From: Nostoc carneum NIES-2107
Lineage (GTDB): Bacteria; Cyanobacteriota; Cyanobacteriia; Cyanobacteriales; Nostocaceae
Direction: 5' to 3'
NCBI GenBank assembly: GCA_002368155.1
Contig: AP018180.1
Span: 6,466,908-6,530,907 of the forward strand
DNA length: 64,000 bases
This document shows positions 1 to 64,000 of this stretch, in pieces. The notes under the pieces are model-generated. The model made no database searches, had not been told where the DNA came from, and saw only the letters and a program-made list of their open reading frames with translations. Within the stretch, counting starts at the first letter, position 1, and each line of letters opens with the position of its first letter. Both the position numbers and the translations under genes were made by a program.

Positions 1-2
1 GT

Positions 3-1175
3 TTGACCTTGATTCAAAAATTACGCGCTCTAGAAATTAAAGTACCTATTGTAGTGCTGACAGGTCAAGGAGATGACCAAATTGCTGTTGAGTTGATGAA
101 AGCCGGTGCGACAGATTATTTATCCAAAGCTAAAGTCTCTGCAGAAATTTTGGCACAAGTTTTGCGAAATGCAATTCGCGTTCATCGAGCGGAAATGCAA
201 GCTGCTTTGGCTCATCAGCAACTTAAAGAAAGTAACGAGCAACTGTTAAGAAAAAATCAAGAATTAGAAAGACAGCGGCAACAAATTCATCTACAAAATT
301 TAAGATTATTAGAAGCATCACGCTTAAAATCGCAGTTTTTGGCAACAATTTCACATGAACTGCGAACTCCCATGAATGCCATTATTGGTTTTTCGCAAAT
401 CTTACTACGTCCCAAATTTGGGCAACTTACAAATCAGCAAAAGGATATGGTAGAACGTATCCTCAATAATGGTAAACATTTGCTGATGTTATTAAACGAA
501 GTTCTCGATTTTTCTAAGTTAGAAGCTGGCAGGTTTGAACTCAAGCCAGAATGGGTTGATTTGCCAAAAATCATTGATGCGACTGTCGCTGAAGTTAGTT
601 CTTTAGCAGAAGTTAAGAATCTATCTTTATCTGTACAAATAGATTTAGAAAATCCCTTAATATTTAATGACTCTAGCCGTATCCAACAAATATTAGTTAA
701 TTTACTGTCTAACGCCATAAAATTTACAGAGTCTGGGAATATTGGGGTTGAGGTAAGTGAACTACCAACCGATAGTATTGCCATTACTGTGCGCGATACG
801 GGAATTGGTATTGCATCTCGAGATTTTAAATTAATTTTTGAAGCATTTCGGCAAGTCGATCAAAGTATTACTCGCAAATACCCAGGTACAGGTTTGGGTT
901 TAGCAATTGTCGATTCCTTAGTCAAAATGATGAACGGCAGAATCATTCTCAAGAGCCTATTAGGAGTTGGCTCTATGTTTAGAATCGAATTGCCACGTCA
1001 AATCGCATTATCAACTACAAAAGTTGATGCTAATGCGTTAAAATATGATAATGATTATATTATTTGCTCTGCTCAGAATCCCCATCAAAGTTATTCGGAA
1101 TCGAGCCAAAATCCTCATAAATATCATTCAGAATCTCACAGGGTATCGATGGGTTCTCCTAACGTCAGGTTCTAA
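3..1175 (+). CDS. Hybrid response regulator/histidine kinase, 5' end outside window
   Basis: C-terminal part of a two-component sensor. The frame is already open at the window edge, and the first 60 residues are the second half of a receiver domain (VVLTGQ strand, then YLSK with the conserved Lys near residue 42), so the phosphorylated Asp lies upstream of base 1. A coiled-coil linker (about 62-108) leads into a HisKA domain with the phospho-accepting His in FLATISHELRTP (about H118). The HATPase domain has an N box (NLLSNAIKF, about 234-241), G1 box DTGIGI (265-270) and G2 box GTGLGL (295-300). A Ser/Asn-rich tail of about 50 residues follows. No membrane segment is visible, so it is probably cytosolic. 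The next kinase gene starts 32 bases downstream on the same strand, suggesting co-transcription. Signal and target are unknown. Confidence 0.9.
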   Translation: MTLIQKLRALEIKVPIVVLTGQGDDQIAVELMKAGATDYLSKAKVSAEILAQVLRNAIRVHRAEMQAALAHQQLKESNEQLLRKNQELERQRQQIHLQNLRLLEASRLKSQFLATISHELRTPMNAIIGFSQILLRPKFGQLTNQQKDMVERILNNGKHLLMLLNEVLDFSKLEAGRFELKPEWVDLPKIIDATVAEVSSLAEVKNLSLSVQIDLENPLIFNDSSRIQQILVNLLSNAIKFTESGNIGVEVSELPTDSIAITVRDTGIGIASRDFKLIFEAFRQVDQSITRKYPGTGLGLAIVDSLVKMMNGRIILKSLLGVGSMFRIELPRQIALSTTKVDANALKYDNDYIICSAQNPHQSYSESSQNPHKYHSESHRVSMGSPNVRF

Positions 1176-1207
1176 AATTAATCCTAAAAAAGCTAAATTG
1201 ATAGATC

Positions 1208-2344
1208 ATGTCTGTTGCAGAAAATTCTAAAGTTTTTCGTATTCTGGCTGTTGATGATACTCAAGATAATCTCATATTAGTGCAAACAATTTTAGAAAGT
1301 GAAGGATATGAGATTGAACTAGTATCTGATGGTTTATCAGCTTTAAAAAAAGTTGAACAATCATCATTCGATTTAATTTTATTAGATGTGATGATGCCAG
1401 GGATGGATGGCTATGAAGTGACACGCCGCATCCGTGGAAACCCAGAGCTAAAGAAAATCTATATTCCCATTCTTCTGATCACCGCCTTTCATGAATCTAG
1501 CGTAGTGGAAGGTTTAGACGTTGGCGCTGACGATTTTATTCGCAAACCATTTGATACCGATGAACTACTAGCCAGAGTGCGATCGCTTTTACGCCTCAAA
1601 GAAAGTCTTGACGAACAAAGAAAAATGGCTCGTCAGAGAGAAGACTTTGTTTCTCGCCTCACCCACGATTTACGAACTCCATTAGTAGCAGCCGATCGGA
1701 TGCTGTATTTATTTCAGGAAGAAGCTTTCTGTAAAATCTCCCCTGAAATGAAACAAGCAATCAGCGTCATGATTCGCAGTAACCAAAACTTGATGCAAAT
1801 GGTCAATACCCTCCTTGAGGTTTCTCGCTTCGAGGCTGGTAAAAAAACCTTGAATTGGGAAAGTTGCGACCTCAAAGAAACAGCACAAGAAGTAGTTAGC
1901 GAACTGAACCCCCTAGCAATGGAGAAGCAGTTAACTCTAAAAGTAGATACTCATAAATTAGACTCACTAGGAGACAAAGCTGGTATAGTTATGGGTGACA
2001 GCTTAGAACTAAGAAGAGTTTTGAGCAATTTAGTAGGAAACGCCATCAAATTTACAGATACAGGTGGCGTAGAAATTCGCTTGTGTGAAGAACCTTACGG
2101 GCCGCAAAAACAAACTTATCTCACAATTGAAGTTGAAGATACAGGCTATGGGATAGCACCGGAAGACCAAGCAACAATTTTTGAGCGCTTTCGTCAAGGT
2201 AAAAACAAACGCTCCGGAAGTGGCTTAGGCTTACATTTATCTAGCAGAATTGTAGAAGCACACGGCGGTAAAATTGAAGTTACTTCTGTACTAGGTCAAG
2301 GAAGCAAATTTACAGTACACTTGCCTAAGAATACTGAAGAATAA
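1208..2344 (+). CDS. Hybrid response regulator/histidine kinase (REC-HisKA-HATPase)
   Basis: Complete 378-residue cytosolic signalling protein. The N-terminal receiver domain has the acidic pair D16-D17, phospho-acceptor D60 in LILLDVMMPG, the switch Thr T92 and K113 in FIRKPF. A short linker leads to a HisKA domain with H153 in LTHDLRTPL, then a HATPase domain with N278 in NLVGNAIKF, DTGYGI (311-316) and GSGLGLHL (337-344). All catalytic boxes look intact. Having the receiver before the kinase suggests input by phosphotransfer from another kinase, plausibly the product of the gene 32 bases upstream. A separate single-domain receiver lies downstream on the opposite strand and is a possible partner. 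No DNA-binding output domain is present. The specific pathway cannot be told from sequence. Confidence 0.93.
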   Translation: MSVAENSKVFRILAVDDTQDNLILVQTILESEGYEIELVSDGLSALKKVEQSSFDLILLDVMMPGMDGYEVTRRIRGNPELKKIYIPILLITAFHESSVVEGLDVGADDFIRKPFDTDELLARVRSLLRLKESLDEQRKMARQREDFVSRLTHDLRTPLVAADRMLYLFQEEAFCKISPEMKQAISVMIRSNQNLMQMVNTLLEVSRFEAGKKTLNWESCDLKETAQEVVSELNPLAMEKQLTLKVDTHKLDSLGDKAGIVMGDSLELRRVLSNLVGNAIKFTDTGGVEIRLCEEPYGPQKQTYLTIEVEDTGYGIAPEDQATIFERFRQGKNKRSGSGLGLHLSSRIVEAHGGKIEVTSVLGQGSKFTVHLPKNTEE

Positions 2345-2464
2345 GCAATTCAAAATTTCTCAATATCGCTTACATTAAGTACATCTAATTTAAATTTGCT
2401 TGATGGTAAAGGAATAGCCTAGAAATTTATCCTTTCCCAAACAGCAAATTCTCAATAACAGGTT

Positions 2465-2516
2465 AATTACGAATTACGTAGCGCTTTGCGCTTCCCGTAG
2501 GGTATTACGAATTACC
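2465..2516. repeat. Dispersed Nostocales-type short repeat
   Basis: A block flanked by ATTACGAATTAC direct repeats with the core TAGCGCTTTGCGCTTCCCGTA. Similar GCGCTT/CCCGTAGGG modules are common between genes in Nostoc-type genomes. It sits between two convergent genes and contains an internal GCGC hairpin. It has no T-run, so it is not an obvious intrinsic terminator. Confidence 0.6.
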
Positions 2517-2520
2517 AAAA

Positions 2521-2973
2521 TCATTCTCTACATAACTCAAACCCTGATGGGGAATCAATCTTTCCACACAGGAGACGGCGGATCACAGTTTCTAATTCCT
2601 CAATCATATAAGGTTTGCTGAGGTAGGCATTAAAACCAGCCTGCAGAATACGTTCTTGATCTTCTCTGCTGGCTAAAGCTGTGACTGCTACTACAGGAAT
2701 TTTGCAAGTGAGTGCATCTTGCTTTAAATAACGCACTACATCGATACCGCTGATAGTGGGTAATAAAATATCTAAGAGAATCAAATCTGGCTGGTACTCT
2801 TTAGCAACTAATACGGTATTAGTACTATCTTTTTGACAAATAAATCTACAACCAAGTGATTCAAGCGCATAACTCATCAACACGAGATTATCATCATGAT
2901 CTTCTACTGCCAAAATTAAAGGCCGCGGAGAGTTTTGCTTCTTTTCATCATTCATGAATGAATGTGCTAACAT
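2521..2973 (-). CDS. Single-domain response regulator (CheY-like)
   Basis: A 150-residue receiver domain with no output domain. It shows the acidic pair E24-D25 in LAVEDHDDN, phospho-acceptor D68 in LILLDILLP, T98 in AVTAL and K120 in YLSKPY. The start at 2973 is supported by a GGAG ribosome-binding site about six bases upstream; an alternative ATG is six codons later. It faces the two hybrid kinases convergently. Free-standing receivers of this kind usually act as phosphotransfer intermediates or by protein-protein interaction, so a link to the adjacent kinases is plausible but unproven. Length and motifs are normal for the family. Confidence 0.9.
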   Translation of the reverse strand: MLAHSFMNDEKKQNSPRPLILAVEDHDDNLVLMSYALESLGCRFICQKDSTNTVLVAKEYQPDLILLDILLPTISGIDVVRYLKQDALTCKIPVVAVTALASREDQERILQAGFNAYLSKPYMIEELETVIRRLLCGKIDSPSGFELCRE

Positions 2974-4096
2974 TTCTTCTCCAGAATATTTAAATAAGAT
3001 TAATTACCTATAGCGAAATCACAACTTTTGCACCATTAAGGATGAACTTGCATTTCGCTATCTGCAATTAAGAATCTTGATTCAGGGTGTATGCGCTGAG
3101 GTTTATCAAGCTTAATCTGAAGCTATAGCAGTTACTCTTGTATTATATGCAAAATTAAAGAATGTTTTTAGGTTTATAACATAAAAACTTCAAATAGTCA
3201 GAAAAGTAGATATAACTTAATGACCAGACTATAATGCACTTTTATGTACATTATTGGCAGTTAAATATACAGGTATTTATCAAAGGAAATTACCCAGTAA
3301 TTACAGCAATTAACGCAAAAGTATAGCCTGCTAATTCAGGACTTTTCTCATCTCCCAAAGGGTAGAAAACTAACTCATCCTATAAATGAATATAGCTTTC
3401 TGAAGCACTTATTTGTAAGTGGTGATTACCCACAGCCTCATAGCTAAAGTTTAAGCGTACATTAGGCAGGTAGTATCAATATGAACTTTACCCGTAGTCA
3501 AACGAGAAATTAATAACATCTGCCAAGAGGCATGAGTTAATAATTAAATTTCTCTTGTCATGTCTATCATGCCAACCTCAGCAGAGTTGTCCGGGCTTGA
3601 CAGGTTGGGATTTTATGTATTACAATGTAATACAAAGGATACTCAACTATATAAATTTAGATGCCGTTCTATCTTCCTTCCATTTATACAGAAAGTAACC
3701 TGTCAAAAATTAACCACAGTTTTTTTGATTCTTGAGAATATAAAGTTTCGCCATCTTTAGATAAGTGTATATACTCTGGCTAGATAGCAATTTTTGTCAG
3801 GCTTGTACTGTCTCATCCTAGCTCAAATAGTGATTTTTACGTTTTGGGTAGTACGCAGTGGGTGGTTAATGTGTATTAGTAGCCGCAAATCGCCAGTAAC
3901 TACTATCGCTACGCTAAATTTAAATTACCCTCAGATTTTTCTATAAAAGTTAAAATTCCAACTTCATGCATTACATAGCTTTGTGGAATGATATATTTCC
4001 TTCCCAGCTAAATGTACTAGATTATACTAGAAAAAACTTTTTGACCTTTTCTACGTCAACATCAATTAACTCTACTACCGCTACATCAGTAAAAAT
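2974..4096. other. Long intergenic region, AT-rich
   Basis: About 1.1 kb without a convincing intact gene. It holds a decayed minus-strand reading frame (listed separately) and a 66-codon plus-strand frame at 3560-3760 that has no ribosome-binding site or recognisable family and is not called. The last 150 bases upstream of the AAA ATPase gene are AT-rich and would have to contain its promoter; no clear Shine-Dalgarno sequence is visible there. Confidence 0.5.
3290..3475 (-). pseudogene. Possible decayed coding remnant
   Basis: On the minus strand one frame runs from 3475 to a TAA at 3292-3290 with a single internal TAG at 3382-3380. The translation on both sides looks protein-like: about 31 residues containing NVRLNFSYEAVG and SESYIHL before the TAG, and about 29 residues containing DELVFYPLGDEKSPEL after it. 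Upstream, another frame carries a protein-like stretch with SRLTTGKVHID, which suggests an additional frameshift. No start codon or family is recognised. It could be chance, but the composition suggests an old gene that has decayed. Confidence 0.3.
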
Positions 4097-5299
4097 ATGG
4101 TTTTTGATGATTTTAGAAATAACGATGGCAATTCCGCAAATAACAACCGTCAAAACCTTCTAAGTAGCGGTTGGCGGCCATTTCAACGTGACTTTGATTT
4201 AGCGTATTTTGGGCAAGTTCTCTTTCATGATACCCAAGAGTTAACCCAAAAAACTATTAACTTAGCTAGTTATTATGCTGATGCGTTAGGTAGAAGAGAT
4301 TACAGTTGGTGGGCAAATATATTAAATGTTGCTTCCGATTATACAAGGGGAGAACTCCAAAAATTTTGGAATTTCATTACCCCAGAGCCGCTAACACCAG
4401 ATAACCGCTATAAGGAAGTTCTGAGTACAGAAACTCCCATTATGCAATTTGTCAGCCGCAATAGTATTCCCATTGATTATGTACTAAATCGGTTGCAAGA
4501 AATTACTGTATTGAGAGTATTAAAAATCTTAGACCGTCCCGATATCATTACTCAATATTATTCAGAACGTGATTTTTACTTTCCTGTTGAGAAATTTATC
4601 AATTGGGAACGGATAGATGTAATTAATACTGTGTATGCGTACTGGTCTAAATACGATATTTGGCTGCAAATTGACCCTTACGATCGCGGACGGCGACAAT
4701 ATACTTTAATGGCCAAAGATATGGCTACCTTAATTAATAAAGCGACTTATGATTTAGCCGTGATGTTAAGCGGTTATCAAAGCCGTGTAGGTAAAGTTAA
4801 CAGCCTATTTCCTATTCGCACATTTCCCGCAGATATTCAAAACTTCACAGATACAGTACAACAAGCAATTCTCAATCAACATCAGTTAGCTGTGGTTGTA
4901 CATGGCGAACCCGGTACAGGTAAAACGGCATGGACACAAGCAGTAGCCCAAGAAATTCTTGTACCTTTAGGCTTTGTGATTTTTATCTTAGATCATGATG
5001 CAATTACTAACTTTGTACCACCCACCTATTTAGAAAGAATTTGCATCATTATTAATGAAGCTGATAACTTAGCCCAAAATCGTGCTTATGAAGTAGCGCA
5101 ATATAACAATAAAACCGAACATATTCTTAGTTTATTAGATGGTACTTTGTACCAAAGCGTAGTTGATGAATCTGGTATTCAGATGAAGCAGCGTTTAGTA
5201 GTGTTGATGACTTGCAACACTACAGAAAGATTAGATCCAGCAATGTTACGCAAGGGAAGAGTAGATTTAATCTATGAATTTAATCAAAAATTTGTTTAA
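4097..5299 (+). CDS. AAA-family ATPase with novel N-terminal region, lacking the lid
   Basis: A 400-residue protein. The first 240 residues match no family I recognise; they are rich in Trp/Tyr and look helical (for example RRDYSWWANILNVASDY). Residues 243-396 form an AAA core: Walker A GEPGTGKT (270-277), a Walker-B-like strand ICIIINEAD (315-323) with Asn where Asp normally sits, sensor-1 Asn in VLMTCNTT (about 374) and a BCS1/FtsH-like PAMLRKGRVD motif (381-390) with the probable arginine finger. The protein ends about ten residues later, so the C-terminal helical lid of AAA proteins is missing. No Shine-Dalgarno sequence precedes the ATG. It is monocistronic. It may be a remodelling ATPase or a variant that needs a partner; the substrate is unknown. 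Confidence 0.8.
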   Translation: MVFDDFRNNDGNSANNNRQNLLSSGWRPFQRDFDLAYFGQVLFHDTQELTQKTINLASYYADALGRRDYSWWANILNVASDYTRGELQKFWNFITPEPLTPDNRYKEVLSTETPIMQFVSRNSIPIDYVLNRLQEITVLRVLKILDRPDIITQYYSERDFYFPVEKFINWERIDVINTVYAYWSKYDIWLQIDPYDRGRRQYTLMAKDMATLINKATYDLAVMLSGYQSRVGKVNSLFPIRTFPADIQNFTDTVQQAILNQHQLAVVVHGEPGTGKTAWTQAVAQEILVPLGFVIFILDHDAITNFVPPTYLERICIIINEADNLAQNRAYEVAQYNNKTEHILSLLDGTLYQSVVDESGIQMKQRLVVLMTCNTTERLDPAMLRKGRVDLIYEFNQKFV

Positions 5300-5749
5300 T
5301 AATGAAGTAGGGCGATGCAATTAAAGATAACTAGCAAAGGCTGTCATTTGTCATTTGTCCTTGGTCATTGGTAAGGGATTTCCAAGAAATAAATTATTCC
5401 ATCTTGCCCGCCCCACAATAAATACTGGGATATTTTTTATTTGGAAGTCCCTAAGTCAAGCTTATTTATGTTGCGTAATATAGTAGAGATGCGTTAGCGT
5501 AACGCATCTTACATGAATTTCAGCGGATTCCTAAATATATGCAAATTAGATGTGTTTTAGTAATTACGAATTACAAATTACGAATTACGAATTACTAAAT
5601 ATGTAAATATACTCACTTCTGCTATTTTTCTTGATAAGAATCAGATGTGAGTTATTTTTTATATGATTTTAGTATTTGGAGTTATTTCCTAATCAAGACC
5701 AATTAACATCAAGGTAGTTGCTAACCCTGCTAACTACTATATTTGGCTA
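5300..5749. other. Repeat-containing intergenic region
   Basis: No gene is seen. The region contains a 10-bp-arm hairpin at 5487-5509 (listed separately) and a run of overlapping ATTACGA/ATTACAA units at 5562-5596, which belong to the degenerate heptamer repeats found across this window. The genes on either side converge, so termination signals are expected, but no classical stem with a T-run is obvious. Confidence 0.5.
5487..5509. repeat. Palindromic element, variant of the GACGCGATT family
   Basis: Perfect 10-base arms AGATGCGTTA and TAACGCATCT separated by GCG, preceded by GTAG. The same GTAGAGA...TCT layout occurs in the GACGCGATT/AATCGCGTC palindromes at 15830, 24045, 28341 and 47495, with compensating changes in both arms. 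Paired changes of this sort point to selection for the hairpin rather than for the primary sequence. Confidence 0.65.
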
Positions 5750-6394
5750 CTAACGCAATTCGTCGTATTCTGGTGTTTCTACACGTCTTGTTTCTGAACG
5801 AGGGGGTAAAAACTCCGCACGACGGACAGGAACTAAAGGAGGTGTAGGCCCTTGGTAGGGATGAATTACTTGCACAGTGCGGGCTGGACGCTGTTTTGGA
5901 GAAAATAAAGCCAATACCCCAGCGACGACAACACCACCACCTATGGTGAGAGTCATACCTCCCACAGCCCAAACTATAGGAGAAGACCACCAAGGATTTT
6001 GTGGTTGTAAAGCTGCTCTTTGGTTATTTTGTTGAGCAAATAGCTGTTGCTGTTGCTGCTGCTGGTTGTAAGTTTGAAATTGCCACTGGAGTTGTTGATT
6101 TTGTGCTCTCAACTGCTCGTTGTCGCTTCTTAATTTCGCCATTTCCGACTTCACTGATTCCAATTCTGCTCGCTGATCAGAATTAGGCCCAAGAGGTTGC
6201 GGATTCGGATACATTGGTTGCTGATAGGGATACTGAGGTGGAGTAACTACCTGAGGTACCACAGTAGCTGGCATTTGCGGAGCTACAGCAGCAAAGTTAG
6301 GTTGTAGCGAATTACCACCTGCTCCTTTGAGCAATACAAGAGCTGCCAGCCCAGCTACAGCAACTCCGCCGATAAATGCCATACTTTCACTCAT
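5750..6394 (-). CDS. Membrane protein with two hydrophobic segments and a Gln-rich coiled coil
   Basis: 214 residues, family not recognised. An N-terminal hydrophobic segment (about 6-25, FIGGVAVAGLAALVLL) is followed by a Pro/Gln/Tyr-rich linker (45-75). A predicted coiled coil (about 74-125) ends in a glutamine run, and a second hydrophobic segment follows (about 138-165, IVWAVGGMTLTIGGGVVVAGVL). The tail is basic and Pro-rich. Both segments are Gly/Ala/Val-rich and probably span the membrane, which would place the coiled coil between two membrane helices. The CAG/CAA run (6030-6065 region) could vary in length between strains. It stands alone between convergent or divergent neighbours. Probably a lineage-specific envelope or thylakoid structural protein; no function is assigned. 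Confidence 0.7.
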   Translation of the reverse strand: MSESMAFIGGVAVAGLAALVLLKGAGGNSLQPNFAAVAPQMPATVVPQVVTPPQYPYQQPMYPNPQPLGPNSDQRAELESVKSEMAKLRSDNEQLRAQNQQLQWQFQTYNQQQQQQQLFAQQNNQRAALQPQNPWWSSPIVWAVGGMTLTIGGGVVVAGVLALFSPKQRPARTVQVIHPYQGPTPPLVPVRRAEFLPPRSETRRVETPEYDELR

Positions 6395-6649
6395 CGCCTC
6401 TGCCCCTTAACTGCGACTGAACTATAAACATTTTTAATTTACTCACTCTCACACTCATACTTGCTCTTGTACTTCACATAATAATCACATATACAGCAAT
6501 GATCTTAGCTGTTTATTCACAGCATGATATCTACTGAATAATATTCAAGATTATACCTGTTAAATTGTCTACCAGCTAAGGGCACAAAAAACTACACTGT
6601 TATATATTTTTAATCTACTTTTTCCGTCTGAGCAAGATGAGTATTTGTA

Positions 6650-7456
6650 CTAATTGCTATTTGTCTTGATAGCTGCCTTGAGATTTTGGCAAAATTCGGC
6701 GATCGCACTCAATCCTTGGGCTGGTGTACCTTCTGCTAAGCGTTTTACAAAAGCACTACCCACAATTACGGCATCGGCTCCCCAATCTTTTACCTGACGC
6801 GCTTGTTCTACTTGGGAAATACCAAAGCCTACACCTATTGGTTTTTCAGTAACACTACGAATTTCCTTTAGCAAATCTGATACTCGTGATTCCATCTGCG
6901 AGCGTATACCTGTGACACCAGTCACACTGACTAAATAGATAAATCCTTGGGAAGAACGAGCGATCGCTTCTATGCGTTCCGCAGAACTTGTTGGTGCTAT
7001 TAACAAAGTTAAGTCAATTCCCATTTCACTGGCTGGTTGGAGTAACCCAGAAGCTTCTTCCATAGGTAAATCTGGTACTACCAAACCTGCTACCCCAGCC
7101 GCCGCAACTTGCTGGAGAAACTTGTCAATCCCTCTATGCAAAATGGGGTTGTAGTAAGAAAACAAAACAATTGGCGCTTTTAAATCGGGAGTCGTTGCTT
7201 GCAACATTTCCAGCACCCGATCTAATGTGGTTCCTTTTTCCAAGGCGCGGGTAGCAGCCGCTTGAATTACAGGCCCATCTGCCAAAGGATCGGAGTAGGG
7301 AACCCCTAGTTCAATGATATCTGCCCCACTGCGATCAAGAGTCCGCAATGCTGCCGCTGTTGTTTCTAAATCTGGATCGCCAGCCGTAATAAACGGAATC
7401 AAAGCAGTTTCTTTATTGCGTCCAAGAGTTTCAAAGCAGTGGGAAATGGCAGTCAT
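6650..7456 (-). CDS. trpA: Tryptophan synthase alpha chain
   Basis: A 268-residue (beta/alpha)8-barrel enzyme that cleaves indole-3-glycerol phosphate to indole and glyceraldehyde-3-phosphate and channels indole to TrpB. Family hallmarks are intact: PFITAGDPD (21-29), the catalytic Glu in [11 protein letters not shown] (E49) and the catalytic Asp in LADGPVIQ (D60), matching E. coli numbering, plus the phosphate-binding GFGIS loop (about 214-218). Length is normal. It lies downstream of ndhL and DUF3007 on the same strand, a grouping I recall as conserved in cyanobacteria. A strong terminator hairpin sits between DUF3007 and trpA, so trpA probably also has its own promoter in the 175-base gap. 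No trp leader peptide is visible. Confidence 0.97.
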
Positions 7457-7549
7457 TGGTCAAGATTCAAGAGTCAGTTGTCATATAGTATCAAACAACG
7501 GACAACGAACAAACGACCTATGACAACTTCGAGCCAATCAATATAAATA

Positions 7550-7592
7550 ACGATAAAAAGGCAAAGGGGAAAGAAAACCTTTCCCCTTTGCC
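7550..7592 (-). terminator. Intrinsic terminator after ndhL-DUF3007
   Basis: A perfect 14-bp stem, GGCAAAGGGGAAAG (7560-7573) with CTTTCCCCTTTGCC (7579-7592), and a 5-base loop. Read on the minus strand it is followed by TTTTT, the classic rho-independent layout. It lies 40 bases after the DUF3007 stop codon and before trpA. Related AAGGGGAAA hairpins recur elsewhere in the window, so it may derive from a mobile repeat that now works as a terminator. Confidence 0.75.
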
Positions 7593-7631
7593 CTACAAAG
7601 CTTGACATAGATGAGGTTAAAGCGCGCCTAC

Positions 7632-7943
7632 TTACACCTGAGTTTGTTTTTCTTGTTCAATCTCAGCTTCAATTTTGGCTAATTCTTCGGGAGTTAATTC
7701 GTCCAGGCGCTTTTGGAAAAATGCTTGTTCATAATCTTCCCGTTGTTGGTGGTAGGTCATTTTTTTACCCACCGCACGGAAAATATAGGTAGCTAACCAG
7801 CCCAGCAATCCACTAATTAGCAAGACTTGGCTCCATATACCAGCTTGTTGATTATCTAACCCTACTAGCTGTAAGCCGATATATGCTACACCTCCAGCAA
7901 CAAAAAAGCCCAAGCCAATTCCTATAGCATCAATGCGTCGCAT
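7632..7943 (-). CDS. DUF3007-type small membrane protein
   Basis: 103 residues with two membrane helices (about 6-30, containing IGLGFFVAGGVAYIGL; and about 38-58, containing VLLISGLLGWLATYIF) and a charged helical tail (62-103) containing LDELTPEELAKIEAEIE. The layout matches the cyanobacterial DUF3007 family, which is typically encoded beside ndhL. It starts 24 bases after the ndhL stop on the same strand, so the two genes are almost certainly co-transcribed. The neighbourhood and family distribution suggest a role linked to the thylakoid NDH-1 complex or its membrane, but I know of no biochemical proof. The function is inferred only from context. Confidence 0.75.
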   Translation of the reverse strand: MRRIDAIGIGLGFFVAGGVAYIGLQLVGLDNQQAGIWSQVLLISGLLGWLATYIFRAVGKKMTYHQQREDYEQAFFQKRLDELTPEELAKIEAEIEQEKQTQV

Positions 7944-7967
7944 GAGATTTATGACCTACCAATATTG

Positions 7968-8180
7968 TTAAACTTCAATTTTGCGGGGCTGGGGTCGAAT
8001 ATTTACAAATGGTGATAGAACCAACAACCCCGGAAAGAAAAAGAACACCAAAAAGTACATAAAGGTGCGCTCTACAGAACTAGCCACATACCAGCGCAGC
8101 TTTAAGTAAAATAAAACAGCTACTGGGAGCACTAACAAGTAAGCTCCAGCTAAAGTCAGATACAGCAGGGCTACAATCAT
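7968..8180 (-). CDS. ndhL: NAD(P)H-quinone oxidoreductase subunit L
   Basis: A 70-residue membrane subunit of the thylakoid NDH-1 complex, which carries electrons from ferredoxin to plastoquinone in respiration and cyclic electron flow around photosystem I. Two hydrophobic helices (about 4-26 and 41-58) flank the characteristic loop with [17 protein letters not shown], followed by a short basic tail ([10 protein letters not shown]). Length and sequence are typical for cyanobacterial NdhL. An AGAGAAAG ribosome-binding site precedes the ATG. It heads a minus-strand unit with DUF3007, ending at the terminator before trpA. Mutants of this gene in other cyanobacteria are known for impaired inorganic carbon uptake (old name ictA). 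Confidence 0.93.
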
Positions 8181-8261
8181 AATTCTTTCTCTAAGATAGA
8201 CAAGAACGTTCAGGACATCTATTTCTCATCATAGGCTGAATGGCTGAACTCAGGGAAGTAT

Positions 8262-8327
8262 GGATTGGGGACTAGGAAGATGTAGACGAGTCCCCAATCC
8301 CTATTACCCCTAATCCCCAATCCCTAA
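8262..8327. repeat. G-rich/C-rich heptamer repeat block
   Basis: GGATTGGGGACTAGG followed by GTCCCCAATCCC and ACCCCTAATCCCC units: a G-rich left half and a C-rich right half that can fold back on each other. It reaches the stop codon of thiO-thiG. It belongs to the same family as the insertions found inside cimA and cruA. Confidence 0.7.
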
Positions 8328-10303
8328 CTACTAATAGTCCCTGTGAGTGGTGAACTAGCACTGGCGTAATCTTTGATGGGCATTCTACCAGCTAGATATG
8401 CGAGACGACCGGCGACTGCAGCGAGATTCATTGCCCTAGCCATTGCAGCTGGATTTTTTGCGAGTGCGATCGCGCTATTAATTAATAAGGCATCTGCACC
8501 TAATTCCATTGCCTGTGCTGCTTCTGAGGGTGCCCCTATACCAGCATCTACTACAACAGGGATGCGAGAGTTTTCAATGATGATTTGAATATTGGCGGTT
8601 GTCTTCAATCCTTGTCCTGAACCAATGGGTGATGCTAAAGGCATGACTGTAGCACAACCGACTTCTTCTAGGCGCTTGGCTAACATTGGGTCAGCGTTGA
8701 TGTAAGGTAAGACAGCAAAGCCTTCTTTAACTAATTGTTCTGCAGCTTGCAATGTGCCAATGGGATCGGGAAGCAAATATTTCGGATCAGGGATCACTTC
8801 TAGTTTGACGAAATTATTATCTTCCTGTCCTAAAAGTTTCGCCATTTCGCGCCCTAAACGTGCCACCCGAATTGCTTCTTCTGCGGTTTGACAACCTGCG
8901 GTATTGGGTAACATCCAAATTTTCTGCCAATCGAGTGCTTCGGCTAAACCTTCATGTCCTGGTGCTTTGGTTTGTACTCGCCGCACAGCAACAGTCACAA
9001 TTTGGCACTCACTAGCAACGATACTTTGCTGCATTTCTTCTATGCTGCGGTACTTGCCTGTACCAGTCATGAGGCGAGATTTGAAGGTTTTACCAGCAAT
9101 CGTCAGTGGTGAATCTAAATTAGTTAATGCTGAGTTATCTAAAGTAACAATGGCATGATGCCCATTGGAGAAATTAGCCGAGTGAGTGAGCATGGCTGTG
9201 GAGGTAGATGTTTGAGCGAGAAAACGCGAATAGTTAAAATGAGATAGTAACGGATCGGATTTTTGTTCTGAGATTAAATCGGCAATTAAAGCTGTGGTGA
9301 TTGGTGCTAGCAGAATGCCATTACGATAATGACCAGTCGCCAAGGTTAAATTTGTACAGGGACTAGTTCCCAAAATGGGTAATTCATCTGGGGTAGCGGG
9401 GCGAAATCCCCACCAAATTTCTTCGATGGGATAATCCTGTAATTGTGGATACAGGCAGGTAGCTTGTTGGAGTAATTTTTGAATCCCTGCGGGGGTGTTA
9501 TGGGGAGTAAAACCCACATCTTCGCTAGTCGCGCCAATAATAATTGTGCGATTCCTTCTCGGAACTATATAAGTATTTTCACCGAATAAAATCCGTTTTA
9601 AGGGTAATTCTGGCACAGCATCCGGCACCCGCAACCTGGCCATTTGCCCTTTAATTGGGCGTACCGGCAGCGGCAATAATTCATTTGCCCAAGCACCTGT
9701 AGCTAATAAATAATGGGCAGCGCGCATGACTCCAGCGCTAGTTTGCACACCTAATACTTTGCCTTGCTGCTGTAACAATCCTTCGACGGTAACCCCATCT
9801 TTGAGTTCAACGCCGAGAGATTCAGCAGCAGCCCACAAAACCCTTGCTAATGAACGATTGTCAACTTGAGCATCCTCAGGATACCACCAACCACCTACTA
9901 CTTCTGACGACAATCCAGGCTGATATTGCCCAATTGCGGTTTTATCCAACCAGTAAGCAGGCGATTCACGAGCAGAGGCTACAGTTGATTTAATTCCTGC
10001 CCCGCTCTCTTCATAAACGGGTGCTAAAATTCCACAAGGCCAGTAAAGTGTGGATAAGCCAGTTAATTCTTCAAGTTTCCGCGTCCAGTCTGAATATAAA
10101 GCACGCGATCGCCAGCATAAATCATACATGGCTGGGTCTGAGATGTTTTCCGCATCTGGTGCTAACATCCCAGCCGCCGCATGGCTAGCGGCGGCGTTAA
10201 AATCACGGCAAAGCACGGTGACATTTGCCCCGCGCAGTTTCAGTTCCACGGCGATCGCCAAGCCAATAACGCCACCGCCAATAATTAAAATGTCACTAGT
10301 CAT
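8324..10303 (-). CDS. thiO/thiG: Bifunctional glycine oxidase ThiO / thiazole synthase ThiG
   Basis: A 659-residue fusion of two consecutive steps in thiazole synthesis for thiamine. Residues 1 to about 365 are an FAD-dependent glycine oxidase (ThiO) with the dinucleotide-binding motif [17 protein letters not shown] (5-21) and a C-terminal FAD-contact motif near [11 protein letters not shown]; it makes the dehydroglycine precursor. A poorly conserved linker (about 366-395) leads to ThiG (about 396-650), with [19 protein letters not shown] at the start, the Schiff-base Lys region [12 protein letters not shown] and the phosphate-binding GIGAPSEA loop near the end. Fusing the two keeps the unstable imine close to ThiG. 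This fusion is well known in cyanobacteria. No TPP riboswitch is visible upstream; the 100 bases before the ATG are tandem AT-rich repeats. ThiS is not in this window. Confidence 0.95.
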
Positions 10304-10404
10304 TAGTCATTAGTCATACATTATTAGCCATTTATTATTAGTACATAACTAATAACTCATAACTAATAACTCATCACTTATAACTTATAACTCGCAACCA
10401 ATAA
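10304..10404. repeat. AT-rich tandem heptamer repeats
   Basis: Degenerate units of TAACTCA, TAACTAA and CATTAGT run through the gap between the small membrane protein gene and thiO-thiG. They are of the same heptamer type as other intergenic repeats here and probably expanded by slippage. They occupy the whole region where a leader for thiO-thiG would be expected. Confidence 0.6.
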
Positions 10405-10414
10405 CTAGCAACCT

Positions 10415-10780
10415 CTACCACAATGCCCGAATAGGTTGGGAGTTTTCATTTTCACTGGTAGATTGGCTGTCTGTTGATTGGGTGTCTGTTGATTGCGCTT
10501 CTGTAGTATTTGTGTCTGAAGAACTTTCTGTCTCTGAGTTTGATTCCTCAGTCGAGTTATTATTTTGGGCAACGCTGCGTTGGCTTTCTGTAGTTGAACC
10601 GTTATTTCTGCCTGCAGCTGTGCTATTAACATTAATATTAGCTGGAAGGACTTTTGAGGTTTTACCACCTGGTGGAACGCTAGCGCTTTGTCCGCCCATC
10701 GGAAAGTTGATGCCTAGCAATGTACCCAACAATATCGCCAAGCCTCCAGCCATCAGAATTAACGGTGTCCATCTACCCAT
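10415..10780 (-). CDS. Small Ser/Thr/Asn-rich membrane-anchored protein
   Basis: 121 residues, no family recognised. One N-terminal hydrophobic helix (about 5-25, TPLILMAGGLAILLGTLLGI) follows the short N-terminus MGRW, so the protein is probably anchored by a signal-anchor with the rest outside the cytoplasm. Residues 45-115 are low complexity: Ser, Thr, Asn, Glu and repeated STDTQSTDSQST units. Such tails are usually disordered and change length quickly. The gene is on the same strand as thiO-thiG, 111 bases upstream, and could share a transcript. A different frame over the same bases is open but has less plausible composition. No function is proposed. Confidence 0.6.
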   Translation of the reverse strand: MGRWTPLILMAGGLAILLGTLLGINFPMGGQSASVPPGGKTSKVLPANINVNSTAAGRNNGSTTESQRSVAQNNNSTEESNSETESSSDTNTTEAQSTDTQSTDSQSTSENENSQPIRALW

Positions 10781-11282
10781 CTTGTTTTGCTCCTTGTTAA
10801 CCTTTTGTTGTCCACGAGATTTGAGAAATTACCAAAATCTATCAAATTTTGTTTCTCTGTGATTGATTGCCATAAAACCTCAGTCAGTATGTCAGGCGAA
10901 ACGCAGGTGTGTTGTAGGAGAATGGGGAGGAAGCGAACACTGCGTTTAATCGCGCCAATTCGCTGCTGATACTTCGCCTTCTACCTTAACTTTACAGCTA
11001 CTACATCTGCCACAATTCGGTGAAAGCTGATTCGCTAAACACCGCCATTGTAGAGGTCAATACCATATTGCAGCAAAGTTTGTCGTCATTTGGTTCGGCA
11101 ATGGACACTATTTTACCAAGGCCTGCCAGTAAACCTTGGGGCCAAATCACCTGCTTTGGCGATCGCATACACTCATGACTTTGATTTTGAGTTATTAGTT
11201 TGGGCATTGTTGAATTACCAAACTGGCTTTTTGTTGTATATTGGCACATCGCTTTAAAAGTTGTCTCAAATGTTCCAGTTTT
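10781..11282. other. Intergenic region upstream of cimA
   Basis: About 500 bases between divergent genes, expected to hold promoters for both. A minus-strand frame (11249-11001, 82 codons) is open but has no recognisable family or good ribosome-binding site and is not called. No riboswitch or leucine-type leader is apparent. Confidence 0.45.
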
Positions 11283-12995
11283 ATGACCAAAAATCCCTCA
11301 CCCCAAATTTGGCTTTATGACACGACGCTACGGGATGGTACTCAGCGTGAAGGGCTGTCTGTGTCTATAGAAGACAAGTTACGCATCGCCAAAAGATTAG
11401 ATCAATTGGGGATTCCGTTTATTGAAGGTGGTTGGCCCGGTGCCAATCCCAAGGATGTACAATTCTTCTGGCAACTTCAAGAATATCCGCTCAAACAATC
11501 AGAAATTGTGGCATTTTGTTCCACACGCCGCCCCAACACCACTGCTGCGTCTGAACCGATGCTGCAAGCGATTCTGGCGGCTGGTAGTCTTTGGGTGACA
11601 ATTTTTGGCAAGTCTTGGGATTTGCACGTCACAGCCGGGCTGAAAACGACATTAGAAGAAAATTTGGCGATGATCCGCGATACGATTGAGTACCTTCGCA
11701 GCCAAGGGCGACGTGTGATCTACGATGCTGAACATTGGTTTGATGGCTATAAGCACAACCCTGAATATGCTTTACAGACATTAGAGACTGCGATCGCATC
11801 TGGTGCAGAATGGCTAGTTCTCTGCGATACCAATGGCGGGGCGTTACCTCATGAAGTAAGCCAAATTGTCCAAGATGTGGTTAAGGTGACTGGGGAATGG
11901 GTACTGGGTACTGGGAAAGATTGTCCCCAATCACCAATCACCAATCACCAATCCCCAATCCCCCAAATTGGCATTCACACTCATAATGATTCTGATATGG
12001 CTGTGGCTAATGCTTTAGCTGCTGTCATGGCTGGGGCGACAATGGTACAAGGTACAATAAATGGTTATGGTGAACGTTGTGGTAATGCAAATCTTTGTTC
12101 TTTAATTCCCAATTTACAGTTGAAGTTAGGTTATAGCTGTATCGGTGAAGACGAGCTAGCACAACTTACAGAAGCCAGTCGCTTTGTCAGCGAAGTGGTA
12201 AATCTGGCTCCTGATGAACACGCTCCGTTTGTCGGTCGGTCAGCATTTGCTCACAAAGGTGGTATTCATGTATCCGCAGTAGAACGCAATCCCCTAACTT
12301 ACGAACATATTCAGCCAGAACAAGTAGGGAACCGTCGCCGCATAGTCATTTCCGAACAATCTGGACTCAGTAATGTGTTAGCCAAAGCCCGAACTTTTGG
12401 CATTGAATTAGATCCTCAGCAACCAGAAGCACGGCAAATTCTCCAAAAAATGAAGGATTTGGAGAGTGAAGGCTATCAATTTGAAGCTGCAGAGGCGAGT
12501 TTTGCCCTATTGATGCACGAAGCTTTAGGTAATCGTCCCCAGTTTTTTGAAGTTAAGGGTTTTCAAGTCCACTGTGACTTAATTGAAGGTAAAGCAAGCA
12601 GCAGCGCCCTAGCGACAATTAAAGTAGCTGTTAATGGTAAAAATATTTTAGAAGCCGCCGAAGGTAATGGCCCAGTAGCAGCTTTAGATGCGGCTTTACG
12701 CAAAGCGCTGTTAAACTTTTATCCCCAAATCGCTGCTTTTGAGTTAACAGATTACAAAGTCCGTATTCTCAATGGACACACAGGTACAGCCGCAAAAACA
12801 CGGGCATTAGTAGAATCAGGTAACGGTCATCAACGCTGGACAACTGTGGGGGTTTCGCCAAATATTTTAGAGGCTTCCTATCAAGCTGTAGTCGAAGGAT
12901 TAGAGTATGGTTTATTACTCCACTCTCAAGCCGAAGCCCAGTTTCCTGCTATCCAAAAGCCCAAAATCGAAAATACCAAAATTGCAGAATCTTGA
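11283..12995 (+). CDS. cimA: (R)-citramalate synthase
   Basis: A homolog of the isopropylmalate synthase/CimA family. It condenses acetyl-CoA with pyruvate to citramalate, the threonine-independent route to 2-ketobutyrate and isoleucine that cyanobacteria use. Near the N-terminus it has LYDTTLRDGTQREG with the metal-binding Asp, and GIHTHNDSD with the HxH metal ligands; a C-terminal regulatory (LeuA-dimer) domain spans about 400-545. The start at 11283 (MTKNPSPQIWLYD) is preferred because the family begins just before the LYDTTLRDG strand; an upstream TTG-type start at 11241 would add 14 unlikely residues. Oddity: just before GIHTHND lies an in-frame insertion of about 25 residues (VLGTGKDCPQSPITNHQSP) encoded by the genome's repeat sequence. 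Confidence 0.92.
   Translation: MTKNPSPQIWLYDTTLRDGTQREGLSVSIEDKLRIAKRLDQLGIPFIEGGWPGANPKDVQFFWQLQEYPLKQSEIVAFCSTRRPNTTAASEPMLQAILAAGSLWVTIFGKSWDLHVTAGLKTTLEENLAMIRDTIEYLRSQGRRVIYDAEHWFDGYKHNPEYALQTLETAIASGAEWLVLCDTNGGALPHEVSQIVQDVVKVTGEWVLGTGKDCPQSPITNHQSPIPQIGIHTHNDSDMAVANALAAVMAGATMVQGTINGYGERCGNANLCSLIPNLQLKLGYSCIGEDELAQLTEASRFVSEVVNLAPDEHAPFVGRSAFAHKGGIHVSAVERNPLTYEHIQPEQVGNRRRIVISEQSGLSNVLAKARTFGIELDPQQPEARQILQKMKDLESEGYQFEAAEASFALLMHEALGNRPQFFEVKGFQVHCDLIEGKASSSALATIKVAVNGKNILEAAEGNGPVAALDAALRKALLNFYPQIAAFELTDYKVRILNGHTGTAAKTRALVESGNGHQRWTTVGVSPNILEASYQAVVEGLEYGLLLHSQAEAQFPAIQKPKIENTKIAES
11889..11964. repeat. Heptamer foldback repeat inserted in frame inside cimA
   Basis: G-rich units (GGGTACTGGGTACTGGG) followed by C-rich units (CCCCAATCACCAATCACC, CCAATCCCC). 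The arrangement matches the intergenic blocks at 8262, 30125, 32421 and 45791. It lies between the strand ending VVKVTG and the conserved GIHTHND motif, keeps the frame and contains no stop codon. Homologs should lack it. Confidence 0.85.
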
Positions 12996-13200
12996 ATTGT
13001 GCATTCACAACACATCTATGATTTTTTGCGATGGTAGTCAACAGTCCAAAGTAGAACGTCCTGCAACATTTTGACCCTTGACCCTTGACCCTTGACTAAA
13101 TAATGCCCAGCCTAATTGCCAATCTCTCACCGCACATCAGTTTACTTCCCACACCAAAATCATGCGATTGGCAATCTGGGCAAATATTTATCAGCTTCCA

Positions 13201-13434
13201 CTACGAGAAATTTTCCCAAGCTTGAGCAACTAACTTGCTCAACCAGCGCCGTTGCTGTTTATCAAGCATTTGATCGTCAGCTAGGACTTGGGCAGTTAAC
13301 TCTTCCAAAGATTGCCCCTGCGCCCGCACAATTTTAATAACTCCAGCGATCGCAGATGCAACCAATTCTTCATCAACGGGTATTTGTTGCAGGGCAACAA
13401 TGTCTTGGGGGCTGTCTGGGATGGGATAATTCAT
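13201..13434 (-). CDS. Small hypothetical protein, probably conserved
   Basis: 77 residues, mostly helical and without a hydrophobic segment, so probably cytosolic. Two parts are visible: an acidic N-terminal half (PDSPQDIVALQQIPVDEELVASA) and an amphipathic C-terminal half with DDQMLDKQQRRWLSKLVAQAW. The composition and regular hydrophobic spacing look like a true protein, in contrast with the opposite-strand frame over the same bases, which is rich in His/Ser/Thr. It stands alone, convergent with cimA. I recognise no domain and assign no function. Confidence 0.6.
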   Translation of the reverse strand: MNYPIPDSPQDIVALQQIPVDEELVASAIAGVIKIVRAQGQSLEELTAQVLADDQMLDKQQRRWLSKLVAQAWENFS

Positions 13435-13595
13435 GGCGTGGGTTTACAGAAATTTAGATTGAACTAGATGTTTGACAAATTATTAAAATCTCTTCATCAA
13501 ATCTTTAAGCAACCGATAGGGCGGAGTTTATCGTATTTCATGCCTTCTTGAAATCTGTCTTAGTGAGTAGATTTAGCGGAGATGTCAGAAAAAAA

Positions 13596-15737
13596 ATGAA
13601 AGAAATCCTTTATTTAGAAGTTCCGACACCAGATACAGCAGCTGTACGCAGTTGGCTACAAGCAGATTTTCAACCTGACAATGGTGAAAAAATAAATACT
13701 CCAGATGGATTTCGTTTGAGAGTATCTGCTGACACTACAACGACTACAGCACCGATTTCCGAAAATTTGCCAACGGAACTTTCTATATTTGTTTGGTCGG
13801 TACAGCGCACTACTTATTTAAAAGTGTTCCGTTGGGCAGATCGACCTTTTCCTCAAGAAAGGCAAATTCTACACCGCCTAATTACTGACATCAGAAGCCG
13901 CTTTCCTCATAATTACCCAGAACCCCCAGTCATTGATTTATCCCAACAATCAATATTTGACGCATTACAACCTGATTACCCCCTCACCGTCAAGTATTTT
14001 CAGAAAATGCCCAATGGGGAATATGACCTCACACGCGCCTACTGGTGGGAACAAAGATGGCGTGAAGGGGTAAGGAATCCTCAGCAACCGCGACAGGTGG
14101 TGTTTTCGCATCAAGGGGACTGGGGACTGGGGACTGGGGACTTGGGACTGGGAAGAACATCTCCCTCATCCCCTACATCCCCTACCTACGACATCATCTA
14201 CATCGGTGGCGCATTAGGTGCTATCCATGCGGCAGTGATGGCGAAATTGGGATATAAAGTATTACTGATAGAGCGAATGCCTTTTGGGCGGATGAATCGA
14301 GAATGGAATATTTCGCGTGATGAACTGCAAAGCTTGATTAATTTAGGTTTGGTAACTCATACCGAGTTAGAAACCGTCATTGCTCGTGAGTATAAAGACG
14401 GGTTCAATAAATTTTTTGATGGCAACAATCCCCCAAAATTGCGATCGCCTGTTTTGCATACTCCCACCGTGCTGAATATTGCCCTGGACTCTGATAAATG
14501 GCTGCAAATGTGCGGTCAAAAGCTCCGTGCCGCAGGCGGTGAAATCTGGGATGAAACAGAATTTTTACGTGCTGATATTTATAAAACACAAGTTTTAGTT
14601 AATGTCAAGCATCTACCAAACCAAAAAGAACAGCAAGTAACTGGACGGCTGCTAGTGGATGCGATGGGTACAGCTTCCCCTATTGCTTGGCAATTAAATG
14701 GCGGTCGGGCTTTTGACAGTGTTTGCCCTACGGTGGGGGCGGTAATTGATAAGGGATTTGAGCCGCAAGTTTGGGATTCGCAGTATGGGGATGTTCTCTA
14801 CAGCCACGGTGATATTTCTCGCGGCAGACAATTAATTTGGGAATTATTTCCGGGAATTGGGGAAGAATTGACAATTTATTTGTTTCATTACCACGAAGTC
14901 AACCCCAAAAATCCTGGTTCCTTGTTAGAGATGTACGAGGACTTTTTCACAATCCTGCCAGAATATCGGCGCTGTGAAGTAGACAAGCTGGTGTGGAAAA
15001 AACCCACCTTTGGCTATATCCCTGGTCATTTTAGTGTGGGCAGTAGCGATCGCACAGTTGCCTTTGATAGATTAATTGCGATCGGTGACGCTGCGTCACT
15101 CCAATCGCCTCTCGTATTTACTGGCTTTGGTTCTTTAGTACGTAACTTAGAACGTCTGACAAAACTTTTAGATATTGCCCTCAAGCATAATCTGCTAAGT
15201 TTCCGCCATTTAAACCGAATCCGCGCCTACCAAAGTAACGTTTCGGTAACTTGGCTATTTTCTAAGGGCATGATGGTACCAACAGGTAAATTCTTACCAC
15301 CCCAAAGAATCAACTCTATGCTGAATACCTTCTTTGGGCTGTTGGCAGATGAACCCCTAGATGTTGCAGATAATTTCATTAAAGACCGATGTGATTGGTT
15401 CACCTTTAACCGCCTTGCCATCAAAGCAGCCCGCAAAAATCCAGCCCTGCTATTGTGGATTTGGGAACTAGCAGGGCCAAGAGATTTGCTGCGTTGGCTG
15501 GGAAATTATTTTAACTTTGGTAGTTATGCCCTAGTCAGCGCTTTATTGAATGGTTGGTTTGCCAGCTTCCTCAATAAAATCGGCCCTTGGCTAGAACCCC
15601 GCTATCCGGCATTGTGGCTGCGACTATTAGCTATTAACTACGCTATCATCACAGGCAAACCGCGATCGCCAAATCAAGTAGCGAAAGTTCAACCAGAAGA
15701 CTCAATTCAAAATTCAGAAGCACAAATTCTCAATTAG
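13596..15737 (+). CDS. cruA: CruA-type lycopene cyclase (FAD-dependent)
   Basis: A flavoprotein of the CruA/CruP family, which in cyanobacteria lacking CrtL-type cyclases is linked to cyclisation of lycopene to monocyclic or bicyclic carotenes. It has a 170-residue N-terminal extension, then the FAD-binding motif IIYIGGALGAIHAAV (about 200-214 of this form) and the family signature GRMNREWNISRDEL; a later conserved segment reads AIGDAASLQSPLVFTGFG. ATG 13596 (MKEILYLEVPTPDT) has a GGAG about 14 bases upstream and is preferred to a TTG at 13548. CruP is a paralog with a photoprotective role, so the exact activity is inferred; GRMNREWNISR favours CruA. Immediately before the FAD motif is an in-frame repeat-derived insertion (DWGLGTGDLGLGRTSPSSPT). 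Confidence 0.82.
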   Translation: MKEILYLEVPTPDTAAVRSWLQADFQPDNGEKINTPDGFRLRVSADTTTTTAPISENLPTELSIFVWSVQRTTYLKVFRWADRPFPQERQILHRLITDIRSRFPHNYPEPPVIDLSQQSIFDALQPDYPLTVKYFQKMPNGEYDLTRAYWWEQRWREGVRNPQQPRQVVFSHQGDWGLGTGDLGLGRTSPSSPTSPTYDIIYIGGALGAIHAAVMAKLGYKVLLIERMPFGRMNREWNISRDELQSLINLGLVTHTELETVIAREYKDGFNKFFDGNNPPKLRSPVLHTPTVLNIALDSDKWLQMCGQKLRAAGGEIWDETEFLRADIYKTQVLVNVKHLPNQKEQQVTGRLLVDAMGTASPIAWQLNGGRAFDSVCPTVGAVIDKGFEPQVWDSQYGDVLYSHGDISRGRQLIWELFPGIGEELTIYLFHYHEVNPKNPGSLLEMYEDFFTILPEYRRCEVDKLVWKKPTFGYIPGHFSVGSSDRTVAFDRLIAIGDAASLQSPLVFTGFGSLVRNLERLTKLLDIALKHNLLSFRHLNRIRAYQSNVSVTWLFSKGMMVPTGKFLPPQRINSMLNTFFGLLADEPLDVADNFIKDRCDWFTFNRLAIKAARKNPALLLWIWELAGPRDLLRWLGNYFNFGSYALVSALLNGWFASFLNKIGPWLEPRYPALWLRLLAINYAIITGKPRSPNQVAKVQPEDSIQNSEAQILN
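14114..14190. repeat. Heptamer foldback repeat inserted in frame inside cruA
   Basis: Four to five GGGGACT units followed by CTCCCTCATCCCCTACATC-type C-rich units, the same architecture as the repeat in cimA and the intergenic copies. It encodes Gly/Leu/Asp then Ser/Pro/Thr residues directly upstream of the FAD-binding strand. Frame is preserved and no stop is introduced. Confidence 0.87.
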
Positions 15738-15743
15738 ATTGGG

Positions 15744-15783
15744 GCATGGGGCATAGGGCATAGGGCATAGGGCATGGGGCATA
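15744..15783. repeat. GGGGCAT/AGGGCAT heptamer tandem
   Basis: Five to six tandem copies of a heptamer GGGCAT(A/G) start eight bases after the cruA stop codon. They are followed by degenerate CCTTGAC units. This is a typical short tandemly repeated repetitive sequence of filamentous cyanobacteria. Confidence 0.75.
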
Positions 15784-15829
15784 AAATATATAATTTACCT
15801 TTGACCCTTGACCTTTGACCCTTGACTAC

Positions 15830-15849
15830 AGACGCGATTAATCGCGTCT
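15830..15849. repeat. GACGCGATT/AATCGCGTC palindrome, copy 1
   Basis: A perfect 20-base palindrome, AGACGCGATT with AATCGCGTCT, between the convergent cruA and coiled-coil genes. Other copies are at 24045, 28341 and 47495. It could form a strong hairpin in either strand's RNA, but there is no T-run. Confidence 0.75.
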
Positions 15850-15856
15850 CTCCAAC

Positions 15857-15926
15857 TTTTGACTTTTGACTTTTGACTTTTGACTTTTGACTTTTGACTT
15901 TTGACTTTTGACTTTTGACTTTTGAC
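15857..15926. repeat. TTTTGAC heptamer, ten perfect tandem copies
   Basis: Ten uninterrupted copies of TTTTGAC, ending six bases before the stop codon of the minus-strand gene at 15932. The perfect repetition suggests recent slippage expansion, so copy number should vary between strains. Confidence 0.92.
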
Positions 15927-15931
15927 TTTAA

Positions 15932-17500
15932 TTATTGCCGCTTCTGCCGAAAATTCGGTAACTCTACAGATGCCAAAGACTTGCGTCCTTTGGGTGGACG
16001 TTGGGGATAAACCACTGGTGAGGGTGATTGATTCTCATCAGCAGATTCGCCTGATACATTTTGATTGCCATTGGGCAAAGGTACATCCACTTGATTTAGT
16101 TGGGGAATTTCTGCCCAATAGTCATCATTTTCTGGTGCTGCTGTTGTGTTAGCAACAGGTTGAGTATTGGATTTTGCAGCCTTTTTCGCTGATGAAGAGG
16201 TGTTATTTCCTTCTGTATTCTTAGCAGTTTTTGGAGTTGGTTTACTTTCGCCTACGGTATTTGTTTCTTCTTCATCTGTAACAGGTTTGGCGACAGTTTC
16301 CCAAATAGTTACATCCTTAGCTGGCTGACTCTCTACAGTGATTTCAACAGTAGAATTTGGCGGTGTAGATGCAGGTTGAGCCGCAAAAAACATTTGAATG
16401 AGACTATCTAACTCATCAATGCTTGATGAACCTAAAGGTGAGATTGGTTGTGGTGGAGTCGAAGAATTTTCAGTGCTGGGCGATGAACTGACAAAGGGCG
16501 TTGATTCTGACGCAGCATCTGATTTAGCTTTAGTTGAAGTGTTTTCTCTGTCTGACCAATCCCAAGGCGAAGATGGAGTTACGCTTGGTTCAGATGTGGG
16601 ATGTGAAGTTGCTGAAGATTCTTGAGAAGAATCATCTAAAGATTCCGATTCTGCTGACCAGGGCTTAATTGGCTGGGCATTGGGAAATAAAGACCGGGCT
16701 TTTTTCGTAAACCTTGATTGCCTATTAGTATTACGGGGACGATTTGTAGTATCTTCGGAGGACTCATCACCAGAAGCAGGTGGCTCTAAACATTTTTCTA
16801 GAGCTGCTTTAAATTGTAGAGTTTGGCGTTGTTGCCGCATTAGCCGAGTCCGCAACTCTCGGCAAGTGTTTTCGGATTGCAATAACTGCTGAGACTGTTC
16901 GCTATAGTTAGTTTGCAGCAGCGAACATTCACGTTCTAACTGCGCTAGACGTTGTTGACTAATCTGTAACTGCGCTTTATAGGTTTCGATGAAAATTTCT
17001 TGCCGCTGAACACCTTGAACAGCGGTTTCTAATTCCTCGAATAAAGATTTTATTTGTTCTTGAGCGGCATTGAGTTCCTGAGTTTGTTGGTTGAGCATGG
17101 ACTCAGTGACACCAAAGCGTTTTTTCTGCCACTGTATAGCCTTTTGAGCATCAGTTAATTCATCTTTCAGGTGTTCTACCTGCTCATACAAATCATCATT
17201 AGCAGAACGTAATTCTTGATTTAATGCCAGCAATTTTTGGAATTCTGCGTTTACCAAAAGTTGTTGTTGAATATCAGGTTCGGCAACCCAGTCTTGCTTG
17301 GTTGCATCTACTGGTAACTCTGGGGCTTGAGTCTCAGGCTGCTCGTCTTTTGCTGGCTGGAGAAGTAGCGGCTGTTTTGCCATATTCTCATTAGGCACCA
17401 CAGCATAAAAAGGACAACTCGCCTCCTCCATTTGTGGCGAATTAGCAGAATTTAAGGATTCAATAAAAGCCCCATTATTTGAGGTTTCAGCTTCATTCAT
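15932..17500 (-). CDS. Coiled-coil protein with long disordered tail
   Basis: 522 residues with no catalytic domain recognised. The N-terminus (1-75) is low complexity. Residues about 76-235 form a long heptad-rich coiled coil (QELRSANDDLYEQVEHL, RLAQLERECSLLQTNY), interrupted by a basic segment RLMRQQRQTLQFKAALEKCL. Residues 240-490 are disordered and rich in Ser, Thr, Pro and Glu. A short basic tail, SLASVELPNFRQKR, ends the protein and looks conserved-like, a possible binding motif. No membrane segment is seen. A cytoskeletal or scaffold role is possible from this layout, but nothing in the sequence proves it. Its stop codon abuts the TTTTGAC tandem array. The gene's 5' side faces the long region leading to the origin. 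Confidence 0.7.
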   Translation of the reverse strand: MNEAETSNNGAFIESLNSANSPQMEEASCPFYAVVPNENMAKQPLLLQPAKDEQPETQAPELPVDATKQDWVAEPDIQQQLLVNAEFQKLLALNQELRSANDDLYEQVEHLKDELTDAQKAIQWQKKRFGVTESMLNQQTQELNAAQEQIKSLFEELETAVQGVQRQEIFIETYKAQLQISQQRLAQLERECSLLQTNYSEQSQQLLQSENTCRELRTRLMRQQRQTLQFKAALEKCLEPPASGDESSEDTTNRPRNTNRQSRFTKKARSLFPNAQPIKPWSAESESLDDSSQESSATSHPTSEPSVTPSSPWDWSDRENTSTKAKSDAASESTPFVSSSPSTENSSTPPQPISPLGSSSIDELDSLIQMFFAAQPASTPPNSTVEITVESQPAKDVTIWETVAKPVTDEEETNTVGESKPTPKTAKNTEGNNTSSSAKKAAKSNTQPVANTTAAPENDDYWAEIPQLNQVDVPLPNGNQNVSGESADENQSPSPVVYPQRPPKGRKSLASVELPNFRQKRQ

Positions 17501-18058
17501 TACTATTGACCCACCTGCTTAAAAATGTTCAGCAGTGCTGGCGTTAGCATTGCTTATCGATTGTGTCTGACGGGGTTGACGCAATTAGCAAGGGAAAACC
17601 TGAGAAGCCCCTAATCGTAGATGTGGAAAGAGTGATAGAGACCAAGCCTAACTCTCGTCCAGCATAAGTAATTAACTCACTAAATTCAGTGTTCCCCATT
17701 TTGCATCTAGAACTGATGACGTTATAACATTACAAGGTTATTCCCCGCCAACATAAGGATGTCGGGAGAATCTGGTTTAGATGCGGATAGTAGATGTGAT
17801 TTTGCTTGATGTTCAACAACAGTTATTAGCTAATAACTCACTGGCAAGAATTTATGCACTAAGAAAGCCTTAGTACTGTATTTAATTTAGCAAACAGCCT
17901 ACCCCCAAGCGCAACTAACACTTGTTAGGTTAGAGACTGATGATGAAGACGGCAGAGGGCAGGGGGAATTTGCAAAGATTGCAAGTTCTTAAGGTGTGTT
18001 TTTAAACTATCACGACAAAATAATCTAGGCGATCGCTGTTTCAGTAGCAAGACTGCTC
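17501..18058. other. Gene-free region between coiled-coil gene and origin
   Basis: No open frame with gene-like features is visible. It would contain the promoter of the minus-strand coiled-coil gene near 17501-17700. A HIP1-related GCGATCGC site is present near 18030. I see no RNA gene. Confidence 0.4.
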
Positions 18059-18159
18059 TGTTAAGGATTTTCAACTCGGAATTTGGTTTGGGGAAAAGGA
18101 GAAAGGGTAAGGGCTAAAGGTTTTTCCTGCCTTTTTCCCCTTGACCGATAAGTATTGAT
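18059..18159. mobile_element. MITE-like foldback element, copy 1 (inverted orientation)
   Basis: One end reads GTTAAGGATTTTCAACTC then TTTGGTTTGGGGAAAAGG. The other end reads TTTTTCCCCTTGACCGATA then AGTATTGA. Both ends match, in reverse orientation, the element at 28955-29060. The middle has internal AAGGG/CCCTT complementarity. It is non-coding and about 100 bp, as expected of a non-autonomous element. It lies about 220 bases from the DnaA-box cluster. Confidence 0.7.
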
Positions 18160-18382
18160 ATCCGTAGCTTGCTAAATTTTTTGGTGACGAATCAAATTTT
18201 CATCTACGTAGTAAGTTTTTTCTGATAACTTAATTTTTGATTAGCGATTTTTATCAATATAAAAACAGTTTCCAAGTATTACTTAATCCCGATTGTTCAG
18301 TAAAACATACTGACATTCTCTACAGCAATGGTATGAAAATATATCTTGGTTTTTTCCTGTTCCTTGGTTTCAAGACATTAGC

Positions 18383-18666
18383 TGTGGAAATTGTGGATAA
18401 CTTCTTCCTAATTTATGTTGAAGGGAATTTCATCACTTACTCCCTGTGGAAAACTTGTGGAAAAACCCCTCACCTTTTCCACAAGGTATATATACTTAAT
18501 TGAAGTTTTAACTTCAAAATATCAAGTTTTTCCTAAAATTTTCCCTAAATGCTAAGTTTTTTTCCACAATCTAATAAAAATTTAATATGTTTTTATACTT
18601 AACTTAATATTTTGGATGAATTACTCGACTGTAAAAGTCAAATAAAATCATCATGCCTGTGGAAAA
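18383..18666. other. oriC: Probable chromosome replication origin (oriC) with seven DnaA boxes
   Basis: Seven matches to the DnaA box lie within 284 AT-rich bases at the 3' side of dnaA. In TGTGGAAAA orientation: 18445-18453, 18456-18464 and 18658-18666. In TTTTCCACA orientation: 18475-18483 and 18560-18568. One perfect TGTGGATAA (reverse of TTATCCACA) is at 18392-18400, and one single-mismatch TGTGGAAAT at 18383-18391. Two pairs are spaced 9-11 bases apart, as in co-operative origin arrays. The stretch 18484-18640 is very AT-rich and could be the unwinding element. The position beside dnaA and the absence of genes support an origin. dnaN is not adjacent here. Confidence 0.85.
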
Positions 18667-18692
18667 CTGCCAGTAAACTTGCTCATTAAATT

Positions 18693-20063
18693 TTAAGAGC
18701 GGCTATTCATATTAATGCGATCGCTCAGTTGACGGAGGGTATTTGCTAAAGTGCGATCGCTTTCTCGCAACTGGGTGATTTTATCACAACTGTAAATCAC
18801 CGTTGTATGATCTTTACCACCAAATTCTTCACCGATTCTCGGCAAACTCAGATCTGTATGTTGCCGCATTAGATACATACCTATTTGACGCGCCCAGCTA
18901 ATTTCTCTACGCCGGGAGTTACTTTTTAAGTCTTCCACTGCAATATCAAAATTCTCAGCCACCACCTTTAAAATTACCTCTGGGGTAGCTGCTACTTTTT
19001 CACTAGGAGTTTCTAAAACTGGGGCAATACTCTCTACTGTCATGGGTAACCCCCAAATCGAGATATATGCCAGCGCCCGAATTAACGCTCCTTCTAATTC
19101 GCGAATATTAGAAGTGTAATTAGAAGCAATATACTCAATTACATCTGTAGACAGCCGAATATTTTCGTACTCAGCCTTTTTCTGCAGAATTGCCATCCTA
19201 GTTTCTAAATTTGGCGGTTGGATGTCAGCAATCAAACCCATAGAAAACCGAGAACAAAGTCTTTCCTGAAGACGAGGAATTTGGTTAGGAGGGCGATCTG
19301 AGGCGATGACAACTTGCTTCCCCGCCTCATGTAAAGTATTAAAAGTATGAAAAAATTCTTCTTGAGTGTACTCTTTGCCTTCGAGAAACTGAATATCATC
19401 CACTAATAAAATATCAGCCGCCCGATAATGCTCTCGAAAACTTTGCATACTATCCTTACGGATGGCTGTAATTAAATCATTAGTAAACTGCTCAGTTGAG
19501 ACATAAAATATTTTAGAATCAGAACAAATTTCCCAGCGATAATGGCCAATAGCTTGCATGAGGTGGGTTTTACCTAAACCAACGCCACCACATAAAAATA
19601 AAGGATTAAACTCCCTTCCAGGAGATTCTGCAACCGCCAATGATGCCGCATGAGCCATGCGATTGTTAGCACCAACTACAAAGCGTGAAAAGACATACTT
19701 AGTATTTAATTCATGGGTTTTTTGCTGAGGTTTGGGAATACTTTCGGGAATATTAGATGGGGGTGGTAATTCCCAAGGTGCTTCGCGTTCCTGCAAAGGA
19801 GACATTTCATTACCTTGAGCAACGGTAATGTAAATTTCTACAGGATATCCGAGAATATCTTGCACAACATGAGCGATGGTATTTATGTAATATTTCTGTA
19901 GCCAATTACGTGCAAAAGGATTAGGAGTGCAGACTACTAAACAATTATTTTCTAATCGCTCCGCACTAGCAGTTTTAATCCAAGTTTCAAAGGTAGGACG
20001 GGATAATTCAAGCTGTAAGCGTTCTAATACCTGACTCCACAAATTGTCTAGAGGAATTTCCAT
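18693..20063 (-). CDS. dnaA: Chromosomal replication initiator protein DnaA
   Basis: A 456-residue initiator ATPase that binds DnaA boxes, melts the origin and recruits the helicase. Domain I is at 1-85 and linker domain II (about 86-118) is short and Pro/Glu-rich. AAA+ domain III carries Walker A GGVGLGKT (159-166) and Walker B LLVDDIQF (219-226), with the arginine-finger region near LCSRFSMGL. Domain IV ends with the DNA-binding signature [15 protein letters not shown]. All motifs are intact and the length is standard. It reads towards the DnaA-box cluster on its 3' side. dnaA has been reported dispensable in some cyanobacteria, including Anabaena, so an intact gene next to a dense box array suggests this strain may still use DnaA-dependent initiation. 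Confidence 0.97.
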
Positions 20064-20415
20064 GATCTACCACCTTGGCTGCTAATCGTCACAATATAAG
20101 ATAAGTATCTAAACAGAATTAATTACATACATTGTTTGTTGTTCCCTGTTGACTGCTCCCTGTTCCTTGTTCCCTCTCTCCATGAATTTCATTTTGCACA
20201 ACGACTTACAAGCCAGCACCAATTTAGCACTCAGATGCTCTAGACCTGGAACCAGCTTTTAAGTTGTAATCATTTTGGGGCATACCCAGTAGGCAAGATC
20301 CTACCACCCACTGACTAACACGGAGAAGCAAAGACACATGAAGAACAACAAAAGTTGCTGTGCAGCCCAAATTATTGATACCAAAGGTTTACCCCAAAAG
20401 CAGGAAAGAAATAGT

Positions 20416-21609
20416 ATGATGTCAATGCTCTTAAAAGTCAGTTTAGTGGTATTTCTGGGAGGTTGCTCTCTTCTACCTAGCAAGACCGTTGAAAAACAAG
20501 CAAGTGATGCTCAGTCACAAGTAGCACCTCAAAATACAACTAACCCTAATCCCACAATTGCACCACCAGCAATTTTTTCATCTTCTAACGATCCTAACTT
20601 TGTGGTGGGAGTAGTACAAAAAGTTGGCTCGGCTGTAGTTCGGATTGATTCTTCTCGAACTGTTACCTCTCAGACACCAGATGAATTTGACGATCCATTT
20701 TTTCGGCGGTTTTTTGGCGAGATCCCATCTCAGCCGAGACAAAGGGTAGAACGTGGTAGTGGTTCCGGATTTATTATTAGTTCTTCTGGGCAAATTTTGA
20801 CCAATTCTCACGTAGTAGACGGTGCTGATAGTGTAACTGTCATTCTTAAGGATGGGCGAAATTTTAACGGTAAAGTACTGGGAGAAGATCCGGTAACTGA
20901 TGTAGCTGTGATCAAAATTGAGGCTAATAACCTGCCAACTCTAGCTTTAGGTAACTCCGATGCTTTGCAACCCGGAGAGGCTGTAATTGCTATTGGTAAC
21001 CCTTTAGGATTAAATAATACAGTCACATCTGGAATTATTAGTGCTACAGGTCGCTCTAGCAGTGATATTGGTGCTAGCGATAAGCGTGTTGATTATATTC
21101 AAACCGATGCAGCAATTAACCCTGGTAACTCTGGCGGCCCGTTGCTGAATGTACGCGGTCAAGTAATTGGGATGAACACAGCAATTATTCGTGGCGCTCA
21201 AGGTTTGGGATTTGCCATTCCTGTTAACACCGCACAAAGGATTTCCCAAGAGTTAATTGCTAATGGTAAAGTCGAGCATCCTTATTTGGGTGTGCAAATG
21301 GTGACGCTCACACCAGAAATTCGCGACAGAATTAATAATGAATTAGGCGATCGCATTAATCTCACAGCTGATAAAGGCGTTTTATTAATTAATATTGTGC
21401 CTCGTTCTCCCGCAGCTATTGCTGGGTTAAAAACTGGTGATGTGATTCAAAGTATTGATAATCAGCCTGTCAATAAAATAGAAGACGTGCAAAAGCTCGT
21501 AGAAAATAGCAAAATCGGTAATCCTTTACAAATGCAAGTAGAACGTAATGGTCAAGTTACTCAAGTAGCAGTCAAACCAGCGCCTTTACCCATCCGCCGC
21601 GAAAGTTGA
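20416..21609 (+). CDS. HtrA/Deg-type serine protease with PDZ domain, probable lipoprotein
   Basis: An envelope quality-control protease of the HtrA family (HhoA/HhoB/HtrA in cyanobacteria), degrading or refolding damaged proteins. Counted from the upstream ATG at 20338, the triad is H158 in LTNSHVV, D188 in DPVTDVAVI and S265 in NPGNSGGPL; a single PDZ domain covers about residues 310-410. The preferred start is ATG 20416 because it is followed at once by a hydrophobic signal ([13 protein letters not shown]) with a lipobox-like Cys, and AGGAAAG precedes it; the 20338 start has its own GGAG and would add 26 residues. A low-complexity linker follows the Cys. It is divergent from dnaA. The N-terminal Cys suggests lipid anchoring rather than a soluble periplasmic form. 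Confidence 0.92.
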
Positions 21610-22035
21610 TTTTATCTCAAAGTTTCAAATTAAATTACTAATCACGCCTAATATGCTTGCCCATACCAAATACTTTGTCAGGCTATACGAACTAAGTATT
21701 ATAGGTTGGGTAATACTCGCTAAGGAACTTTCAAATAAAAAATAATCACTCGCTGTAGCAAGCAAGGAAATTAGGGAAAGCAAGGGTGACAGGCAACAAG
21801 AATATACAAATTTGCTTTAGCTTGTACACATGAAATCGGAATGCTAGAGGCTGGGTAATCCCCACTTTAATATGTGTGTTTATCAATCAAACTTGATTGC
21901 TATAATGAATCAATAAACTAGCAATAATATATATTATCAATTATATTTGCTTAAATAGTAGAGATAAATATCAAAGTTTTCAATCAAATATATTTGATGT
22001 TTAAATAATTGATTATTTATTAAGGAGTTTATTCG
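21610..22035. other. Intergenic region upstream of def
   Basis: About 425 AT-rich bases with no gene seen. The last 100 bases contain TATATTATCAATTATATT-like sequence suitable for a promoter. A clean AAGGAG ribosome-binding site is at 22022-22027, eight bases before the def ATG. Confidence 0.5.
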
Positions 22036-22599
22036 ATGGCTGAATTAATGCCAATTATTCAATTAGGTAACCCCATACTACGCGAAAAATCTAGCTCAAT
22101 TGATAATATTCAATATGAGGTTGTACAAAACCTAATTGAAAATTTACTGGTAACAGTTGCCCAATCAAACGGTGTGGGAATTGCAGCACCGCAAATTGCA
22201 GAATCATATCGTTTATTTATTGTGGCTTCTCGCCCTAATCCTAGATATCCCAACGCTCCAGAGATGGCACCTACAGCGATGATCAATCCGAGAATTATTG
22301 CTCATTCTACAGAAGTAGTTAAAGGTTGGGAAGGTTGTTTAAGCATTCCTGGTATTAGAGGTTTAGTTCCCAGATATCAAACAATTCAAGTAGAATATAC
22401 TGACCGCTACGGTGAATTGCAACAACAAGAACTCACTGATTTTGTGGCGCGAATTTTTCAACATGAATACGATCACCTCGATGGAATTGTCTTTGTTGAC
22501 CGTTTAGAAAATACTCAAGACATGATTACAGAACAGGAATATCAACAGCGAATAGTTAATAATCTTGGTTCTTTAGTACCTGTTATGCCAAAAAGTTAA
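22036..22599 (+). CDS. def: Peptide deformylase
   Basis: A 187-residue metalloenzyme that removes the formyl group from the initiator Met of nascent proteins. All three signature motifs are intact: GVGIAAPQ (46-53), EGCLS (99-103, with the metal-ligand Cys) and HEYDH (143-147, with two metal-ligand His and the catalytic Glu). The start is fixed by AAGGAG at 22022-22027. The length matches bacterial PDF. The gene is monocistronic, followed by the ISL3 transposase gene. Cyanobacteria often carry more than one def gene; whether this is the housekeeping copy cannot be told here. Confidence 0.96.
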   Translation: MAELMPIIQLGNPILREKSSSIDNIQYEVVQNLIENLLVTVAQSNGVGIAAPQIAESYRLFIVASRPNPRYPNAPEMAPTAMINPRIIAHSTEVVKGWEGCLSIPGIRGLVPRYQTIQVEYTDRYGELQQQELTDFVARIFQHEYDHLDGIVFVDRLENTQDMITEQEYQQRIVNNLGSLVPVMPKS

Positions 22600-22727
22600 A
22601 CTAAAAGCCAAAAAAATGTAATGAACTGTATCAAATTATTATCCTAACCCTTGCTGTACTTGACATAGAAAGAATATTTATTGTTCTCTGTAGATAGAAC
22701 CAGAATCATTTTTATACATTTACATTC

Positions 22728-23966
22728 ATGGTGAAGAAAAGAGCAATAAAAATTCTCACAGACATTTTGGATTTAAAAGATGTAAAAGTTATATCGCAAC
22801 GTATCCATGAAGGAATCGGTATTATTTTACAAACTGAATCAGTTAAATCATATAGTGTTTGTCCTCATTGTGGGACAAAAAGCGAGAAATTACATCAAAA
22901 TCATCGGCACATTGTTAAAGATTTACCTTTGGGAGAGAAACCAGTATTTTTAGAAATAAATAGACGACAATTCAAATGTGCTAAATGTAGAAAGCCTTTT
23001 AGTGAAGACCTAGAATTTGTAAGTAAGAAAAGAACATATACAAAGCGGCTAGCAGAAAAAACAATACAAGAAGTGATAGAAAACGATATCCATAGTGTTG
23101 CATCGAAGGGAATAGTCACGACAGAAGAAATAGAAAGAATGCTAAAAGATGCATCTGGTGAGTATGATGATTCAAAACCTTCGGGATTAAAAAGACTTGG
23201 AATTGATGAAATAGCTTTAGTAAAAGGAAAAGGTCATTACTGTGCTGTCTTAATAGATTTAGACACATCTAAACTTCTGGCAATTCTGAATGGGCGAACA
23301 CAAGAAATAATCAAGGAAGTACTGACAGGATGGGGGTTTGAGGTTTTAAATCAAATAGAAGAGGTCAGTATTGATTTGTGGCAAGGTTATAAAAACTTAG
23401 TTACAGAATTAATGCCTAATGCTCAGGTGGTGGCAGATAGATTTCATGTGATGATGCAAATAAATAAAGAACTAGACACACAAAGGAAAAGAGAAAAGAG
23501 AAATATAGAGGAGCTCATTAAAAAAACAACCTTAGCAGGTAAAAAAGCTGAATATGAAATGATATTAGCGGGCTTGAAAAACAGTAAATATCCCTTACTG
23601 AAAAATAAAGATAATTTAAATGAAGAGCAGGTTCAAAAACTTATACAAGTTAAAAGCGTCTCGCCAACTTTGAAATTAATGCATGAGTTAAAAGAAAAAA
23701 TTAGAAAAATTTTCAACTTCACAGGAGATTGGTATACGGGAGTCTTTAAACTAGGTATGTGGCTATCGAGAGCCAAAAAATATTTTCCTCAGAGCAACAA
23801 TACTATGATTCGTTGGTTTGATGAAATTATTGCTTACTTTGATCATGGGACAACAAGTGGTGTTGTTGAAGGAATTAACAACAAATTGAAGCTTATTAAA
23901 CGCTCTGCTTATGGATTTAGAAATTTTGAAAACTTTAGAGTTAGGTGTTTGCTAAACTGGACTTAA
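22728..23966 (+). mobile_element. ISL3-family transposase gene, apparently intact
   Basis: A 412-residue transposase. The N-terminal zinc-ribbon has CPHCGTKSE and CAKCRKPF (about 45-90), a helix-turn-helix region follows, then the DDE core typical of ISL3: GIDEIALVKG (about 163-172), VSIDLWQGY (about 213-221) with a following ADRFHV, and a C-terminal GVVEGINNKLKLIKR with the catalytic Glu. The C-terminus ends as in complete family members, and the frame is uninterrupted, so it may be active. The coding sequence is more A-rich and Lys-rich than its neighbours, consistent with transfer. I could not find convincing terminal inverted repeats or a target duplication, so the element's exact limits within about 22600-24040 are undefined. 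Confidence 0.88.
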
Positions 23967-24044
23967 TTTATTATTTTGGCATAACAAGTAATGAAGAACC
24001 ATAATCTTTAATTTGTTTACCTCGTCTACTTTGAAAGTGCTGAG

Positions 24045-24076
24045 TTGGAGAGACGCGATTAATCGCGTCTCTCCAA
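24045..24076. repeat. 32-base perfect palindrome, copy 2 of the GACGCGATT family
   Basis: The arms TTGGAGAGACGCGATT and AATCGCGTCTCTCCAA are fully complementary with no loop, so this is the longest copy of the family. It lies between the transposase gene and the TetR gene, which read towards each other. A second hairpin (AAGGGGAAAG with CTTTCCCCCTT) follows at about 24163-24210. Confidence 0.85.
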
Positions 24077-24244
24077 GAGGGCGGGGGAAAAATCCCATTT
24101 CAGCTTTCATACATAGTGGTGAATTTTTGTTCATTATGACTAGCTTGAAAATCTGAATATCAGAAGGGGAAAGAGTAAAAGTTTCCCCCTTTTACCCTTT
24201 CCCCCTTCCCCTGACAAACGTTTGCTTTAATTGTGCTTCCCTAA

Positions 24245-24799
24245 TTAAATTGGTACAACCCTACAGAGTTCTTTTGGGAGTTGCTGAATTATACGTTCAA
24301 AGGGAGCCGAATTTTCTAAGCCTTGGGATAGAATTAGCGAACCTTGAATAGCGATCGCAGCATCTTCAGCTCGCTGTTTGGCTAGTTCTTTATCCATACC
24401 CGCTTCAATTAATACGTTGGCGATCGCATCAATCCAACCCTGAAATAATGCTTGTACTTTGCGGTGAAATACATCTCTTGCTGAACCTAGCAACAAAATG
24501 GCGAATATACATGGTTGCTTTCCACCCTCATAAAGTTCATTGAGGCGATCGCACATCCTCTGCAATTTTGTCACAGCATCCCCTTCACTCTGAAGAGATG
24601 GCAAGATATTTTCTACTAACCATCGTTCTAGATAATCTAGTACCGCCTCCACCATCTCATCTTTACCGCCGGGGAAGTGGTGGTAAAGGCTAGCTTTTCC
24701 TAGTCCAGTGGCTTCCGAAATCTTGGCTAGGGTTGCGCCATCATAACCATACTGCCGAAATAGCTGCAATAGACAGGGAATATAAGTCTCTTTAGGCAT
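24245..24799 (-). CDS. TetR/AcrR-family transcriptional regulator
   Basis: A 184-residue repressor-type protein. The N-terminal helix-turn-helix (about 8-50) has TLAKISEATGLGKASLYHHF with the typical YHHF recognition-helix end. The C-terminal part is an all-helical ligand-binding domain resembling the LmrA/YxaF subgroup. It is divergent from a GST gene, and two identical 14-base operator-like sites lie in the 96-base gap between the start codons, so it very probably represses both itself and the GST-FMN protein-dhaK genes. The ligand is probably an electrophile or other small toxic molecule, inferred from the GST neighbour. Confidence 0.92.
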   Translation of the reverse strand: MPKETYIPCLLQLFRQYGYDGATLAKISEATGLGKASLYHHFPGGKDEMVEAVLDYLERWLVENILPSLQSEGDAVTKLQRMCDRLNELYEGGKQPCIFAILLLGSARDVFHRKVQALFQGWIDAIANVLIEAGMDKELAKQRAEDAAIAIQGSLILSQGLENSAPFERIIQQLPKELCRVVPI

Positions 24800-24833
24800 T
24801 TTTATAGGGTGAGCAATTATCTGTTGACATTAT

Positions 24834-24847
24834 ACCGAACGAACGGT
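24834..24847. promoter_or_regulatory. Probable TetR operator site 1
   Basis: ACCGAACGAACGGT, extended by flanking T and A to a 16-base site with symmetric TACCG/CGGTA ends. It lies 35 bases upstream of the regulator's start codon. An identical copy follows 27 bases away. Confidence 0.8.
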
Positions 24848-24860
24848 ACAGTAACTATAG

Positions 24861-24874
24861 ACCGAACGAACGGT
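24861..24874. promoter_or_regulatory. Probable TetR operator site 2
   Basis: A second exact ACCGAACGAACGGT, 22 bases upstream of the GST start codon. The 27-base centre-to-centre distance from site 1 is two and a half helical turns, so two dimers would sit on opposite faces of the DNA. Confidence 0.8.
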
Positions 24875-24895
24875 ACAAAAAATTGGGACTAACTC

Positions 24896-25513
24896 ATGAT
24901 TAAGCTTTATGGTCACGAACTATCTGGCAACAGTTACAAAGCAAAATTAATGCTGTCTTTGCTGGGCTTAGATTACGAGTGGATTAAAGTTGATTTGATG
25001 GTAGGAGCGCATAAGCAACCGGAATTTTTAGAACTAAATTCCTTTGGACAAGTGCCTTTGTTAGTCGATGGTAATACAGTGTTGGCAGATGCCCAAGCCA
25101 TTCTTGTATACTTAGCGCGGCAGTATGGTGGCGAGCAATGGTTACCCTTAGAAGCTTTACCCTTAGCTCAGGTGATGCGCTGGTTATCAACCACTGCGGG
25201 AGAAATTCGCCAAGGCCCTGAATCAGCGCGTTTGTATCATTTATTCAAAACCACTAGCATCAATATAGAACGAGCAAATCAAAAATCAGAGTTCATCCTA
25301 ACGCAACTCAACAATCACTTAGCGAATCGAGAATGGTTGGAATTAGGACATCCGACAATCGCTGATGTTGCAGTCTTTCCTTATGTTGCACTTGCGCCTG
25401 ATGGCAAGATTAGCTTAGAAAATTACCCAAACATCCTGACCTGGATTGATCGCATCAAAAATCTTCCTGGTTTCGTAGGAATGATTGGCATTGAAGAACC
25501 TCTTACGGTTTAG
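24896..25513 (+). CDS. Glutathione S-transferase
   Basis: A 205-residue cytosolic GST. The thioredoxin-like N-terminal domain (1-80) has YGHELSGNSYKAKLML with the probable catalytic Ser in the first loop, the cis-Pro motif FGQVPLLV and the glutathione-contacting DAQAILVYLA. The C-terminal domain is helical and contains the conserved HPTIADVAVFPY N-capping motif. It would conjugate glutathione to electrophiles. It is the first gene of a three-gene plus-strand unit controlled by the divergent TetR protein; the next gene starts 10 bases after its stop. Substrate is unknown. Confidence 0.93.
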   Translation: MIKLYGHELSGNSYKAKLMLSLLGLDYEWIKVDLMVGAHKQPEFLELNSFGQVPLLVDGNTVLADAQAILVYLARQYGGEQWLPLEALPLAQVMRWLSTTAGEIRQGPESARLYHLFKTTSINIERANQKSEFILTQLNNHLANREWLELGHPTIADVAVFPYVALAPDGKISLENYPNILTWIDRIKNLPGFVGMIGIEEPLTV

Positions 25514-25522
25514 GAGTGTATT

Positions 25523-26131
25523 ATGCCACGCAAATTTGGAGAAATTGCTTTTACACCGGAAGTACAAGCTGCTCAAGAACAACGAGGGTCGAGACAGACC
25601 TATGAACGCTATATTGCCAATGGTTCTGCTAATGATGTTATTACCCCAAAGATTGAGGAATTTATTACTCAACTCGACGGGTTTTATTTAGGAACAGTCA
25701 GTTCCAACGGTTATCCATATATTCAATTTCGTGGCGGCCCAGCTGGTTTTTTGAAGGTGTTGGATGAGAAGACGCTGGGCTTTGCTGACTTCACTGGCAA
25801 TGTACAGTACGTTACGGTGGGTAACCTGTCGGGTAATGATAAAGCCTTCATCTTCTTAATGGATTATCGTCACCGCAAACGCATCAAAATCTGGGGAAGA
25901 AGCAAATATGTTGAAGACGATCCAACTTTAATTGAACAGCTAAGAATGCCAGGATATCCAGCAGAAGTAGAAAGAGCTATTCTGTTTCATGTTGAAGCAA
26001 TTAGCGAAAACTGTCCCCAACATATTCCTATCCGCTATTCGGTGGATGAAGTCGAAGCGATGATTGCTCCTTTACAAGCTCGCATTACACAATTAGAACA
26101 GCAACTAAGCGATCGCCTGACGGAACTGTAA
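25523..26131 (+). CDS. Pyridoxamine 5'-phosphate oxidase-like FMN-binding protein
   Basis: 202 residues with a split-barrel flavin-binding fold: a helical N-terminus (1-45), then the barrel with GFYLGTVSSNGYPYIQFRGG (about 52-71) and FADFTGNVQYVTVGNL, and DYRHRKRIKIWGR where FMN-phosphate contacts are expected. A C-terminal coiled-coil segment (ITQLEQQLSDRL) follows. It resembles a subgroup often annotated as pyridoxamine oxidase-like, whose members are more often flavin-dependent reductases than vitamin B6 enzymes. Lying in the TetR-regulated GST unit, a detoxifying reductase is plausible. True PdxH activity is unlikely. Confidence 0.85.
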   Translation: MPRKFGEIAFTPEVQAAQEQRGSRQTYERYIANGSANDVITPKIEEFITQLDGFYLGTVSSNGYPYIQFRGGPAGFLKVLDEKTLGFADFTGNVQYVTVGNLSGNDKAFIFLMDYRHRKRIKIWGRSKYVEDDPTLIEQLRMPGYPAEVERAILFHVEAISENCPQHIPIRYSVDEVEAMIAPLQARITQLEQQLSDRLTEL

Positions 26132-26174
26132 AATAAATTCTGGGATGTAACAAATTCTCAGGCAGGCATGGATC

Positions 26175-27248
26175 ATGAAAAAGCTGATTAACAAGCCAGA
26201 AGACTTTGTACGGGAGAGTTTAGAAGGTATGGCGGCAGCTCATGCTGATTTAATTCAGGTGAGCTATGAACCAACCTTTGTTTACCGAGCCGATGCGCCC
26301 ATACAGGGAAAAGTAGCAATTATTTCTGGCGGTGGCAGTGGACATGAGCCAATGCACGCTGGTTTTGTGGGTAGGGGAATGCTTGATGCGGCTTGTCCGG
26401 GAGAGGTTTTTACTTCACCTACCCCCGATCAAATGTTAGCCGCAGCCCAAAAAGTTAATAGTGGGGCAGGTGTTCTTTATATCGTCAAAAACTACAGTGG
26501 CGATGTAATGAACTTTGAAATGGCAACGGAATTAGCCCAAGGTGAGGGTATCCGAGTGCTAAATATTTTGATTGATGATGATGTCGCAGTCAAAGACAGC
26601 CTTTATACTCAGGGTAGACGGGGTGTGGGTACAACAGTACTGGCGGAAAAAATTTGTGGTGCAGCTGCTGAAGCTGGATATGATTTGCAGCAAATAGCAG
26701 ATTTATGTCGTCGGGTAAATTTACATGGGCGGAGTATGGGAATTGCTTTGACTTCCTGTACAGTACCAGCCAAAGGTACACCGACATTTACATTAAGCGA
26801 TCGCGAATTAGAAATTGGTATTGGGATTCACGGCGAACCAGGTAGAGAACGCATCGCTGTACAATCGGTAGATGAAATTACTGAAAGGTTAGCGCGAGCA
26901 ATCATTGACGATACAGGCTATAGCCGGACAGTTAGAGAATGGAATGCAGAACAAGGAGAATGGGTAGATGTAGAACTGACAGATCCAGCATTGCAAAAAG
27001 GCGATCGCGTACTCGCTTTTGTCAATAGTATGGGTGGTACTCCGCTTTCGGAACTTTATCTTGTCTATCGCAAACTAGCCCAAATCTGCGAACAGCAAGG
27101 ATTGCAAATTGTACGCAATTTAATTGGGCCTTATATTACATCTTTAGAAATGCAAGGATGCTCAATTACTTTATTGAAGTTAGATGATGAAATGATTCGC
27201 CTCTGGGATGCACCCGTCAAAACCCCAAGCCTACGTTGGGGAATTTAG
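26175..27248 (+). CDS. dhaK: Dihydroxyacetone kinase, DhaK subunit
   Basis: 357 residues matching the substrate-binding DhaK subunit. It has the [10 protein letters not shown] loop (52-61) and the His that binds dihydroxyacetone covalently as a hemiaminal (H219 in GIGIHGEPG). Length is normal for a stand-alone DhaK. In known systems DhaK needs a DhaL ATP-binding subunit (and DhaM in PTS-driven types); neither follows here, since the next 450 bases are repeats. The partner must be elsewhere or be absent. It is the third gene of the TetR-GST unit, starting 43 bases after the previous stop. Its association with detoxification genes suggests handling of a reactive triose such as dihydroxyacetone. 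Confidence 0.93.
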
Positions 27249-27394
27249 GGTTTGGTAATTGGTAATTGGTAATTGGTAATTGGGGTTTGGTGTTTGTCAT
27301 TAACCCACATTCCGCAGGAGCGATCGCAAAATGCTGTATTTTTGAAGCATGAGTATTTCAGTATCACAAATCAAAGCTAGTGTAGTAAAATTCA

Positions 27395-27562
27395 CTAGAG
27401 AAGATGACTCTCTAGATTAGCTAAGTAAGCCTTGGGGTCTCGGCGAAATCGATACTGTTCAATTCTGGCTTTGTGGTGTTTTTGCAATTGAGAGCTTAAT
27501 TCGAGCAGAGTATGAATATCAATTTGTGCTAAATCAGATGTGGTAAAAGAATGAAATACCAT
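27395..27562 (-). CDS. Possible small protein, 55 residues
   Basis: A short minus-strand frame beginning MVFHSFTTSDLAQID and ending KAYLANLESHLL. The composition is protein-like and helical (LLELSSQLQKHHKARIEQYR). There is no clear Shine-Dalgarno sequence. The start codon overlaps the left end of the foldback repeat at 27555-27688, which means either the repeat inserted at the gene's 5' end and supplied a new start, or the frame is fortuitous. No family is recognised. Confidence 0.35.
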   Translation of the reverse strand: MVFHSFTTSDLAQIDIHTLLELSSQLQKHHKARIEQYRFRRDPKAYLANLESHLL

Positions 27563-27688
27563 TTTGAAAAAAGAATACGACAGATGGGTAGGGGCACGGC
27601 ATCCACAATCTTTTGGAATATATTATCTTACAGATGCCGTGCCCTTACAAAAAATTTATCTGTCGCAAACATTATTTGATTTGGTATT
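27555..27688. mobile_element. MITE-like foldback element with AATACCA ends
   Basis: About 134 bp with imperfect terminal inverted repeats of roughly 45 bases: AATACCA at the left end and TGGTATT at the right, CGACAGAT and ATCTGTCG further in, and a central hairpin TAGGGGCACGGCATC (27589-27603) against GATGCCGTGCCCTTA (27633-27647). It has no coding capacity. A related, more diverged element is at 38330-38438. This is characteristic of non-autonomous elements in Nostoc genomes. Confidence 0.75.
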
Positions 27689-27707
27689 ACGAATTACGAA
27701 CTACAAA

Positions 27708-28280
27708 TTACAGCTTACTTAAACTCCGATATTCCCAAGGATTAACAAACTTCGCATCGCCCCAAATCCCACGCTTTTGCTGCTGCGCTTCCGCTTCGGC
27801 TTGTTGTACTAAATCTTTACTCGGACATTTATTTAAATAAGGACGATACACCTTCGCCAGTCCTTCCCGCAGTAATACTTGCTGCACAAACGTACCATCT
27901 TTTAAGCGAACTTCCGCTACCTTTCTGCCATAGCGATCGCTATCGGTAATATTCAAAGTTACGCGATCGCCTCCTTGCTTAACTAACTGCTGTAAGCGTT
28001 CCTGCGCTTTCGCACCCCAGGTAAATTGATTGCGATCGCTGGCGCGTTTACTTTGCTTTTCCTTATTAGTATGTGGTACTTCTGGCGCATCCATGCAAGC
28101 AAAGCGGACGCTGAATTTGTTACCATTAGGGTCTTTCACGGTTAGAGTATCACCATCGCTGACACGCTCAACAGCATCCCCAGAGGGAGGGAAAAGGCGA
28201 TCGCATCCCATCAAACCCAAAATAATAATTCCTGCACATAGCCAAATTAGTGCTTGTTTATTTAACTTCCGCATTGTCAT
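27708..28280 (-). CDS. Thermonuclease-family (SNase-like) lipoprotein
   Basis: 190 residues. A hydrophobic signal (about 9-24) ends in the lipobox LGLMGC, so it is probably a lipid-anchored extracytoplasmic protein. The staphylococcal nuclease-like domain (about 35-180) has SDGDTLTV with the metal-binding Asp, RFACMDAPE with the family's RLxGIDAPE-type motif in altered form, DRYGRKVAEV with the catalytic-loop Arg, and REGLAKVYRPY. These suggest Ca-dependent nuclease activity on extracellular or periplasmic nucleic acid. Starts at 28280 and 28274 are both possible. It is monocistronic on the minus strand. Confidence 0.9.
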   Translation of the reverse strand: MTMRKLNKQALIWLCAGIIILGLMGCDRLFPPSGDAVERVSDGDTLTVKDPNGNKFSVRFACMDAPEVPHTNKEKQSKRASDRNQFTWGAKAQERLQQLVKQGGDRVTLNITDSDRYGRKVAEVRLKDGTFVQQVLLREGLAKVYRPYLNKCPSKDLVQQAEAEAQQQKRGIWGDAKFVNPWEYRSLSKL

Positions 28281-28340
28281 GCACCAAATTACCTTTGGAG
28301 GATGATACTAGCACTGCTGCGCGAAAGTCAAAACTTGTAG

Positions 28341-28360
28341 AGACGCGATTCATCGCGTCT
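28341..28360. repeat. GACGCGATT/ATCGCGTC palindrome, copy 3
   Basis: AGACGCGATT followed by CATCGCGTCT, identical to the other copies except for one base at the centre, preceded by GTAG. It is in the region upstream of the nuclease gene. Confidence 0.7.
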
Positions 28361-28428
28361 GTATTCAAAGGTTAACAGAACTTTGCACCCTCGCCTTTCC
28401 CCATTAGTGACGATTTTTGAACAAACTA

Positions 28429-28466
28429 AAACCCCCGAAACCATAGTGTGGACGGGGGTTTATTTT
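28429..28466 (-). terminator. Intrinsic terminator for the double-glycine-leader peptide gene
   Basis: A 9-bp stem, AAACCCCCG (28429-28437) with CGGGGGTTT (28453-28461), and a 15-base loop. It lies 80 bases downstream of the small peptide gene's stop codon. Read on the minus strand the stem is followed by TTTAG; on the plus strand by TATTTTT, so it may work in both directions. Confidence 0.65.
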
Positions 28467-28541
28467 TGATAATTGCACCTTGAATTTGTCCTTATTTAAC
28501 TACGAAGCAAGTTGTTTTTAGGCAATAGAAAACCTTATTTA

Positions 28542-28748
28542 TTAAGGGGTAGTCAGGCATAAAGTGCCACTCAGGACTCTAAAACCAGTACCACCACTGC
28601 CACTACCACCTGGTGGTGGTGGTAGTGGATCTCCCCAGCCACCTAGCACTATTTCCAGTTCTGAGTCGCTTAATTCAGTCAAGTGTGATAACTGCATAAT
28701 TGTGTTATCTTTTTGATGCTTGATAGAAGTATCTTTTTTGGTTTTCAT
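28542..28748 (-). CDS. Double-glycine-leader peptide, bacteriocin/RiPP-like precursor
   Basis: A 68-residue secreted-peptide precursor candidate. The leader ends in LTELSDSELEIVLGG (residues 23-37), a near-perfect match to the double-glycine consensus LSxxELxxIxGG cleaved by C39-peptidase ABC transporters. Cleavage after G37 would release a 31-residue core starting WGDPLPPPPGGSGSGGTG, with one Cys (C64). AGGAGA and GGGA precede the ATG at 28748; an internal ATG (residue 18) is also possible. It has its own terminator. No peptidase-transporter, modifying enzyme or immunity gene lies beside it, so export would depend on a transporter elsewhere. The Pro/Gly-rich core resembles linker-like cyanobacterial peptides rather than a pore former. 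Function is inferred. Confidence 0.65.
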   Translation of the reverse strand: MKTKKDTSIKHQKDNTIMQLSHLTELSDSELEIVLGGWGDPLPPPPGGSGSGGTGFRVLSGTLCLTTP

Positions 28749-28954
28749 TTCCCGGATTTCTCCTGAGTTTTCAACTAGTGTAGTTATAAAATTAACTCTT
28801 ATTAATAAAGATTGGAAAGTGCTATTTCAATTATTATGAGAAACTTTATGCAAAAGAAGTGTGGTTTAAAGATGTCAATATTCAATAGTAATTCTACTGA
28901 AAAATCTTATAAAGAATCATAAACTAGCTTAGGTGTTAGAGACTCAATATTTGT

Positions 28955-29060
28955 CGGTTAAGGGGAAAAGGGTAAGGGTTAAAGGGGCAAGAAAAAACCT
29001 TTAACCCTTGCCCTTTCACCTTTTCCCCAAACCAAATTCTGAGTTGAAAATCCTTAACCG
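28955..29060. mobile_element. MITE-like foldback element, copy 2
   Basis: Perfect 9-base terminal inverted repeats CGGTTAAGG (28955-28963) and CCTTAACCG (29052-29060). Inside are GGGTAAGGGTTAAAGG and CCTTTAACCCTTGCCC, which pair into a long stem, then CCTTTTCCCC, ACCAAATTCTGAGTTG and the right end. Copies 1 (18059) and 3 (36756) share the ends. Non-coding, about 106 bp. Confidence 0.8.
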
Positions 29061-29143
29061 AGGTATTGCGTTCCGAAATTATCTGATAATGAACTTTGAG
29101 CAACCTTGTTTGCAGGGAATCAGGAAATCTACAGTGAGTCAAT

Positions 29144-30124
29144 ATGCACATTAACCAGGAATTATCACTCCCAACAATGGGTTGTGGAACTTGGGCATGG
29201 GGAAATCAGCTGCTTTGGGGATACGATCAAAGTATGGATGAGCAGTTGCAAGCCGTTTTTAACCTTTGTGTCAGCAACGGTGTCACTTTATTTGATACAG
29301 GCGATTCTTACGGAACTGGTAAACTCAAGGGACGCAGTGAGATACTGCTAGGCAAATTTGCTCGAGAATATCAGGGTATCAACGCCGAAAAAATTTGCAT
29401 TGCTACCAAGCTGGCTGCTTACCCCTGGAGATGGACGCGTCAGTCAATGGTACAAGCTGGCAAAGCTTCTGCTCAAAGGCTAGGAAGAAATGTAGACTTA
29501 GTTCAGATGCATTGGTCTACCGCCAACTATGCACCTTGGCAAGAAGAAAGGCTTTTAGATGGACTAGGTGACCTTTATGAGCAAGGATTAGTCAAAGCTG
29601 TGGGATTATCCAATTACGGGCCTAACCGTCTGCAACGCGTGCATCAAAAATTTACCGAACGAGGAGTTGCGATCGCAACTCTGCAAGTTCAATACTCGCT
29701 ACTCTCCACATATCCTGTAACGCAACTACAACTGAAGCAAGTTTGTGATGATTTGGGCATTAAATTAATTGCCTATAGTCCTTTAGGATTGGGTTTATTA
29801 ACAGGAAAATATTCCAAAACAGGCCCTTTTCCTAAAGGTATTCGTGGTTTATTATTCAGACAATTATTACCAGGAATTGACCCGCTTTTAGCTTGTTTAA
29901 AAGAAGTGGCAGAGTCAAGAAATAAAACAATGTCACAAGTAGCAATTAACTGGTGTATTAGCAAAGGAACTATCCCCATTCCTGGCGCAAAGAATCTCCA
30001 ACAAGCGCAAGAGAATATTGGTGCTTTAGGTTGGCTGTTAGACTCTGGCGAGATAGCTGCACTCGATCAAGCTGCGGCTAAATCAGATAAAAAAATGGTG
30101 CAAAATATTTTTCAGACGACGTAA
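29144..30124 (+). CDS. Aldo/keto reductase
   Basis: A 326-residue NADPH-dependent oxidoreductase with a TIM barrel. It has the N-terminal GCGTWAWGN, the catalytic-Asp motif LFDTGDSYG with the following Tyr, a Lys in CIATKLAAYPW, and the His in LVQMHWS; the cofactor site appears in PIPGAKNLQQAQENIG. Length is typical. The family reduces aldehydes and ketones, and the plant/cyanobacterial group is thought to act on sugar-derived or lipid-peroxide aldehydes. It is divergent from the small peptide gene, with a MITE-like element between them. No operon partner. Substrate unknown. Confidence 0.92.
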   Translation: MHINQELSLPTMGCGTWAWGNQLLWGYDQSMDEQLQAVFNLCVSNGVTLFDTGDSYGTGKLKGRSEILLGKFAREYQGINAEKICIATKLAAYPWRWTRQSMVQAGKASAQRLGRNVDLVQMHWSTANYAPWQEERLLDGLGDLYEQGLVKAVGLSNYGPNRLQRVHQKFTERGVAIATLQVQYSLLSTYPVTQLQLKQVCDDLGIKLIAYSPLGLGLLTGKYSKTGPFPKGIRGLLFRQLLPGIDPLLACLKEVAESRNKTMSQVAINWCISKGTIPIPGAKNLQQAQENIGALGWLLDSGEIAALDQAAAKSDKKMVQNIFQTT

Positions 30125-30182
30125 TGGGGATTGGGGATTAGGGACTGGGGACTGGGGATTAGGTAATGGGTAATGGGTAATG
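30125..30182. repeat. GGGGATT/GGGTAAT heptamer repeats
   Basis: GGGGATTGGGGATTAGGGACT and GGTAATGGGTAATGGG units start directly at the stop codon of the aldo/keto reductase gene. CTTTTGAC-type units and ATTACGA units follow up to 30275, overlapping the end of the next gene. Confidence 0.7.
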
Positions 30183-30257
30183 GGAAGAGAGAATAATCTA
30201 TAAACTTGGACTTTTGACTTTTCACTCTTGACTCTTAATTTAATTACGAATTACGAA

Positions 30258-31610
30258 TTACGAATTACGAATTCCCTTAAACCTTTCTTGTGCTGCTTTA
30301 AAAGCTTCTTGCATGACAGATTGAATCTTCTTTGGATCGGGTTTTTTTCCACCCATCAAGTCACCAAAGTAGACACAGGCTGTTTCGCCAAGTGACCAAG
30401 TGTAAGCAGCAGCCCAGGATGCAGCAATCACGCTACCGAAACCGGGGATAAATTTAATCAGTTCTCTGGCTATGGCTTGGGCGAGAAAACCACCTGCGAT
30501 CGCACTGACAACTCCCCCTGCTTGGGATGGGGTTAAAGTCTGACCGTATAAGTTACCCAGGGCAGTTACCATAGATACTTGTAACGCAGTCAGTACGGGC
30601 ATAGTTGCAAACGGCAATGGTACGGCTGCGAGGGTTGCTGCCATAATTGCAAAGGGTAAAATGTAACGCCGTCCTGTATCGCGGTAGAGATTGCCTAGTT
30701 GCTTACCAGCCTCTTCTCGATCTAATAATTGATAAATTGCTTTGGCTTCAGCTTCGGGAAGTAGTTCGGCTAAGTTATCTCGCAATGCTTCTAAGCCATA
30801 GAATACCGGGTTGTAACCGTCTTCTTCTAAAGTAAAGTCAATGAGGACAGAGCGATCGCACACCTTGGCAAAATCCTCTTGAATTGCTTCAAAGGCGCGA
30901 TTAATTTCCTCATAGTTTGGCGGGTAATGTGGATGATCAGCGATTTCCGGCGGATAAACCTCATGCAAACAAGTCACCGCCAACAAACAAGGAATATCTG
31001 GATACTGCTGACGTAAATCTTGGGCAATTTGACGTAATGTATCCGTAGCAAAATCGTTAATTTTCACCGTCAGAATCAAAACTCTGGCGCTGCGGCTGGA
31101 TTGTTCTAAATCGCCAATCAATTCGCGAATAATTGCCTGAGTATCTTGTTTGACATCTCCCAAACCTACCGTATCCGTGAAAATTAGCAATGGTAAGTCA
31201 TCGGAAGGATAGGCGTAACGCTCAGTATGTTGGGTGTGGGGGCGAAATCCTTGCCCAACGATTTCCGCAGAAACCCCTGTCAATCCCCGCACAATCGAAC
31301 TTTTCCCCGCTTGGGGTTTACCAATTAACAAAGCTTCTGTAGTTGGTAGTTCGGCTCGAACTGTCTCTAAAATTTCCGCAATCTGGGTTTCGCTGACACT
31401 AAACCATTGCACAACCTTCTGTGCTAAATCATCTACGGGTACTAGTTTGTCTAGGCGTGGTGTCGCTTTGCGCCAAACATTAGCAATCCGGTTTTTCCAA
31501 GAATCATCAGCAGGTTGCACCGAGGGTAGATTTTGCGACTCTGTGCTATTGCTTTCACTTAACTGCTGAGAATCTGCTGACAATGAATCAGCATCACGTT
31601 GCTCAGTCAT
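30258..31610 (-). CDS. GTPase with DUF697-type C-terminal membrane domain
   Basis: 450 residues from the ATG at 31610 (an upstream TTG is less likely). A disordered, acidic N-terminus (1-37) is followed by a G domain: P-loop GKPQAGKSS (about 97-105), G3 DTVGLGD (about 146-152) and a degenerate G4 (VTCLHE in place of NKxD). The C-terminal 140 residues contain Ala/Gly-rich hydrophobic helices (LPFAIMAATLAAVPLPFA, VVSAIAGGFLAQAIA) resembling DUF697, which is attached to the membrane. Related proteins (YcjF/Era-like) are linked to envelope or stress responses. The missing NKxD raises doubt about guanine specificity. It is monocistronic, on the opposite strand to the aldo/keto reductase gene. Confidence 0.83.
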   Translation of the reverse strand: MTEQRDADSLSADSQQLSESNSTESQNLPSVQPADDSWKNRIANVWRKATPRLDKLVPVDDLAQKVVQWFSVSETQIAEILETVRAELPTTEALLIGKPQAGKSSIVRGLTGVSAEIVGQGFRPHTQHTERYAYPSDDLPLLIFTDTVGLGDVKQDTQAIIRELIGDLEQSSRSARVLILTVKINDFATDTLRQIAQDLRQQYPDIPCLLAVTCLHEVYPPEIADHPHYPPNYEEINRAFEAIQEDFAKVCDRSVLIDFTLEEDGYNPVFYGLEALRDNLAELLPEAEAKAIYQLLDREEAGKQLGNLYRDTGRRYILPFAIMAATLAAVPLPFATMPVLTALQVSMVTALGNLYGQTLTPSQAGGVVSAIAGGFLAQAIARELIKFIPGFGSVIAASWAAAYTWSLGETACVYFGDLMGGKKPDPKKIQSVMQEAFKAAQERFKGIRNS

Positions 31611-31742
31611 TGGTATCAAAACGGCAGATAGATGCCAAACTAAATCCTGTCTATTATTTTAGGATGCGCTGTAGTTGGTTGCTATTGTCAATGGTCATAT
31701 TTGCCCTAGAACCATTGGTATGCAAGAGGTTTTGATTTTGTG

Positions 31743-32033
31743 TTAAAATTCTTCGTCTAACTCGCTAAGTACATCTGCTAAATCTCTTGCTCCATGAAAT
31801 ACCCGCAGGCTCTCAACAGTTGTATCTTGAATACGATAGAAAATTAGATAATCCTTAAAATCTTTGATGCGCCATTGTCTGATTTCACCCAATCTTGACA
31901 CCACCAACTGTGTTAATTTTCCCATACCAGGGGTTTTTACCAACTGTTCAAAAGTTACTTCCGCAGCATTTAAAAATTTAACAGATACATCAGCATTACC
32001 ATTGACCAATATATAATTTGCCAACTGTCGCAA
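31743..32033 (-). CDS. ParE/RelE-superfamily toxin, start codon apparently lost
   Basis: A plasmid-stabilisation-type toxin paired with the ParD-like gene just upstream. The conserved C-terminal half is clear: QWRIKDFKDYLIFYRIQD and VFHGARDLADVL, as in the ParE family. The first usable start is TTG at 32033, but homologous-looking sequence continues upstream in frame (NSRLIVKDRATQDLRQ) to an ATA codon at 32075-32073, exactly where an ATG would be expected, 17 bases after the antitoxin stop. An in-frame TAA lies a few codons further upstream. Either ATA is used inefficiently, the TTG start makes a shortened toxin, or the toxin is inactive. Full-length protein would be about 110 residues. Confidence 0.75.
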   Translation of the reverse strand: MRQLANYILVNGNADVSVKFLNAAEVTFEQLVKTPGMGKLTQLVVSRLGEIRQWRIKDFKDYLIFYRIQDTTVESLRVFHGARDLADVLSELDEEF

Positions 32034-32091
32034 ATCTTGCGTTGCCCGATCTTTGACAATTAACCGAGAGTTTATGCGTCGTTCGGATTAT

Positions 32092-32337
32092 CTATACTGT
32101 ACTGTTCTCACCTAAAACAGTAGAACGCAAATTTTGCCAATATTCCGGCGTTACTTCCTGTCCTTGAGAATCAATACCTGCAAGTAAAAGATCTGCCAGT
32201 TTTGCTTGTGCCTTGCGTTTTTGGTCTTGCTGCACTAAATCTAAAAAATATTCGCCAATGCTGTTATAAGCACCTGTCATTACTTGTGCCTCAAGATAAA
32301 CGCGCACCTCATCAGGTATATCAATGTTGATATTCAT
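32092..32337 (-). CDS. ParD-like antitoxin
   Basis: An 81-residue protein that begins MNINIDIPDEVRVYLEAQV, a ribbon-helix-helix-type DNA-binding N-terminus like ParD/CopG antitoxins. A helical C-terminal half (QDQKRKAQAKLADLLL and TPEYWQNLRSTVLG) would wrap the toxin. It precedes the ParE-like gene on the same strand with a 58-base gap to the annotated toxin start, or 17 bases to the probable ancestral start. Antitoxins of this type normally repress their own operon. Family assignment is by layout and composition. Confidence 0.82.
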   Translation of the reverse strand: MNINIDIPDEVRVYLEAQVMTGAYNSIGEYFLDLVQQDQKRKAQAKLADLLLAGIDSQGQEVTPEYWQNLRSTVLGENSTV

Positions 32338-32420
32338 TGGGCTTCAAGCATAACTAATTGCTAATATTTTAACTTACAGGTTTAAGAATTAAGTTCCAGT
32401 TTCTTACCTCTAACTTAAAA

Positions 32421-32559
32421 ATGGGCATGGGGAATGGGGAATGGGTAATTGGTAATGGGTAATGGGTAATTGGTAATTGGTAATGGGTAATTGGATTTTC
32501 TCCCTCATCCCCCTCATCCCCCTCATCTCCCCTTGCTCCCTGCTCCCTACCCCCTTGTC
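32421..32559. repeat. Large heptamer foldback repeat block
   Basis: The left half has GGGCATGGGGAATGGGG and many TTGGTAA/TGGGTAA units. The right half has CTCCCTCATCCCC units repeated three times, then CTTGCTCCCTGCTCCC. G-rich and C-rich halves face each other as in the in-gene copies. It lies between the antitoxin gene and the end of the CHAT gene. Confidence 0.75.
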
Positions 32560-32565
32560 TCATCC

Positions 32566-35169
32566 CTAAAGCCAGTTCCCAACTAAAATATACGGTGCCC
32601 AGTAAACTGGATGCTCGTATAGCGGATCTTTTAAAAGGGCTAGTTGAGAACGACGTAATGCTTCAGCTTTACCTTCTTGGCTGTTACTTAAGTATTTGTA
32701 AAAATAACGCATTAAATTGGCTGTCGCCTCATCGTTAACAGCCCATAATGTTGCTAAAGTGCTGTTAGCTCCGGCTCTAACGGCTATTCCTGCTAAACCT
32801 AAAGCTGCACGCTTATCGCCTGTTGCGGTTTCACAAGCACTGAGAACCAAAAGTTCTACAGATTCCCGCTTTTTCTGTTCGGGTATCTGGAGTAAATTAT
32901 CTAATTCATTAATTCTGATTTGTTCATCCCACGCCAAAATAAAGGTTTCTATTGCCTTTGAGCTAAATTTACCGTGGGTGGCAATATGAACGATGGGAAA
33001 GAAAGAAGATTTTAAGTAGGTTTTGAGATTTTTGCTGGTAAAGTCCTCATTTAACAGCACTGTGCTGGGTACTTCCGATTTGATTTTCTTTAATTCTTCT
33101 TCTACATACTCTAAGGGAGAAAAGCCTTGCCTAGCTTCAGTTAACCCAGCACCCAATACTTTAAAGTTGCGCTGTAGCAAGCGCTTAGGAGGTAGTAACT
33201 GTAAACTGGGTGTCAAAGCAACACTGTATTTTTCAATGACAAATTGCTTCCCGTCGTGCAAAGCAGCTAAGGGAATATTTCGGAAAACACCATCTGGAAC
33301 AAAAACTAAAGTTTTAATACCACTTTTGACTAGTTCGGCTTCTACCGGACGAATCAACCAATCATAAATTTGTTTAGATAATGGCAGAAAGTCTTGTTTG
33401 GAACGAATTACTAATTTTTTCCGCAGTTTTTCTACAATAGTTTCCAGCTGCTCTTCCGGCAAAACAGTGACATAGTGTTGCAATGGTTGTTTTGGCAAGC
33501 TGAGAATCACTTCTAATCTATCTGCCAAAATAATTGGATAGATGATTGCAGCTTGGGGATCTAACTGATCGATTTGAGCGTATTTTTTATCTAAACAAGC
33601 TTCGCGGAGAAAGTCATCGAGTTCTGCTAACTGTAAAGACTCAATCACTTGACGCGCTTGAATGAGAGCTTTTTGGCTAGGTTGAGAGTTTCCTGGTTTG
33701 AGAAGTAAGCTGACTAGTTCTCGGTAGACTGGCTCTACACTTTCCCGAAAACTAAATTGCACATCTGGATCAATTGCGACTAAGTCGCTTCTCAAGGATT
33801 GGAGTGTATTTACAGCTTGAGTGTAAGCTGCAATCGTTCCAGTTTCATCTCCCTGTTGTTTCAAAAGTCGTCCTAATTGCCATTGCCAACGATAGGCAAT
33901 TTCTGATGTATTAATAGCTTGTGCGAGTACAAGTGCTTGCTGGGTAAGTTCTTGAGCAATCCCCCATTGCTTTGTATATTCATAAAGCCTACCCAGTTTA
34001 CCTAATGCGTAAGCTTCTGCTTGTTTATCTCCCAAAGTTTTTGCTTGTTGCAGATTATTCGCTAGCAATTTACCAATGCTTTCCATTGTGGGAGCATCTG
34101 GAATATTTGCCTGTTGGAGGCGAATTAAACTTTGAACTAAGTTCAGTTGAGCATAAATCGACGCACGACTGGGAGGTAAATTAGCTAGTTGCGGTTGAAT
34201 TTGACTCCAGAGAGTTTGTGCCAAAGTCCATTTTTTCTGCTCAATGAAAATGCTCAGTTGATTCAATTGCGATCGCATTTTGAGAATTGGTGAGGGTGCG
34301 ATCGCAGTCGCCTGTTGATAAAACGCTAAAGCTGAGTCAGCATCTTGGTTTGCCCGAGCCACATTTCCCAAGTCGATGAACGCCGCACTAATATCTAAAG
34401 GAGACTGTAATTTTTGTGCGATCGCTAAACTTTGTTGTAAAACCTGCTGTGCTTGTGTCAAATTCCCGACTAAACGTAAGCTAGAACCCAAGCTGCGTAA
34501 TCCAGCAGTTTTGATTGCAGAATCAGGTTGTTTTTGGAGGATGTCGTTTACCTGAATCAGGGTAGATAAGGCGCGACGATATAAGCCTAAAGTCTTTAAA
34601 GCCTGAGATTGGTTAATTAAACTCCGAATTACTCCTATCTCATTATCTGCCTTAGTATAGGTAGCAGTTGCTTGTTGCCAAATTGCTAGCGCCGTTTCTG
34701 ACTTCCCAATGGCTAACTCTAAACTGCCTTGAGTGTTTAAAGCTTGCGCGAGGACATTTAACTTTTCTTTAGTGCGATCGCTTTTTGTATCTAACAATTT
34801 TAGGCTACTAGAAATTGCTTGCTTAGCTTCCAACCACTGCCCTAATTGTTGATAACTCAATGACAGATTATTAAGAACTCTAGCTTGGTTTAGCTCATCC
34901 TTTTGCGCCTGATAAGTTTGTAAAACCTGCTGCCAAATTTTGATAGCTTCTCCAAACTGCCCAGCTTCGTAATATTGTCTACCTTGTTGTTCTTGTTGTG
35001 CTGCATTTGATATTTTTTGCCCTATCAATGGCTGTGAATAATTATGAGCAGCAACAGGTAATAGAGTTAAAAATAGCCCTAACAATATACAGAGGATAAT
35101 GACAATTACACGAGCCTGGATTTTTTTCCAGTATTTACGATTAAGCAATAAAAATATATTAATGTGCAT
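32566..35169 (-). CDS. TPR-repeat protein with C-terminal CHAT protease domain
   Basis: 867 residues. An N-terminal hydrophobic segment (about 15-40) suggests secretion or a membrane anchor. Residues about 55-470 are tetratricopeptide repeats (for example ALNTQGSLELAIGKSETAL). The CHAT caspase-like domain (about 590-867) carries the probable catalytic His in HIATHGKF (H732) and Cys in LVLSACETATGD (C779). CHAT is a clan-CD peptidase fold; TPR-CHAT proteins are abundant in filamentous cyanobacteria and, in other bacteria, include the Csx29/TPR-CHAT CRISPR effector and defence proteins. No CRISPR array or cas gene is present here, so that link is excluded locally. Both catalytic residues being present argues for an active enzyme. 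Trigger and substrate are unknown. Confidence 0.9.
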   Translation of the reverse strand: MHINIFLLLNRKYWKKIQARVIVIILCILLGLFLTLLPVAAHNYSQPLIGQKISNAAQQEQQGRQYYEAGQFGEAIKIWQQVLQTYQAQKDELNQARVLNNLSLSYQQLGQWLEAKQAISSSLKLLDTKSDRTKEKLNVLAQALNTQGSLELAIGKSETALAIWQQATATYTKADNEIGVIRSLINQSQALKTLGLYRRALSTLIQVNDILQKQPDSAIKTAGLRSLGSSLRLVGNLTQAQQVLQQSLAIAQKLQSPLDISAAFIDLGNVARANQDADSALAFYQQATAIAPSPILKMRSQLNQLSIFIEQKKWTLAQTLWSQIQPQLANLPPSRASIYAQLNLVQSLIRLQQANIPDAPTMESIGKLLANNLQQAKTLGDKQAEAYALGKLGRLYEYTKQWGIAQELTQQALVLAQAINTSEIAYRWQWQLGRLLKQQGDETGTIAAYTQAVNTLQSLRSDLVAIDPDVQFSFRESVEPVYRELVSLLLKPGNSQPSQKALIQARQVIESLQLAELDDFLREACLDKKYAQIDQLDPQAAIIYPIILADRLEVILSLPKQPLQHYVTVLPEEQLETIVEKLRKKLVIRSKQDFLPLSKQIYDWLIRPVEAELVKSGIKTLVFVPDGVFRNIPLAALHDGKQFVIEKYSVALTPSLQLLPPKRLLQRNFKVLGAGLTEARQGFSPLEYVEEELKKIKSEVPSTVLLNEDFTSKNLKTYLKSSFFPIVHIATHGKFSSKAIETFILAWDEQIRINELDNLLQIPEQKKRESVELLVLSACETATGDKRAALGLAGIAVRAGANSTLATLWAVNDEATANLMRYFYKYLSNSQEGKAEALRRSQLALLKDPLYEHPVYWAPYILVGNWL

Positions 35170-35436
35170 AAATTTGCCCTGATGACTTTAGCCTTTCATA
35201 AGCACATTTTTGGCTTACTAAGCTAAACCACGTCTATTTTGCATATTTAAGATATCTATTAAGCTGTGATATTAGACATCTAATCAGCCAAAATTATGCA
35301 ATTTAAATGTAGAAAAGCTTAATCAATTATCAAAATTCTTGCAATCAAAATTCAAAAAATAGCTATATATCACTGATATTTAGGGGCACAAAACCTTGCA
35401 CCCCTACTCATCTATTTACCGCATTCTTTGATTTTT
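35170..35436. other. AT-rich intergenic region with small inverted repeat
   Basis: No gene. GGGGCACAAAACCTTGCACCCC near 35382-35403 forms a short GGGGCA/TGCACCCC hairpin, related to the GGGCACGGC hairpin of the foldback element at 27555. The rest is low-complexity AT sequence that should include the CHAT gene's promoter. Confidence 0.45.
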
Positions 35437-35988
35437 TTATCCTCTTTGATTATGCGGATGTTTTTCCCAATCAAAGATTTCATTATCTAAACCAGCTGGT
35501 TTACGCCAGGTAATCTTGCCTCGCAATGTATTCATTAATGTTTTTTCAACTACATCAGCCAAGTTATCCCAAGATAAATTTGGCTCTTGAAGCAAGACTT
35601 GCAGTGCTTGCAAAGTAGCCTGTGCTGAATTTTCTTCTTGAAAATCTAGAAAATCATCTGCACGTAGAGGATCTTGTTGTACAGCGATAATTCCCTGACG
35701 TACAGCCGTGGTAATTTTCTGATGAAATTCTGTTTTACCGCGATGTAATTGCCTTTGCCAACCTCTTTTGCTGGTGGCATAAAATGCAGGCAAACGATTT
35801 AATGCGTAAGCTGTCACCTCAGATGGGTTGATATATCTAGCAGTTTTAGCAGGTAAAGCTTGAATTTGAGTCTCAACCTCTGCTACCACTAGCACTTCCA
35901 TCACATTGCGTGAGTTTTTGATAAAAATATGTTGTTTAGATGGCTGAATTGACGGATCAATTGCAGAATCATCAAAGAAACTCCTCAT
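35437..35988 (-). CDS. ComFB-domain protein, possible c-di-GMP receptor
   Basis: 183 residues from the ATG at 35988 (an upstream TTG is less likely). Residues about 30-110 match the ComFB domain: NVMEVLVVAEVETQIQALP, KTARYINPSEVTAYALNRLP and YATSKRGWQRQL. A helical C-terminal extension follows (ATLQALQVLLQEPNL and TLRGKITWR). ComFB was named from the Bacillus competence operon. In cyanobacteria ComFB-type proteins have been reported as cyclic-di-GMP receptors controlling cell size or motility, so a signalling role is plausible. It is monocistronic, with no com genes nearby. Confidence 0.87.
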   Translation of the reverse strand: MRSFFDDSAIDPSIQPSKQHIFIKNSRNVMEVLVVAEVETQIQALPAKTARYINPSEVTAYALNRLPAFYATSKRGWQRQLHRGKTEFHQKITTAVRQGIIAVQQDPLRADDFLDFQEENSAQATLQALQVLLQEPNLSWDNLADVVEKTLMNTLRGKITWRKPAGLDNEIFDWEKHPHNQRG

Positions 35989-36154
35989 AGAGCAATACAA
36001 GTCAAATTACTGGTTATGGGTTTATATTGCCCTTTACTAGCATTTACCTAACAGGTAAAAGGCTTCCACATAAAAAAATAAATCGCTTTGGCAAGCAGAG
36101 GCAGCAGAGGAAAATTACCAATGCCCTATGCCCTATGCCCTATGCCCCATATAA

Positions 36155-36183
36155 ATAAAACCTCGGCTGCACGTGCCGAGGTT
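36155..36183 (-). terminator. Second intrinsic terminator downstream of the Psb35-like gene
   Basis: A 9-bp stem, AACCTCGGC (36159-36167) with GCCGAGGTT (36175-36183), loop 7 bases. On the minus strand it is followed by TTTATTTA. It lies about 210 bases after the Psb35-like stop and before the ComFB gene on the same strand, so it would insulate the two. Confidence 0.65.
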
Positions 36184-36324
36184 GATGAAGAAAAACCTAA
36201 AATTACCCAAATGTCAGATTTTCTTCCTAGTTGTCGTTGTTCAAATATTTAGATTTCTTAGCTTTGTAAGCTTATATTAATATATTTAACATATTCTTCA
36301 TATAACGTCAATTAATTGAAGTTT

Positions 36325-36361
36325 TTGTAAAGCAAAGCCCCGCTTATAGGTATTGGGGCTT
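36325..36361 (-). terminator. Probable terminator of the Psb35-like gene
   Basis: AAGCCCC (36335-36341) pairs with GGGGCTT (36355-36361) around a 13-base loop. It lies 36 bases after the stop codon of the 75-residue gene; on the minus strand it is followed by TGCTTTAC, a weak T-tract. Confidence 0.55.
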
Positions 36362-36396
36362 GTGTGTTTTAACATTCTGGCAAGCCACCTTAATTC

Positions 36397-36624
36397 TTAT
36401 AAAGGCAGATTGCGGCTAGCATAAGCATCCATTGCATAGGCTGGAGTGCGATCGCTATAGTCTATATCTTTACCAGTAATCGACTTCGCCAATCTTTCAA
36501 AGGCATCAGAACGCCAGTTACGTTCGTGGATAGGCTTGCTTTGTTCTCCCAAGAAATAAGCTAGAGAGCCTACAACTGAAGCTGCTACCCAACCCACAAC
36601 CAATAATGCAATTAAGATAGTCAT
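36397..36624 (-). CDS. Small single-helix thylakoid protein, Psb35-like
   Basis: 75 residues. An N-terminal membrane helix (2-24, containing TILIALLVVGWVAASVVG) is followed by a conserved-looking soluble tail GEQSKPIHERNWRSDAFERL and a Tyr-rich end PAYAMDAYASRNLP. The arrangement resembles Psb35 (Ssl2148), a small photosystem II assembly-associated protein that accompanies CP47 and HliD, but the name rests on memory of the family and is not certain. It is a single gene with two terminator-like hairpins downstream. Upstream, 525 bases are filled by repeats. Confidence 0.65.
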   Translation of the reverse strand: MTILIALLVVGWVAASVVGSLAYFLGEQSKPIHERNWRSDAFERLAKSITGKDIDYSDRTPAYAMDAYASRNLPL

Positions 36625-36755
36625 CTCAAACCTCTGTTGGCAGTAAAGTAACTTTATGTAAATAAATATAACTTTTTCGTTACAAAGCTTGCAACATTAA
36701 GGTGTGGTGTGCATACCGATAGTTAAAGTAGGGTAATCCACACTCCAATATTTGT

Positions 36756-36882
36756 TGGTTAAGGGGAAAAAGGGGAATAACAAACCTTTAACCGTTCGGC
36801 TGACGCTCACGGCGTTCGCGAACAGCGTCCCGCAGGGAAGCCTTTTCCCCAAAACCAATTTTGAGTTCAAAACGCTTAACTG
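36756..36882. mobile_element. MITE-like foldback element, copy 3, with a nested repeat
   Basis: The left end TGGTTAAGGGGAAAAAGG and right end CCTTTTCCCC, AAACCAATTTTGAGTT and GCTTAACTG match copy 2 (28955). The homology extends outside the left end (AATATTTGTTGG against AATATTTGTCGG). A different G+C-rich repeat (CGGCTGACGCTCACGGCG, then TCGCGAACAGCGTCCCGCA) sits in the middle in place of the usual internal sequence, so one repeat has inserted into another. Confidence 0.72.
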
Positions 36883-36913
36883 AGTAGTAAGTACTTGGAC
36901 AAAAATATTTACA

Positions 36914-36986
36914 GTCATTGCGAGCGAAGCGAAGCAATCCCAGCCCTTGCGATTGCTTCATTCCGCTTCGCTCCATTCGCAATGAC
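36914..36986. repeat. GTCATTGCGA inverted repeat
   Basis: 73 bp with perfect ends GTCATTGCGA and its reverse complement, containing GCGAAGCGAAGCAATC on one side and GATTGCTTC plus GCTTCGCTCC on the other. This well-known kind of dispersed bacterial repeat lies 32 bases from the MITE-like copy 3. Confidence 0.75.
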
Positions 36987-37149
36987 TTTGTGTAATTAAT
37001 TCTGCCAGACTACTTATTGATCCACACTATAGGGAATTGCGATCGCTCATGCTGAAATTGCGATTACTTGCAGCAGTGTTTCAATGGCATCACACGCCAC
37101 AGTAACCCCATTTTCTGATTGGATAATGCTGTAATTATTTATGCAAAGT

Positions 37150-38211
37150 CTAATTCTCAGCAACCTGACAAATCACCATAATATGTGAAAAATATTTATT
37201 ACAGCTAGAGTGAACTAGTTGTAATCCTGCTTGTTCTAGTTCTTTGAGAAGTTCAGGCATTTCATATTTGTGATGTCGCCAAATCGTAATTTCTTCATCT
37301 TTCACAACTTCAAATTTCTTATCTATTCCCAACTGGTTGAAAGTTACAGTGTAATCGCGATGGAATTTTATATTGGCAGTGATACTATCTGTTTTTAAAT
37401 CATATTTTCTGACAAGTTCGCAATCTTCCGCTTTAATTCCTACCTTATTTTTAATCCATGCATATAGCTCTTCTACATGATATTTACAGCCACCTCTGAC
37501 TTTTCCATCCCATTGCGAGTTAGAGCCAATTTCGTTAGTGAACACAAGCAAATCATTTTTACTCATGCTCTTTCTAAAATTTTGCAGTGCCCTAATCCTA
37601 TCTTGATGATTTCCGATAGTCACGCCTAAATGTAAAAATATATTAGCTATATTATGAGTGTTGGCAGGATTTGAGCTTTGCCAAAGCTCTTGGGGAATTT
37701 CACTATTCTCGATATCAACTGTGGCACTATTAAACTGAATGGATGGAAACCATTTAGTAAAGTTTGCTTTTGATACCTCTAAAAGCTCATTGCTAATATC
37801 TAAACCAATATATTGATTAATTTTATTTAACTTAGCAAGCCGAGAAACTAATTTTTTGACTGGGTAGGAATTTCCTACACCTACATCGATAATATTGACT
37901 TTCTCGGATTTTTGATAATTACCATTAACATAATCAAAATTTTGAGTTAACAAATCAATTTCTACATTAGATGTTCTATACCATTGAGGAGTAATATATT
38001 TTTGGTAAAAATTATTCCAGATTTTTGCACCTCTCCCTTTGTAAGAATACTTTAAAGGGATTTCCCTTCTCACCTCTAATGCTTGAATTAACTCTAAAAC
38101 TTCTTTTTTAGAGAAAATAGAATAAAATTTAGAATTTGGCTCTAATATTAGGTTGTTCTGGATAGATTTATCGACAGAAAACTGTGAATTGCTGGTAAGA
38201 TTTTTAGCCAT
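37150..38211 (-). CDS. EgtD-like (histidine-specific methyltransferase superfamily) SAM methyltransferase
   Basis: 353 residues of the Methyltransf_33/EgtD type. It has an N-terminal region with KKEVLELIQALEVRREIP and YSYKGRGAKIWNNF (substrate-lid position), then the SAM site NIIDVGVGNSYPVKKL (106-121, a GxGxxxP variant), GLDIS (136-140), and the family motif IFLHLGVTIGN before the C-terminal half. EgtD trimethylates histidine in ergothioneine synthesis, but no egtB partner lies here and overall similarity looks distant, so the acceptor is uncertain. Start ATG 38211 is clean. The gene is isolated, with repeats on both sides. It could be an orphan methyltransferase for a histidine-like or natural-product substrate. 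Confidence 0.75.
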   Translation of the reverse strand: MAKNLTSNSQFSVDKSIQNNLILEPNSKFYSIFSKKEVLELIQALEVRREIPLKYSYKGRGAKIWNNFYQKYITPQWYRTSNVEIDLLTQNFDYVNGNYQKSEKVNIIDVGVGNSYPVKKLVSRLAKLNKINQYIGLDISNELLEVSKANFTKWFPSIQFNSATVDIENSEIPQELWQSSNPANTHNIANIFLHLGVTIGNHQDRIRALQNFRKSMSKNDLLVFTNEIGSNSQWDGKVRGGCKYHVEELYAWIKNKVGIKAEDCELVRKYDLKTDSITANIKFHRDYTVTFNQLGIDKKFEVVKDEEITIWRHHKYEMPELLKELEQAGLQLVHSSCNKYFSHIMVICQVAEN

Positions 38212-38329
38212 TCTGATTTAGGTTTCTTAGGTTTGTCAGTGGATTAGCATTTCAGTAGCCTCACCTCTAACTCACCCAAGCAGCCAGAGTCATACCCTTT
38301 TTTAGGTTTTGGGTATGAGTCTAACTAGT

Positions 38330-38438
38330 AATACCAATTAAAAAAATATTTGCTACATATCAATTATTAGCAGGAGTGCAAAGCTTTGCTGCAATCCTAC
38401 CTCATGTATTTGTCGCATTATTTTTTCAGACTAGTATC
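38330..38438. mobile_element. Diverged foldback element with AATACCA end
   Basis: The left end AATACCAATT with AAAATATTTGC faces an imperfect inverted copy TTGTCGCATTATTTTTTC then TAGTATC. The middle GGAGTGCAAAGCTTTGC is palindromic. Ends and the TTTGTCGCA motif match the element at 27555-27688. Upstream, CATACCC/GGGTATG (38291-38317) forms another small hairpin. Confidence 0.5.
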
Positions 38439-38704
38439 AGTACTGGGACAGAAGTAATTACAGTATTTCATGACAATCGAAGTTGAGTTTTTCACTCAAG
38501 AAACCTACGGGTAGTTTGCTTCTCCACAGGAGTACGGATAACCCACAGGGGTACGCTTCATTCGCAAGGACTGTAAATATTTTCCAGCTACTGAATTGCT
38601 TTATTTAGTTGTGATTTTGTTGATTGATTAATTCTTTCACAAAAATTAGGCACAAACAAGAAAACTGTGTAAATATAAAGAAAAGCTTAAGAGGTTAGAG
38701 ACTC

Positions 38705-38941
38705 ATGATCACTGCCAAAATGATGCGACAACTTTGGGCTGTAATTGAGTCTACTAACGTCAACACCTTACTGCAGTTTGATGATGTGGCTTTAGTACAA
38801 TTGCTGCTTCAGCAATTAAAAGCCAAACAGGAAATTGATGAACAGGCAGATAATAGCCTAGATAATTACATAAAATCTAAATTGCCTTTAATTCGAGATA
38901 CTGCTGAAAGCAGGTTACCTTTAGGACAAGACAATCAATAA
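38705..38941 (+). CDS. Small hypothetical protein, first gene of a pair
   Basis: 78 residues, helical, no hydrophobic segment. It begins MITAKMMRQLWAVIESTN, continues through TLLQFDDVALVQLLLQQL and ends in a charged stretch SLDNYIKSKLPLIRDTAES. An AAGAGG purine-rich site precedes the ATG. The next gene starts 22 bases after its stop, so the two are probably co-expressed. The amphipathic pattern suggests a protein-interaction module. No family is recognised and no function assigned. Confidence 0.62.
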   Translation: MITAKMMRQLWAVIESTNVNTLLQFDDVALVQLLLQQLKAKQEIDEQADNSLDNYIKSKLPLIRDTAESRLPLGQDNQ

Positions 38942-38963
38942 TACAAAAGTTCACCCAGACAAT

Positions 38964-39230
38964 ATGATAAATCACTGGCTAAGTATTGCCCTTGTAGCTT
39001 ATCTAATGGGAGCGGTAATTGAAGGGGTAAGTACTGCTGGCGAGCTATCTGATTCTTTGGCGGAACTAACCAAAGATAAGCAACAGCGACTATCAGAGTC
39101 TACTAATCCCCTTCAGGAGAAATGGCGTATCTTTGCTGCCATTGCCTCAATCAGTCTTTGTGGAGCCTGCATTTGGCCGTGCCGTCTGCTTCATCGTTTA
39201 ATTAAAGGCAACGTTTCAACTAAGGACTAG
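38964..39230 (+). CDS. Small membrane protein, second gene of a pair
   Basis: 88 residues with two hydrophobic segments: about 4-20 (HWLSIALVAYLMGAVIEG) and about 55-72 (IFAAIASISLCGACIWPC), joined by a polar helix ELSDSLAELTKDKQQRL. The tail is basic (RLLHRLIKGN). It therefore probably spans the membrane twice with a central amphipathic segment. It follows the 78-residue gene with a 22-base gap. The downstream N-acetyltransferase gene is convergent. Not recognised. Confidence 0.6.
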   Translation: MINHWLSIALVAYLMGAVIEGVSTAGELSDSLAELTKDKQQRLSESTNPLQEKWRIFAAIASISLCGACIWPCRLLHRLIKGNVSTKD

Positions 39231-39282
39231 TACCGATTTTTTAGTTGGAATTCCCTTATGTCATGCAGGTGAATGACAGGTA

Positions 39283-40116
39283 TCAATTGGGTTTCTCTGC
39301 TAGGTATTGTAAAGCCTCGTCAAGACCTGCGATCGCAGATAATTCTAAAAGAAATATATCCTCCAGAACAGTACGCAAGTCTTTGATTGTAGTCAGTAGA
39401 CGCTGTTCTTTTCGTCCATCTAAATAATGTGTTGTTAGTTGATTGTTTCGCAGTGCATAACGACAATCTACATCCGGCCTAGCTGCAATGAGTGTGGTGA
39501 CAAATAGGGAATTAGGATGTGTGGAAACATACCAATTACTTACCTGATAATCAGGTAGTTGTTGCTCTTGCAAATCGAAACGGTAAAGGCTTGTCCACTC
39601 CTGGCCAATGTATGCTTGCATGGTATAAGTTTGGTCAACCATGAGCAAGCGAAACGGTTCATGGGTTGTACTCTGTTCAATGTCTGGTGTAAAAGACAAC
39701 GGTACAGTGAGCGTTAATCCTCCAAATCCCACATCTACAATGTATTGCTCAGTATCAATATTTACTAAAAGCAACATATGGCTGCGAGGTGTGATAGTCC
39801 CTTCTGGAAGGTTCCAAATCACTCTTGCGGCTAGATTCTTTACCTGAAACCCGAGAGATGTTAAAACTGAGCGCAGTAAGGAGTTTTGCTCGAAACAATA
39901 GCCACCGCGATTTTCGTAGATTAGCTTTTGCTGTAAGGATGCTATATCCAGAAGCACAGGCTGTTTGAGAAATGAATTGAGGTTCTCGAAGGCGATCGCT
40001 TTTGTATGATGTAGGTGAATTGCCTGTAAAGTCTTAAGTGTAGGAGTGCGATCGCCTTCATAGCCAATCCGCTGAAAATAGGCATCAAGATTAATTTCAG
40101 TTGGTATGCTGGCCAT
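39283..40116 (-). CDS. nat: Arylamine N-acetyltransferase
   Basis: A 277-residue cytosolic enzyme that transfers acetyl from acetyl-CoA to aromatic amines and hydrazines via a cysteine-protease-like triad. All triad residues are visible: C74 in RGGYCFEQN, H113 in TPRSHMLLL and D128 in VDVGFGG. Length is normal. It lies 39 bases after the WD40 gene on the same strand and could be the last gene of that transcript, though its known chemistry has no obvious link to the other three products. Physiological substrate unknown. Confidence 0.94.
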   Translation of the reverse strand: MASIPTEINLDAYFQRIGYEGDRTPTLKTLQAIHLHHTKAIAFENLNSFLKQPVLLDIASLQQKLIYENRGGYCFEQNSLLRSVLTSLGFQVKNLAARVIWNLPEGTITPRSHMLLLVNIDTEQYIVDVGFGGLTLTVPLSFTPDIEQSTTHEPFRLLMVDQTYTMQAYIGQEWTSLYRFDLQEQQLPDYQVSNWYVSTHPNSLFVTTLIAARPDVDCRYALRNNQLTTHYLDGRKEQRLLTTIKDLRTVLEDIFLLELSAIAGLDEALQYLAEKPN

Positions 40117-40155
40117 TTTTACTTCCCCATGATTGACAAAGATTCCCCTGATTTC

Positions 40156-42114
40156 CTATTTTCCTTGCAAGCGGCGCAAAGTTACCCAACCCCAACAATG
40201 TTTCATGTCATAGCCTTGTTGGTGACATTCTTCACCGCCACTGACAATTTTTGTTCCCTGGCTATTAATATCAATGCTGTTAATCGCGTTGCGACTAGTA
40301 AAAATTTCTTTACCTGGAAGCGTGGTGTTCTCTCGTCTTCCTGATGGGGTGAGTTGCCAAACTGTGACTCTTTCGTCATCGCTAATTACCAGTTGGCGAG
40401 TGCCTAATGGCCCTGCAAGAGTACCACCTTCACGAAATAATAAACTACGTATTGGTCTTTTTGCTGTTGCTGCCCATTGATCTATTATACAGTTTTGATT
40501 AATTGACTGTTCTGATTTATTTGTAGCGGTTTGGCTTTGACATTGATCATCTAATATAGTTACAAAGCCATCAGAATCAGCCGTTGCTAAAAGTTGCGAA
40601 GAACCTGGTAAAAAATTGAGGCTCAAAATTCGGTCATTATTTCTTAATACGCTGTTTGTAGGTTGGATAGAAAATTCCGCTTTAATAATATTTAATTGAG
40701 TTAAAAATTCTTTAGTTAAAGATGTCCGACTTTGCGGTTGACGATTAATTTTCTTGAAATCCAGTAAAGTCAATAACTTTTTATTGCCAGTAATAGCCAG
40801 AGTATTTTCATCCTCACTTAAAGCCATTGACCAAGCTTCATAATCGCTACCTAAGCTAATAACTCTTTCTGGTTGTAGCTGCCATGTGTCTTTTGCAGAG
40901 TTGTTGACCCAGATTACTATATTACCGCTGCCATGCCCAGCAATTAAATAATGATTATCTTTTGTAAATGCTAAAGCAAAAACCCTATCTTTATTGTCAA
41001 CCATTTCCTGAATCGACAATTCATTGATTTTTTTGCGCTGTTTGATATTCCACAGTTGAGTTACTCCATTATCCAAACCTGCTGCAACTAACTGATTTTC
41101 TGGAGAAGCGAATTCTAATGCTAATACAGATTCACTATTATCTTCTGATTCTGGCTGATTTAGTTGATGTAAACTCTCACCATCAACCCGCCAAAATTTA
41201 ATTGTGCCATCCTCAGCACCACTAACAACTAAGTCAGCATTATTGTTGAAACGCACTGCATTCACCATTTCCTTATGTGCAGGTGTTTCTGTATTTAATA
41301 ATAATGATAAAATTGCAGATAACAATCCTAATATTACAACCAGCGAAACTAGTTGCAACCATACAGGAATGATAGGTAAAATCAGCAACTCCAAATCCTG
41401 ACTAGCAGGTTCTATATCTCGCAAGCGCTGATTTAATAAGCGGCTTCTAACTGTAAATTTTAATTTTTTTGACCATCCTATCCAAGGACGTTTTGCTTTA
41501 ATTTCTAATAGCGCTTTGGTGATTTGTTGGATTGTTAAGTCTAAAGTTTCTGGCAATAGCTGAAAGCTAAATCTGCGAGTGTTTTGTCCCTGAACTTGAA
41601 TATATACTGACTGCTGTAAATTACTGAGATTATTAAAAATTAGTTCAAAAGTGCCAGTGTGAGACTTCCAATTAGGAACCCATTTTCCTGTGTGAGGAAT
41701 TTGCAATTTTTGTGGTGTAACTGCAAATTTGACAAAACCTACGGGCAAAACTTCAATATAACCTTGAGCGCTAAGAGAGTAGCCCTCCGGACTAATCGCT
41801 TCTATAGTAAAGGGATATTCTTCACTGGGTGCATCTTTAACGGGTGGAGGTTGACATTGAAAAATTATTTCTGCTTGCGCGCTAGCAGGTACCACCAACT
41901 TTCTTTCTCTACTTCCTTTTAGCCAAGATGCATCTAATCCCACAAAACGCAGTATTACCTCAACAGGTTTTGGATTACTATTTCGCACCCCAACTTTAAT
42001 ATCAATAGGATTGTTAGGCAGAACTTGGTACTCCCTTCCCGAAAGCAAATTGATACTTAAATATTTTGCTCTTTTCTCAGCTTCTCTTTGCAGATTTAGC
42101 CAATTATCTTCCAT
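40156..42114 (-). CDS. Membrane-anchored WD40 beta-propeller protein
   Basis: 652 residues in three parts. Residues 1-240 are two beta-rich, Ig-like segments (NSNPKPVEVILRFVGL and TGTFELIFNNLSNLQQSV) resembling the NEW1/COG1470-like folds. A single membrane helix lies at about 244-273 (LPIIPVWLQLVSLVVILGLL). Residues about 282-650 contain WD40 repeats (MVNAVRFNNNADLVVSGA, DGTIKFW, DNGVTQLWNIK), enough for one propeller. With no signal peptide, the N-terminal region and propeller should be on opposite sides of the membrane. It follows the cytochrome-b-like gene by 47 bases, and precedes nat by 39 bases. Role unknown; probably a scaffold. Confidence 0.82.
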   Translation of the reverse strand: MEDNWLNLQREAEKRAKYLSINLLSGREYQVLPNNPIDIKVGVRNSNPKPVEVILRFVGLDASWLKGSRERKLVVPASAQAEIIFQCQPPPVKDAPSEEYPFTIEAISPEGYSLSAQGYIEVLPVGFVKFAVTPQKLQIPHTGKWVPNWKSHTGTFELIFNNLSNLQQSVYIQVQGQNTRRFSFQLLPETLDLTIQQITKALLEIKAKRPWIGWSKKLKFTVRSRLLNQRLRDIEPASQDLELLILPIIPVWLQLVSLVVILGLLSAILSLLLNTETPAHKEMVNAVRFNNNADLVVSGAEDGTIKFWRVDGESLHQLNQPESEDNSESVLALEFASPENQLVAAGLDNGVTQLWNIKQRKKINELSIQEMVDNKDRVFALAFTKDNHYLIAGHGSGNIVIWVNNSAKDTWQLQPERVISLGSDYEAWSMALSEDENTLAITGNKKLLTLLDFKKINRQPQSRTSLTKEFLTQLNIIKAEFSIQPTNSVLRNNDRILSLNFLPGSSQLLATADSDGFVTILDDQCQSQTATNKSEQSINQNCIIDQWAATAKRPIRSLLFREGGTLAGPLGTRQLVISDDERVTVWQLTPSGRRENTTLPGKEIFTSRNAINSIDINSQGTKIVSGGEECHQQGYDMKHCWGWVTLRRLQGK

Positions 42115-42161
42115 TTTTTCATGTGTGGTTGCTCATGATTAATTCTGAATTATGTTGATTC

Positions 42162-42878
42162 TCAAGCAGAGACAATTAGGGGTAATATTAGCGCTGCTAA
42201 AATGCCCAATATGACAATTATCTCAATAATTGCTAGAGGCAAATTATTCTGTATTAAATTCTGAATTCCTCCCAAATTATTAGATAAATTACTCCACCAA
42301 TTACGCAACCGTTGAGACCATTGTTTCGGATTATCTTCTGGGCGGATCTGAGCCGAAAATATGGAAAGTAACAACGGCACACCACCAACTTTGGCAGACA
42401 TTAAAAGGTGAATCGCTAAACAACAAACTATAATTGCCCAAGCAATAAGATGTAGGTAGTACCAACTATGATTTAATTCTCCTGTGGGTAACCATTCTTC
42501 TTGCATCATTCTGCCAGATAAAACAGCTAAAAGCGCAGCAATGAGCATCAGCGTATTAGCAATTCTTTGCAAACTTACCCACCAAATTGGTTTACCAACC
42601 TGAGCTAAATTTGGCAATGAATCTTTTTGTATGAGCCTTTTGTTACCAGCATGAAAACTATAGAGGGCAAACACCGGGAAAAGAACAAAGAAAGAAACTG
42701 CAAATGTGCCGTGAATATCGATAATTCCCTCAATCCGCGGGATGAGTATTTTCCCAAATCTGCCATCGAAGCTATTGTAAACTAAAAAGCCTGTAATCAT
42801 GGCGGCGATCGCTAAAATTCCACTGACACCATGAAGTATCTTTAATAACAAAGGCTGATAGGGAGCAGAACGGGACAT
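42162..42878 (-). CDS. Cytochrome b561/b-type membrane protein
   Basis: 238 residues with four core membrane helices plus a C-terminal one. Histidines suited to haem ligation occur in helices: H16 (LLKILHGVSG), H56 (DIIDIHG-like stretch IIDIHGTFA), H137/H143 (NHSWYYLHL) and H157 (CLAIHLLM). This spacing fits di-haem b-type cytochromes of the Ni/Fe-hydrogenase-cytb/b561 type. A cytosolic Trp/Asn-rich loop (185-205) precedes the last helix (LAIIEIIVILGILAALIL). It lies between the Hsp70-like and WD40 genes on the same strand. Electron donor and acceptor are unknown. A histidine count is not proof of haem binding. Confidence 0.8.
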   Translation of the reverse strand: MSRSAPYQPLLLKILHGVSGILAIAAMITGFLVYNSFDGRFGKILIPRIEGIIDIHGTFAVSFFVLFPVFALYSFHAGNKRLIQKDSLPNLAQVGKPIWWVSLQRIANTLMLIAALLAVLSGRMMQEEWLPTGELNHSWYYLHLIAWAIIVCCLAIHLLMSAKVGGVPLLLSIFSAQIRPEDNPKQWSQRLRNWWSNLSNNLGGIQNLIQNNLPLAIIEIIVILGILAALILPLIVSA

Positions 42879-43085
42879 GAGCGATTACCATTTTAGATTT
42901 TGGATTGAGAGTCTCAATCAAAAGACTATTCCAGCAATCTCAAATAATACTACGTTTCCTTAGAGCATTTACTATCCTAGTACCGCAAGGCGGAATTCAA
43001 AATTTAGATTGTTGACCGTTGACGGTTCACAGTTAACAGTCAACAATAACATTGGGAATATTTTTTTACTTGGAAGGCCCTATCT

Positions 43086-44684
43086 CTAACTTAACTGCGC
43101 CACGAGTTGATTTTCTAATACCGTGTCATTAGTTAATAAATCCTCAACTGTGATCCGTAAAAAGCGCTGATCGTCAACTTGAAATTGAATCTTGATGCGA
43201 TCGCTTCCGGGAAATCCTGGGGGTGTTAGTTGGGCGATGGTTCTGGCCCCTTCTTTATCGTTGAGGGGTTTGACGGTGGTTGCGCCACTATCTAAACGAC
43301 GGGTAATTAAGCGATCGCCATCGAAATACACTTCGGTTCCGCCTGACTCTGCGCCTAATTCGCCCATAATTAATTCAATGCTGGGCTGATTTTCTAAAGA
43401 TGCGCCTAAGACTAATTCTACTGGCTGATTCATTGGGTAAGCTTGCCCAGCCCGAATAATCGGGTGCCAACTGTGGCTTTGATTACGCCTATCCCAATAG
43501 CGCACACCATAACTATGGTAAAGAAAGTCCTTGATTTCTATCCCTTGAGTAATTTGTAATGCGCCTTGGGCGATCGCTTCAAAGGGACGTTCGCAACGAA
43601 TTTTTGCTGCGTCAAAATATTGTTTTACCCATGTCTGCACTGCTGGTAGTTGTACTGTACCACCAACTAACAACACAGCATTAATATCTGCAAGTTCTAT
43701 CCCCTGTCGTCTTGCTTGCTGTAACAAACTCGTCATGGAATCATCTAGACGTTCAAAAAATGCGTGTTCTTTGAGGATATTCTCTAAAGTTTCACGATTG
43801 AGTTCCAATTCGTAGCTTTCAAATGATTCATCGTCAAAATAAACTTCACTGGCTTGGTTCTGCGTGGAGAGTTGAATTTTGACTCGTTCTGCGAGGCGCG
43901 TTGTCAGAGGACTTACCGCCAGTCCTTGAGTTTTGGCAAAGTAATCGACTATCCAAGTATCGATATCAGTACCGCCTAAATTTTGTCCAGCTTTCGCCAA
44001 CACACGCGCAGTTTTCACTTTCTGCTTGGAGTTTTCCGCTAAGGATTTATTTCCCCACTTCAACAGAAAACCTACAGGCTTAGTATTTGCTTGCACGCTT
44101 TGATCCAAGCGCACCAGTGATAAATCCAAAGTTCCGCCGCCAAAGTCAATCACCAAGAGAATTTCTTGATTCGCCAAGCCATAACCCAAAGCTGCGGCTG
44201 TCGGTTCATCCAACATCCGCACTTGTTCCACAGGAAGCGCTTGACAAACTTGTCCTAACCAGTGGCGATAAGTTTCAAAACTGTCTACAGGTACAGTTAA
44301 CACCAGAGAATCTAAGCCACCTTCTAGGTTTGCTAATTGTGCAATCACTTGGCTTAGGAACCAGTTACCTACTTTCTCAAAGGTGACAATTTGTCCATCT
44401 AGTTCGGGTAAGTAGCCTTGAATATCCGCACCAATTCCCCGCTTGAAGCTGCGGAAAAATCGCGCCTCGCCCTTGAGATCGAAACCGCGATCGCGCACTT
44501 GTTGCCCTACTAAAACTTTACCTTGTGTTGCGTCTTCAACATAAACCAAACTGGGAATCAGTGGCGGATTCAGACTTTGTTGAATTGATAAACCAGGAAG
44601 ATTGAGGGTTTCTGGCTGTTGGGTAACAGGGTTCCAACGAGCAATGACTGTGTTACTAGTACCAAAATCGATTGCGATCGCCAT
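43086..44684 (-). CDS. Hsp70-family protein (DnaK-like, divergent)
   Basis: A 532-residue Hsp70-type ATPase, shorter than DnaK (about 630). Nucleotide-binding signatures are present: AIDFGTSNTVIARW (phosphate 1, 4-17), LLVIDFGGGTLDLSLV (phosphate 2) and VLLVGGTVQLPAVQ (adenosine motif). A beta-rich C-terminal part (about 390-530) could be a substrate domain, but the helical lid of DnaK is missing. It is not in an operon with dnaJ or grpE. The genes downstream encode the cytochrome-b-like and WD40 proteins (gaps of 207 and 47 bases), so it may chaperone that complex. The upstream neighbour uvsE is 69 bases away, on the same strand. Role inferred only. Confidence 0.9.
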   Translation of the reverse strand: MAIAIDFGTSNTVIARWNPVTQQPETLNLPGLSIQQSLNPPLIPSLVYVEDATQGKVLVGQQVRDRGFDLKGEARFFRSFKRGIGADIQGYLPELDGQIVTFEKVGNWFLSQVIAQLANLEGGLDSLVLTVPVDSFETYRHWLGQVCQALPVEQVRMLDEPTAAALGYGLANQEILLVIDFGGGTLDLSLVRLDQSVQANTKPVGFLLKWGNKSLAENSKQKVKTARVLAKAGQNLGGTDIDTWIVDYFAKTQGLAVSPLTTRLAERVKIQLSTQNQASEVYFDDESFESYELELNRETLENILKEHAFFERLDDSMTSLLQQARRQGIELADINAVLLVGGTVQLPAVQTWVKQYFDAAKIRCERPFEAIAQGALQITQGIEIKDFLYHSYGVRYWDRRNQSHSWHPIIRAGQAYPMNQPVELVLGASLENQPSIELIMGELGAESGGTEVYFDGDRLITRRLDSGATTVKPLNDKEGARTIAQLTPPGFPGSDRIKIQFQVDDQRFLRITVEDLLTNDTVLENQLVAQLS

Positions 44685-44753
44685 ATTTTAATTTATTATC
44701 TCGCGCCAAGACCAGGACACTTTCCAGCGAAAATGTCCATCACAACAAACTAC

Positions 44754-45710
44754 TTACTTGTGATTATTCTCCATTAACCACCACGAGCGCAAATGTGCGA
44801 TCGCTTCTTCTTTGCGTTTGGCTTCAACTTCAATCCACGGTGCTTGATAATAAACGCTCGGCATCGCGGTAATCATATCACTGTGTTTGCGATCGCGGAA
44901 AGCAGTCTCACCATTAGAAATATGCACTAATTGCCAATCTGGATGTTTCCAAGTTTCCCTAGCGGCGTAAAACATCTCAGCTACACTCGCATCATCATAG
45001 CTGTCTAAATTTTCGTGGCAAATATGGTGATGGGCATCAAACACCATCGGCACACCAGCTTGCTGACAGACTGCTAAAATTTCACTGGCACTATAGGCAT
45101 ATTCGTCATTTTCAAAAGTCAAACGGCTTTTAATCGCTTCCGGTAAATCCGCAATTACTTTTACCAGTTGTGCAGTCCGTTGAGATTTACCGCCATGAAT
45201 ATTCATCAACGACCAAGGCGATCGCGGTAGACCTAACAAGTCAAAAGTGCGGGCTTGTCGTTCTAAAATTTTGATACTTGTTTTTAATACTTCAGGGGAA
45301 TCAGAACTCAGCACCACAAATTGATCGGGATGTAGTACGATTCTGATACCTAAAGACTGCGATCGCTGACCAATTTTTGCTAAATCAGCACTCATTTCCT
45401 CTAAAATATTTGCCCCAATCTCATCTTCCATATCACTAAGGGGAAACAAAGCCGAGGACATCCGATATAGCCGAATCTGGTGCTGCTGACAAAAAGATAG
45501 CGCATCATTTAAGCGTTGCAAGTTATGCAAATACAATTCTCGCAAAGCGCTGGCTTTCTGTTCTGAATCAAGCTTTAAATAACGAGTGCGCGTGATTGTG
45601 CGAAAGCGCACTTGCTGACCAACAGTAATGCAAACTAGTCCCAACTCTGGCTGAGAAGTTTTGTGTAAATCCTCTAAATTAGTTAAATTTTGGTACTCAA
45701 TTGTAGTCAT
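44754..45710 (-). CDS. uvsE: UV-damage endonuclease UvsE/UvdE
   Basis: A 318-residue DNA repair nuclease that nicks 5' of pyrimidine dimers and abasic sites in an alternative to nucleotide excision repair. It has a TIM barrel with metal ligands: RMSSALFPLSD, ILHPDQF-like VLHPDQFVVL, the MNIHGGKS motif with the metal-binding His, TFENDEYAYS with a metal-ligand Glu, VFDAHHHICHE, and LVHISNGE. These fit the UvsE family closely. It is next to sbcD on the same strand, 250 bases downstream of it, so the two form a repair locus. Useful in a sunlight-exposed organism. No photolyase gene is visible here. Confidence 0.95.
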   Translation of the reverse strand: MTTIEYQNLTNLEDLHKTSQPELGLVCITVGQQVRFRTITRTRYLKLDSEQKASALRELYLHNLQRLNDALSFCQQHQIRLYRMSSALFPLSDMEDEIGANILEEMSADLAKIGQRSQSLGIRIVLHPDQFVVLSSDSPEVLKTSIKILERQARTFDLLGLPRSPWSLMNIHGGKSQRTAQLVKVIADLPEAIKSRLTFENDEYAYSASEILAVCQQAGVPMVFDAHHHICHENLDSYDDASVAEMFYAARETWKHPDWQLVHISNGETAFRDRKHSDMITAMPSVYYQAPWIEVEAKRKEEAIAHLRSWWLMENNHK

Positions 45711-45790
45711 TAACTCTATTGCTCAAGTCTTGGCGCTTCTTAAATTTAACTAACTTTTGCAGCCAACTAGTCAGTATCTAAGGGATGATA

Positions 45791-45963
45791 ATGGGCATGG
45801 GGCATGGGGCATTGGTGTTTGGTAATGAGTAATGAGTAATGAGTAATGAGTAATGAGTAATGGCTATTCTCCCCTGCACCCCTGCTTCCTCATCTCCCTT
45901 ATCCCCAGTTCCCAGTCCCCAGTCCCCAATCCCCAGTCCCCAATCCCCAATCCCCAATCCCTA
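45791..45963. repeat. Large heptamer foldback repeat block
   Basis: GGGCATGGGGCATGGGG, then AATGAGT repeated about five times, then CCCCTGCACCCC and runs of CCCCAGT/CCCCAAT heptamers to the end. It overlaps the last codons of sbcD (stop at 45961). This is the longest C-rich array in the window, with at least eight consecutive CCCCAAT/CCCCAGT units. Confidence 0.85.
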
Positions 45964-47214
45964 ATCCCTCCCAGCCCCTTCCAGCCAGACTTCCACATCA
46001 TCCGCGAGTAACTTCTGTGCAGCTTCTACCATTGAGGCTGCTATGTCTTTGAGGTCTTCGCGATTACTCAAGTAAGTTTTTAATGCTTCCATTGGATCGA
46101 TGCTACTACTTGCAGTCAGTTCGGGGATACGGGGTCTAGCTAACTGACTGAGTAATTCTGGATGAATGGTGTAGGTGTGAGCAGAACTTAACGCATCATG
46201 GAGCGAGGAGTTATCAATTAAATCTAGCTGTTCGGAACGCAGTTTATAGATTAAGCGAATGACCGCATCTTGAATATCATGTTTAGCGATCGCTTTTAGG
46301 ATAGCTGCTTGCGGATCTTCTGCTTTTGAGATATCCACTTCAATTGTGCGGAAAGTTCTCACAGGTAAGGGGCAAAATTCCCAATTTGCCTGACCTTTCT
46401 CTAATTCTATGAGAACATAACCTTTATCTTCTTTTTCTTCACTAAAATCTACCCGCTCAATGCTTCCTGGATAGATCACTGGCGGGTCATTAGATTTATT
46501 CAAATTTTGGTGACGGTGGACATGTCCCAAAGCTACATAATCAAAACAGGGACGTGTCAATAAAGATAGCGGTAAAGTAAAGCCTTTACCTACTGCCAAA
46601 AACCGTTCAGCGCCCAAAGAAGCATTATCAGCCATTAAATGTGCTAAAAGCACAGTCGGAACTTGTGGATCGAGACGGCGAATTTCTGATTCTAAAACCA
46701 GTTGCAGACGTTCAGTTAACAGCTGATTCACTTCTGCAAGTGATAAACTTTCAGTCTCTTGGCGAGTCATCAACGTCGAACGCGTCAGCCAAGGAAGAGT
46801 AATAACTTGAACTTTACCATTGCGGGTTTGCAGGCGATGAGTTGTCACCGTATCTCCCACCACAAACCCCCGCACTCCCAAGGTGCGGTAAATACACAAA
46901 CTCGCCCCGCCCAGCCCTTGAGAATGTTGGTCATGGTTTCCCACCAACAGCACTGTCGGAATATTACCATCCACCAAACGGCGGAATTGACTAGCAAAAG
47001 CTTCTTGCACATAAGGCGGTGGCGTAGCATCAGGAAAAGCATCACCGCCAAAAATCACTAAATCAACATTATCTTTTAATGCTCGGTCAATACAGATAGA
47101 TAATGTATTGACAAAATCCTCCAGCCGCGTATTTAATCCTGTCGCTGGATTAATTCGTCCGTGGGAGAAACCACTCCCCATGTGGATATCGGAAAGATGA
47201 AGGATTTTGATCAT
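45961..47214 (-). CDS. sbcD: Exonuclease SbcCD subunit D (Mre11-like)
   Basis: A 417-residue metallophosphoesterase nuclease, the partner of SbcC in removing hairpins and processing DNA ends. It has HLSDIHMGSG (6-15, metal ligands D9 and H11), VIFGGDAF, VLLVGNHDQHS with catalytic and metal-binding residues, LLAHLMAD and YVALGHVHRHQ, which complete the two-metal site. The C-terminal capping domain is present. sbcC is not adjacent. The stop codon lies at the edge of a CCCCAAT repeat block, so the last residue or two may be repeat-derived. A nuclease that opens DNA hairpins encoded beside large foldback repeats is a curious coincidence. Confidence 0.93.
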   Translation of the reverse strand: MIKILHLSDIHMGSGFSHGRINPATGLNTRLEDFVNTLSICIDRALKDNVDLVIFGGDAFPDATPPPYVQEAFASQFRRLVDGNIPTVLLVGNHDQHSQGLGGASLCIYRTLGVRGFVVGDTVTTHRLQTRNGKVQVITLPWLTRSTLMTRQETESLSLAEVNQLLTERLQLVLESEIRRLDPQVPTVLLAHLMADNASLGAERFLAVGKGFTLPLSLLTRPCFDYVALGHVHRHQNLNKSNDPPVIYPGSIERVDFSEEKEDKGYVLIELEKGQANWEFCPLPVRTFRTIEVDISKAEDPQAAILKAIAKHDIQDAVIRLIYKLRSEQLDLIDNSSLHDALSSAHTYTIHPELLSQLARPRIPELTASSSIDPMEALKTYLSNREDLKDIAASMVEAAQKLLADDVEVWLEGAGRD

Positions 47215-47344
47215 TATTTGTCAGTTGTCCTTAGTCATTTGTCCTTTGTTTATACTAATGACAAATGGCTAAGAACTAATACCACCCTGCATAATTTTTA
47301 GTAGAGAAAAGGCGCAGGGAGTAAGGAGGAAAAACTTAAGATAA

Positions 47345-47371
47345 TAAATGGCTGCTTATTGCAGCCATCTT
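47345..47371 (-). terminator. Hairpin downstream of the four-helix membrane protein gene
   Basis: ATGGCTGC (47347-47354) pairs with GCAGCCAT (47360-47367) over a TTATT loop. On the minus strand it is followed by TTATTATCTT, a weak T-tract. It separates the 163-residue membrane protein gene (upstream on that strand) from sbcD. Confidence 0.5.
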
Positions 47372-47494
47372 AATCTTTCAAATAAAGGACGCATTAATTC
47401 TCGTGCTTTGAATCTTGAAATCAATAATTAATGTAGAGGATTGAAAGGGTAAAAGTAGGCAAAGTCATCCTAAAATATTTCCCTCTGCTTGTAG

Positions 47495-47514
47495 AGACGC
47501 GATTAATCGCGTCT
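47495..47514. repeat. GACGCGATT/AATCGCGTC palindrome, copy 4
   Basis: A perfect 20-base palindrome, AGACGCGATT with AATCGCGTCT, preceded by GTAG and lying 20 bases from the stop codon of the downstream membrane protein gene. Same sequence as copies 1 and 2. Confidence 0.75.
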
Positions 47515-47534
47515 TTGCCCACCCCATTGCCTGT

Positions 47535-48026
47535 TTAAGCTTCTTGTTTCCAGCAACAGTTTAATAGCGCACCGCCAGCAATTAACTTCACTAATTCCAA
47601 TACCCAATAACTGCCGTGAAGCAAATTCATTGATGTGGGAATAGTAGTCTCCGCATCAAAGGCATTGAGATGAATTGCGATCGCACTCATCTGTGGAGTT
47701 AAAAAATAGGTATTCAGCAAAGCTATAGCTAGCAAAATCACAGACAAAACAAGACCATTACGCCGCCAGTTAGCTTGGGTTTTGCTCAAAGCTAGTACGC
47801 CAGTTAATACCACAGCAGCCGACAATAATTCCACGCGATTAAAATTCCAAAAAATCGCATAGCCAACTGTAGAAAAACTTGCCTGGGTCATCATGCCAGA
47901 AATATAAAGGCTAGGCATAATTACCCAATCTAAAAGTAAGCTAGCACTTAGCCAAAAGCCAAGAGTGAGTAAGACAGCAGGCCGCCAAAAGGACTGCTTG
48001 AAGTGAGAGTTAGAAAGAGTATGCAT
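47535..48026 (-). CDS. Four-helix integral membrane protein, function unknown
   Basis: 163 residues with four membrane segments: about 15-40 (VLLTLGFWLSASLLLDWVIM), 55-82, 92-112 (GLVLSVILLAIALLNTYFL) and 136-156 (GSYWVLELVKLIAGGALL). The W-x-D in the first helix and PQMSAI near the start of the third loop, with HGSYWVLELVKL in the fourth, resemble DUF4149-like membrane proteins, but this is a guess. ATG 48026 is followed by a short polar N-terminus. It is upstream of sbcD and a palindrome, and downstream of 400 gene-free bases. No function is assigned. Confidence 0.7.
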   Translation of the reverse strand: MHTLSNSHFKQSFWRPAVLLTLGFWLSASLLLDWVIMPSLYISGMMTQASFSTVGYAIFWNFNRVELLSAAVVLTGVLALSKTQANWRRNGLVLSVILLAIALLNTYFLTPQMSAIAIHLNAFDAETTIPTSMNLLHGSYWVLELVKLIAGGALLNCCWKQEA

Positions 48027-48436
48027 AAGAATAATTGCTGTGTTGTATTCTTAGTTTCCCTCTCTAGACATACCTTTGACAACAGTTATCAACTATCCTT
48101 TACAAACTAATAGCGACTTGTGCCAGAAAAGATAACAGTTGTTGAGTTTGGTTACCGAAATTGTTAATAAAAAATTAAGTTTATTAAAAAATGTTTAATA
48201 ATAAAATTAATTGTATTTTTTAGTGATCGCGCTATGGTGTTGACCCAACCATCATCAAGTTACGAACTAACAATATAAGTTCACTTAGATGTTTGAAATC
48301 AAAAGATGAGTCTCACCCTTCAGTAGACTTTCGTTAATCAATACAGATTTCCGTTCCCAACCTAACTAGGAAGGAAACTAAAATTTATCTTTTGTTCTTG
48401 TCTACTACCTCTCGTATTCCTATTACCCATTACCCA
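48027..48436. other. Intergenic region at the border of the polysaccharide cluster
   Basis: About 400 AT-rich bases, mostly without structure. It must hold the promoter of the membrane protein gene at 47535-48026. No terminator with a clear stem is visible after the long upstream operon. TTACCCATTACCCATTACCC repeats begin near 48418 and run into the end of the neighbouring glycosyltransferase gene. Confidence 0.45.
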
Positions 48437-48459
48437 TTACCCATTACCCATTACCTCTT
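48418..48459. repeat. ATTACCC heptamer array, read into the glycosyltransferase gene
   Basis: Five tandem ATTACCC units. On the minus strand they read GGGTAAT and provide the stop codon TAA (48439-48437) and the final residues VMGNG of the GT2-WcaF protein. Confidence 0.8.
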
Positions 48460-49960
48460 CCTCAATTCCTACTCCCAAATCCTCAATGCGGCGGACATGA
48501 ATAAATTCATCTGCTGGGGAGATCTGAAGTACATCTTCTACTTTTTCTCGAACTCTGCTCTTAATAGGTTGCGCTGGGTTACCTGCATAAATTGTCATTG
48601 GTTCTAAAGAGCGTCCTGTCACTGCTCCTAATGCTAGGACTGCTCCCTTTCCTACGGTCACTCCCGGGCCAATTACCGACTTAGCTGCAATCCAACTACT
48701 TTCTTGAATATAGATTTGTTCAGGAATTAGTTTAAAATCTGGATGGTACCAATCATGATTACCCGTGCAGAGATAAACACCTTGTGATAAACATACATGA
48801 TTTTCAATGACTACAGGTGCAAGGTTATCAATCCAAGTATCTTCTCCAATCCAAACAAAATCACCAATAGTTAAACGCCAAGGAAACTTTACCCGCACTC
48901 CTGGCTTAATACGGACTTTTTGACCAATATTAGCGCCAAACCCACGAAGTACCCACACCTTGAGAGTTGAAAATGGCAGCAAGTTACTCTCAACTATAGG
49001 CGAACCGAGGTAGTGCCACAAAACTTGTTTCCAGTAAGGTGCGCCTGGAGTATAGCTGCCCAAGCTATAGTTATCTAAATGCATAGATTGGTTAGTTAAG
49101 ACTAGATAGCGATCGCTATTCGTCAAGGATTGATCCTGAGTAGTATCACTATCTCCCTGCGTTATCACCGATATATCACTAGGTGCAGAATCATTAACTT
49201 TTCCTTTTTCAGCTTCAATCAGATTAATAGCCAGTAGTAGTTCTGCTAACACACGTTGGAACGCATAGTAAAAACCTCGCCAGCCATCAAGAATGCCACC
49301 TTTGATAATCAGGCAATAGAAAAATATGATGATAGGGGCAAGTATCTTCTGTTTACGAATGCGATCGCCTAAACTGAGTTCGTTGCTTGGTGTCTCTAGC
49401 AACTTCTTCGCTTCTATTATCATGTAGCGATCCTGCGCCCATAGCCAACGACTTAGAGGTTTGCGATCGTCATGGTGTATGTAGGCGAAAAGTTTACTAG
49501 ACTCACCTTTAACTTCTAGCAGTTGAGTATGGCCATCATCAATATAAATAGCTTTGGATTTGCGGAATAATACTTGGCGCGGAGGTAGTAACGTTCCTTG
49601 TAGTGGTTTGCCAAATACACAGTATTTAAAAGGAACAAAGTAGCTATCAATAGAAGAATCTAGAGAAAGTCTTTGAATTTCGGTGAGCAGTTCATCTGTA
49701 AGAATGTAATCGGCATCCAAGGAAAGAACCCATTCTGATTTAACTTGCTCTAAACCATAGTTCCATTGCGAAGTGTGATTATCAAATCTCCGTTGAAAAA
49801 GCTGAACTTGAGGATATATTTTTAGAATTTCTAGAGTTTTATCAGTACTGTAACTGTCAATAATTACAATCTTATTTGCCCATTTGAGTTTCTGAAGAGT
49901 ATGATTAATGTTTAGGTCTTCATTATATGTAAGAATGAGAGGAGTGATTTGTTCTAGCAT
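48437..49960 (-). CDS. GT2 glycosyltransferase fused to WcaF-like acetyltransferase
   Basis: 507 residues. The N-terminal domain (about 1-240) is a family-2 glycosyltransferase with ITPLILTYNEDLNI, the nucleotide-binding IIDSYSTDKT and the DxD in LSLDADYIL. The C-terminal domain (about 330-485) is a left-handed beta-helix acetyltransferase of the WcaF/colanic acid type: LRGFGANIGQKVRI, WIGEDTWIDNL and the acceptor motif CTGNHDWYHPDF, ending AGNPAQPIKSRV. The middle is Ser/Asp-rich linker. Joining transfer and acetylation would let one protein add and then O-acetylate a sugar. The last residues (VMGNG) and the stop come from a tandem repeat, so the native C-terminus may have been lost. It is the last gene of the cluster. 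Confidence 0.88.
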   Translation of the reverse strand: MLEQITPLILTYNEDLNINHTLQKLKWANKIVIIDSYSTDKTLEILKIYPQVQLFQRRFDNHTSQWNYGLEQVKSEWVLSLDADYILTDELLTEIQRLSLDSSIDSYFVPFKYCVFGKPLQGTLLPPRQVLFRKSKAIYIDDGHTQLLEVKGESSKLFAYIHHDDRKPLSRWLWAQDRYMIIEAKKLLETPSNELSLGDRIRKQKILAPIIIFFYCLIIKGGILDGWRGFYYAFQRVLAELLLAINLIEAEKGKVNDSAPSDISVITQGDSDTTQDQSLTNSDRYLVLTNQSMHLDNYSLGSYTPGAPYWKQVLWHYLGSPIVESNLLPFSTLKVWVLRGFGANIGQKVRIKPGVRVKFPWRLTIGDFVWIGEDTWIDNLAPVVIENHVCLSQGVYLCTGNHDWYHPDFKLIPEQIYIQESSWIAAKSVIGPGVTVGKGAVLALGAVTGRSLEPMTIYAGNPAQPIKSRVREKVEDVLQISPADEFIHVRRIEDLGVGIEEEVMGNG

Positions 49961-50122
49961 TATGAAATTATGGAAATTAATAGTTTTGATATAAATAAGT
50001 AAGCTGATGCTAATAAATTAAAATGTAGGAGAGCCAGTGCATTGGGCGGCTTCGCTAACTTACGTATTCTGAATTTTTACTAGAGTAATTTATTTTTAAG
50101 GAACTGTTGAATCAGGATTGAG

Positions 50123-51316
50123 TTACCTAAGAGGATGAATAGAATTTTTATCAAAAATATCTGTGTAAATCTGTTTCATTTGTAAAGCAATATTTCCCCA
50201 CGTATACCTTTCAAAAATTAATTTACGAGCACGATCGCCCATTTCTTTTGCTGCCTGAGGATAATCTAGAGCTTGTTGTATAGTAGAAGCGATCGCAGCT
50301 ACATCAAACTCTGCAACATAGCCAAGGTGATTCTGCGCTACCATATCAGCAACAGCAACACCAGGCGTTACTACAACAGGAAGACCTGCCGCTAAAGCTT
50401 CTATGACTGCTACCCCAAAGTTTTCGGAGTAGGAGGTGAGAGCGAATAGATCTGAGCCTTGCATCAATAAATCTTTCATTTCTCCTTTAACAAATCCTGT
50501 AAAGTGGGTGCGGTTTTCAATGCCATGAACAGCCAGTAAAGATTTAACTTCAGTTTCATATTCTGCAGAACCACTACCTGCTAATACCAAGGTAAAGCGG
50601 TAATGAGATAGTTTTCCCAAAGCGGGAATGAGGTAATCCAAACCTTTTTTAGGATGCAGACGAGATAAAAATAAAATTATTGGCTCATCTGTCGGCAGTT
50701 GAAGATATTGCCTTAAACGCTGACGAGCATTAGGAATATTATTTGGAATAGCAATACCGTGGGGCAAAATAAAGCTGGGAGAAATTAAATTCAACCGCGA
50801 AGCTTCTTGCTGTTCCTGCTCTGAGGTGAAATGAATATATTGACTATAATTGAGATTGCCTTTTTCTATAAGTTGAAGATATATATGTTTTTTACGAGCG
50901 CTTTGTTGCAATGACCATTCACAGAGTTGCCCTAAGGGGCGAACAATATAAGGAACTCCCTGAAGGCGAGCGATCGCCATTGCGGTTGTAGAAGCATAAG
51001 AAAAGATAGCATGAATATGTAGCAAATCATACTCATGCATCATCTGCCACAACCAAGTAGTTAACTCACTGGAAAAGGCAAATTCTCGGATGGCGTGCTG
51101 CCCAGGAGAGAAGCGGGGAAAAAAACAGACTGGAACCTGTTGATATTGAGTGCGTTCTCCTAGAGGTACATCGAGTAGATCTAGTCCATTATCGTTGGTG
51201 GTAGCAATTTCAGCCTCAATATCACTATCTCTAAGTGCTTTAACCATTTCTAGGACAGCCTGGCTAGGGCCACCTCTGACTGGAGCAATAGAGGGAATCA
51301 CATGCAGAACTTTCAT
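50123..51316 (-). CDS. Family-4 glycosyltransferase
   Basis: 397 residues from ATG 51316. The start is fixed by a 4-base ATGA overlap with the stop codon of the asparagine-synthase gene; an upstream ATG six codons earlier is less likely. GT-B fold: N-terminal HVIPSIAPVRGGPSQAVLEM, then a C-terminal nucleotide-sugar domain with FLSRLHPKKGLDYLIPAL and the EX7E motif in SENFGVAVIEALAAGLP. This is a retaining sugar transferase, adding a residue to the growing polysaccharide on the cytosolic face. The overlap suggests translational coupling with the upstream amidotransferase gene. Donor and acceptor are unknown. Confidence 0.92.
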   Translation of the reverse strand: MKVLHVIPSIAPVRGGPSQAVLEMVKALRDSDIEAEIATTNDNGLDLLDVPLGERTQYQQVPVCFFPRFSPGQHAIREFAFSSELTTWLWQMMHEYDLLHIHAIFSYASTTAMAIARLQGVPYIVRPLGQLCEWSLQQSARKKHIYLQLIEKGNLNYSQYIHFTSEQEQQEASRLNLISPSFILPHGIAIPNNIPNARQRLRQYLQLPTDEPIILFLSRLHPKKGLDYLIPALGKLSHYRFTLVLAGSGSAEYETEVKSLLAVHGIENRTHFTGFVKGEMKDLLMQGSDLFALTSYSENFGVAVIEALAAGLPVVVTPGVAVADMVAQNHLGYVAEFDVAAIASTIQQALDYPQAAKEMGDRARKLIFERYTWGNIALQMKQIYTDIFDKNSIHPLR

Positions 51317-53112
51317 GCTGTAACCTTCTCCCACCAGTGTTTTAAAATTGCTAGACTCCAGCGTCGATACCAGGGATTAAGAGGTATATTCTTGGGAATA
51401 TTTAGGTTACTGAAGTACTCACCAAATTCACCTGTCATCCATTGTTGAAAGGGGAAGGTAAAGCCTTGTTTACGACGTTGAGTTACACACTCAGGTAATT
51501 CGGCAACCGCTTCAACTAATAATTTTTTCCCGTAAGCTAAACGTATATTGCTAGGAATTGGCGCAACTGCTTCTAGTAAAGCAATATCAACTAGAGGAAC
51601 ACGGAGTTCTAACCCCCAATTCATGCTCATGACATCACTGTCTCGTAGTAGCTGATTACGCATGTAGCAACTTATTTCGAGAAAACTCACTTCATCTTCT
51701 GGAGTAAAAATATTTGCAGTCAAATTGCTAGCTGGGGAGTAATTTTTAACTGAAAATTCTTCACCTAGGTATTGACGGACAATTGCACCAGCTTCTTGAT
51801 TGGAGAAAATTCCTCGGAAGCTGCGATAGGCATCTATTGCAGTTGGCTCTCGCTCTAAAAAATCACCTAAACGCTTAATTATAGGTGAACTTCCCCAATT
51901 TGCTAATCCCATGCCTATACCGGCACTAACAAGAGGTAGAAATCGTATTTGCTTACCCCATTCGAGCATCTGGGGAATTTTATGAAAGGAATTGTATCCT
52001 CCAAAAAATTCGTCTCCACCCAGCCCAGAAAGTACTACTTTCATACCATTGTCGTGAGCGAGTTTTGATATACAAAAAGTATTAAATCCATCAATACTAG
52101 GTTGATCAATTGCTGTAAAAAACTCAGGTAATAAATTTTGAGCTGATGCGGGAGTAATTTTATATTCTGTATGTTTTGTACCAAAGAATTTGGCAACTTC
52201 TTTGGCGATTTCACCTTCATTCCACCGTGCTTCTTCAAAAGCAATTGAGTAAGTACTCAATTGTTCATTTTGGGTTTGTTTTGCTAGAGCAAGAATGCTT
52301 GTTGAATCGATGCCACCACTAAGAAAAATTCCCACAGGTACATCGCTGACGAAGTGATGTTTAATGGAATCTACTAAAGCATTACGAACTATTTCTTTAG
52401 CTTCTGTTGCTGAAATTGTTTGAGGTGTAAAGTTGATTTGCCAATACTGCTTTTTAGTAATATTTTCACCTTGCCAATATAGCCAGTTACCAGCACTTAA
52501 ACAATGAACATCTTCAATTAGAGTATATGGTTCTGGAACTGAACCGCTCACAAGATAGCCATATAAACCCTCTACACTCATTTGGATAGTAGGTAAACCA
52601 GATGCTAAAACAGCTCTGAGTTCTGATGCAAAGACTAAAGTTGAACCAGATTGCCAGTAGTAAAGAGGTTTAATTCCTAAAGGATCACGAGCTAAAAAAC
52701 AAGTTTTTTCCCAATCATCCCAAATAGCAAAGGCAAACATACCGCGTAAATGATGGACACAATCAGAACCGATTTTTTGATAAAGCTTGAGGATAACTTC
52801 TGTGTCTGTTTGGGAGTGGAATTGTTCACCTTGGGCAATCAAATTCTGCCGCAGTTGTTGAAAATTATAAATTTCACCGTTGAAAGTAATCCAATATCGT
52901 TCATCAGCAGTAGACATCGGTTGATGTCCAGCAGGGCTGAGGTCGAGAATTGATAAGCGAGTATGGGCAAAGGCTGCTTGTCTGCTCTTTGAAATATAAA
53001 TACCTGCATCATCAGGCCCTCGATGTTTTAGCCCAGTTTGGATTCGCTGAATTATATTTTCTAGGCTAGTCTGATACTGATTAATTGTAAGAAGTCCGCC
53101 AATTCCACACAT
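51313..53112 (-). CDS. asnB: Glutamine-hydrolysing asparagine synthase-like amidotransferase
   Basis: 599 residues. The glutaminase domain starts with the catalytic C2 (MCGIGG) and has GHQPMS and FNGEIYNF, RGPDDAG and LKHRGPDD motifs. The synthase domain has the PP-loop FLSGGIDSTS and the SGLGGDEFFGGY motif. All active-site residues are intact. Members in polysaccharide clusters are often paralogs that amidate uronic acids or other carboxylates rather than make free asparagine, so here it probably modifies the cluster's glycan or a precursor. The next gene starts within its stop codon (ATGA overlap); the upstream gene ends nine bases before its start. Which substrate is amidated cannot be read from the sequence. 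Confidence 0.92.
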   Translation of the reverse strand: MCGIGGLLTINQYQTSLENIIQRIQTGLKHRGPDDAGIYISKSRQAAFAHTRLSILDLSPAGHQPMSTADERYWITFNGEIYNFQQLRQNLIAQGEQFHSQTDTEVILKLYQKIGSDCVHHLRGMFAFAIWDDWEKTCFLARDPLGIKPLYYWQSGSTLVFASELRAVLASGLPTIQMSVEGLYGYLVSGSVPEPYTLIEDVHCLSAGNWLYWQGENITKKQYWQINFTPQTISATEAKEIVRNALVDSIKHHFVSDVPVGIFLSGGIDSTSILALAKQTQNEQLSTYSIAFEEARWNEGEIAKEVAKFFGTKHTEYKITPASAQNLLPEFFTAIDQPSIDGFNTFCISKLAHDNGMKVVLSGLGGDEFFGGYNSFHKIPQMLEWGKQIRFLPLVSAGIGMGLANWGSSPIIKRLGDFLEREPTAIDAYRSFRGIFSNQEAGAIVRQYLGEEFSVKNYSPASNLTANIFTPEDEVSFLEISCYMRNQLLRDSDVMSMNWGLELRVPLVDIALLEAVAPIPSNIRLAYGKKLLVEAVAELPECVTQRRKQGFTFPFQQWMTGEFGEYFSNLNIPKNIPLNPWYRRWSLAILKHWWEKVTA

Positions 53113-53121
53113 ACTATATGA

Positions 53122-54288
53122 TTATTTATTTTTAGTAGCTTGAAAATGCGAATCCAGATAGCTAGCCAGAGTTTGTTGAAACTTTTCAAAACCAAAAGTA
53201 TCAATTACCTTTTGGCGTAGAGCTTCTGGCTGATACATTAGGGGATTGGGATAGACACCTTGCAGAATTTCAATTAATGCCTGTGCAATTTCTTCTATAT
53301 CATCAGGATTTACTAATGCCCCCAATTCACCATGACAAAGAGCATCAATTGCCCCATCTTTGTTGCCTCCTAAAGCAGGTTTACCACAAGCTAGTGCTTC
53401 TAAGTAAACAATACCAAACCCTTCCCGTTTGCTAGGCATAGCAAATACATCGCAGAGATTGTAGTAATCAGAAATTTGCTCATCAGATACAAACCCAGCT
53501 AAGGTAACACAATCTTCTAACCCTAGCTTTGCAATTAACTGTTCTATTCTAGATCGGTCGTTTCCTTTGCCAACAATTACATAGTGAACATCTGGAATAA
53601 TCTGGCGTATTTTTGGCAGTGCTAATAAAATTTGGTCATAACCTTTATAACGCTCAGTTTCAGCTAGCCTTGCAACAGTTAAGATTACAGGTTGTTCCGG
53701 TTTGAGTCTATATTGCTCAAGTAAATAGTTCGGTTTAGATACAATTTTAAAATTACTGATATCAAATGTGCATGGCAGAAGTGAAATCTTGTTTGGATTT
53801 AGATTTTGTTCCTTAAGCAGGCGATCGCGTGTATAACCACTGATAGATAAAATCCGATCTGCATTTTGAAGCACTTGTTGTAAAATTGGATTTTGAAGAT
53901 CCCATACTTCTAACCCATAAACATTAATCCAGTAAGGAATACCTACTAGAAGTTTGAGTAAATATGCAGCAATTGAAAAATTAACATGTGCAGCAATTAC
54001 TAAGTCTGGGTAATGCACCAGACCTTGACTGATAATTTTAGTAGCAAATGCAGGTGTACGAATTTTATTTGGATAGCCTCCAGTAAAGTAAAATTTAGTC
54101 TCAGGTAAATATTTAATATCTGATGAAGTTTTAACATCTTGCTTCAAAAAAACGTTGTAGTGACTTAGAGGGTAGAGACTTTGCAATGCTTGTAAGAAAA
54201 ATGCTGAATAGACTTGGATACCTCCTTTAAATCCAAAAATATTAGGAAACCATAAATGGAACTGCTTGATATCAGAACTAGTTTGCAT
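53122..54288 (-). CDS. Family-4 glycosyltransferase
   Basis: A 388-residue GT-B glycosyltransferase. The N-terminal domain has HLWFPNIFGFKGGIQVYS and a Rossmann-type VIAAHVNFSIAAYLL. The C-terminal domain has ILTVARLAETERYKGYD with the phosphate-binding Arg and Lys and the EX7E motif in SKREGFGIVYLEALACGKP. It lies nine bases upstream of the asparagine-synthase gene and 48 bases downstream of another GT4, all on the minus strand. No membrane segment is visible apart from a short hydrophobic patch. Adds one sugar; linkage unknown. Confidence 0.93.
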   Translation of the reverse strand: MQTSSDIKQFHLWFPNIFGFKGGIQVYSAFFLQALQSLYPLSHYNVFLKQDVKTSSDIKYLPETKFYFTGGYPNKIRTPAFATKIISQGLVHYPDLVIAAHVNFSIAAYLLKLLVGIPYWINVYGLEVWDLQNPILQQVLQNADRILSISGYTRDRLLKEQNLNPNKISLLPCTFDISNFKIVSKPNYLLEQYRLKPEQPVILTVARLAETERYKGYDQILLALPKIRQIIPDVHYVIVGKGNDRSRIEQLIAKLGLEDCVTLAGFVSDEQISDYYNLCDVFAMPSKREGFGIVYLEALACGKPALGGNKDGAIDALCHGELGALVNPDDIEEIAQALIEILQGVYPNPLMYQPEALRQKVIDTFGFEKFQQTLASYLDSHFQATKNK

Positions 54289-54336
54289 TTTTATTAAATA
54301 GGTTTGAGGTTCAGGTTGGAGATCTCAATTCTCTTA

Positions 54337-55536
54337 TTAAGCCAAAGCAGGTAAATTTCTCTGGTTCATAATGATGCTATCCAACGCTTGCTTTAATCCT
54401 TGAGTAGCTTGAATATAACTATACTGAGATATAATACGGCAGCTTTCTTCTCCCCAATCATGTAAGCGTTGTAAGTTTGAGAATGCTTCTTGCAGGCTAC
54501 GCGCTAATGCAGGCACATCACCGGCAGGAAAAATTAAACCATTTTTACCAGGATGAACCAAGTCCTGAGCACAACCCACATGAGTACTGACAATCACTGG
54601 ACAAGCTAAGCACATTGCCTCGTTAATGGCTAATCCCCAAGTTTCATTGGTGCCATAACTAGGTAGTACAACTAAATCTGCAACTGCGTAAGTGCGTGGC
54701 ATTAAAGATTGATTTTGAAAAGGAGCAAAGTAGATATTTGCCTGTCCTGCTGTTTGGGATTTCATTTCATCTTTTAAGATTCCATCTCCGACAAACAACA
54801 GGGATACTTGGTCAAGTTGAGCTTGCAAAAAAGCTTGAAGCAAATCTAAAGGACGTTTTTTGGTTTCAAACTTGCCTGCAAATAAAATAACTGCATGGTC
54901 TTGAGGAATACCAAGTTCTTGCTTCCAAGCAATAGCTTGCTGCTTGGCTATTTCCATTTGGCTCAAAAAGCGCTCGTTATCTATTGCATGAGGTGAGAAA
55001 AATAGATTATTAGTGTTTACATTATGATATTGAAAGTAGTTATAGTTGGCTTTGCCTACATAAAGACAGGCAGAAAAACGCCGATAAATTTGGGTGATCA
55101 ACTGCCGACGTAGCCATGCTTTGATGCCATGACTAGGTAATAAACGATGAGAATCGCCCCGAAATATTAATGGAATTTGACGAGCATTCCAACGCCATAG
55201 AAAATGATAGATGCTGGCATAGTTGTAGGACATCAATAGTACAGCATCAGGACTGTATCTACTAACTTGTGAAATTAAAGTTGGATTTTGTAATCCCCAA
55301 AAGTGATGAGTTCCTGCTTGGGAACTAACATTTGGTACAAACTCATACTCATACCCAGTTAATAAGGGAATATCCCACTGGAGTGTCTTATGAAAGCCGA
55401 CATCAACTTGCTGGGTAACCCCAAAATCCCAGAGATAAAAAACTTTAATTGCTAAATTAGTAGTATTAGTTAAATAACGAAACCAGGGTGCATAATATTG
55501 AATTGGATGAGAAGTAATGATTGCTATCTTTTGCAT
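54337..55536 (-). CDS. Family-4 glycosyltransferase
   Basis: About 399 residues from ATG 55536, chosen because the family starts at MQKIAIITSHPIQYYAPWF; an ATG eight codons upstream is possible. The C-terminal domain has ILFAGKFETKKRPLDLLQAF (nucleotide-sugar binding) and an EX7E-like motif in SYGTNETWGLAINEAMCLAC. The middle contains several aromatic-rich strands. It follows the polymerase-like gene after a 114-base gap. Probably one sugar-addition step in the polysaccharide repeat. Confidence 0.9.
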   Translation of the reverse strand: MQKIAIITSHPIQYYAPWFRYLTNTTNLAIKVFYLWDFGVTQQVDVGFHKTLQWDIPLLTGYEYEFVPNVSSQAGTHHFWGLQNPTLISQVSRYSPDAVLLMSYNYASIYHFLWRWNARQIPLIFRGDSHRLLPSHGIKAWLRRQLITQIYRRFSACLYVGKANYNYFQYHNVNTNNLFFSPHAIDNERFLSQMEIAKQQAIAWKQELGIPQDHAVILFAGKFETKKRPLDLLQAFLQAQLDQVSLLFVGDGILKDEMKSQTAGQANIYFAPFQNQSLMPRTYAVADLVVLPSYGTNETWGLAINEAMCLACPVIVSTHVGCAQDLVHPGKNGLIFPAGDVPALARSLQEAFSNLQRLHDWGEESCRIISQYSYIQATQGLKQALDSIIMNQRNLPALA

Positions 55537-55650
55537 AGTCGGTTCATAAAAATATCTCATAGTGGTATAAATTTTGTTTTTGTGTTATTTTCTATTAGCT
55601 TTAATATGGAGGATTTGGTTAGAGAAGAATTTCATATTGTAGCAACATAT

Positions 55651-57138
55651 TTAAACGCTTGATGCTTTATAGGATCGCATACACAGTAATATAACTCCAC
55701 CGAGTGAAATGCTTCCTTGAAATAAGGCGGCCACGTATACCCCTGCACTAAATTCAGTTTGAAAACATAACGTCAGTACTAAAATAGCAAATAAATAATT
55801 GGCAGAAAGCACTGGTGCATTAATACTCCAGCGAGTAACTTGTCCATACATTAACCCTAAAATAATAGCCAGCCCACCACAGCCAAACAAACCAAAATTA
55901 GCATAAGATTCAGCCAATAGTCCCCAACCTATTGTCGTTGTGAAAGTATCTTCACGGGTTTGTAAACCGTAATGAATGTTAAGTAAGTAAGTGCCTTCGT
56001 GACTAGATATTTTATTGGCATCAAAAATCCGGGGAATTAATAGCTGTGGCAAAATCGCATAGGTTGCTCCATAAAGATAGGGTATCTCTTGGGGACTCTT
56101 ATTTTGCGCCAACAGTAACATATGGATTACACTAGAACGCTGTAAAGATGAGGCTTGTTCTGGGGAATTATAGGATTGGTTTAGATCATCATTATTTTGG
56201 TTAATCAATAATGAATTCAAGCTATAGCCTGCCCATTCACTATACCAAGCTGGATAATCCAATGGTTGCACATAGGCGCTCTCTCCTCCAAACCAATATT
56301 TAGCTCTCATTTCACCTTTGCCATAGTTCAAAAACGAAAAGCAAAGAAGCATAATGATAATTAGTAAGGTTGGTATTTTTTTGCGTCCAATTACAAAACC
56401 AGTGATTGCAATCAAAAATTGAGAAGCTGCACCTACTAGTAGTAAAGTTGCGGTATTTGTAATTATTGCTGCCACCATTAGGAACAAAAAATTTAGGGAT
56501 TGTGCTTGCGATAGTTCTTTGGTACCAAAGTAATAAGAAAGCACAAAAGTAGCTAGTGCTGATAGTCCCAGAACAATACCACGGATGAGAGCGAACATGC
56601 CGCCATCGATTAATAACCAGCCAGCCAGGAAAAAGAGGTTGAATAAAACACTAGATGCTAGAACAAATAATAAAAATGTATTACCGCTACCACTCTTAAA
56701 TGTTAGATATGACTTAGGTATAGGAGGTGCGGATTTAACAAATTGGAACCAGATAAATGTTCCTAAGCATAAAAACCCCGTAACAGTAATGCTGGCAAAT
56801 AAATGACTGTTTGGAGAATATTGTAAAACTTGGGGGTGATTGGTTACTAAGGGCAGAGCATAAGTCCAAAGAAAGGTTAGTGCAAAAAGTGGAAAAATCG
56901 GTATCCCTAGTGCCCGTTTGGAACACCAAAGATAAATGGGTATCAATGCTGCGGCAGTGATTAAAATTGCGCCAATATTGCTTTCGAGAGATGTAGTATT
57001 TGTAAAAAATAATTCCCATATAAATAGAGAAAAGGCAACAAGCCAAAATCCTCTGAGCAATTTTCGTTGTCTGTGATGCTCAAAGGCAGTTGAGAATTGT
57101 GTGACCAATAAAGGTTGTGATTCCATATCTTTGCTCAT
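55651..57138 (-). CDS. O-antigen polymerase/ligase-like multispanning membrane protein
   Basis: 495 residues with ten or more membrane helices (for example LLRGFWLVAFSLFIWELFF, TVTGFLCLGTFIWFQFV, AIITNTATLLLVGAASQFLI). A large extracytoplasmic loop (about 280-400) carries DYPAWYSEWAGYSLNSLL and PYLYGATYAILPQLLIP, as in Wzy polymerases, where it holds the active-site residues. It is probably the polymerase that joins repeat units, or an O-antigen ligase. The start codon overlaps the upstream gene's stop (ATGA). No flippase (Wzx) is seen in this window. Confidence 0.82.
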   Translation of the reverse strand: MSKDMESQPLLVTQFSTAFEHHRQRKLLRGFWLVAFSLFIWELFFTNTTSLESNIGAILITAAALIPIYLWCSKRALGIPIFPLFALTFLWTYALPLVTNHPQVLQYSPNSHLFASITVTGFLCLGTFIWFQFVKSAPPIPKSYLTFKSGSGNTFLLFVLASSVLFNLFFLAGWLLIDGGMFALIRGIVLGLSALATFVLSYYFGTKELSQAQSLNFLFLMVAAIITNTATLLLVGAASQFLIAITGFVIGRKKIPTLLIIIMLLCFSFLNYGKGEMRAKYWFGGESAYVQPLDYPAWYSEWAGYSLNSLLINQNNDDLNQSYNSPEQASSLQRSSVIHMLLLAQNKSPQEIPYLYGATYAILPQLLIPRIFDANKISSHEGTYLLNIHYGLQTREDTFTTTIGWGLLAESYANFGLFGCGGLAIILGLMYGQVTRWSINAPVLSANYLFAILVLTLCFQTEFSAGVYVAALFQGSISLGGVILLCMRSYKASSV

Positions 57139-58460
57139 AGCAGTTTGCCTTGATGAGTAGTCGTGAGAACTTGGTCAAAAATAGCGCATTGCTGCCGAGT
57201 CATTTCCTTTGCAGTATAAGGTTGAAAAGCTTGCCAGTCAGTATCTGGCTGATAACCTTTGGATATGGATAAAAGCCATTGAAGTTGAGGTAAGACTTCA
57301 GGTAAGAGAGTGCTGGGCAGATCGTTTTCTTTAAAAGTGACTGCTCTACCTGCGTGACATTGATTAAGAATTTGGACTACGGAACTCTGTTGATGGAAAA
57401 TAGCGAAAATAGGCTTTTTTGCCAAAATACAGGGGTAGAGCTTGGAAGCAGTGTAACCAGGATCGTCAGAACCAATCAGCAAAATAGCATCGCTATCTAC
57501 TAAGGTTTGCAGGGCTTCAAAATAAGGAATGCGGAGAGGATGTTCTTCTACCAGATCGGCAACACCTAATTCCTGAGCGATTGGTTCCACTGTTTTAACT
57601 GCTTGATTATCAGGTGCATAGCTCGTACCAACAAAGTGCAGCTTAACAGCTTGCCACGGTTTAGGGTTTTTGCAACGCTCTGATTGGATTCCTAGAAACA
57701 AAATTCTTAGTGCCAGAGCCATATCGCTGCCACCTCGACCTATGTAAACCCAATGGCGCTTACCATCATTGGGATTAAATAGGGCTTGCTGAATATTAAA
57801 GGTAGGGAGTTGCTCAAAGTCTTTTTCAGGAGCGCCAAAGGGTAAGACTGTACATTGCTCGTCATTTAGCCAAGGGTAACGTTGAATTAAATTTTTGGGA
57901 TACTCAGGTGAAACGCTAATAATATGGCTGACATTATGCAGAGTAAATGATTCAAGATGTTTTGCTATTAATTGTGAAACCCAGTATTTAAAATAACCAC
58001 CAGGCGGTTTAGGAGAATTGGGGTGAAAATGGTAGTTACTCAACCAGGGGTCTTGGAAATCAATTATGTATGGTATGCCGTGTTTGATGTACCAGTATCG
58101 TCCTAAAGGCATCATCATAAACATGGTTGTGGAAAAAAAAATTAAGTCAGGCTTGGCAGTTTCAATAATTTTGCTACCTAGTTGCGCCACATGGAAAAAA
58201 CTACGTATTCCAACACTATTTACCCCAAACCAGCGTGTCCAAGACTTATATAAGCACCCGGCTTGCCATATCTTCATATCACTAGGAATAGATTTTTCTA
58301 AAGTTTCATCTTTAATTCCTTCTTGTTCATTTGGATTAATCTTAAGGATTAATGGTTGCCATGCAAATTCATCAAAAAAAGATAAAGACATACGAACACG
58401 ATGCATGTCCGGGCAGGAAATTGGCGGCCAGTTTGGTGTGATAATTAAAACTCGTTTCAT
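57135..58460 (-). CDS. Glycosyltransferase, GT4-like with degenerate C-terminal motif
   Basis: 441 residues from ATG 58460, set by a 4-base ATGA overlap with the end of the acyltransferase gene; a longer upstream start would add an unlikely leader. N-terminal MKRVLIITPNWPPISCPDMHRV resembles GT4 starts. The donor domain has WVYIGRGGSDMALALRIL and a distant LLIGSDDPGYTASKLYPCIL where EX7E would be, so catalysis may be weak or use an altered motif. Located between the acyltransferase and the polymerase gene. Partner of the same pathway. Confidence 0.83.
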   Translation of the reverse strand: MKRVLIITPNWPPISCPDMHRVRMSLSFFDEFAWQPLILKINPNEQEGIKDETLEKSIPSDMKIWQAGCLYKSWTRWFGVNSVGIRSFFHVAQLGSKIIETAKPDLIFFSTTMFMMMPLGRYWYIKHGIPYIIDFQDPWLSNYHFHPNSPKPPGGYFKYWVSQLIAKHLESFTLHNVSHIISVSPEYPKNLIQRYPWLNDEQCTVLPFGAPEKDFEQLPTFNIQQALFNPNDGKRHWVYIGRGGSDMALALRILFLGIQSERCKNPKPWQAVKLHFVGTSYAPDNQAVKTVEPIAQELGVADLVEEHPLRIPYFEALQTLVDSDAILLIGSDDPGYTASKLYPCILAKKPIFAIFHQQSSVVQILNQCHAGRAVTFKENDLPSTLLPEVLPQLQWLLSISKGYQPDTDWQAFQPYTAKEMTRQQCAIFDQVLTTTHQGKLL

Positions 58461-59608
58461 GCGGATTTTCGAGATTGTTGCCAACGAAAATAAGGTGCTT
58501 CTAACAGAGAGTAAGATGCCCAAGAGAAAGGAAGAAGCACAATCAATGAAAGTACGAGAGAGACATTTTGGATGATAGGTGAAGAACCAAACTTATGCAC
58601 TAAATACTCTGTGAGCCATAAACATAGCCACCAGTGCCAAAGATATAAGCTATAAGACCAACGACCTATGGCTTGTAATACCTGATGGCTTAACAGATTC
58701 CGAAAGATAGACTCACTGGAAATTACGTTCCAAAGAATTAGGCTATAACCTAGAGTTAAAATCGGTTCAGCCAGAGCTTTACAAAAATAGCCAAAAGAAC
58801 CAGCTAAGTTGACTACTTCTGTAACCATCAATATTCTGCCAAAATAGGTAATCAAAAAACTAAGCAAGAAACCTTGTTCTGCACACAAGATGTTTGGAGG
58901 TGGCTTTTGCACAGTGTATAACTTAGCAATGCACATACCCCAAGTAAACTCAACTAAACGGCTGGGTATTTGAGCGTTCCAAAAAGCTCCAACTTCAGGC
59001 GCACTACTGAACATCCAAAGGCGAAATATAATCGAACCTAAAATAGCGATCGCAGTTATAATCCAAAATCCAAATCTAGAAGCAGCCCAAATAAATAATG
59101 GCAAAATCAAATAAAAATGCCACTCTGTTGCTAGTGACCAAAAAGGTGCAGCTAATCCAACTGTATTAGGAACCCAAAGGTGAGTAAAACTAGCATAAGC
59201 CAGTAAATCTAAAAAGGGTAAAGGTTTACCAATAAAAGGATAGCGAAGCGCACAAACAAAAGCAGCTATATAAAAAGCTGGTGCAATTCTTAACCAGCGT
59301 TTTTTTAGTAAATGTAAGTAACTTTTCCATTCAAAATTGTTTTGTTTGCGCGCGTACATTAAGTACATACAAAATCCGCTGAGTACAAAGAATAGATCTA
59401 CTCCTGTACCTATAGCTGAAATAACTCTGTGTTAATCTAAATTAATTGAACTTATTTTTCCTATTGACCAAGTTGGATTTCCGCAAAAAAGCCAAATATG
59501 CGCCCAAATAACTCCAAAGACAGCTACAGCGCGTAAACCGTCTACTGGAGCAATTCGATTATTACTAGAAGCGTGGTTTTTCCAGCCTTTAGCCAACATT
59601 AATCGCAT
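58457..59608 (-). pseudogene. Acyltransferase-3 (OafA/YrhL type) interrupted by one in-frame stop
   Basis: An O-acyltransferase that would acetylate the exopolysaccharide. The N-terminal part (from ATG 59608) reads RIAPVDGLRAVAVFGVIWAH, the family's first helix with its catalytic-type His. It stops at a TAA codon (59434-59432) after KISSINLD. The same frame resumes at once with HRVISAIGTGVDLFFVLSG and continues through about ten membrane helices to 58457, without a frameshift; no start codon occurs until ATG 59368. Residues lost in the downstream-only product include the catalytic His and the FVLSGF segment, so it would be inactive. Alternatives: sequencing error, or readthrough. The downstream gene still overlaps its stop codon. 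Confidence 0.85.
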
Positions 59609-60542
59609 ATTCAAGATAATCACCTGTGTGGGTAAAATGAACTAATGAGCGCACTAAATTAGCAGTTTTCTCTTGTCGTTGAATAAAACGAGCTAGTTGC
59701 CAAACTTGAGTTTGTAAACTTTGCTTTTGATTTTTAGAATCCAAAAAAGGTTGATGTTGAGTTTCGGTACAGGTTGATACAGTTGTTTGTGGCTTTACAC
59801 GACCATAGGGAAAGGGAGAGCCTGCAATACGATAACTGACTTTTCCGTGAAACCCTAGTTGTCGCAGAAGGCTAGTCAGCGAAGCGGGAGTCCAAAAAAG
59901 TAAATGTTCATCAAGGGCTAAGTGTCCCCAACAGGCTTGATGAATCTGACGAGCGAGACTGTTACCATAAGGACAAGTTAATAACATCACCCCTCCAGGC
60001 TTAAGGAGTTGGCGCACAGCAGAAAAAAGCATTATTGGCTGATCGATATGTTCAGCAACATTGAGCAGAACGGCGATGTCATAAGAACTATTTGGTATAT
60101 CTTCTGGGCACTTTTTGTGTAGATAAGTGTTTTCTAATTGAGGTGGTAAATAAGGATCTATTCCTTCAGCCAAGTAATTGAAGCCTTGAGCAATTTTGAC
60201 AAAATTACCAGAGCCACAACCTATATCTAATAATTTCAAATTATCTAGTAAATTGTTTCTACCTAGCAGTTTTCGGCAACGATCAAGTTTTTGTTTAGCG
60301 CTATTAATATCAGCTTCGGTAATTTGAGAAGAATCAGTGAGAAAGTGAACATAATACTCTGAATAGATTTTTGCCATGCCTTTGGCTGTTGGTGCAAACT
60401 TTTTATAAACCAAACCGCAGTTTATGCACTTAAGAACTGGACAAGTTTCTCCAAGTATAATTGCATTGAAGAGATGATTAGATTTGGAATTAGGAGAATT
60501 ACAACCAGGACATTCGTGAAACGGACGCAGATATTCATTCAT
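59589..60542 (-). CDS. SAM methyltransferase with N-terminal zinc ribbon
   Basis: 317 residues. The N-terminus has two Cys pairs (HECPGCNSP, 10-18, and LKCINCGLVY, about 38-47) that should bind zinc. The class-I methyltransferase core has LKLLDIGCGSGNFV (SAM-binding motif I, about 106-119), LLNVAEHIDQP and GGVMLLTCP. This layout is shared with C-methyltransferases of sugar biosynthesis, so it may methylate a nucleotide sugar or glycan end. The start codon overlaps the upstream gene's stop region; the stop lies within the next gene's 5' end. A second methyltransferase of similar layout is two genes upstream. Confidence 0.88.
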   Translation of the reverse strand: MNEYLRPFHECPGCNSPNSKSNHLFNAIILGETCPVLKCINCGLVYKKFAPTAKGMAKIYSEYYVHFLTDSSQITEADINSAKQKLDRCRKLLGRNNLLDNLKLLDIGCGSGNFVKIAQGFNYLAEGIDPYLPPQLENTYLHKKCPEDIPNSSYDIAVLLNVAEHIDQPIMLFSAVRQLLKPGGVMLLTCPYGNSLARQIHQACWGHLALDEHLLFWTPASLTSLLRQLGFHGKVSYRIAGSPFPYGRVKPQTTVSTCTETQHQPFLDSKNQKQSLQTQVWQLARFIQRQEKTANLVRSLVHFTHTGDYLEYAINVG

Positions 60543-61702
60543 GAAATGAAACTAGGTTGAGAAAGCTTTAATTCTTGTAATAATTTGCTAAATCTATTTT
60601 TCCAAGTGTGGTGTTGTAGACAATGAGCTTGTGCAGCTTCAGCAATCCTTTTTCGTTCAGCAGGATGATTGAGGTAATAGGATATTTTGTCGTGCAAATC
60701 AGGTAAATTATCCCAAGCTGCAACATTGTCCCCAATTTGAAATAACTCTCTTAACTGAGGGCAATCTTGAGTTAAATAAAATCCCCCATTTATAGGAATT
60801 TCAAACTCCCTGAGTCGTACTTGCCGACGTTCTCTAGATGTTCCTGGTATACCCATAAAATGAGTAAAACCTAGATTGATTGCTGCTCCTTGAACCAGTG
60901 GAACGAAGTCAGAATTACTATAAGAGCCTTTAATACATTGAGCGGGCACTTCATTAGAACTCACGGCTGGTGATGGAGTAGGCTGAAGTCGGTGTTTCAC
61001 AGTTTCCCAAAATCTTCCCCAACCTTCTTGCTGTATGCGAGGCAAAAGGTAGTAATGCACGTCATGAAGATTTTTGCGATAAGGTTGTGCATTGGCTGGG
61101 TCAGGAGTACTACGCAGCCAGTTATGGCCATAAATCTGCAATGGAATATTTTGTTTAGCTAAATCAGCAAGCAGTTGCCGCCGAAAAAGCCAAGGAGAAC
61201 CAAGATAAAGAACTCCTGGAAATGGGATATTTTTTGTTAGGGTCTGAATTGTAGATACTGGCGGATTTGCTGCCATTGGCATATAGTAAGGACTTATCCC
61301 CGCACTACGCAAACCATTCCAGCAGTCCATTTGGGCACATGCTACTCGATCAAAATATTTGCCTATGCGAAGAATACGATACCACTGTCCTAATAAATCT
61401 ACGTGATAATTGACCATAGGAACATCAAGGGCACGTAGCTGCTTGGCTGTCTCAACTTCTAGAACATCATCATAGATAACAGCAAAGATTAGATCGAGTC
61501 GTCCCTCTGCTTTTAAACGTTTTGCAGTTGTTAATAGTTGAGTGTTAATCTGACGGTTATTTTCCAAACCTTGATTACTCCATGATTTACCCATGTGAGT
61601 ACCGTAGAAAAATTCTTCTACTGAGCAGCCCAAACGCTGCCAACCTTCTGAAAGATTTGCAGGCATCCAGCCATCTTTACAAAGGACAGTAAGAACATGC
61701 AT
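60539..61702 (-). CDS. CgeB-like glycosyltransferase
   Basis: 387 residues from ATG 61702 (MHVLTVLCKDGWMPANL), the expected start of this family; a GTG at 61789 with a 4-base overlap to the upstream stop would add 29 residues, so the true start is uncertain. GT-B-like fold, with VNYHVDLLGQWYR and a C-terminal CgeB-type segment: GFTHFMGIPGTSRERRQVR, LREFEIPINGGFYLTQDCP and NVAAWDN. CgeB was named from spore-coat modification in Bacillus; family members are predicted sugar transferases. It sits between the two zinc-ribbon methyltransferase genes. Substrate unknown. Confidence 0.82.
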   Translation of the reverse strand: MHVLTVLCKDGWMPANLSEGWQRLGCSVEEFFYGTHMGKSWSNQGLENNRQINTQLLTTAKRLKAEGRLDLIFAVIYDDVLEVETAKQLRALDVPMVNYHVDLLGQWYRILRIGKYFDRVACAQMDCWNGLRSAGISPYYMPMAANPPVSTIQTLTKNIPFPGVLYLGSPWLFRRQLLADLAKQNIPLQIYGHNWLRSTPDPANAQPYRKNLHDVHYYLLPRIQQEGWGRFWETVKHRLQPTPSPAVSSNEVPAQCIKGSYSNSDFVPLVQGAAINLGFTHFMGIPGTSRERRQVRLREFEIPINGGFYLTQDCPQLRELFQIGDNVAAWDNLPDLHDKISYYLNHPAERKRIAEAAQAHCLQHHTWKNRFSKLLQELKLSQPSFIS

Positions 61703-61785
61703 TACAGTTGAGCTATTAAATAAAGAAAAGTTTATCCTGATATTTTTTACACAAGAGATGTAGTTTAACTCTGTAATATTCAATA

Positions 61786-62793
61786 TCACTGAGCAACACT
61801 AACTATCGCAAAAGCACCGCCTTGTTTAAGTTGTTTTGCATAGGGAAGCAAACGTATTAGTGCGGGCAATCCTAGTAATCTTAAAAGTGGAGCTCGCAAT
61901 CGCTTATTTGAGATCCGGTACACTTGTGCTGCTAGTGAGCGTGAATCTGTAGCATCAGCGATTACTCTTAAATATAGGGAAGTTGCTAAATTCTGCCATG
62001 AAGGAGGCTCAAAAATTGCTGGATTGGTGTTAAATCCTACATCCTTTAATACCAGTGACAAGCTACCTGGTGTCCACTTATTCACATGATTTGGTGGCAT
62101 ATCGGGACAGCCTGTTAATTTTTCCTGACGGATCATTGCTTCACCATTTGGTACTGTAATAACAAGTTTTCCACCTTCACATAAAAGCTGTCGACATTGA
62201 GTTAGCACTGAGCGAAATTCTGCAATGTGCTCAAGTACTTGAAATAAGACAACAACCTGGAATGTTCCAGATTCAGATTTGACAACTGTTGACAAATCAC
62301 GAAAAATTTTGATTCCAGACTTTTCTAATGGTTCTCTTGTTAACTCACTAGCTTCTACTGCATAGCGTTGCCACTCTGTCCCAAGGTTATTTAGAAACAT
62401 TCCTGCACCTGCACCTATTTCAAGAATCCGACCTTTGCCAATCGGCATAAGAGCTTCTTGAATAGCTATGTCGTAGTCCCATCGCCAAGTTGGGTATCCT
62501 TTTTGCTCATGGAGAACACTGTAAAATTCTTCATCGCCACCCACAAATGGATACCCAAAAGCAAATTTGCACTCTCTACATTGTAAAATTATGCATTCTT
62601 CTCCTTGCCACAAGTTGCTGATAGATGCTTTTATTCGATTATGGCGGTCGGAACTACGAGTAATTGGGCAAAAATAAGTTGCCGCTTCCGAAGCAGTGTA
62701 ACGATAGAGGGGAGGCTCAGAGCAAAGTGTTCCACAAACTGGACATTGGACTGATACTAAAGAAGATGCTAAGTTTATGCTTTTTGAATTCAT
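61786..62793 (-). CDS. SAM methyltransferase with zinc-ribbon-like N-terminus
   Basis: 335 residues. Cys pairs in VQCPVCGTLC (about 14-23) and LQCRECKFAF (about 74-83) probably form a zinc site. The methyltransferase core has GRILEIGAGAGMFLNNLG (motif I), VVLFQVLEHIAEF and GGKLVITVPNG. Resembles the methyltransferase at 59589-60542 in layout; the pair may methylate two positions of one sugar. The C-terminal part is hydrophobic (LLRLLGLPALIRLLPYA), possibly for membrane contact. The stop codon overlaps an alternative start of the next gene. Confidence 0.87.
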   Translation of the reverse strand: MNSKSINLASSLVSVQCPVCGTLCSEPPLYRYTASEAATYFCPITRSSDRHNRIKASISNLWQGEECIILQCRECKFAFGYPFVGGDEEFYSVLHEQKGYPTWRWDYDIAIQEALMPIGKGRILEIGAGAGMFLNNLGTEWQRYAVEASELTREPLEKSGIKIFRDLSTVVKSESGTFQVVVLFQVLEHIAEFRSVLTQCRQLLCEGGKLVITVPNGEAMIRQEKLTGCPDMPPNHVNKWTPGSLSLVLKDVGFNTNPAIFEPPSWQNLATSLYLRVIADATDSRSLAAQVYRISNKRLRAPLLRLLGLPALIRLLPYAKQLKQGGAFAIVSVAQ

Positions 62794-62886
62794 AATCAGT
62801 AAATTTTGAGATAAGTTAATATAGTTTAAGGAAGAAGTATTTTTTGCAATTAATACATACTAAGCATAGTCAATATCAACAATAGT

Positions 62887-63927
62887 TCAATTAGGATTGT
62901 TGCGCGATACGAATTGATATAAACTCTCATACTGGTTTAAAATGACATCAGAGGAAAAACAATTTTCAGCACGCTGACGACATTTATAGCGCTCAATAAT
63001 TGGCAATTGCTGAACTGCAACAACACCTTCTTCAATGCTATTAATTAGATAGCCATCAATACCATGACGTACAATTTCTGGTAATGCACCTCTTGGAGAA
63101 GAGATAATAGGAGTACCACAAGCCAAAGCTTCAGCAAAAACAATACCAAAAGGTTCTTCCCACTCTATTGGTACAATCATGGCTGCAGCCTGACCTAGTA
63201 GCTCATTTTTCTGAGCATCGTTAATAGACCCGATATACTCAATTCCATCCTTACTAAGATGAGGAACAATTTCTTCTTGCCAGTATTGACCTGCTTCTCC
63301 ATCTGTACTGTGATTACCAGCAATAATTAATCTTCTTCCTGTTTTACGGGCAATAGCGATCGCAGTATGTGCTCCTTTAATTCGTTCTACTCGACTCAGA
63401 AAAACTAACGGAGCATCTGCTGCAACAGTTGGTTGAAAAGTGTATTTCTCTAAATCTACACAATTGTGAATGGTATGCCATACTCCTCCAGCTGTTTGCC
63501 CAACGTGACAGATATAATCACTGCAACCAGTAAAAGTAAGAGAATCTTGTGCAAGTTTCACACCCCAGCTAGTAGTGCGATGGCTGGGATATCGCTGATA
63601 AGACATCACCTTGGGTAGACGAGAGCGTAGCAAAGGTAGCAAATAAAAGACGCGAGAAAAACTGTGAATAACATCAGGTTGAAATTGTTGCACAGCTGAC
63701 CATAAGGTGATTGTGTTCTTTACAACATCAAATTTGTTTTGCGATCGCTTCCCCTGCCAAGGAAATAGCTGAGTTGCAGATGAGGTTGAGTCAGAGTGGG
63801 CAACTAGCCCAACTTTGTGACCACGGCTTTGTAGTCCAGTGACTAATAAATCAACAATACGTTCAATCCCGCCATAAAGTTTTGGTGGTACTGGAAGTTC
63901 AGGATCGGCAGTGAGTAGAATACGCAT
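62887..63927 (-). CDS. Family-4 glycosyltransferase
   Basis: A 346-residue GT-B protein. N-terminal MRILLTADPELPVPPKLYGG carries the typical Gly-rich GGIERIV loop. The C-terminal domain has VFLSRVERIKGAHTAIAIA and the EX7E motif in EWEEPFGIVFAEALACGTP. All key residues are present. It begins one base after the stop codon of the gene upstream, so the two are probably co-translated. A 93-base gap follows before the methyltransferase gene. It adds one sugar of the polysaccharide; donor unknown. Confidence 0.94.
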   Translation of the reverse strand: MRILLTADPELPVPPKLYGGIERIVDLLVTGLQSRGHKVGLVAHSDSTSSATQLFPWQGKRSQNKFDVVKNTITLWSAVQQFQPDVIHSFSRVFYLLPLLRSRLPKVMSYQRYPSHRTTSWGVKLAQDSLTFTGCSDYICHVGQTAGGVWHTIHNCVDLEKYTFQPTVAADAPLVFLSRVERIKGAHTAIAIARKTGRRLIIAGNHSTDGEAGQYWQEEIVPHLSKDGIEYIGSINDAQKNELLGQAAAMIVPIEWEEPFGIVFAEALACGTPIISSPRGALPEIVRHGIDGYLINSIEEGVVAVQQLPIIERYKCRQRAENCFSSDVILNQYESLYQFVSRNNPN

Positions 63928-63928
63928 T

Positions 63929-64000
63929 TTAGGCTGCCCAACGCTTATCAGATATTAGAGGACTATTACGTGGTACAAAAATGAAATCTGCTTGCCAAAG
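63929..64000 (-). CDS. C-terminal end of a further polysaccharide-cluster gene (partial)
   Basis: On the minus strand an open frame enters from the window edge and ends at TAA (63931-63929), giving 23 residues that begin LWQADFIFVPRNSPL and end SDKRWAA. The composition is protein-like and the stop is one base before the next gene's ATG, so it is very probably the end of a real gene. Too short to name; the cluster continues to the right. Confidence 0.55.
   Translation of the reverse strand, partial: LWQADFIFVPRNSPLISDKRWAA

Follow-up and report, generated by a model that had tools for sequence, protein, structure and literature searches.

The cruA locus and its linker

The window, a 64,000-nt stretch of the Nostoc carneum NIES-2107 genome (contig AP018180.1, positions 6,466,908 to 6,530,907; the 9.36-Mb genome is called G000 below), contains a cruA-like gene with a repeat-built segment between its N-terminal domain and its FAD-binding part. 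The features of the gene, in window positions, are:

13596..15737, + strand: cruA-like lycopene cyclase gene, 713 aa (match in 97 of the 98 genomes searched, our own included)
13596..14114, + strand: CruA N-terminal domain, residues 1-173 (AlphaFold elements up to E169-171; conserved in a 49-sequence alignment)
14115..14186, + strand: hypervariable repeat-built linker, residues 174-197, 72 nt (linker comparison; low pLDDT)
14115..14152, + strand: G-rich heptamer array, 5.4 copies of GGGGACT (TRF; genome-wide counts)
14157..14185, + strand: C-rich 9-mer array, 3.2 copies of ACATCCCCT, reading TSP/SSP (TRF)
14187..15737, + strand: FAD-binding/cyclase part, first strand at residues 198-203 (profile matches, AlphaFold)

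By kinship the gene is a CruA lycopene cyclase, its activity being predicted: the protein is 98% identical to one from Tolypothrix tenuis PCC 7101, and JGI gives the name "lycopene cyclase CruA" to several relatives that share 80-87% identity with it. An alternative start at TTG 13548 is possible. FAD/reductase family profiles (a Pfam match and four NCBIfam matches below the curated cut-offs) begin matching at residues 197-204, and the linker, which translates as GDWGLGTGDLGLGRTSPSSPTSPT, is flanked by VVFSHQ and YDIIYIGGAL. In the AlphaFold model (mean pLDDT 79.4, pTM 0.80) the pLDDT drops below 50 at residues 175-191, which lie between one strand at 169-171 and the next at 198-203, and also in the three further segments 46-55, 498-509, and 696-713; the linker is thus a low-confidence segment in the model and probably disordered. 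A search for sequence-related solved structures returned none at E 0.01. The initial annotation had recognized an in-frame repeat segment in cruA just ahead of the FAD part, and this holds, with two TRF arrays in the 72 nt. Directly behind the gene, at 15742-15929, three heptamer arrays with the units GGGCATA, ACCCTTG (rotation TTGACCC), and ACTTTTG are packed together.

Linker repeats and the host genome

An 18-mer of the linker, GGGGACTGGGGACTGGGG, has 501 overlapping matches in its own genome, 252 forward and 249 reverse, against 0 for the same pattern read backwards; the repeat observation is therefore real and well beyond chance, and the cruA segment belongs to the dispersed short tandem repeat population of its own genome. 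To see how far linkers elsewhere follow their hosts, we picked six units from prominent cruA linker arrays, counted them in 98 genomes as overlapping matches, with the linker's own array included, and compared linkers with and without each unit among 94 linkers at copy thresholds of 1.7 and 2.0. Some units are nearly private: GGGGCAGA has 238 matches in its host G089 and at most 7 in any other of the 98 genomes, and CCTCAGT is confined to its host G095 (84 matches) and G020 (9), with 0 in the remaining 96 (at the 1.7-copy threshold the G024 linker counts as a carrier too, though its genome has 0 matches). Host G028 ranks first in count for CCCCACT, the two hosts of GGGGGACAA rank first and second, and GGGGACT gives p 1.6e-5 over seven hosts, or 3e-4 over five at 2.0 copies, while host G027 of GGGGACAA ranks only 8 of 94. 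Combining the six units yields p 3.5e-16 at the lower copy threshold and 5.8e-18 at the higher, values that ignore relatedness. The clearest individual example comes from G001. No other of the 98 genomes has as much GGGGGACAA, which is also the most abundant in G001 of the six units counted: it carries this unit forward in a linker of a U32-family gene and reverse-complemented in its cruA linker. The counter-case is G039, which has the most GGGGACT (1102 matches) yet a different unit in its own cruA linker. Taking the six chosen units together, cruA linkers tend to carry host-abundant repeats, which are sometimes nearly private to the host.

The cruA linker across relatives

The linker was measured in 94 genomes. 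G083 has no cruA match, G016 and G087 were not fetched because their genes are in split pieces, the broken gene of G067 (L095) was excluded, and one of the two G079 copies was used. The stretch from VVF to YDLIYIGG ranges from 27 to 195 nt and is a multiple of three in each genome, all 94 reading frames being at least 600 aa long. As the initial annotation had proposed, we compared CruA with that of related strains, and the homologs do carry other sequence at the site, differing strongly between genera. TRF found arrays in 35 of the 94 linkers and none in the other 59, as against 40 of 1880 (2.1%) matched control segments from the same loci. Most of the length variation of CruA resides here (8-64 aa, sd 13.1, versus an sd of 7.2 for residues 20-690 outside the linker).

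We repeated the comparison in named genomes, using the best 80 of 501 relatives found, of whose linkers 18 were already in the set and 62 were new. All 80 are multiples of three, on which ground we reject an assembly or annotation artefact. The pooled set holds 156 distinct linkers of 27-219 nt, all 156 of them multiples of three; the only match of odd length (L346) comes from a gene whose frame is broken elsewhere. Tandem arrays occur in 75 of the 156 and are built from 61 different units, and the 58 linkers with an array unit that is not a multiple of three are still, without exception, divisible by three overall. When the linker is left out of the alignment and a tree is made with FastTree, the presence of an array requires at least 21 changes and the array unit at least 33, both rough figures.

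The CruA linker has thus been filled, replaced, and resized many times by tandem repeats in the Nostocales, often by repeats that are abundant in the host. Within the window's family (57 linkers) the median length is 57 nt, with 21 linkers of at most 45 nt and 33 of at least 54 nt, whereas the 37 linkers outside the family have a median of 39 nt, 26 being of at most 45 nt and 10 of at least 54 nt. These lengths suggest that the site may have started out as a short, relaxed linker.

Repeat-filled linkers in cimA and other genes

About 2 kb upstream of the cruA linker, a second gene of the window carries arrays of the same class:

11283..12995, + strand: cimA, citramalate synthase (profile match, TIGR00977, 873.5 bits)
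11892..11966, + strand: hypervariable repeat-built loop of cimA, residues 204-228 (the solved relative 6ktq is gapped over much of it)
11889..11915, + strand: ACTGGGT heptamer array (TRF)
11927..11960, + strand: CCAATCA heptamer array (TRF)

Both genes had been assigned to one repeat family. They do share one class, short tandem arrays with units of 7-9 nt, but the segments are not copies of each other, as the cimA units ACTGGGT and CCAATCA make plain. The cimA linkers of the 30 genomes that were fetched as loci and measured, out of 58 with a match, span 27-120 nt. By eye, four are of the GGGGACT type and a larger group carries TTGTCAT/ATGACAA arrays, the types being split even within a genus: G000 and G004 share one array type, and G002, G003, and G006 share another that goes with different codons at the left flank. 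In G006 a 48-nt hairpin interrupts the array seen in G002, and one of three equally good placements of it falls exactly between two GACAAAG units. The 25-nt core of this hairpin, allowing up to 2 mismatches, was present in 11 of 19 genomes and three times in G006.

Two further genes, a GH31 glucosidase and a U32-family protein, were chosen because our own genome's copies carry arrays. For GH31, 30 loci minus 9 paralogs, duplicates, or unpaired entries left 21; the loop is long (51-132 nt) in G011, in G012, and in seven members of the window's genus, where the units differ from genome to genome within a genus, and short (6-21 nt) in the remaining 12. The U32-family protein has three repeat-filled linkers, each measured in 21 genomes (28 rows minus 2 of G020, 2 of G067, and 3 duplicates). 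The dropped rows of G020, a decayed copy, had gaps of 70, 202 (a misalignment), and 48 nt, and those of G067, which is in pieces, had one misaligned gap. At the six sites together, all 208 retained linkers are multiples of three, broken copies having been left out beforehand. Moreover, an sll1366-family SNF2 helicase of G000 (L179:18645-18678) carries an in-frame GDWGLGT array.

The linkers of cimA, the GH31 glucosidase, and the U32-family protein behave like that of cruA. The idea of a repeated, frame-preserving invasion of genes is right insofar as the segments are in frame, derived from repeats, and found also in cimA, GH31, U32, and SNF2 genes; since the same site in homologs is filled with other sequence, often other repeats, what the cruA site represents is a recurrently recolonized linker and not one invasion. 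A position at a domain boundary, put forward as a possible reason for tolerance, is not required: in GH31 the arrays fall within the match to the TIM-barrel domain, and in cimA they fall in the part of the catalytic-domain region that can be aligned to solved relatives.

Arrays across the genome and the reading frame

To place these genes in context, we sampled 60 stretches of 20 kb from our own genome plus the window (1.264 Mb), in which a simple codon-score caller made 874 gene calls that cover 75% of the sequence. Of the 435 heptamer arrays counted, whatever their unit, 344 are intergenic, 62 span a gene edge, 16 are close to a gene end, and only 13 are well inside called genes, although three quarters of the sample is coding. 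The window, deliberately included, contributes 27 of the 435 and 4 of the 13, and for at least 4 of the 13 the gene call itself is weak, truncated, or short (two arrays in L130, one in L174, and one at window 23482). The units of all 13 genic arrays are stop-free in the sense reading, versus 475 of 714 strand readings of intergenic 7/8-mers; among the genic 8-mer arrays, all short, 3 of 4 units have a stop in some frame. GGGGACT is free of stops in all six frames, and the spacer units beside cruA, TTGACCC, GGGCATA, and ACTTTTG, have stops in every sense frame.

Genes are thus mostly without arrays and the survivors are mostly compatible with coding, and frame preservation is therefore best read as a selective filter and not as a property of the element. 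The initial annotation's frame-preserving insertion is correct as to the lengths, which are in frame; as to insertion itself, the rarity of genic arrays and the decayed U32 copy of G020 (L206, L213), which has many stops and an array-bearing gap whose 70 nt are not divisible by three, speak for the filter. In a comparison of 464 kb of our own genome with 400 kb of its near relative G002, synteny was so poor that 287 gene calls yielded only 11 alignable orthologs. All 4 of the gaps in these have lengths divisible by three, a sample that is too small and in which two of the gaps are those of cruA and cimA themselves.

Hairpin features of the linkers

We also considered a hairpin module that moves as a unit. 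When linker arms were swapped, permutations as good as the real pairs numbered 0 of 5000 for cimA, 27 of 5000 for cruA, and 1452 of 5000 for cruA linkers of at least 75 nt. After length normalization the result was reversed for cruA, where across 88 linkers 4952 of 5000 permutations equalled or outdid the real pairs, and with length-matched swaps the difference was not significant (p 0.051-0.065 for cruA, 0.22-0.37 for cimA). As the arm-pairing effect vanished once length was controlled, the moving hairpin module is unsupported and we dropped it. An inverted partner lies within 80 nt of 58 of 324 intergenic heptamer arrays, as opposed to 0 with shuffled flanks, and of only 1 of 11 genic ones. 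Reading the linkers by eye, we noticed neither terminal inverted repeats nor a target-site duplication at the cruA site.

Origin of the linker repeats

A functional nucleic-acid element, be it an RNA or DNA G-quadruplex, a hairpin, or a phase-variation switch controlling cruA, would account for the four-run G4 motif predicted from sequence in the window linker and for the folding of some linkers slightly better than that of their shuffles (mean z −1.12 for cruA linkers of at least 54 nt, n = 43; −2.43 for cimA, n = 23), and oligonucleotides derived from the repeat formed G4s in vitro (PMC4692102). Given that a sense G4 motif is present in only 12 of the 94 cruA linkers, that the short ones give no folding signal (mean z −0.04, n = 45), and that none of the 156 distinct linkers is out of frame, we regard such an element as highly improbable. 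That cruA was continuous until a single recent in-frame insertion, which its position at a domain boundary made tolerable, is barely credible: the segment is indeed in frame and at a boundary, but each of the 94 genomes has a linker there, 35 of them with arrays, and the GH31 and cimA sites show that no such boundary is involved in those genes. Allele replacement, in which species acquire parts of cruA or cimA from one another horizontally, could explain why the two cimA array types go with different left-flank codons; on the other hand, cruA linkers tend toward units abundant in their hosts, and the number of unit changes on the tree would demand very many such exchanges, so that we find allele replacement improbable.

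Local slippage deserves more attention. Many arrays begin, by eye, at a left border of CAAGGG or CAGGGG, which could be seeds of slippage; copy number differs between close relatives, and as many as 33 of the 122 array calls in cruA linkers are 9-mers, a unit length at which slippage keeps the frame. Slippage acting alone, with arrays growing from short G- or C-rich seeds within the linker and nothing imported, is nevertheless unlikely, as nearly private linker units match the host genome, one host unit occurs in opposite orientations in two genes, and different units occupy one site among genomes of the same genus. We consider it probable instead that the CruA linker has been refilled repeatedly by dispersed host repeats, both imported and slipped, with selection filtering frame, stops, and folding. 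New arrays would arrive by copying from dispersed arrays, through gene conversion, template switching, or a transposition-like insertion, and slippage would also contribute. Most arrivals in genes would be lost because they shift the frame, introduce a stop, or disturb folding, while linkers that tolerate any length and composition would keep the rare compatible outcomes until later events rewrite them. Some units may help passively, GGGGACT by its lack of stops and any 7-nt unit in that it would give one heptapeptide cycle whatever the frame; a sequence-specific function of the linker would not be required.

More broadly, a copying process in heterocyst-forming cyanobacteria might spread host-specific tandem repeats into genes and spacers and so continually rewrite the disordered linkers of housekeeping enzymes, a generalization that we offer tentatively and rate at somewhat less than an even chance. 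If true, non-coding repeat DNA would steadily supply these organisms with new disordered protein sequence, and nothing but frame and stop codons would filter it strictly.

Relation to known repeats

The heptamer repeats themselves are of a known cyanobacterial kind. We equate the GGGGA(C/T)T heptamers with the STRR of filamentous cyanobacteria, and the window repeat has the corresponding traits: at least two tandem units, dispersal on both strands, and over-representation outside genes. Vioque is said to have described, in 1997, STRR sequences within the RNase P RNA gene of heterocyst-forming cyanobacteria, which would likewise be short tandem repeats inside a functional gene in the same group of organisms; there, however, the host is an RNA gene and the reading frame therefore makes no demand. 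The small dispersed repeats (SDR) of Nostoc punctiforme, treated by Elhai in 2008, are reportedly small hairpin-like pieces nested in heptamer arrays. The cimA hairpin of G006, nested in its array, is like them by description, whereas no such piece was seen in the window's cruA linker.

The closest precedent is that of the GGGGA(C/T)T heptamers of Nostoc sp. PCC 7120, 68% of whose 89 repeats are intergenic and some intragenic (PMC4692102). The unit is identical, dispersed on both strands, mostly outside genes, and has a G4 motif; the refilling of one linker by different units across genera is what sets our case apart from the accessible part of that account. An STRR in the promoter region of hoxW is able to form a hairpin (PMC2670836). 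Rickettsia palindromic elements are inserted in frame in unrelated metabolic genes (PMC10969869), and the invariably in-frame cruA linkers resemble them in this respect. Unlike these elements, which are about 150 bp long and in defined families, cruA linkers have units that are mostly of 7-9 nt and vary from host to host, and they are refilled at one site; with so many different units in the array-bearing linkers, they contain no conserved element of about 150 bp. We found no description of refilled linkers in the open-licence literature, to which our search was confined, and the recurrent recolonization of enzyme linkers, often by host-abundant repeats, looks new.

One linker followed across many genera amounts to a set of replicated natural experiments, which bear on two open questions: how heptamer repeats spread in bacteria and how proteins come to tolerate sequence that derives from non-coding repeats. 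The affected protein matters to the cell, judging from the Synechocystis cruA (sll0147) knockout, which segregated incompletely in the wild type and segregated when plant cyclases were present (PMC8291087). Because they evolve fast, the linkers may also be useful for telling strains apart.

Other repeat-associated sites

Three minor observations are added here. By eye, a similar core with a GGCTTCC loop is found in L100 (cimA, G006) and in L307 (cruA, Nostoc sp. MG11), which suggests a small dispersed hairpin that enters linker arrays. In G000, an RppA-like response regulator gene (L130:18505-19284) has several copies of the 14-residue unit VTRYINNANQCIAI and two heptamer arrays before its NCBIfam match, which starts at model position 58, and looks like a gene truncated at repeats. 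Finally, window positions 13731-13775, about residues 46-60 of CruA, encode a second low-confidence loop of variable length within the N-terminal domain, the segment 51-75 ranging from 16 to 43 residues across 94 sequences.
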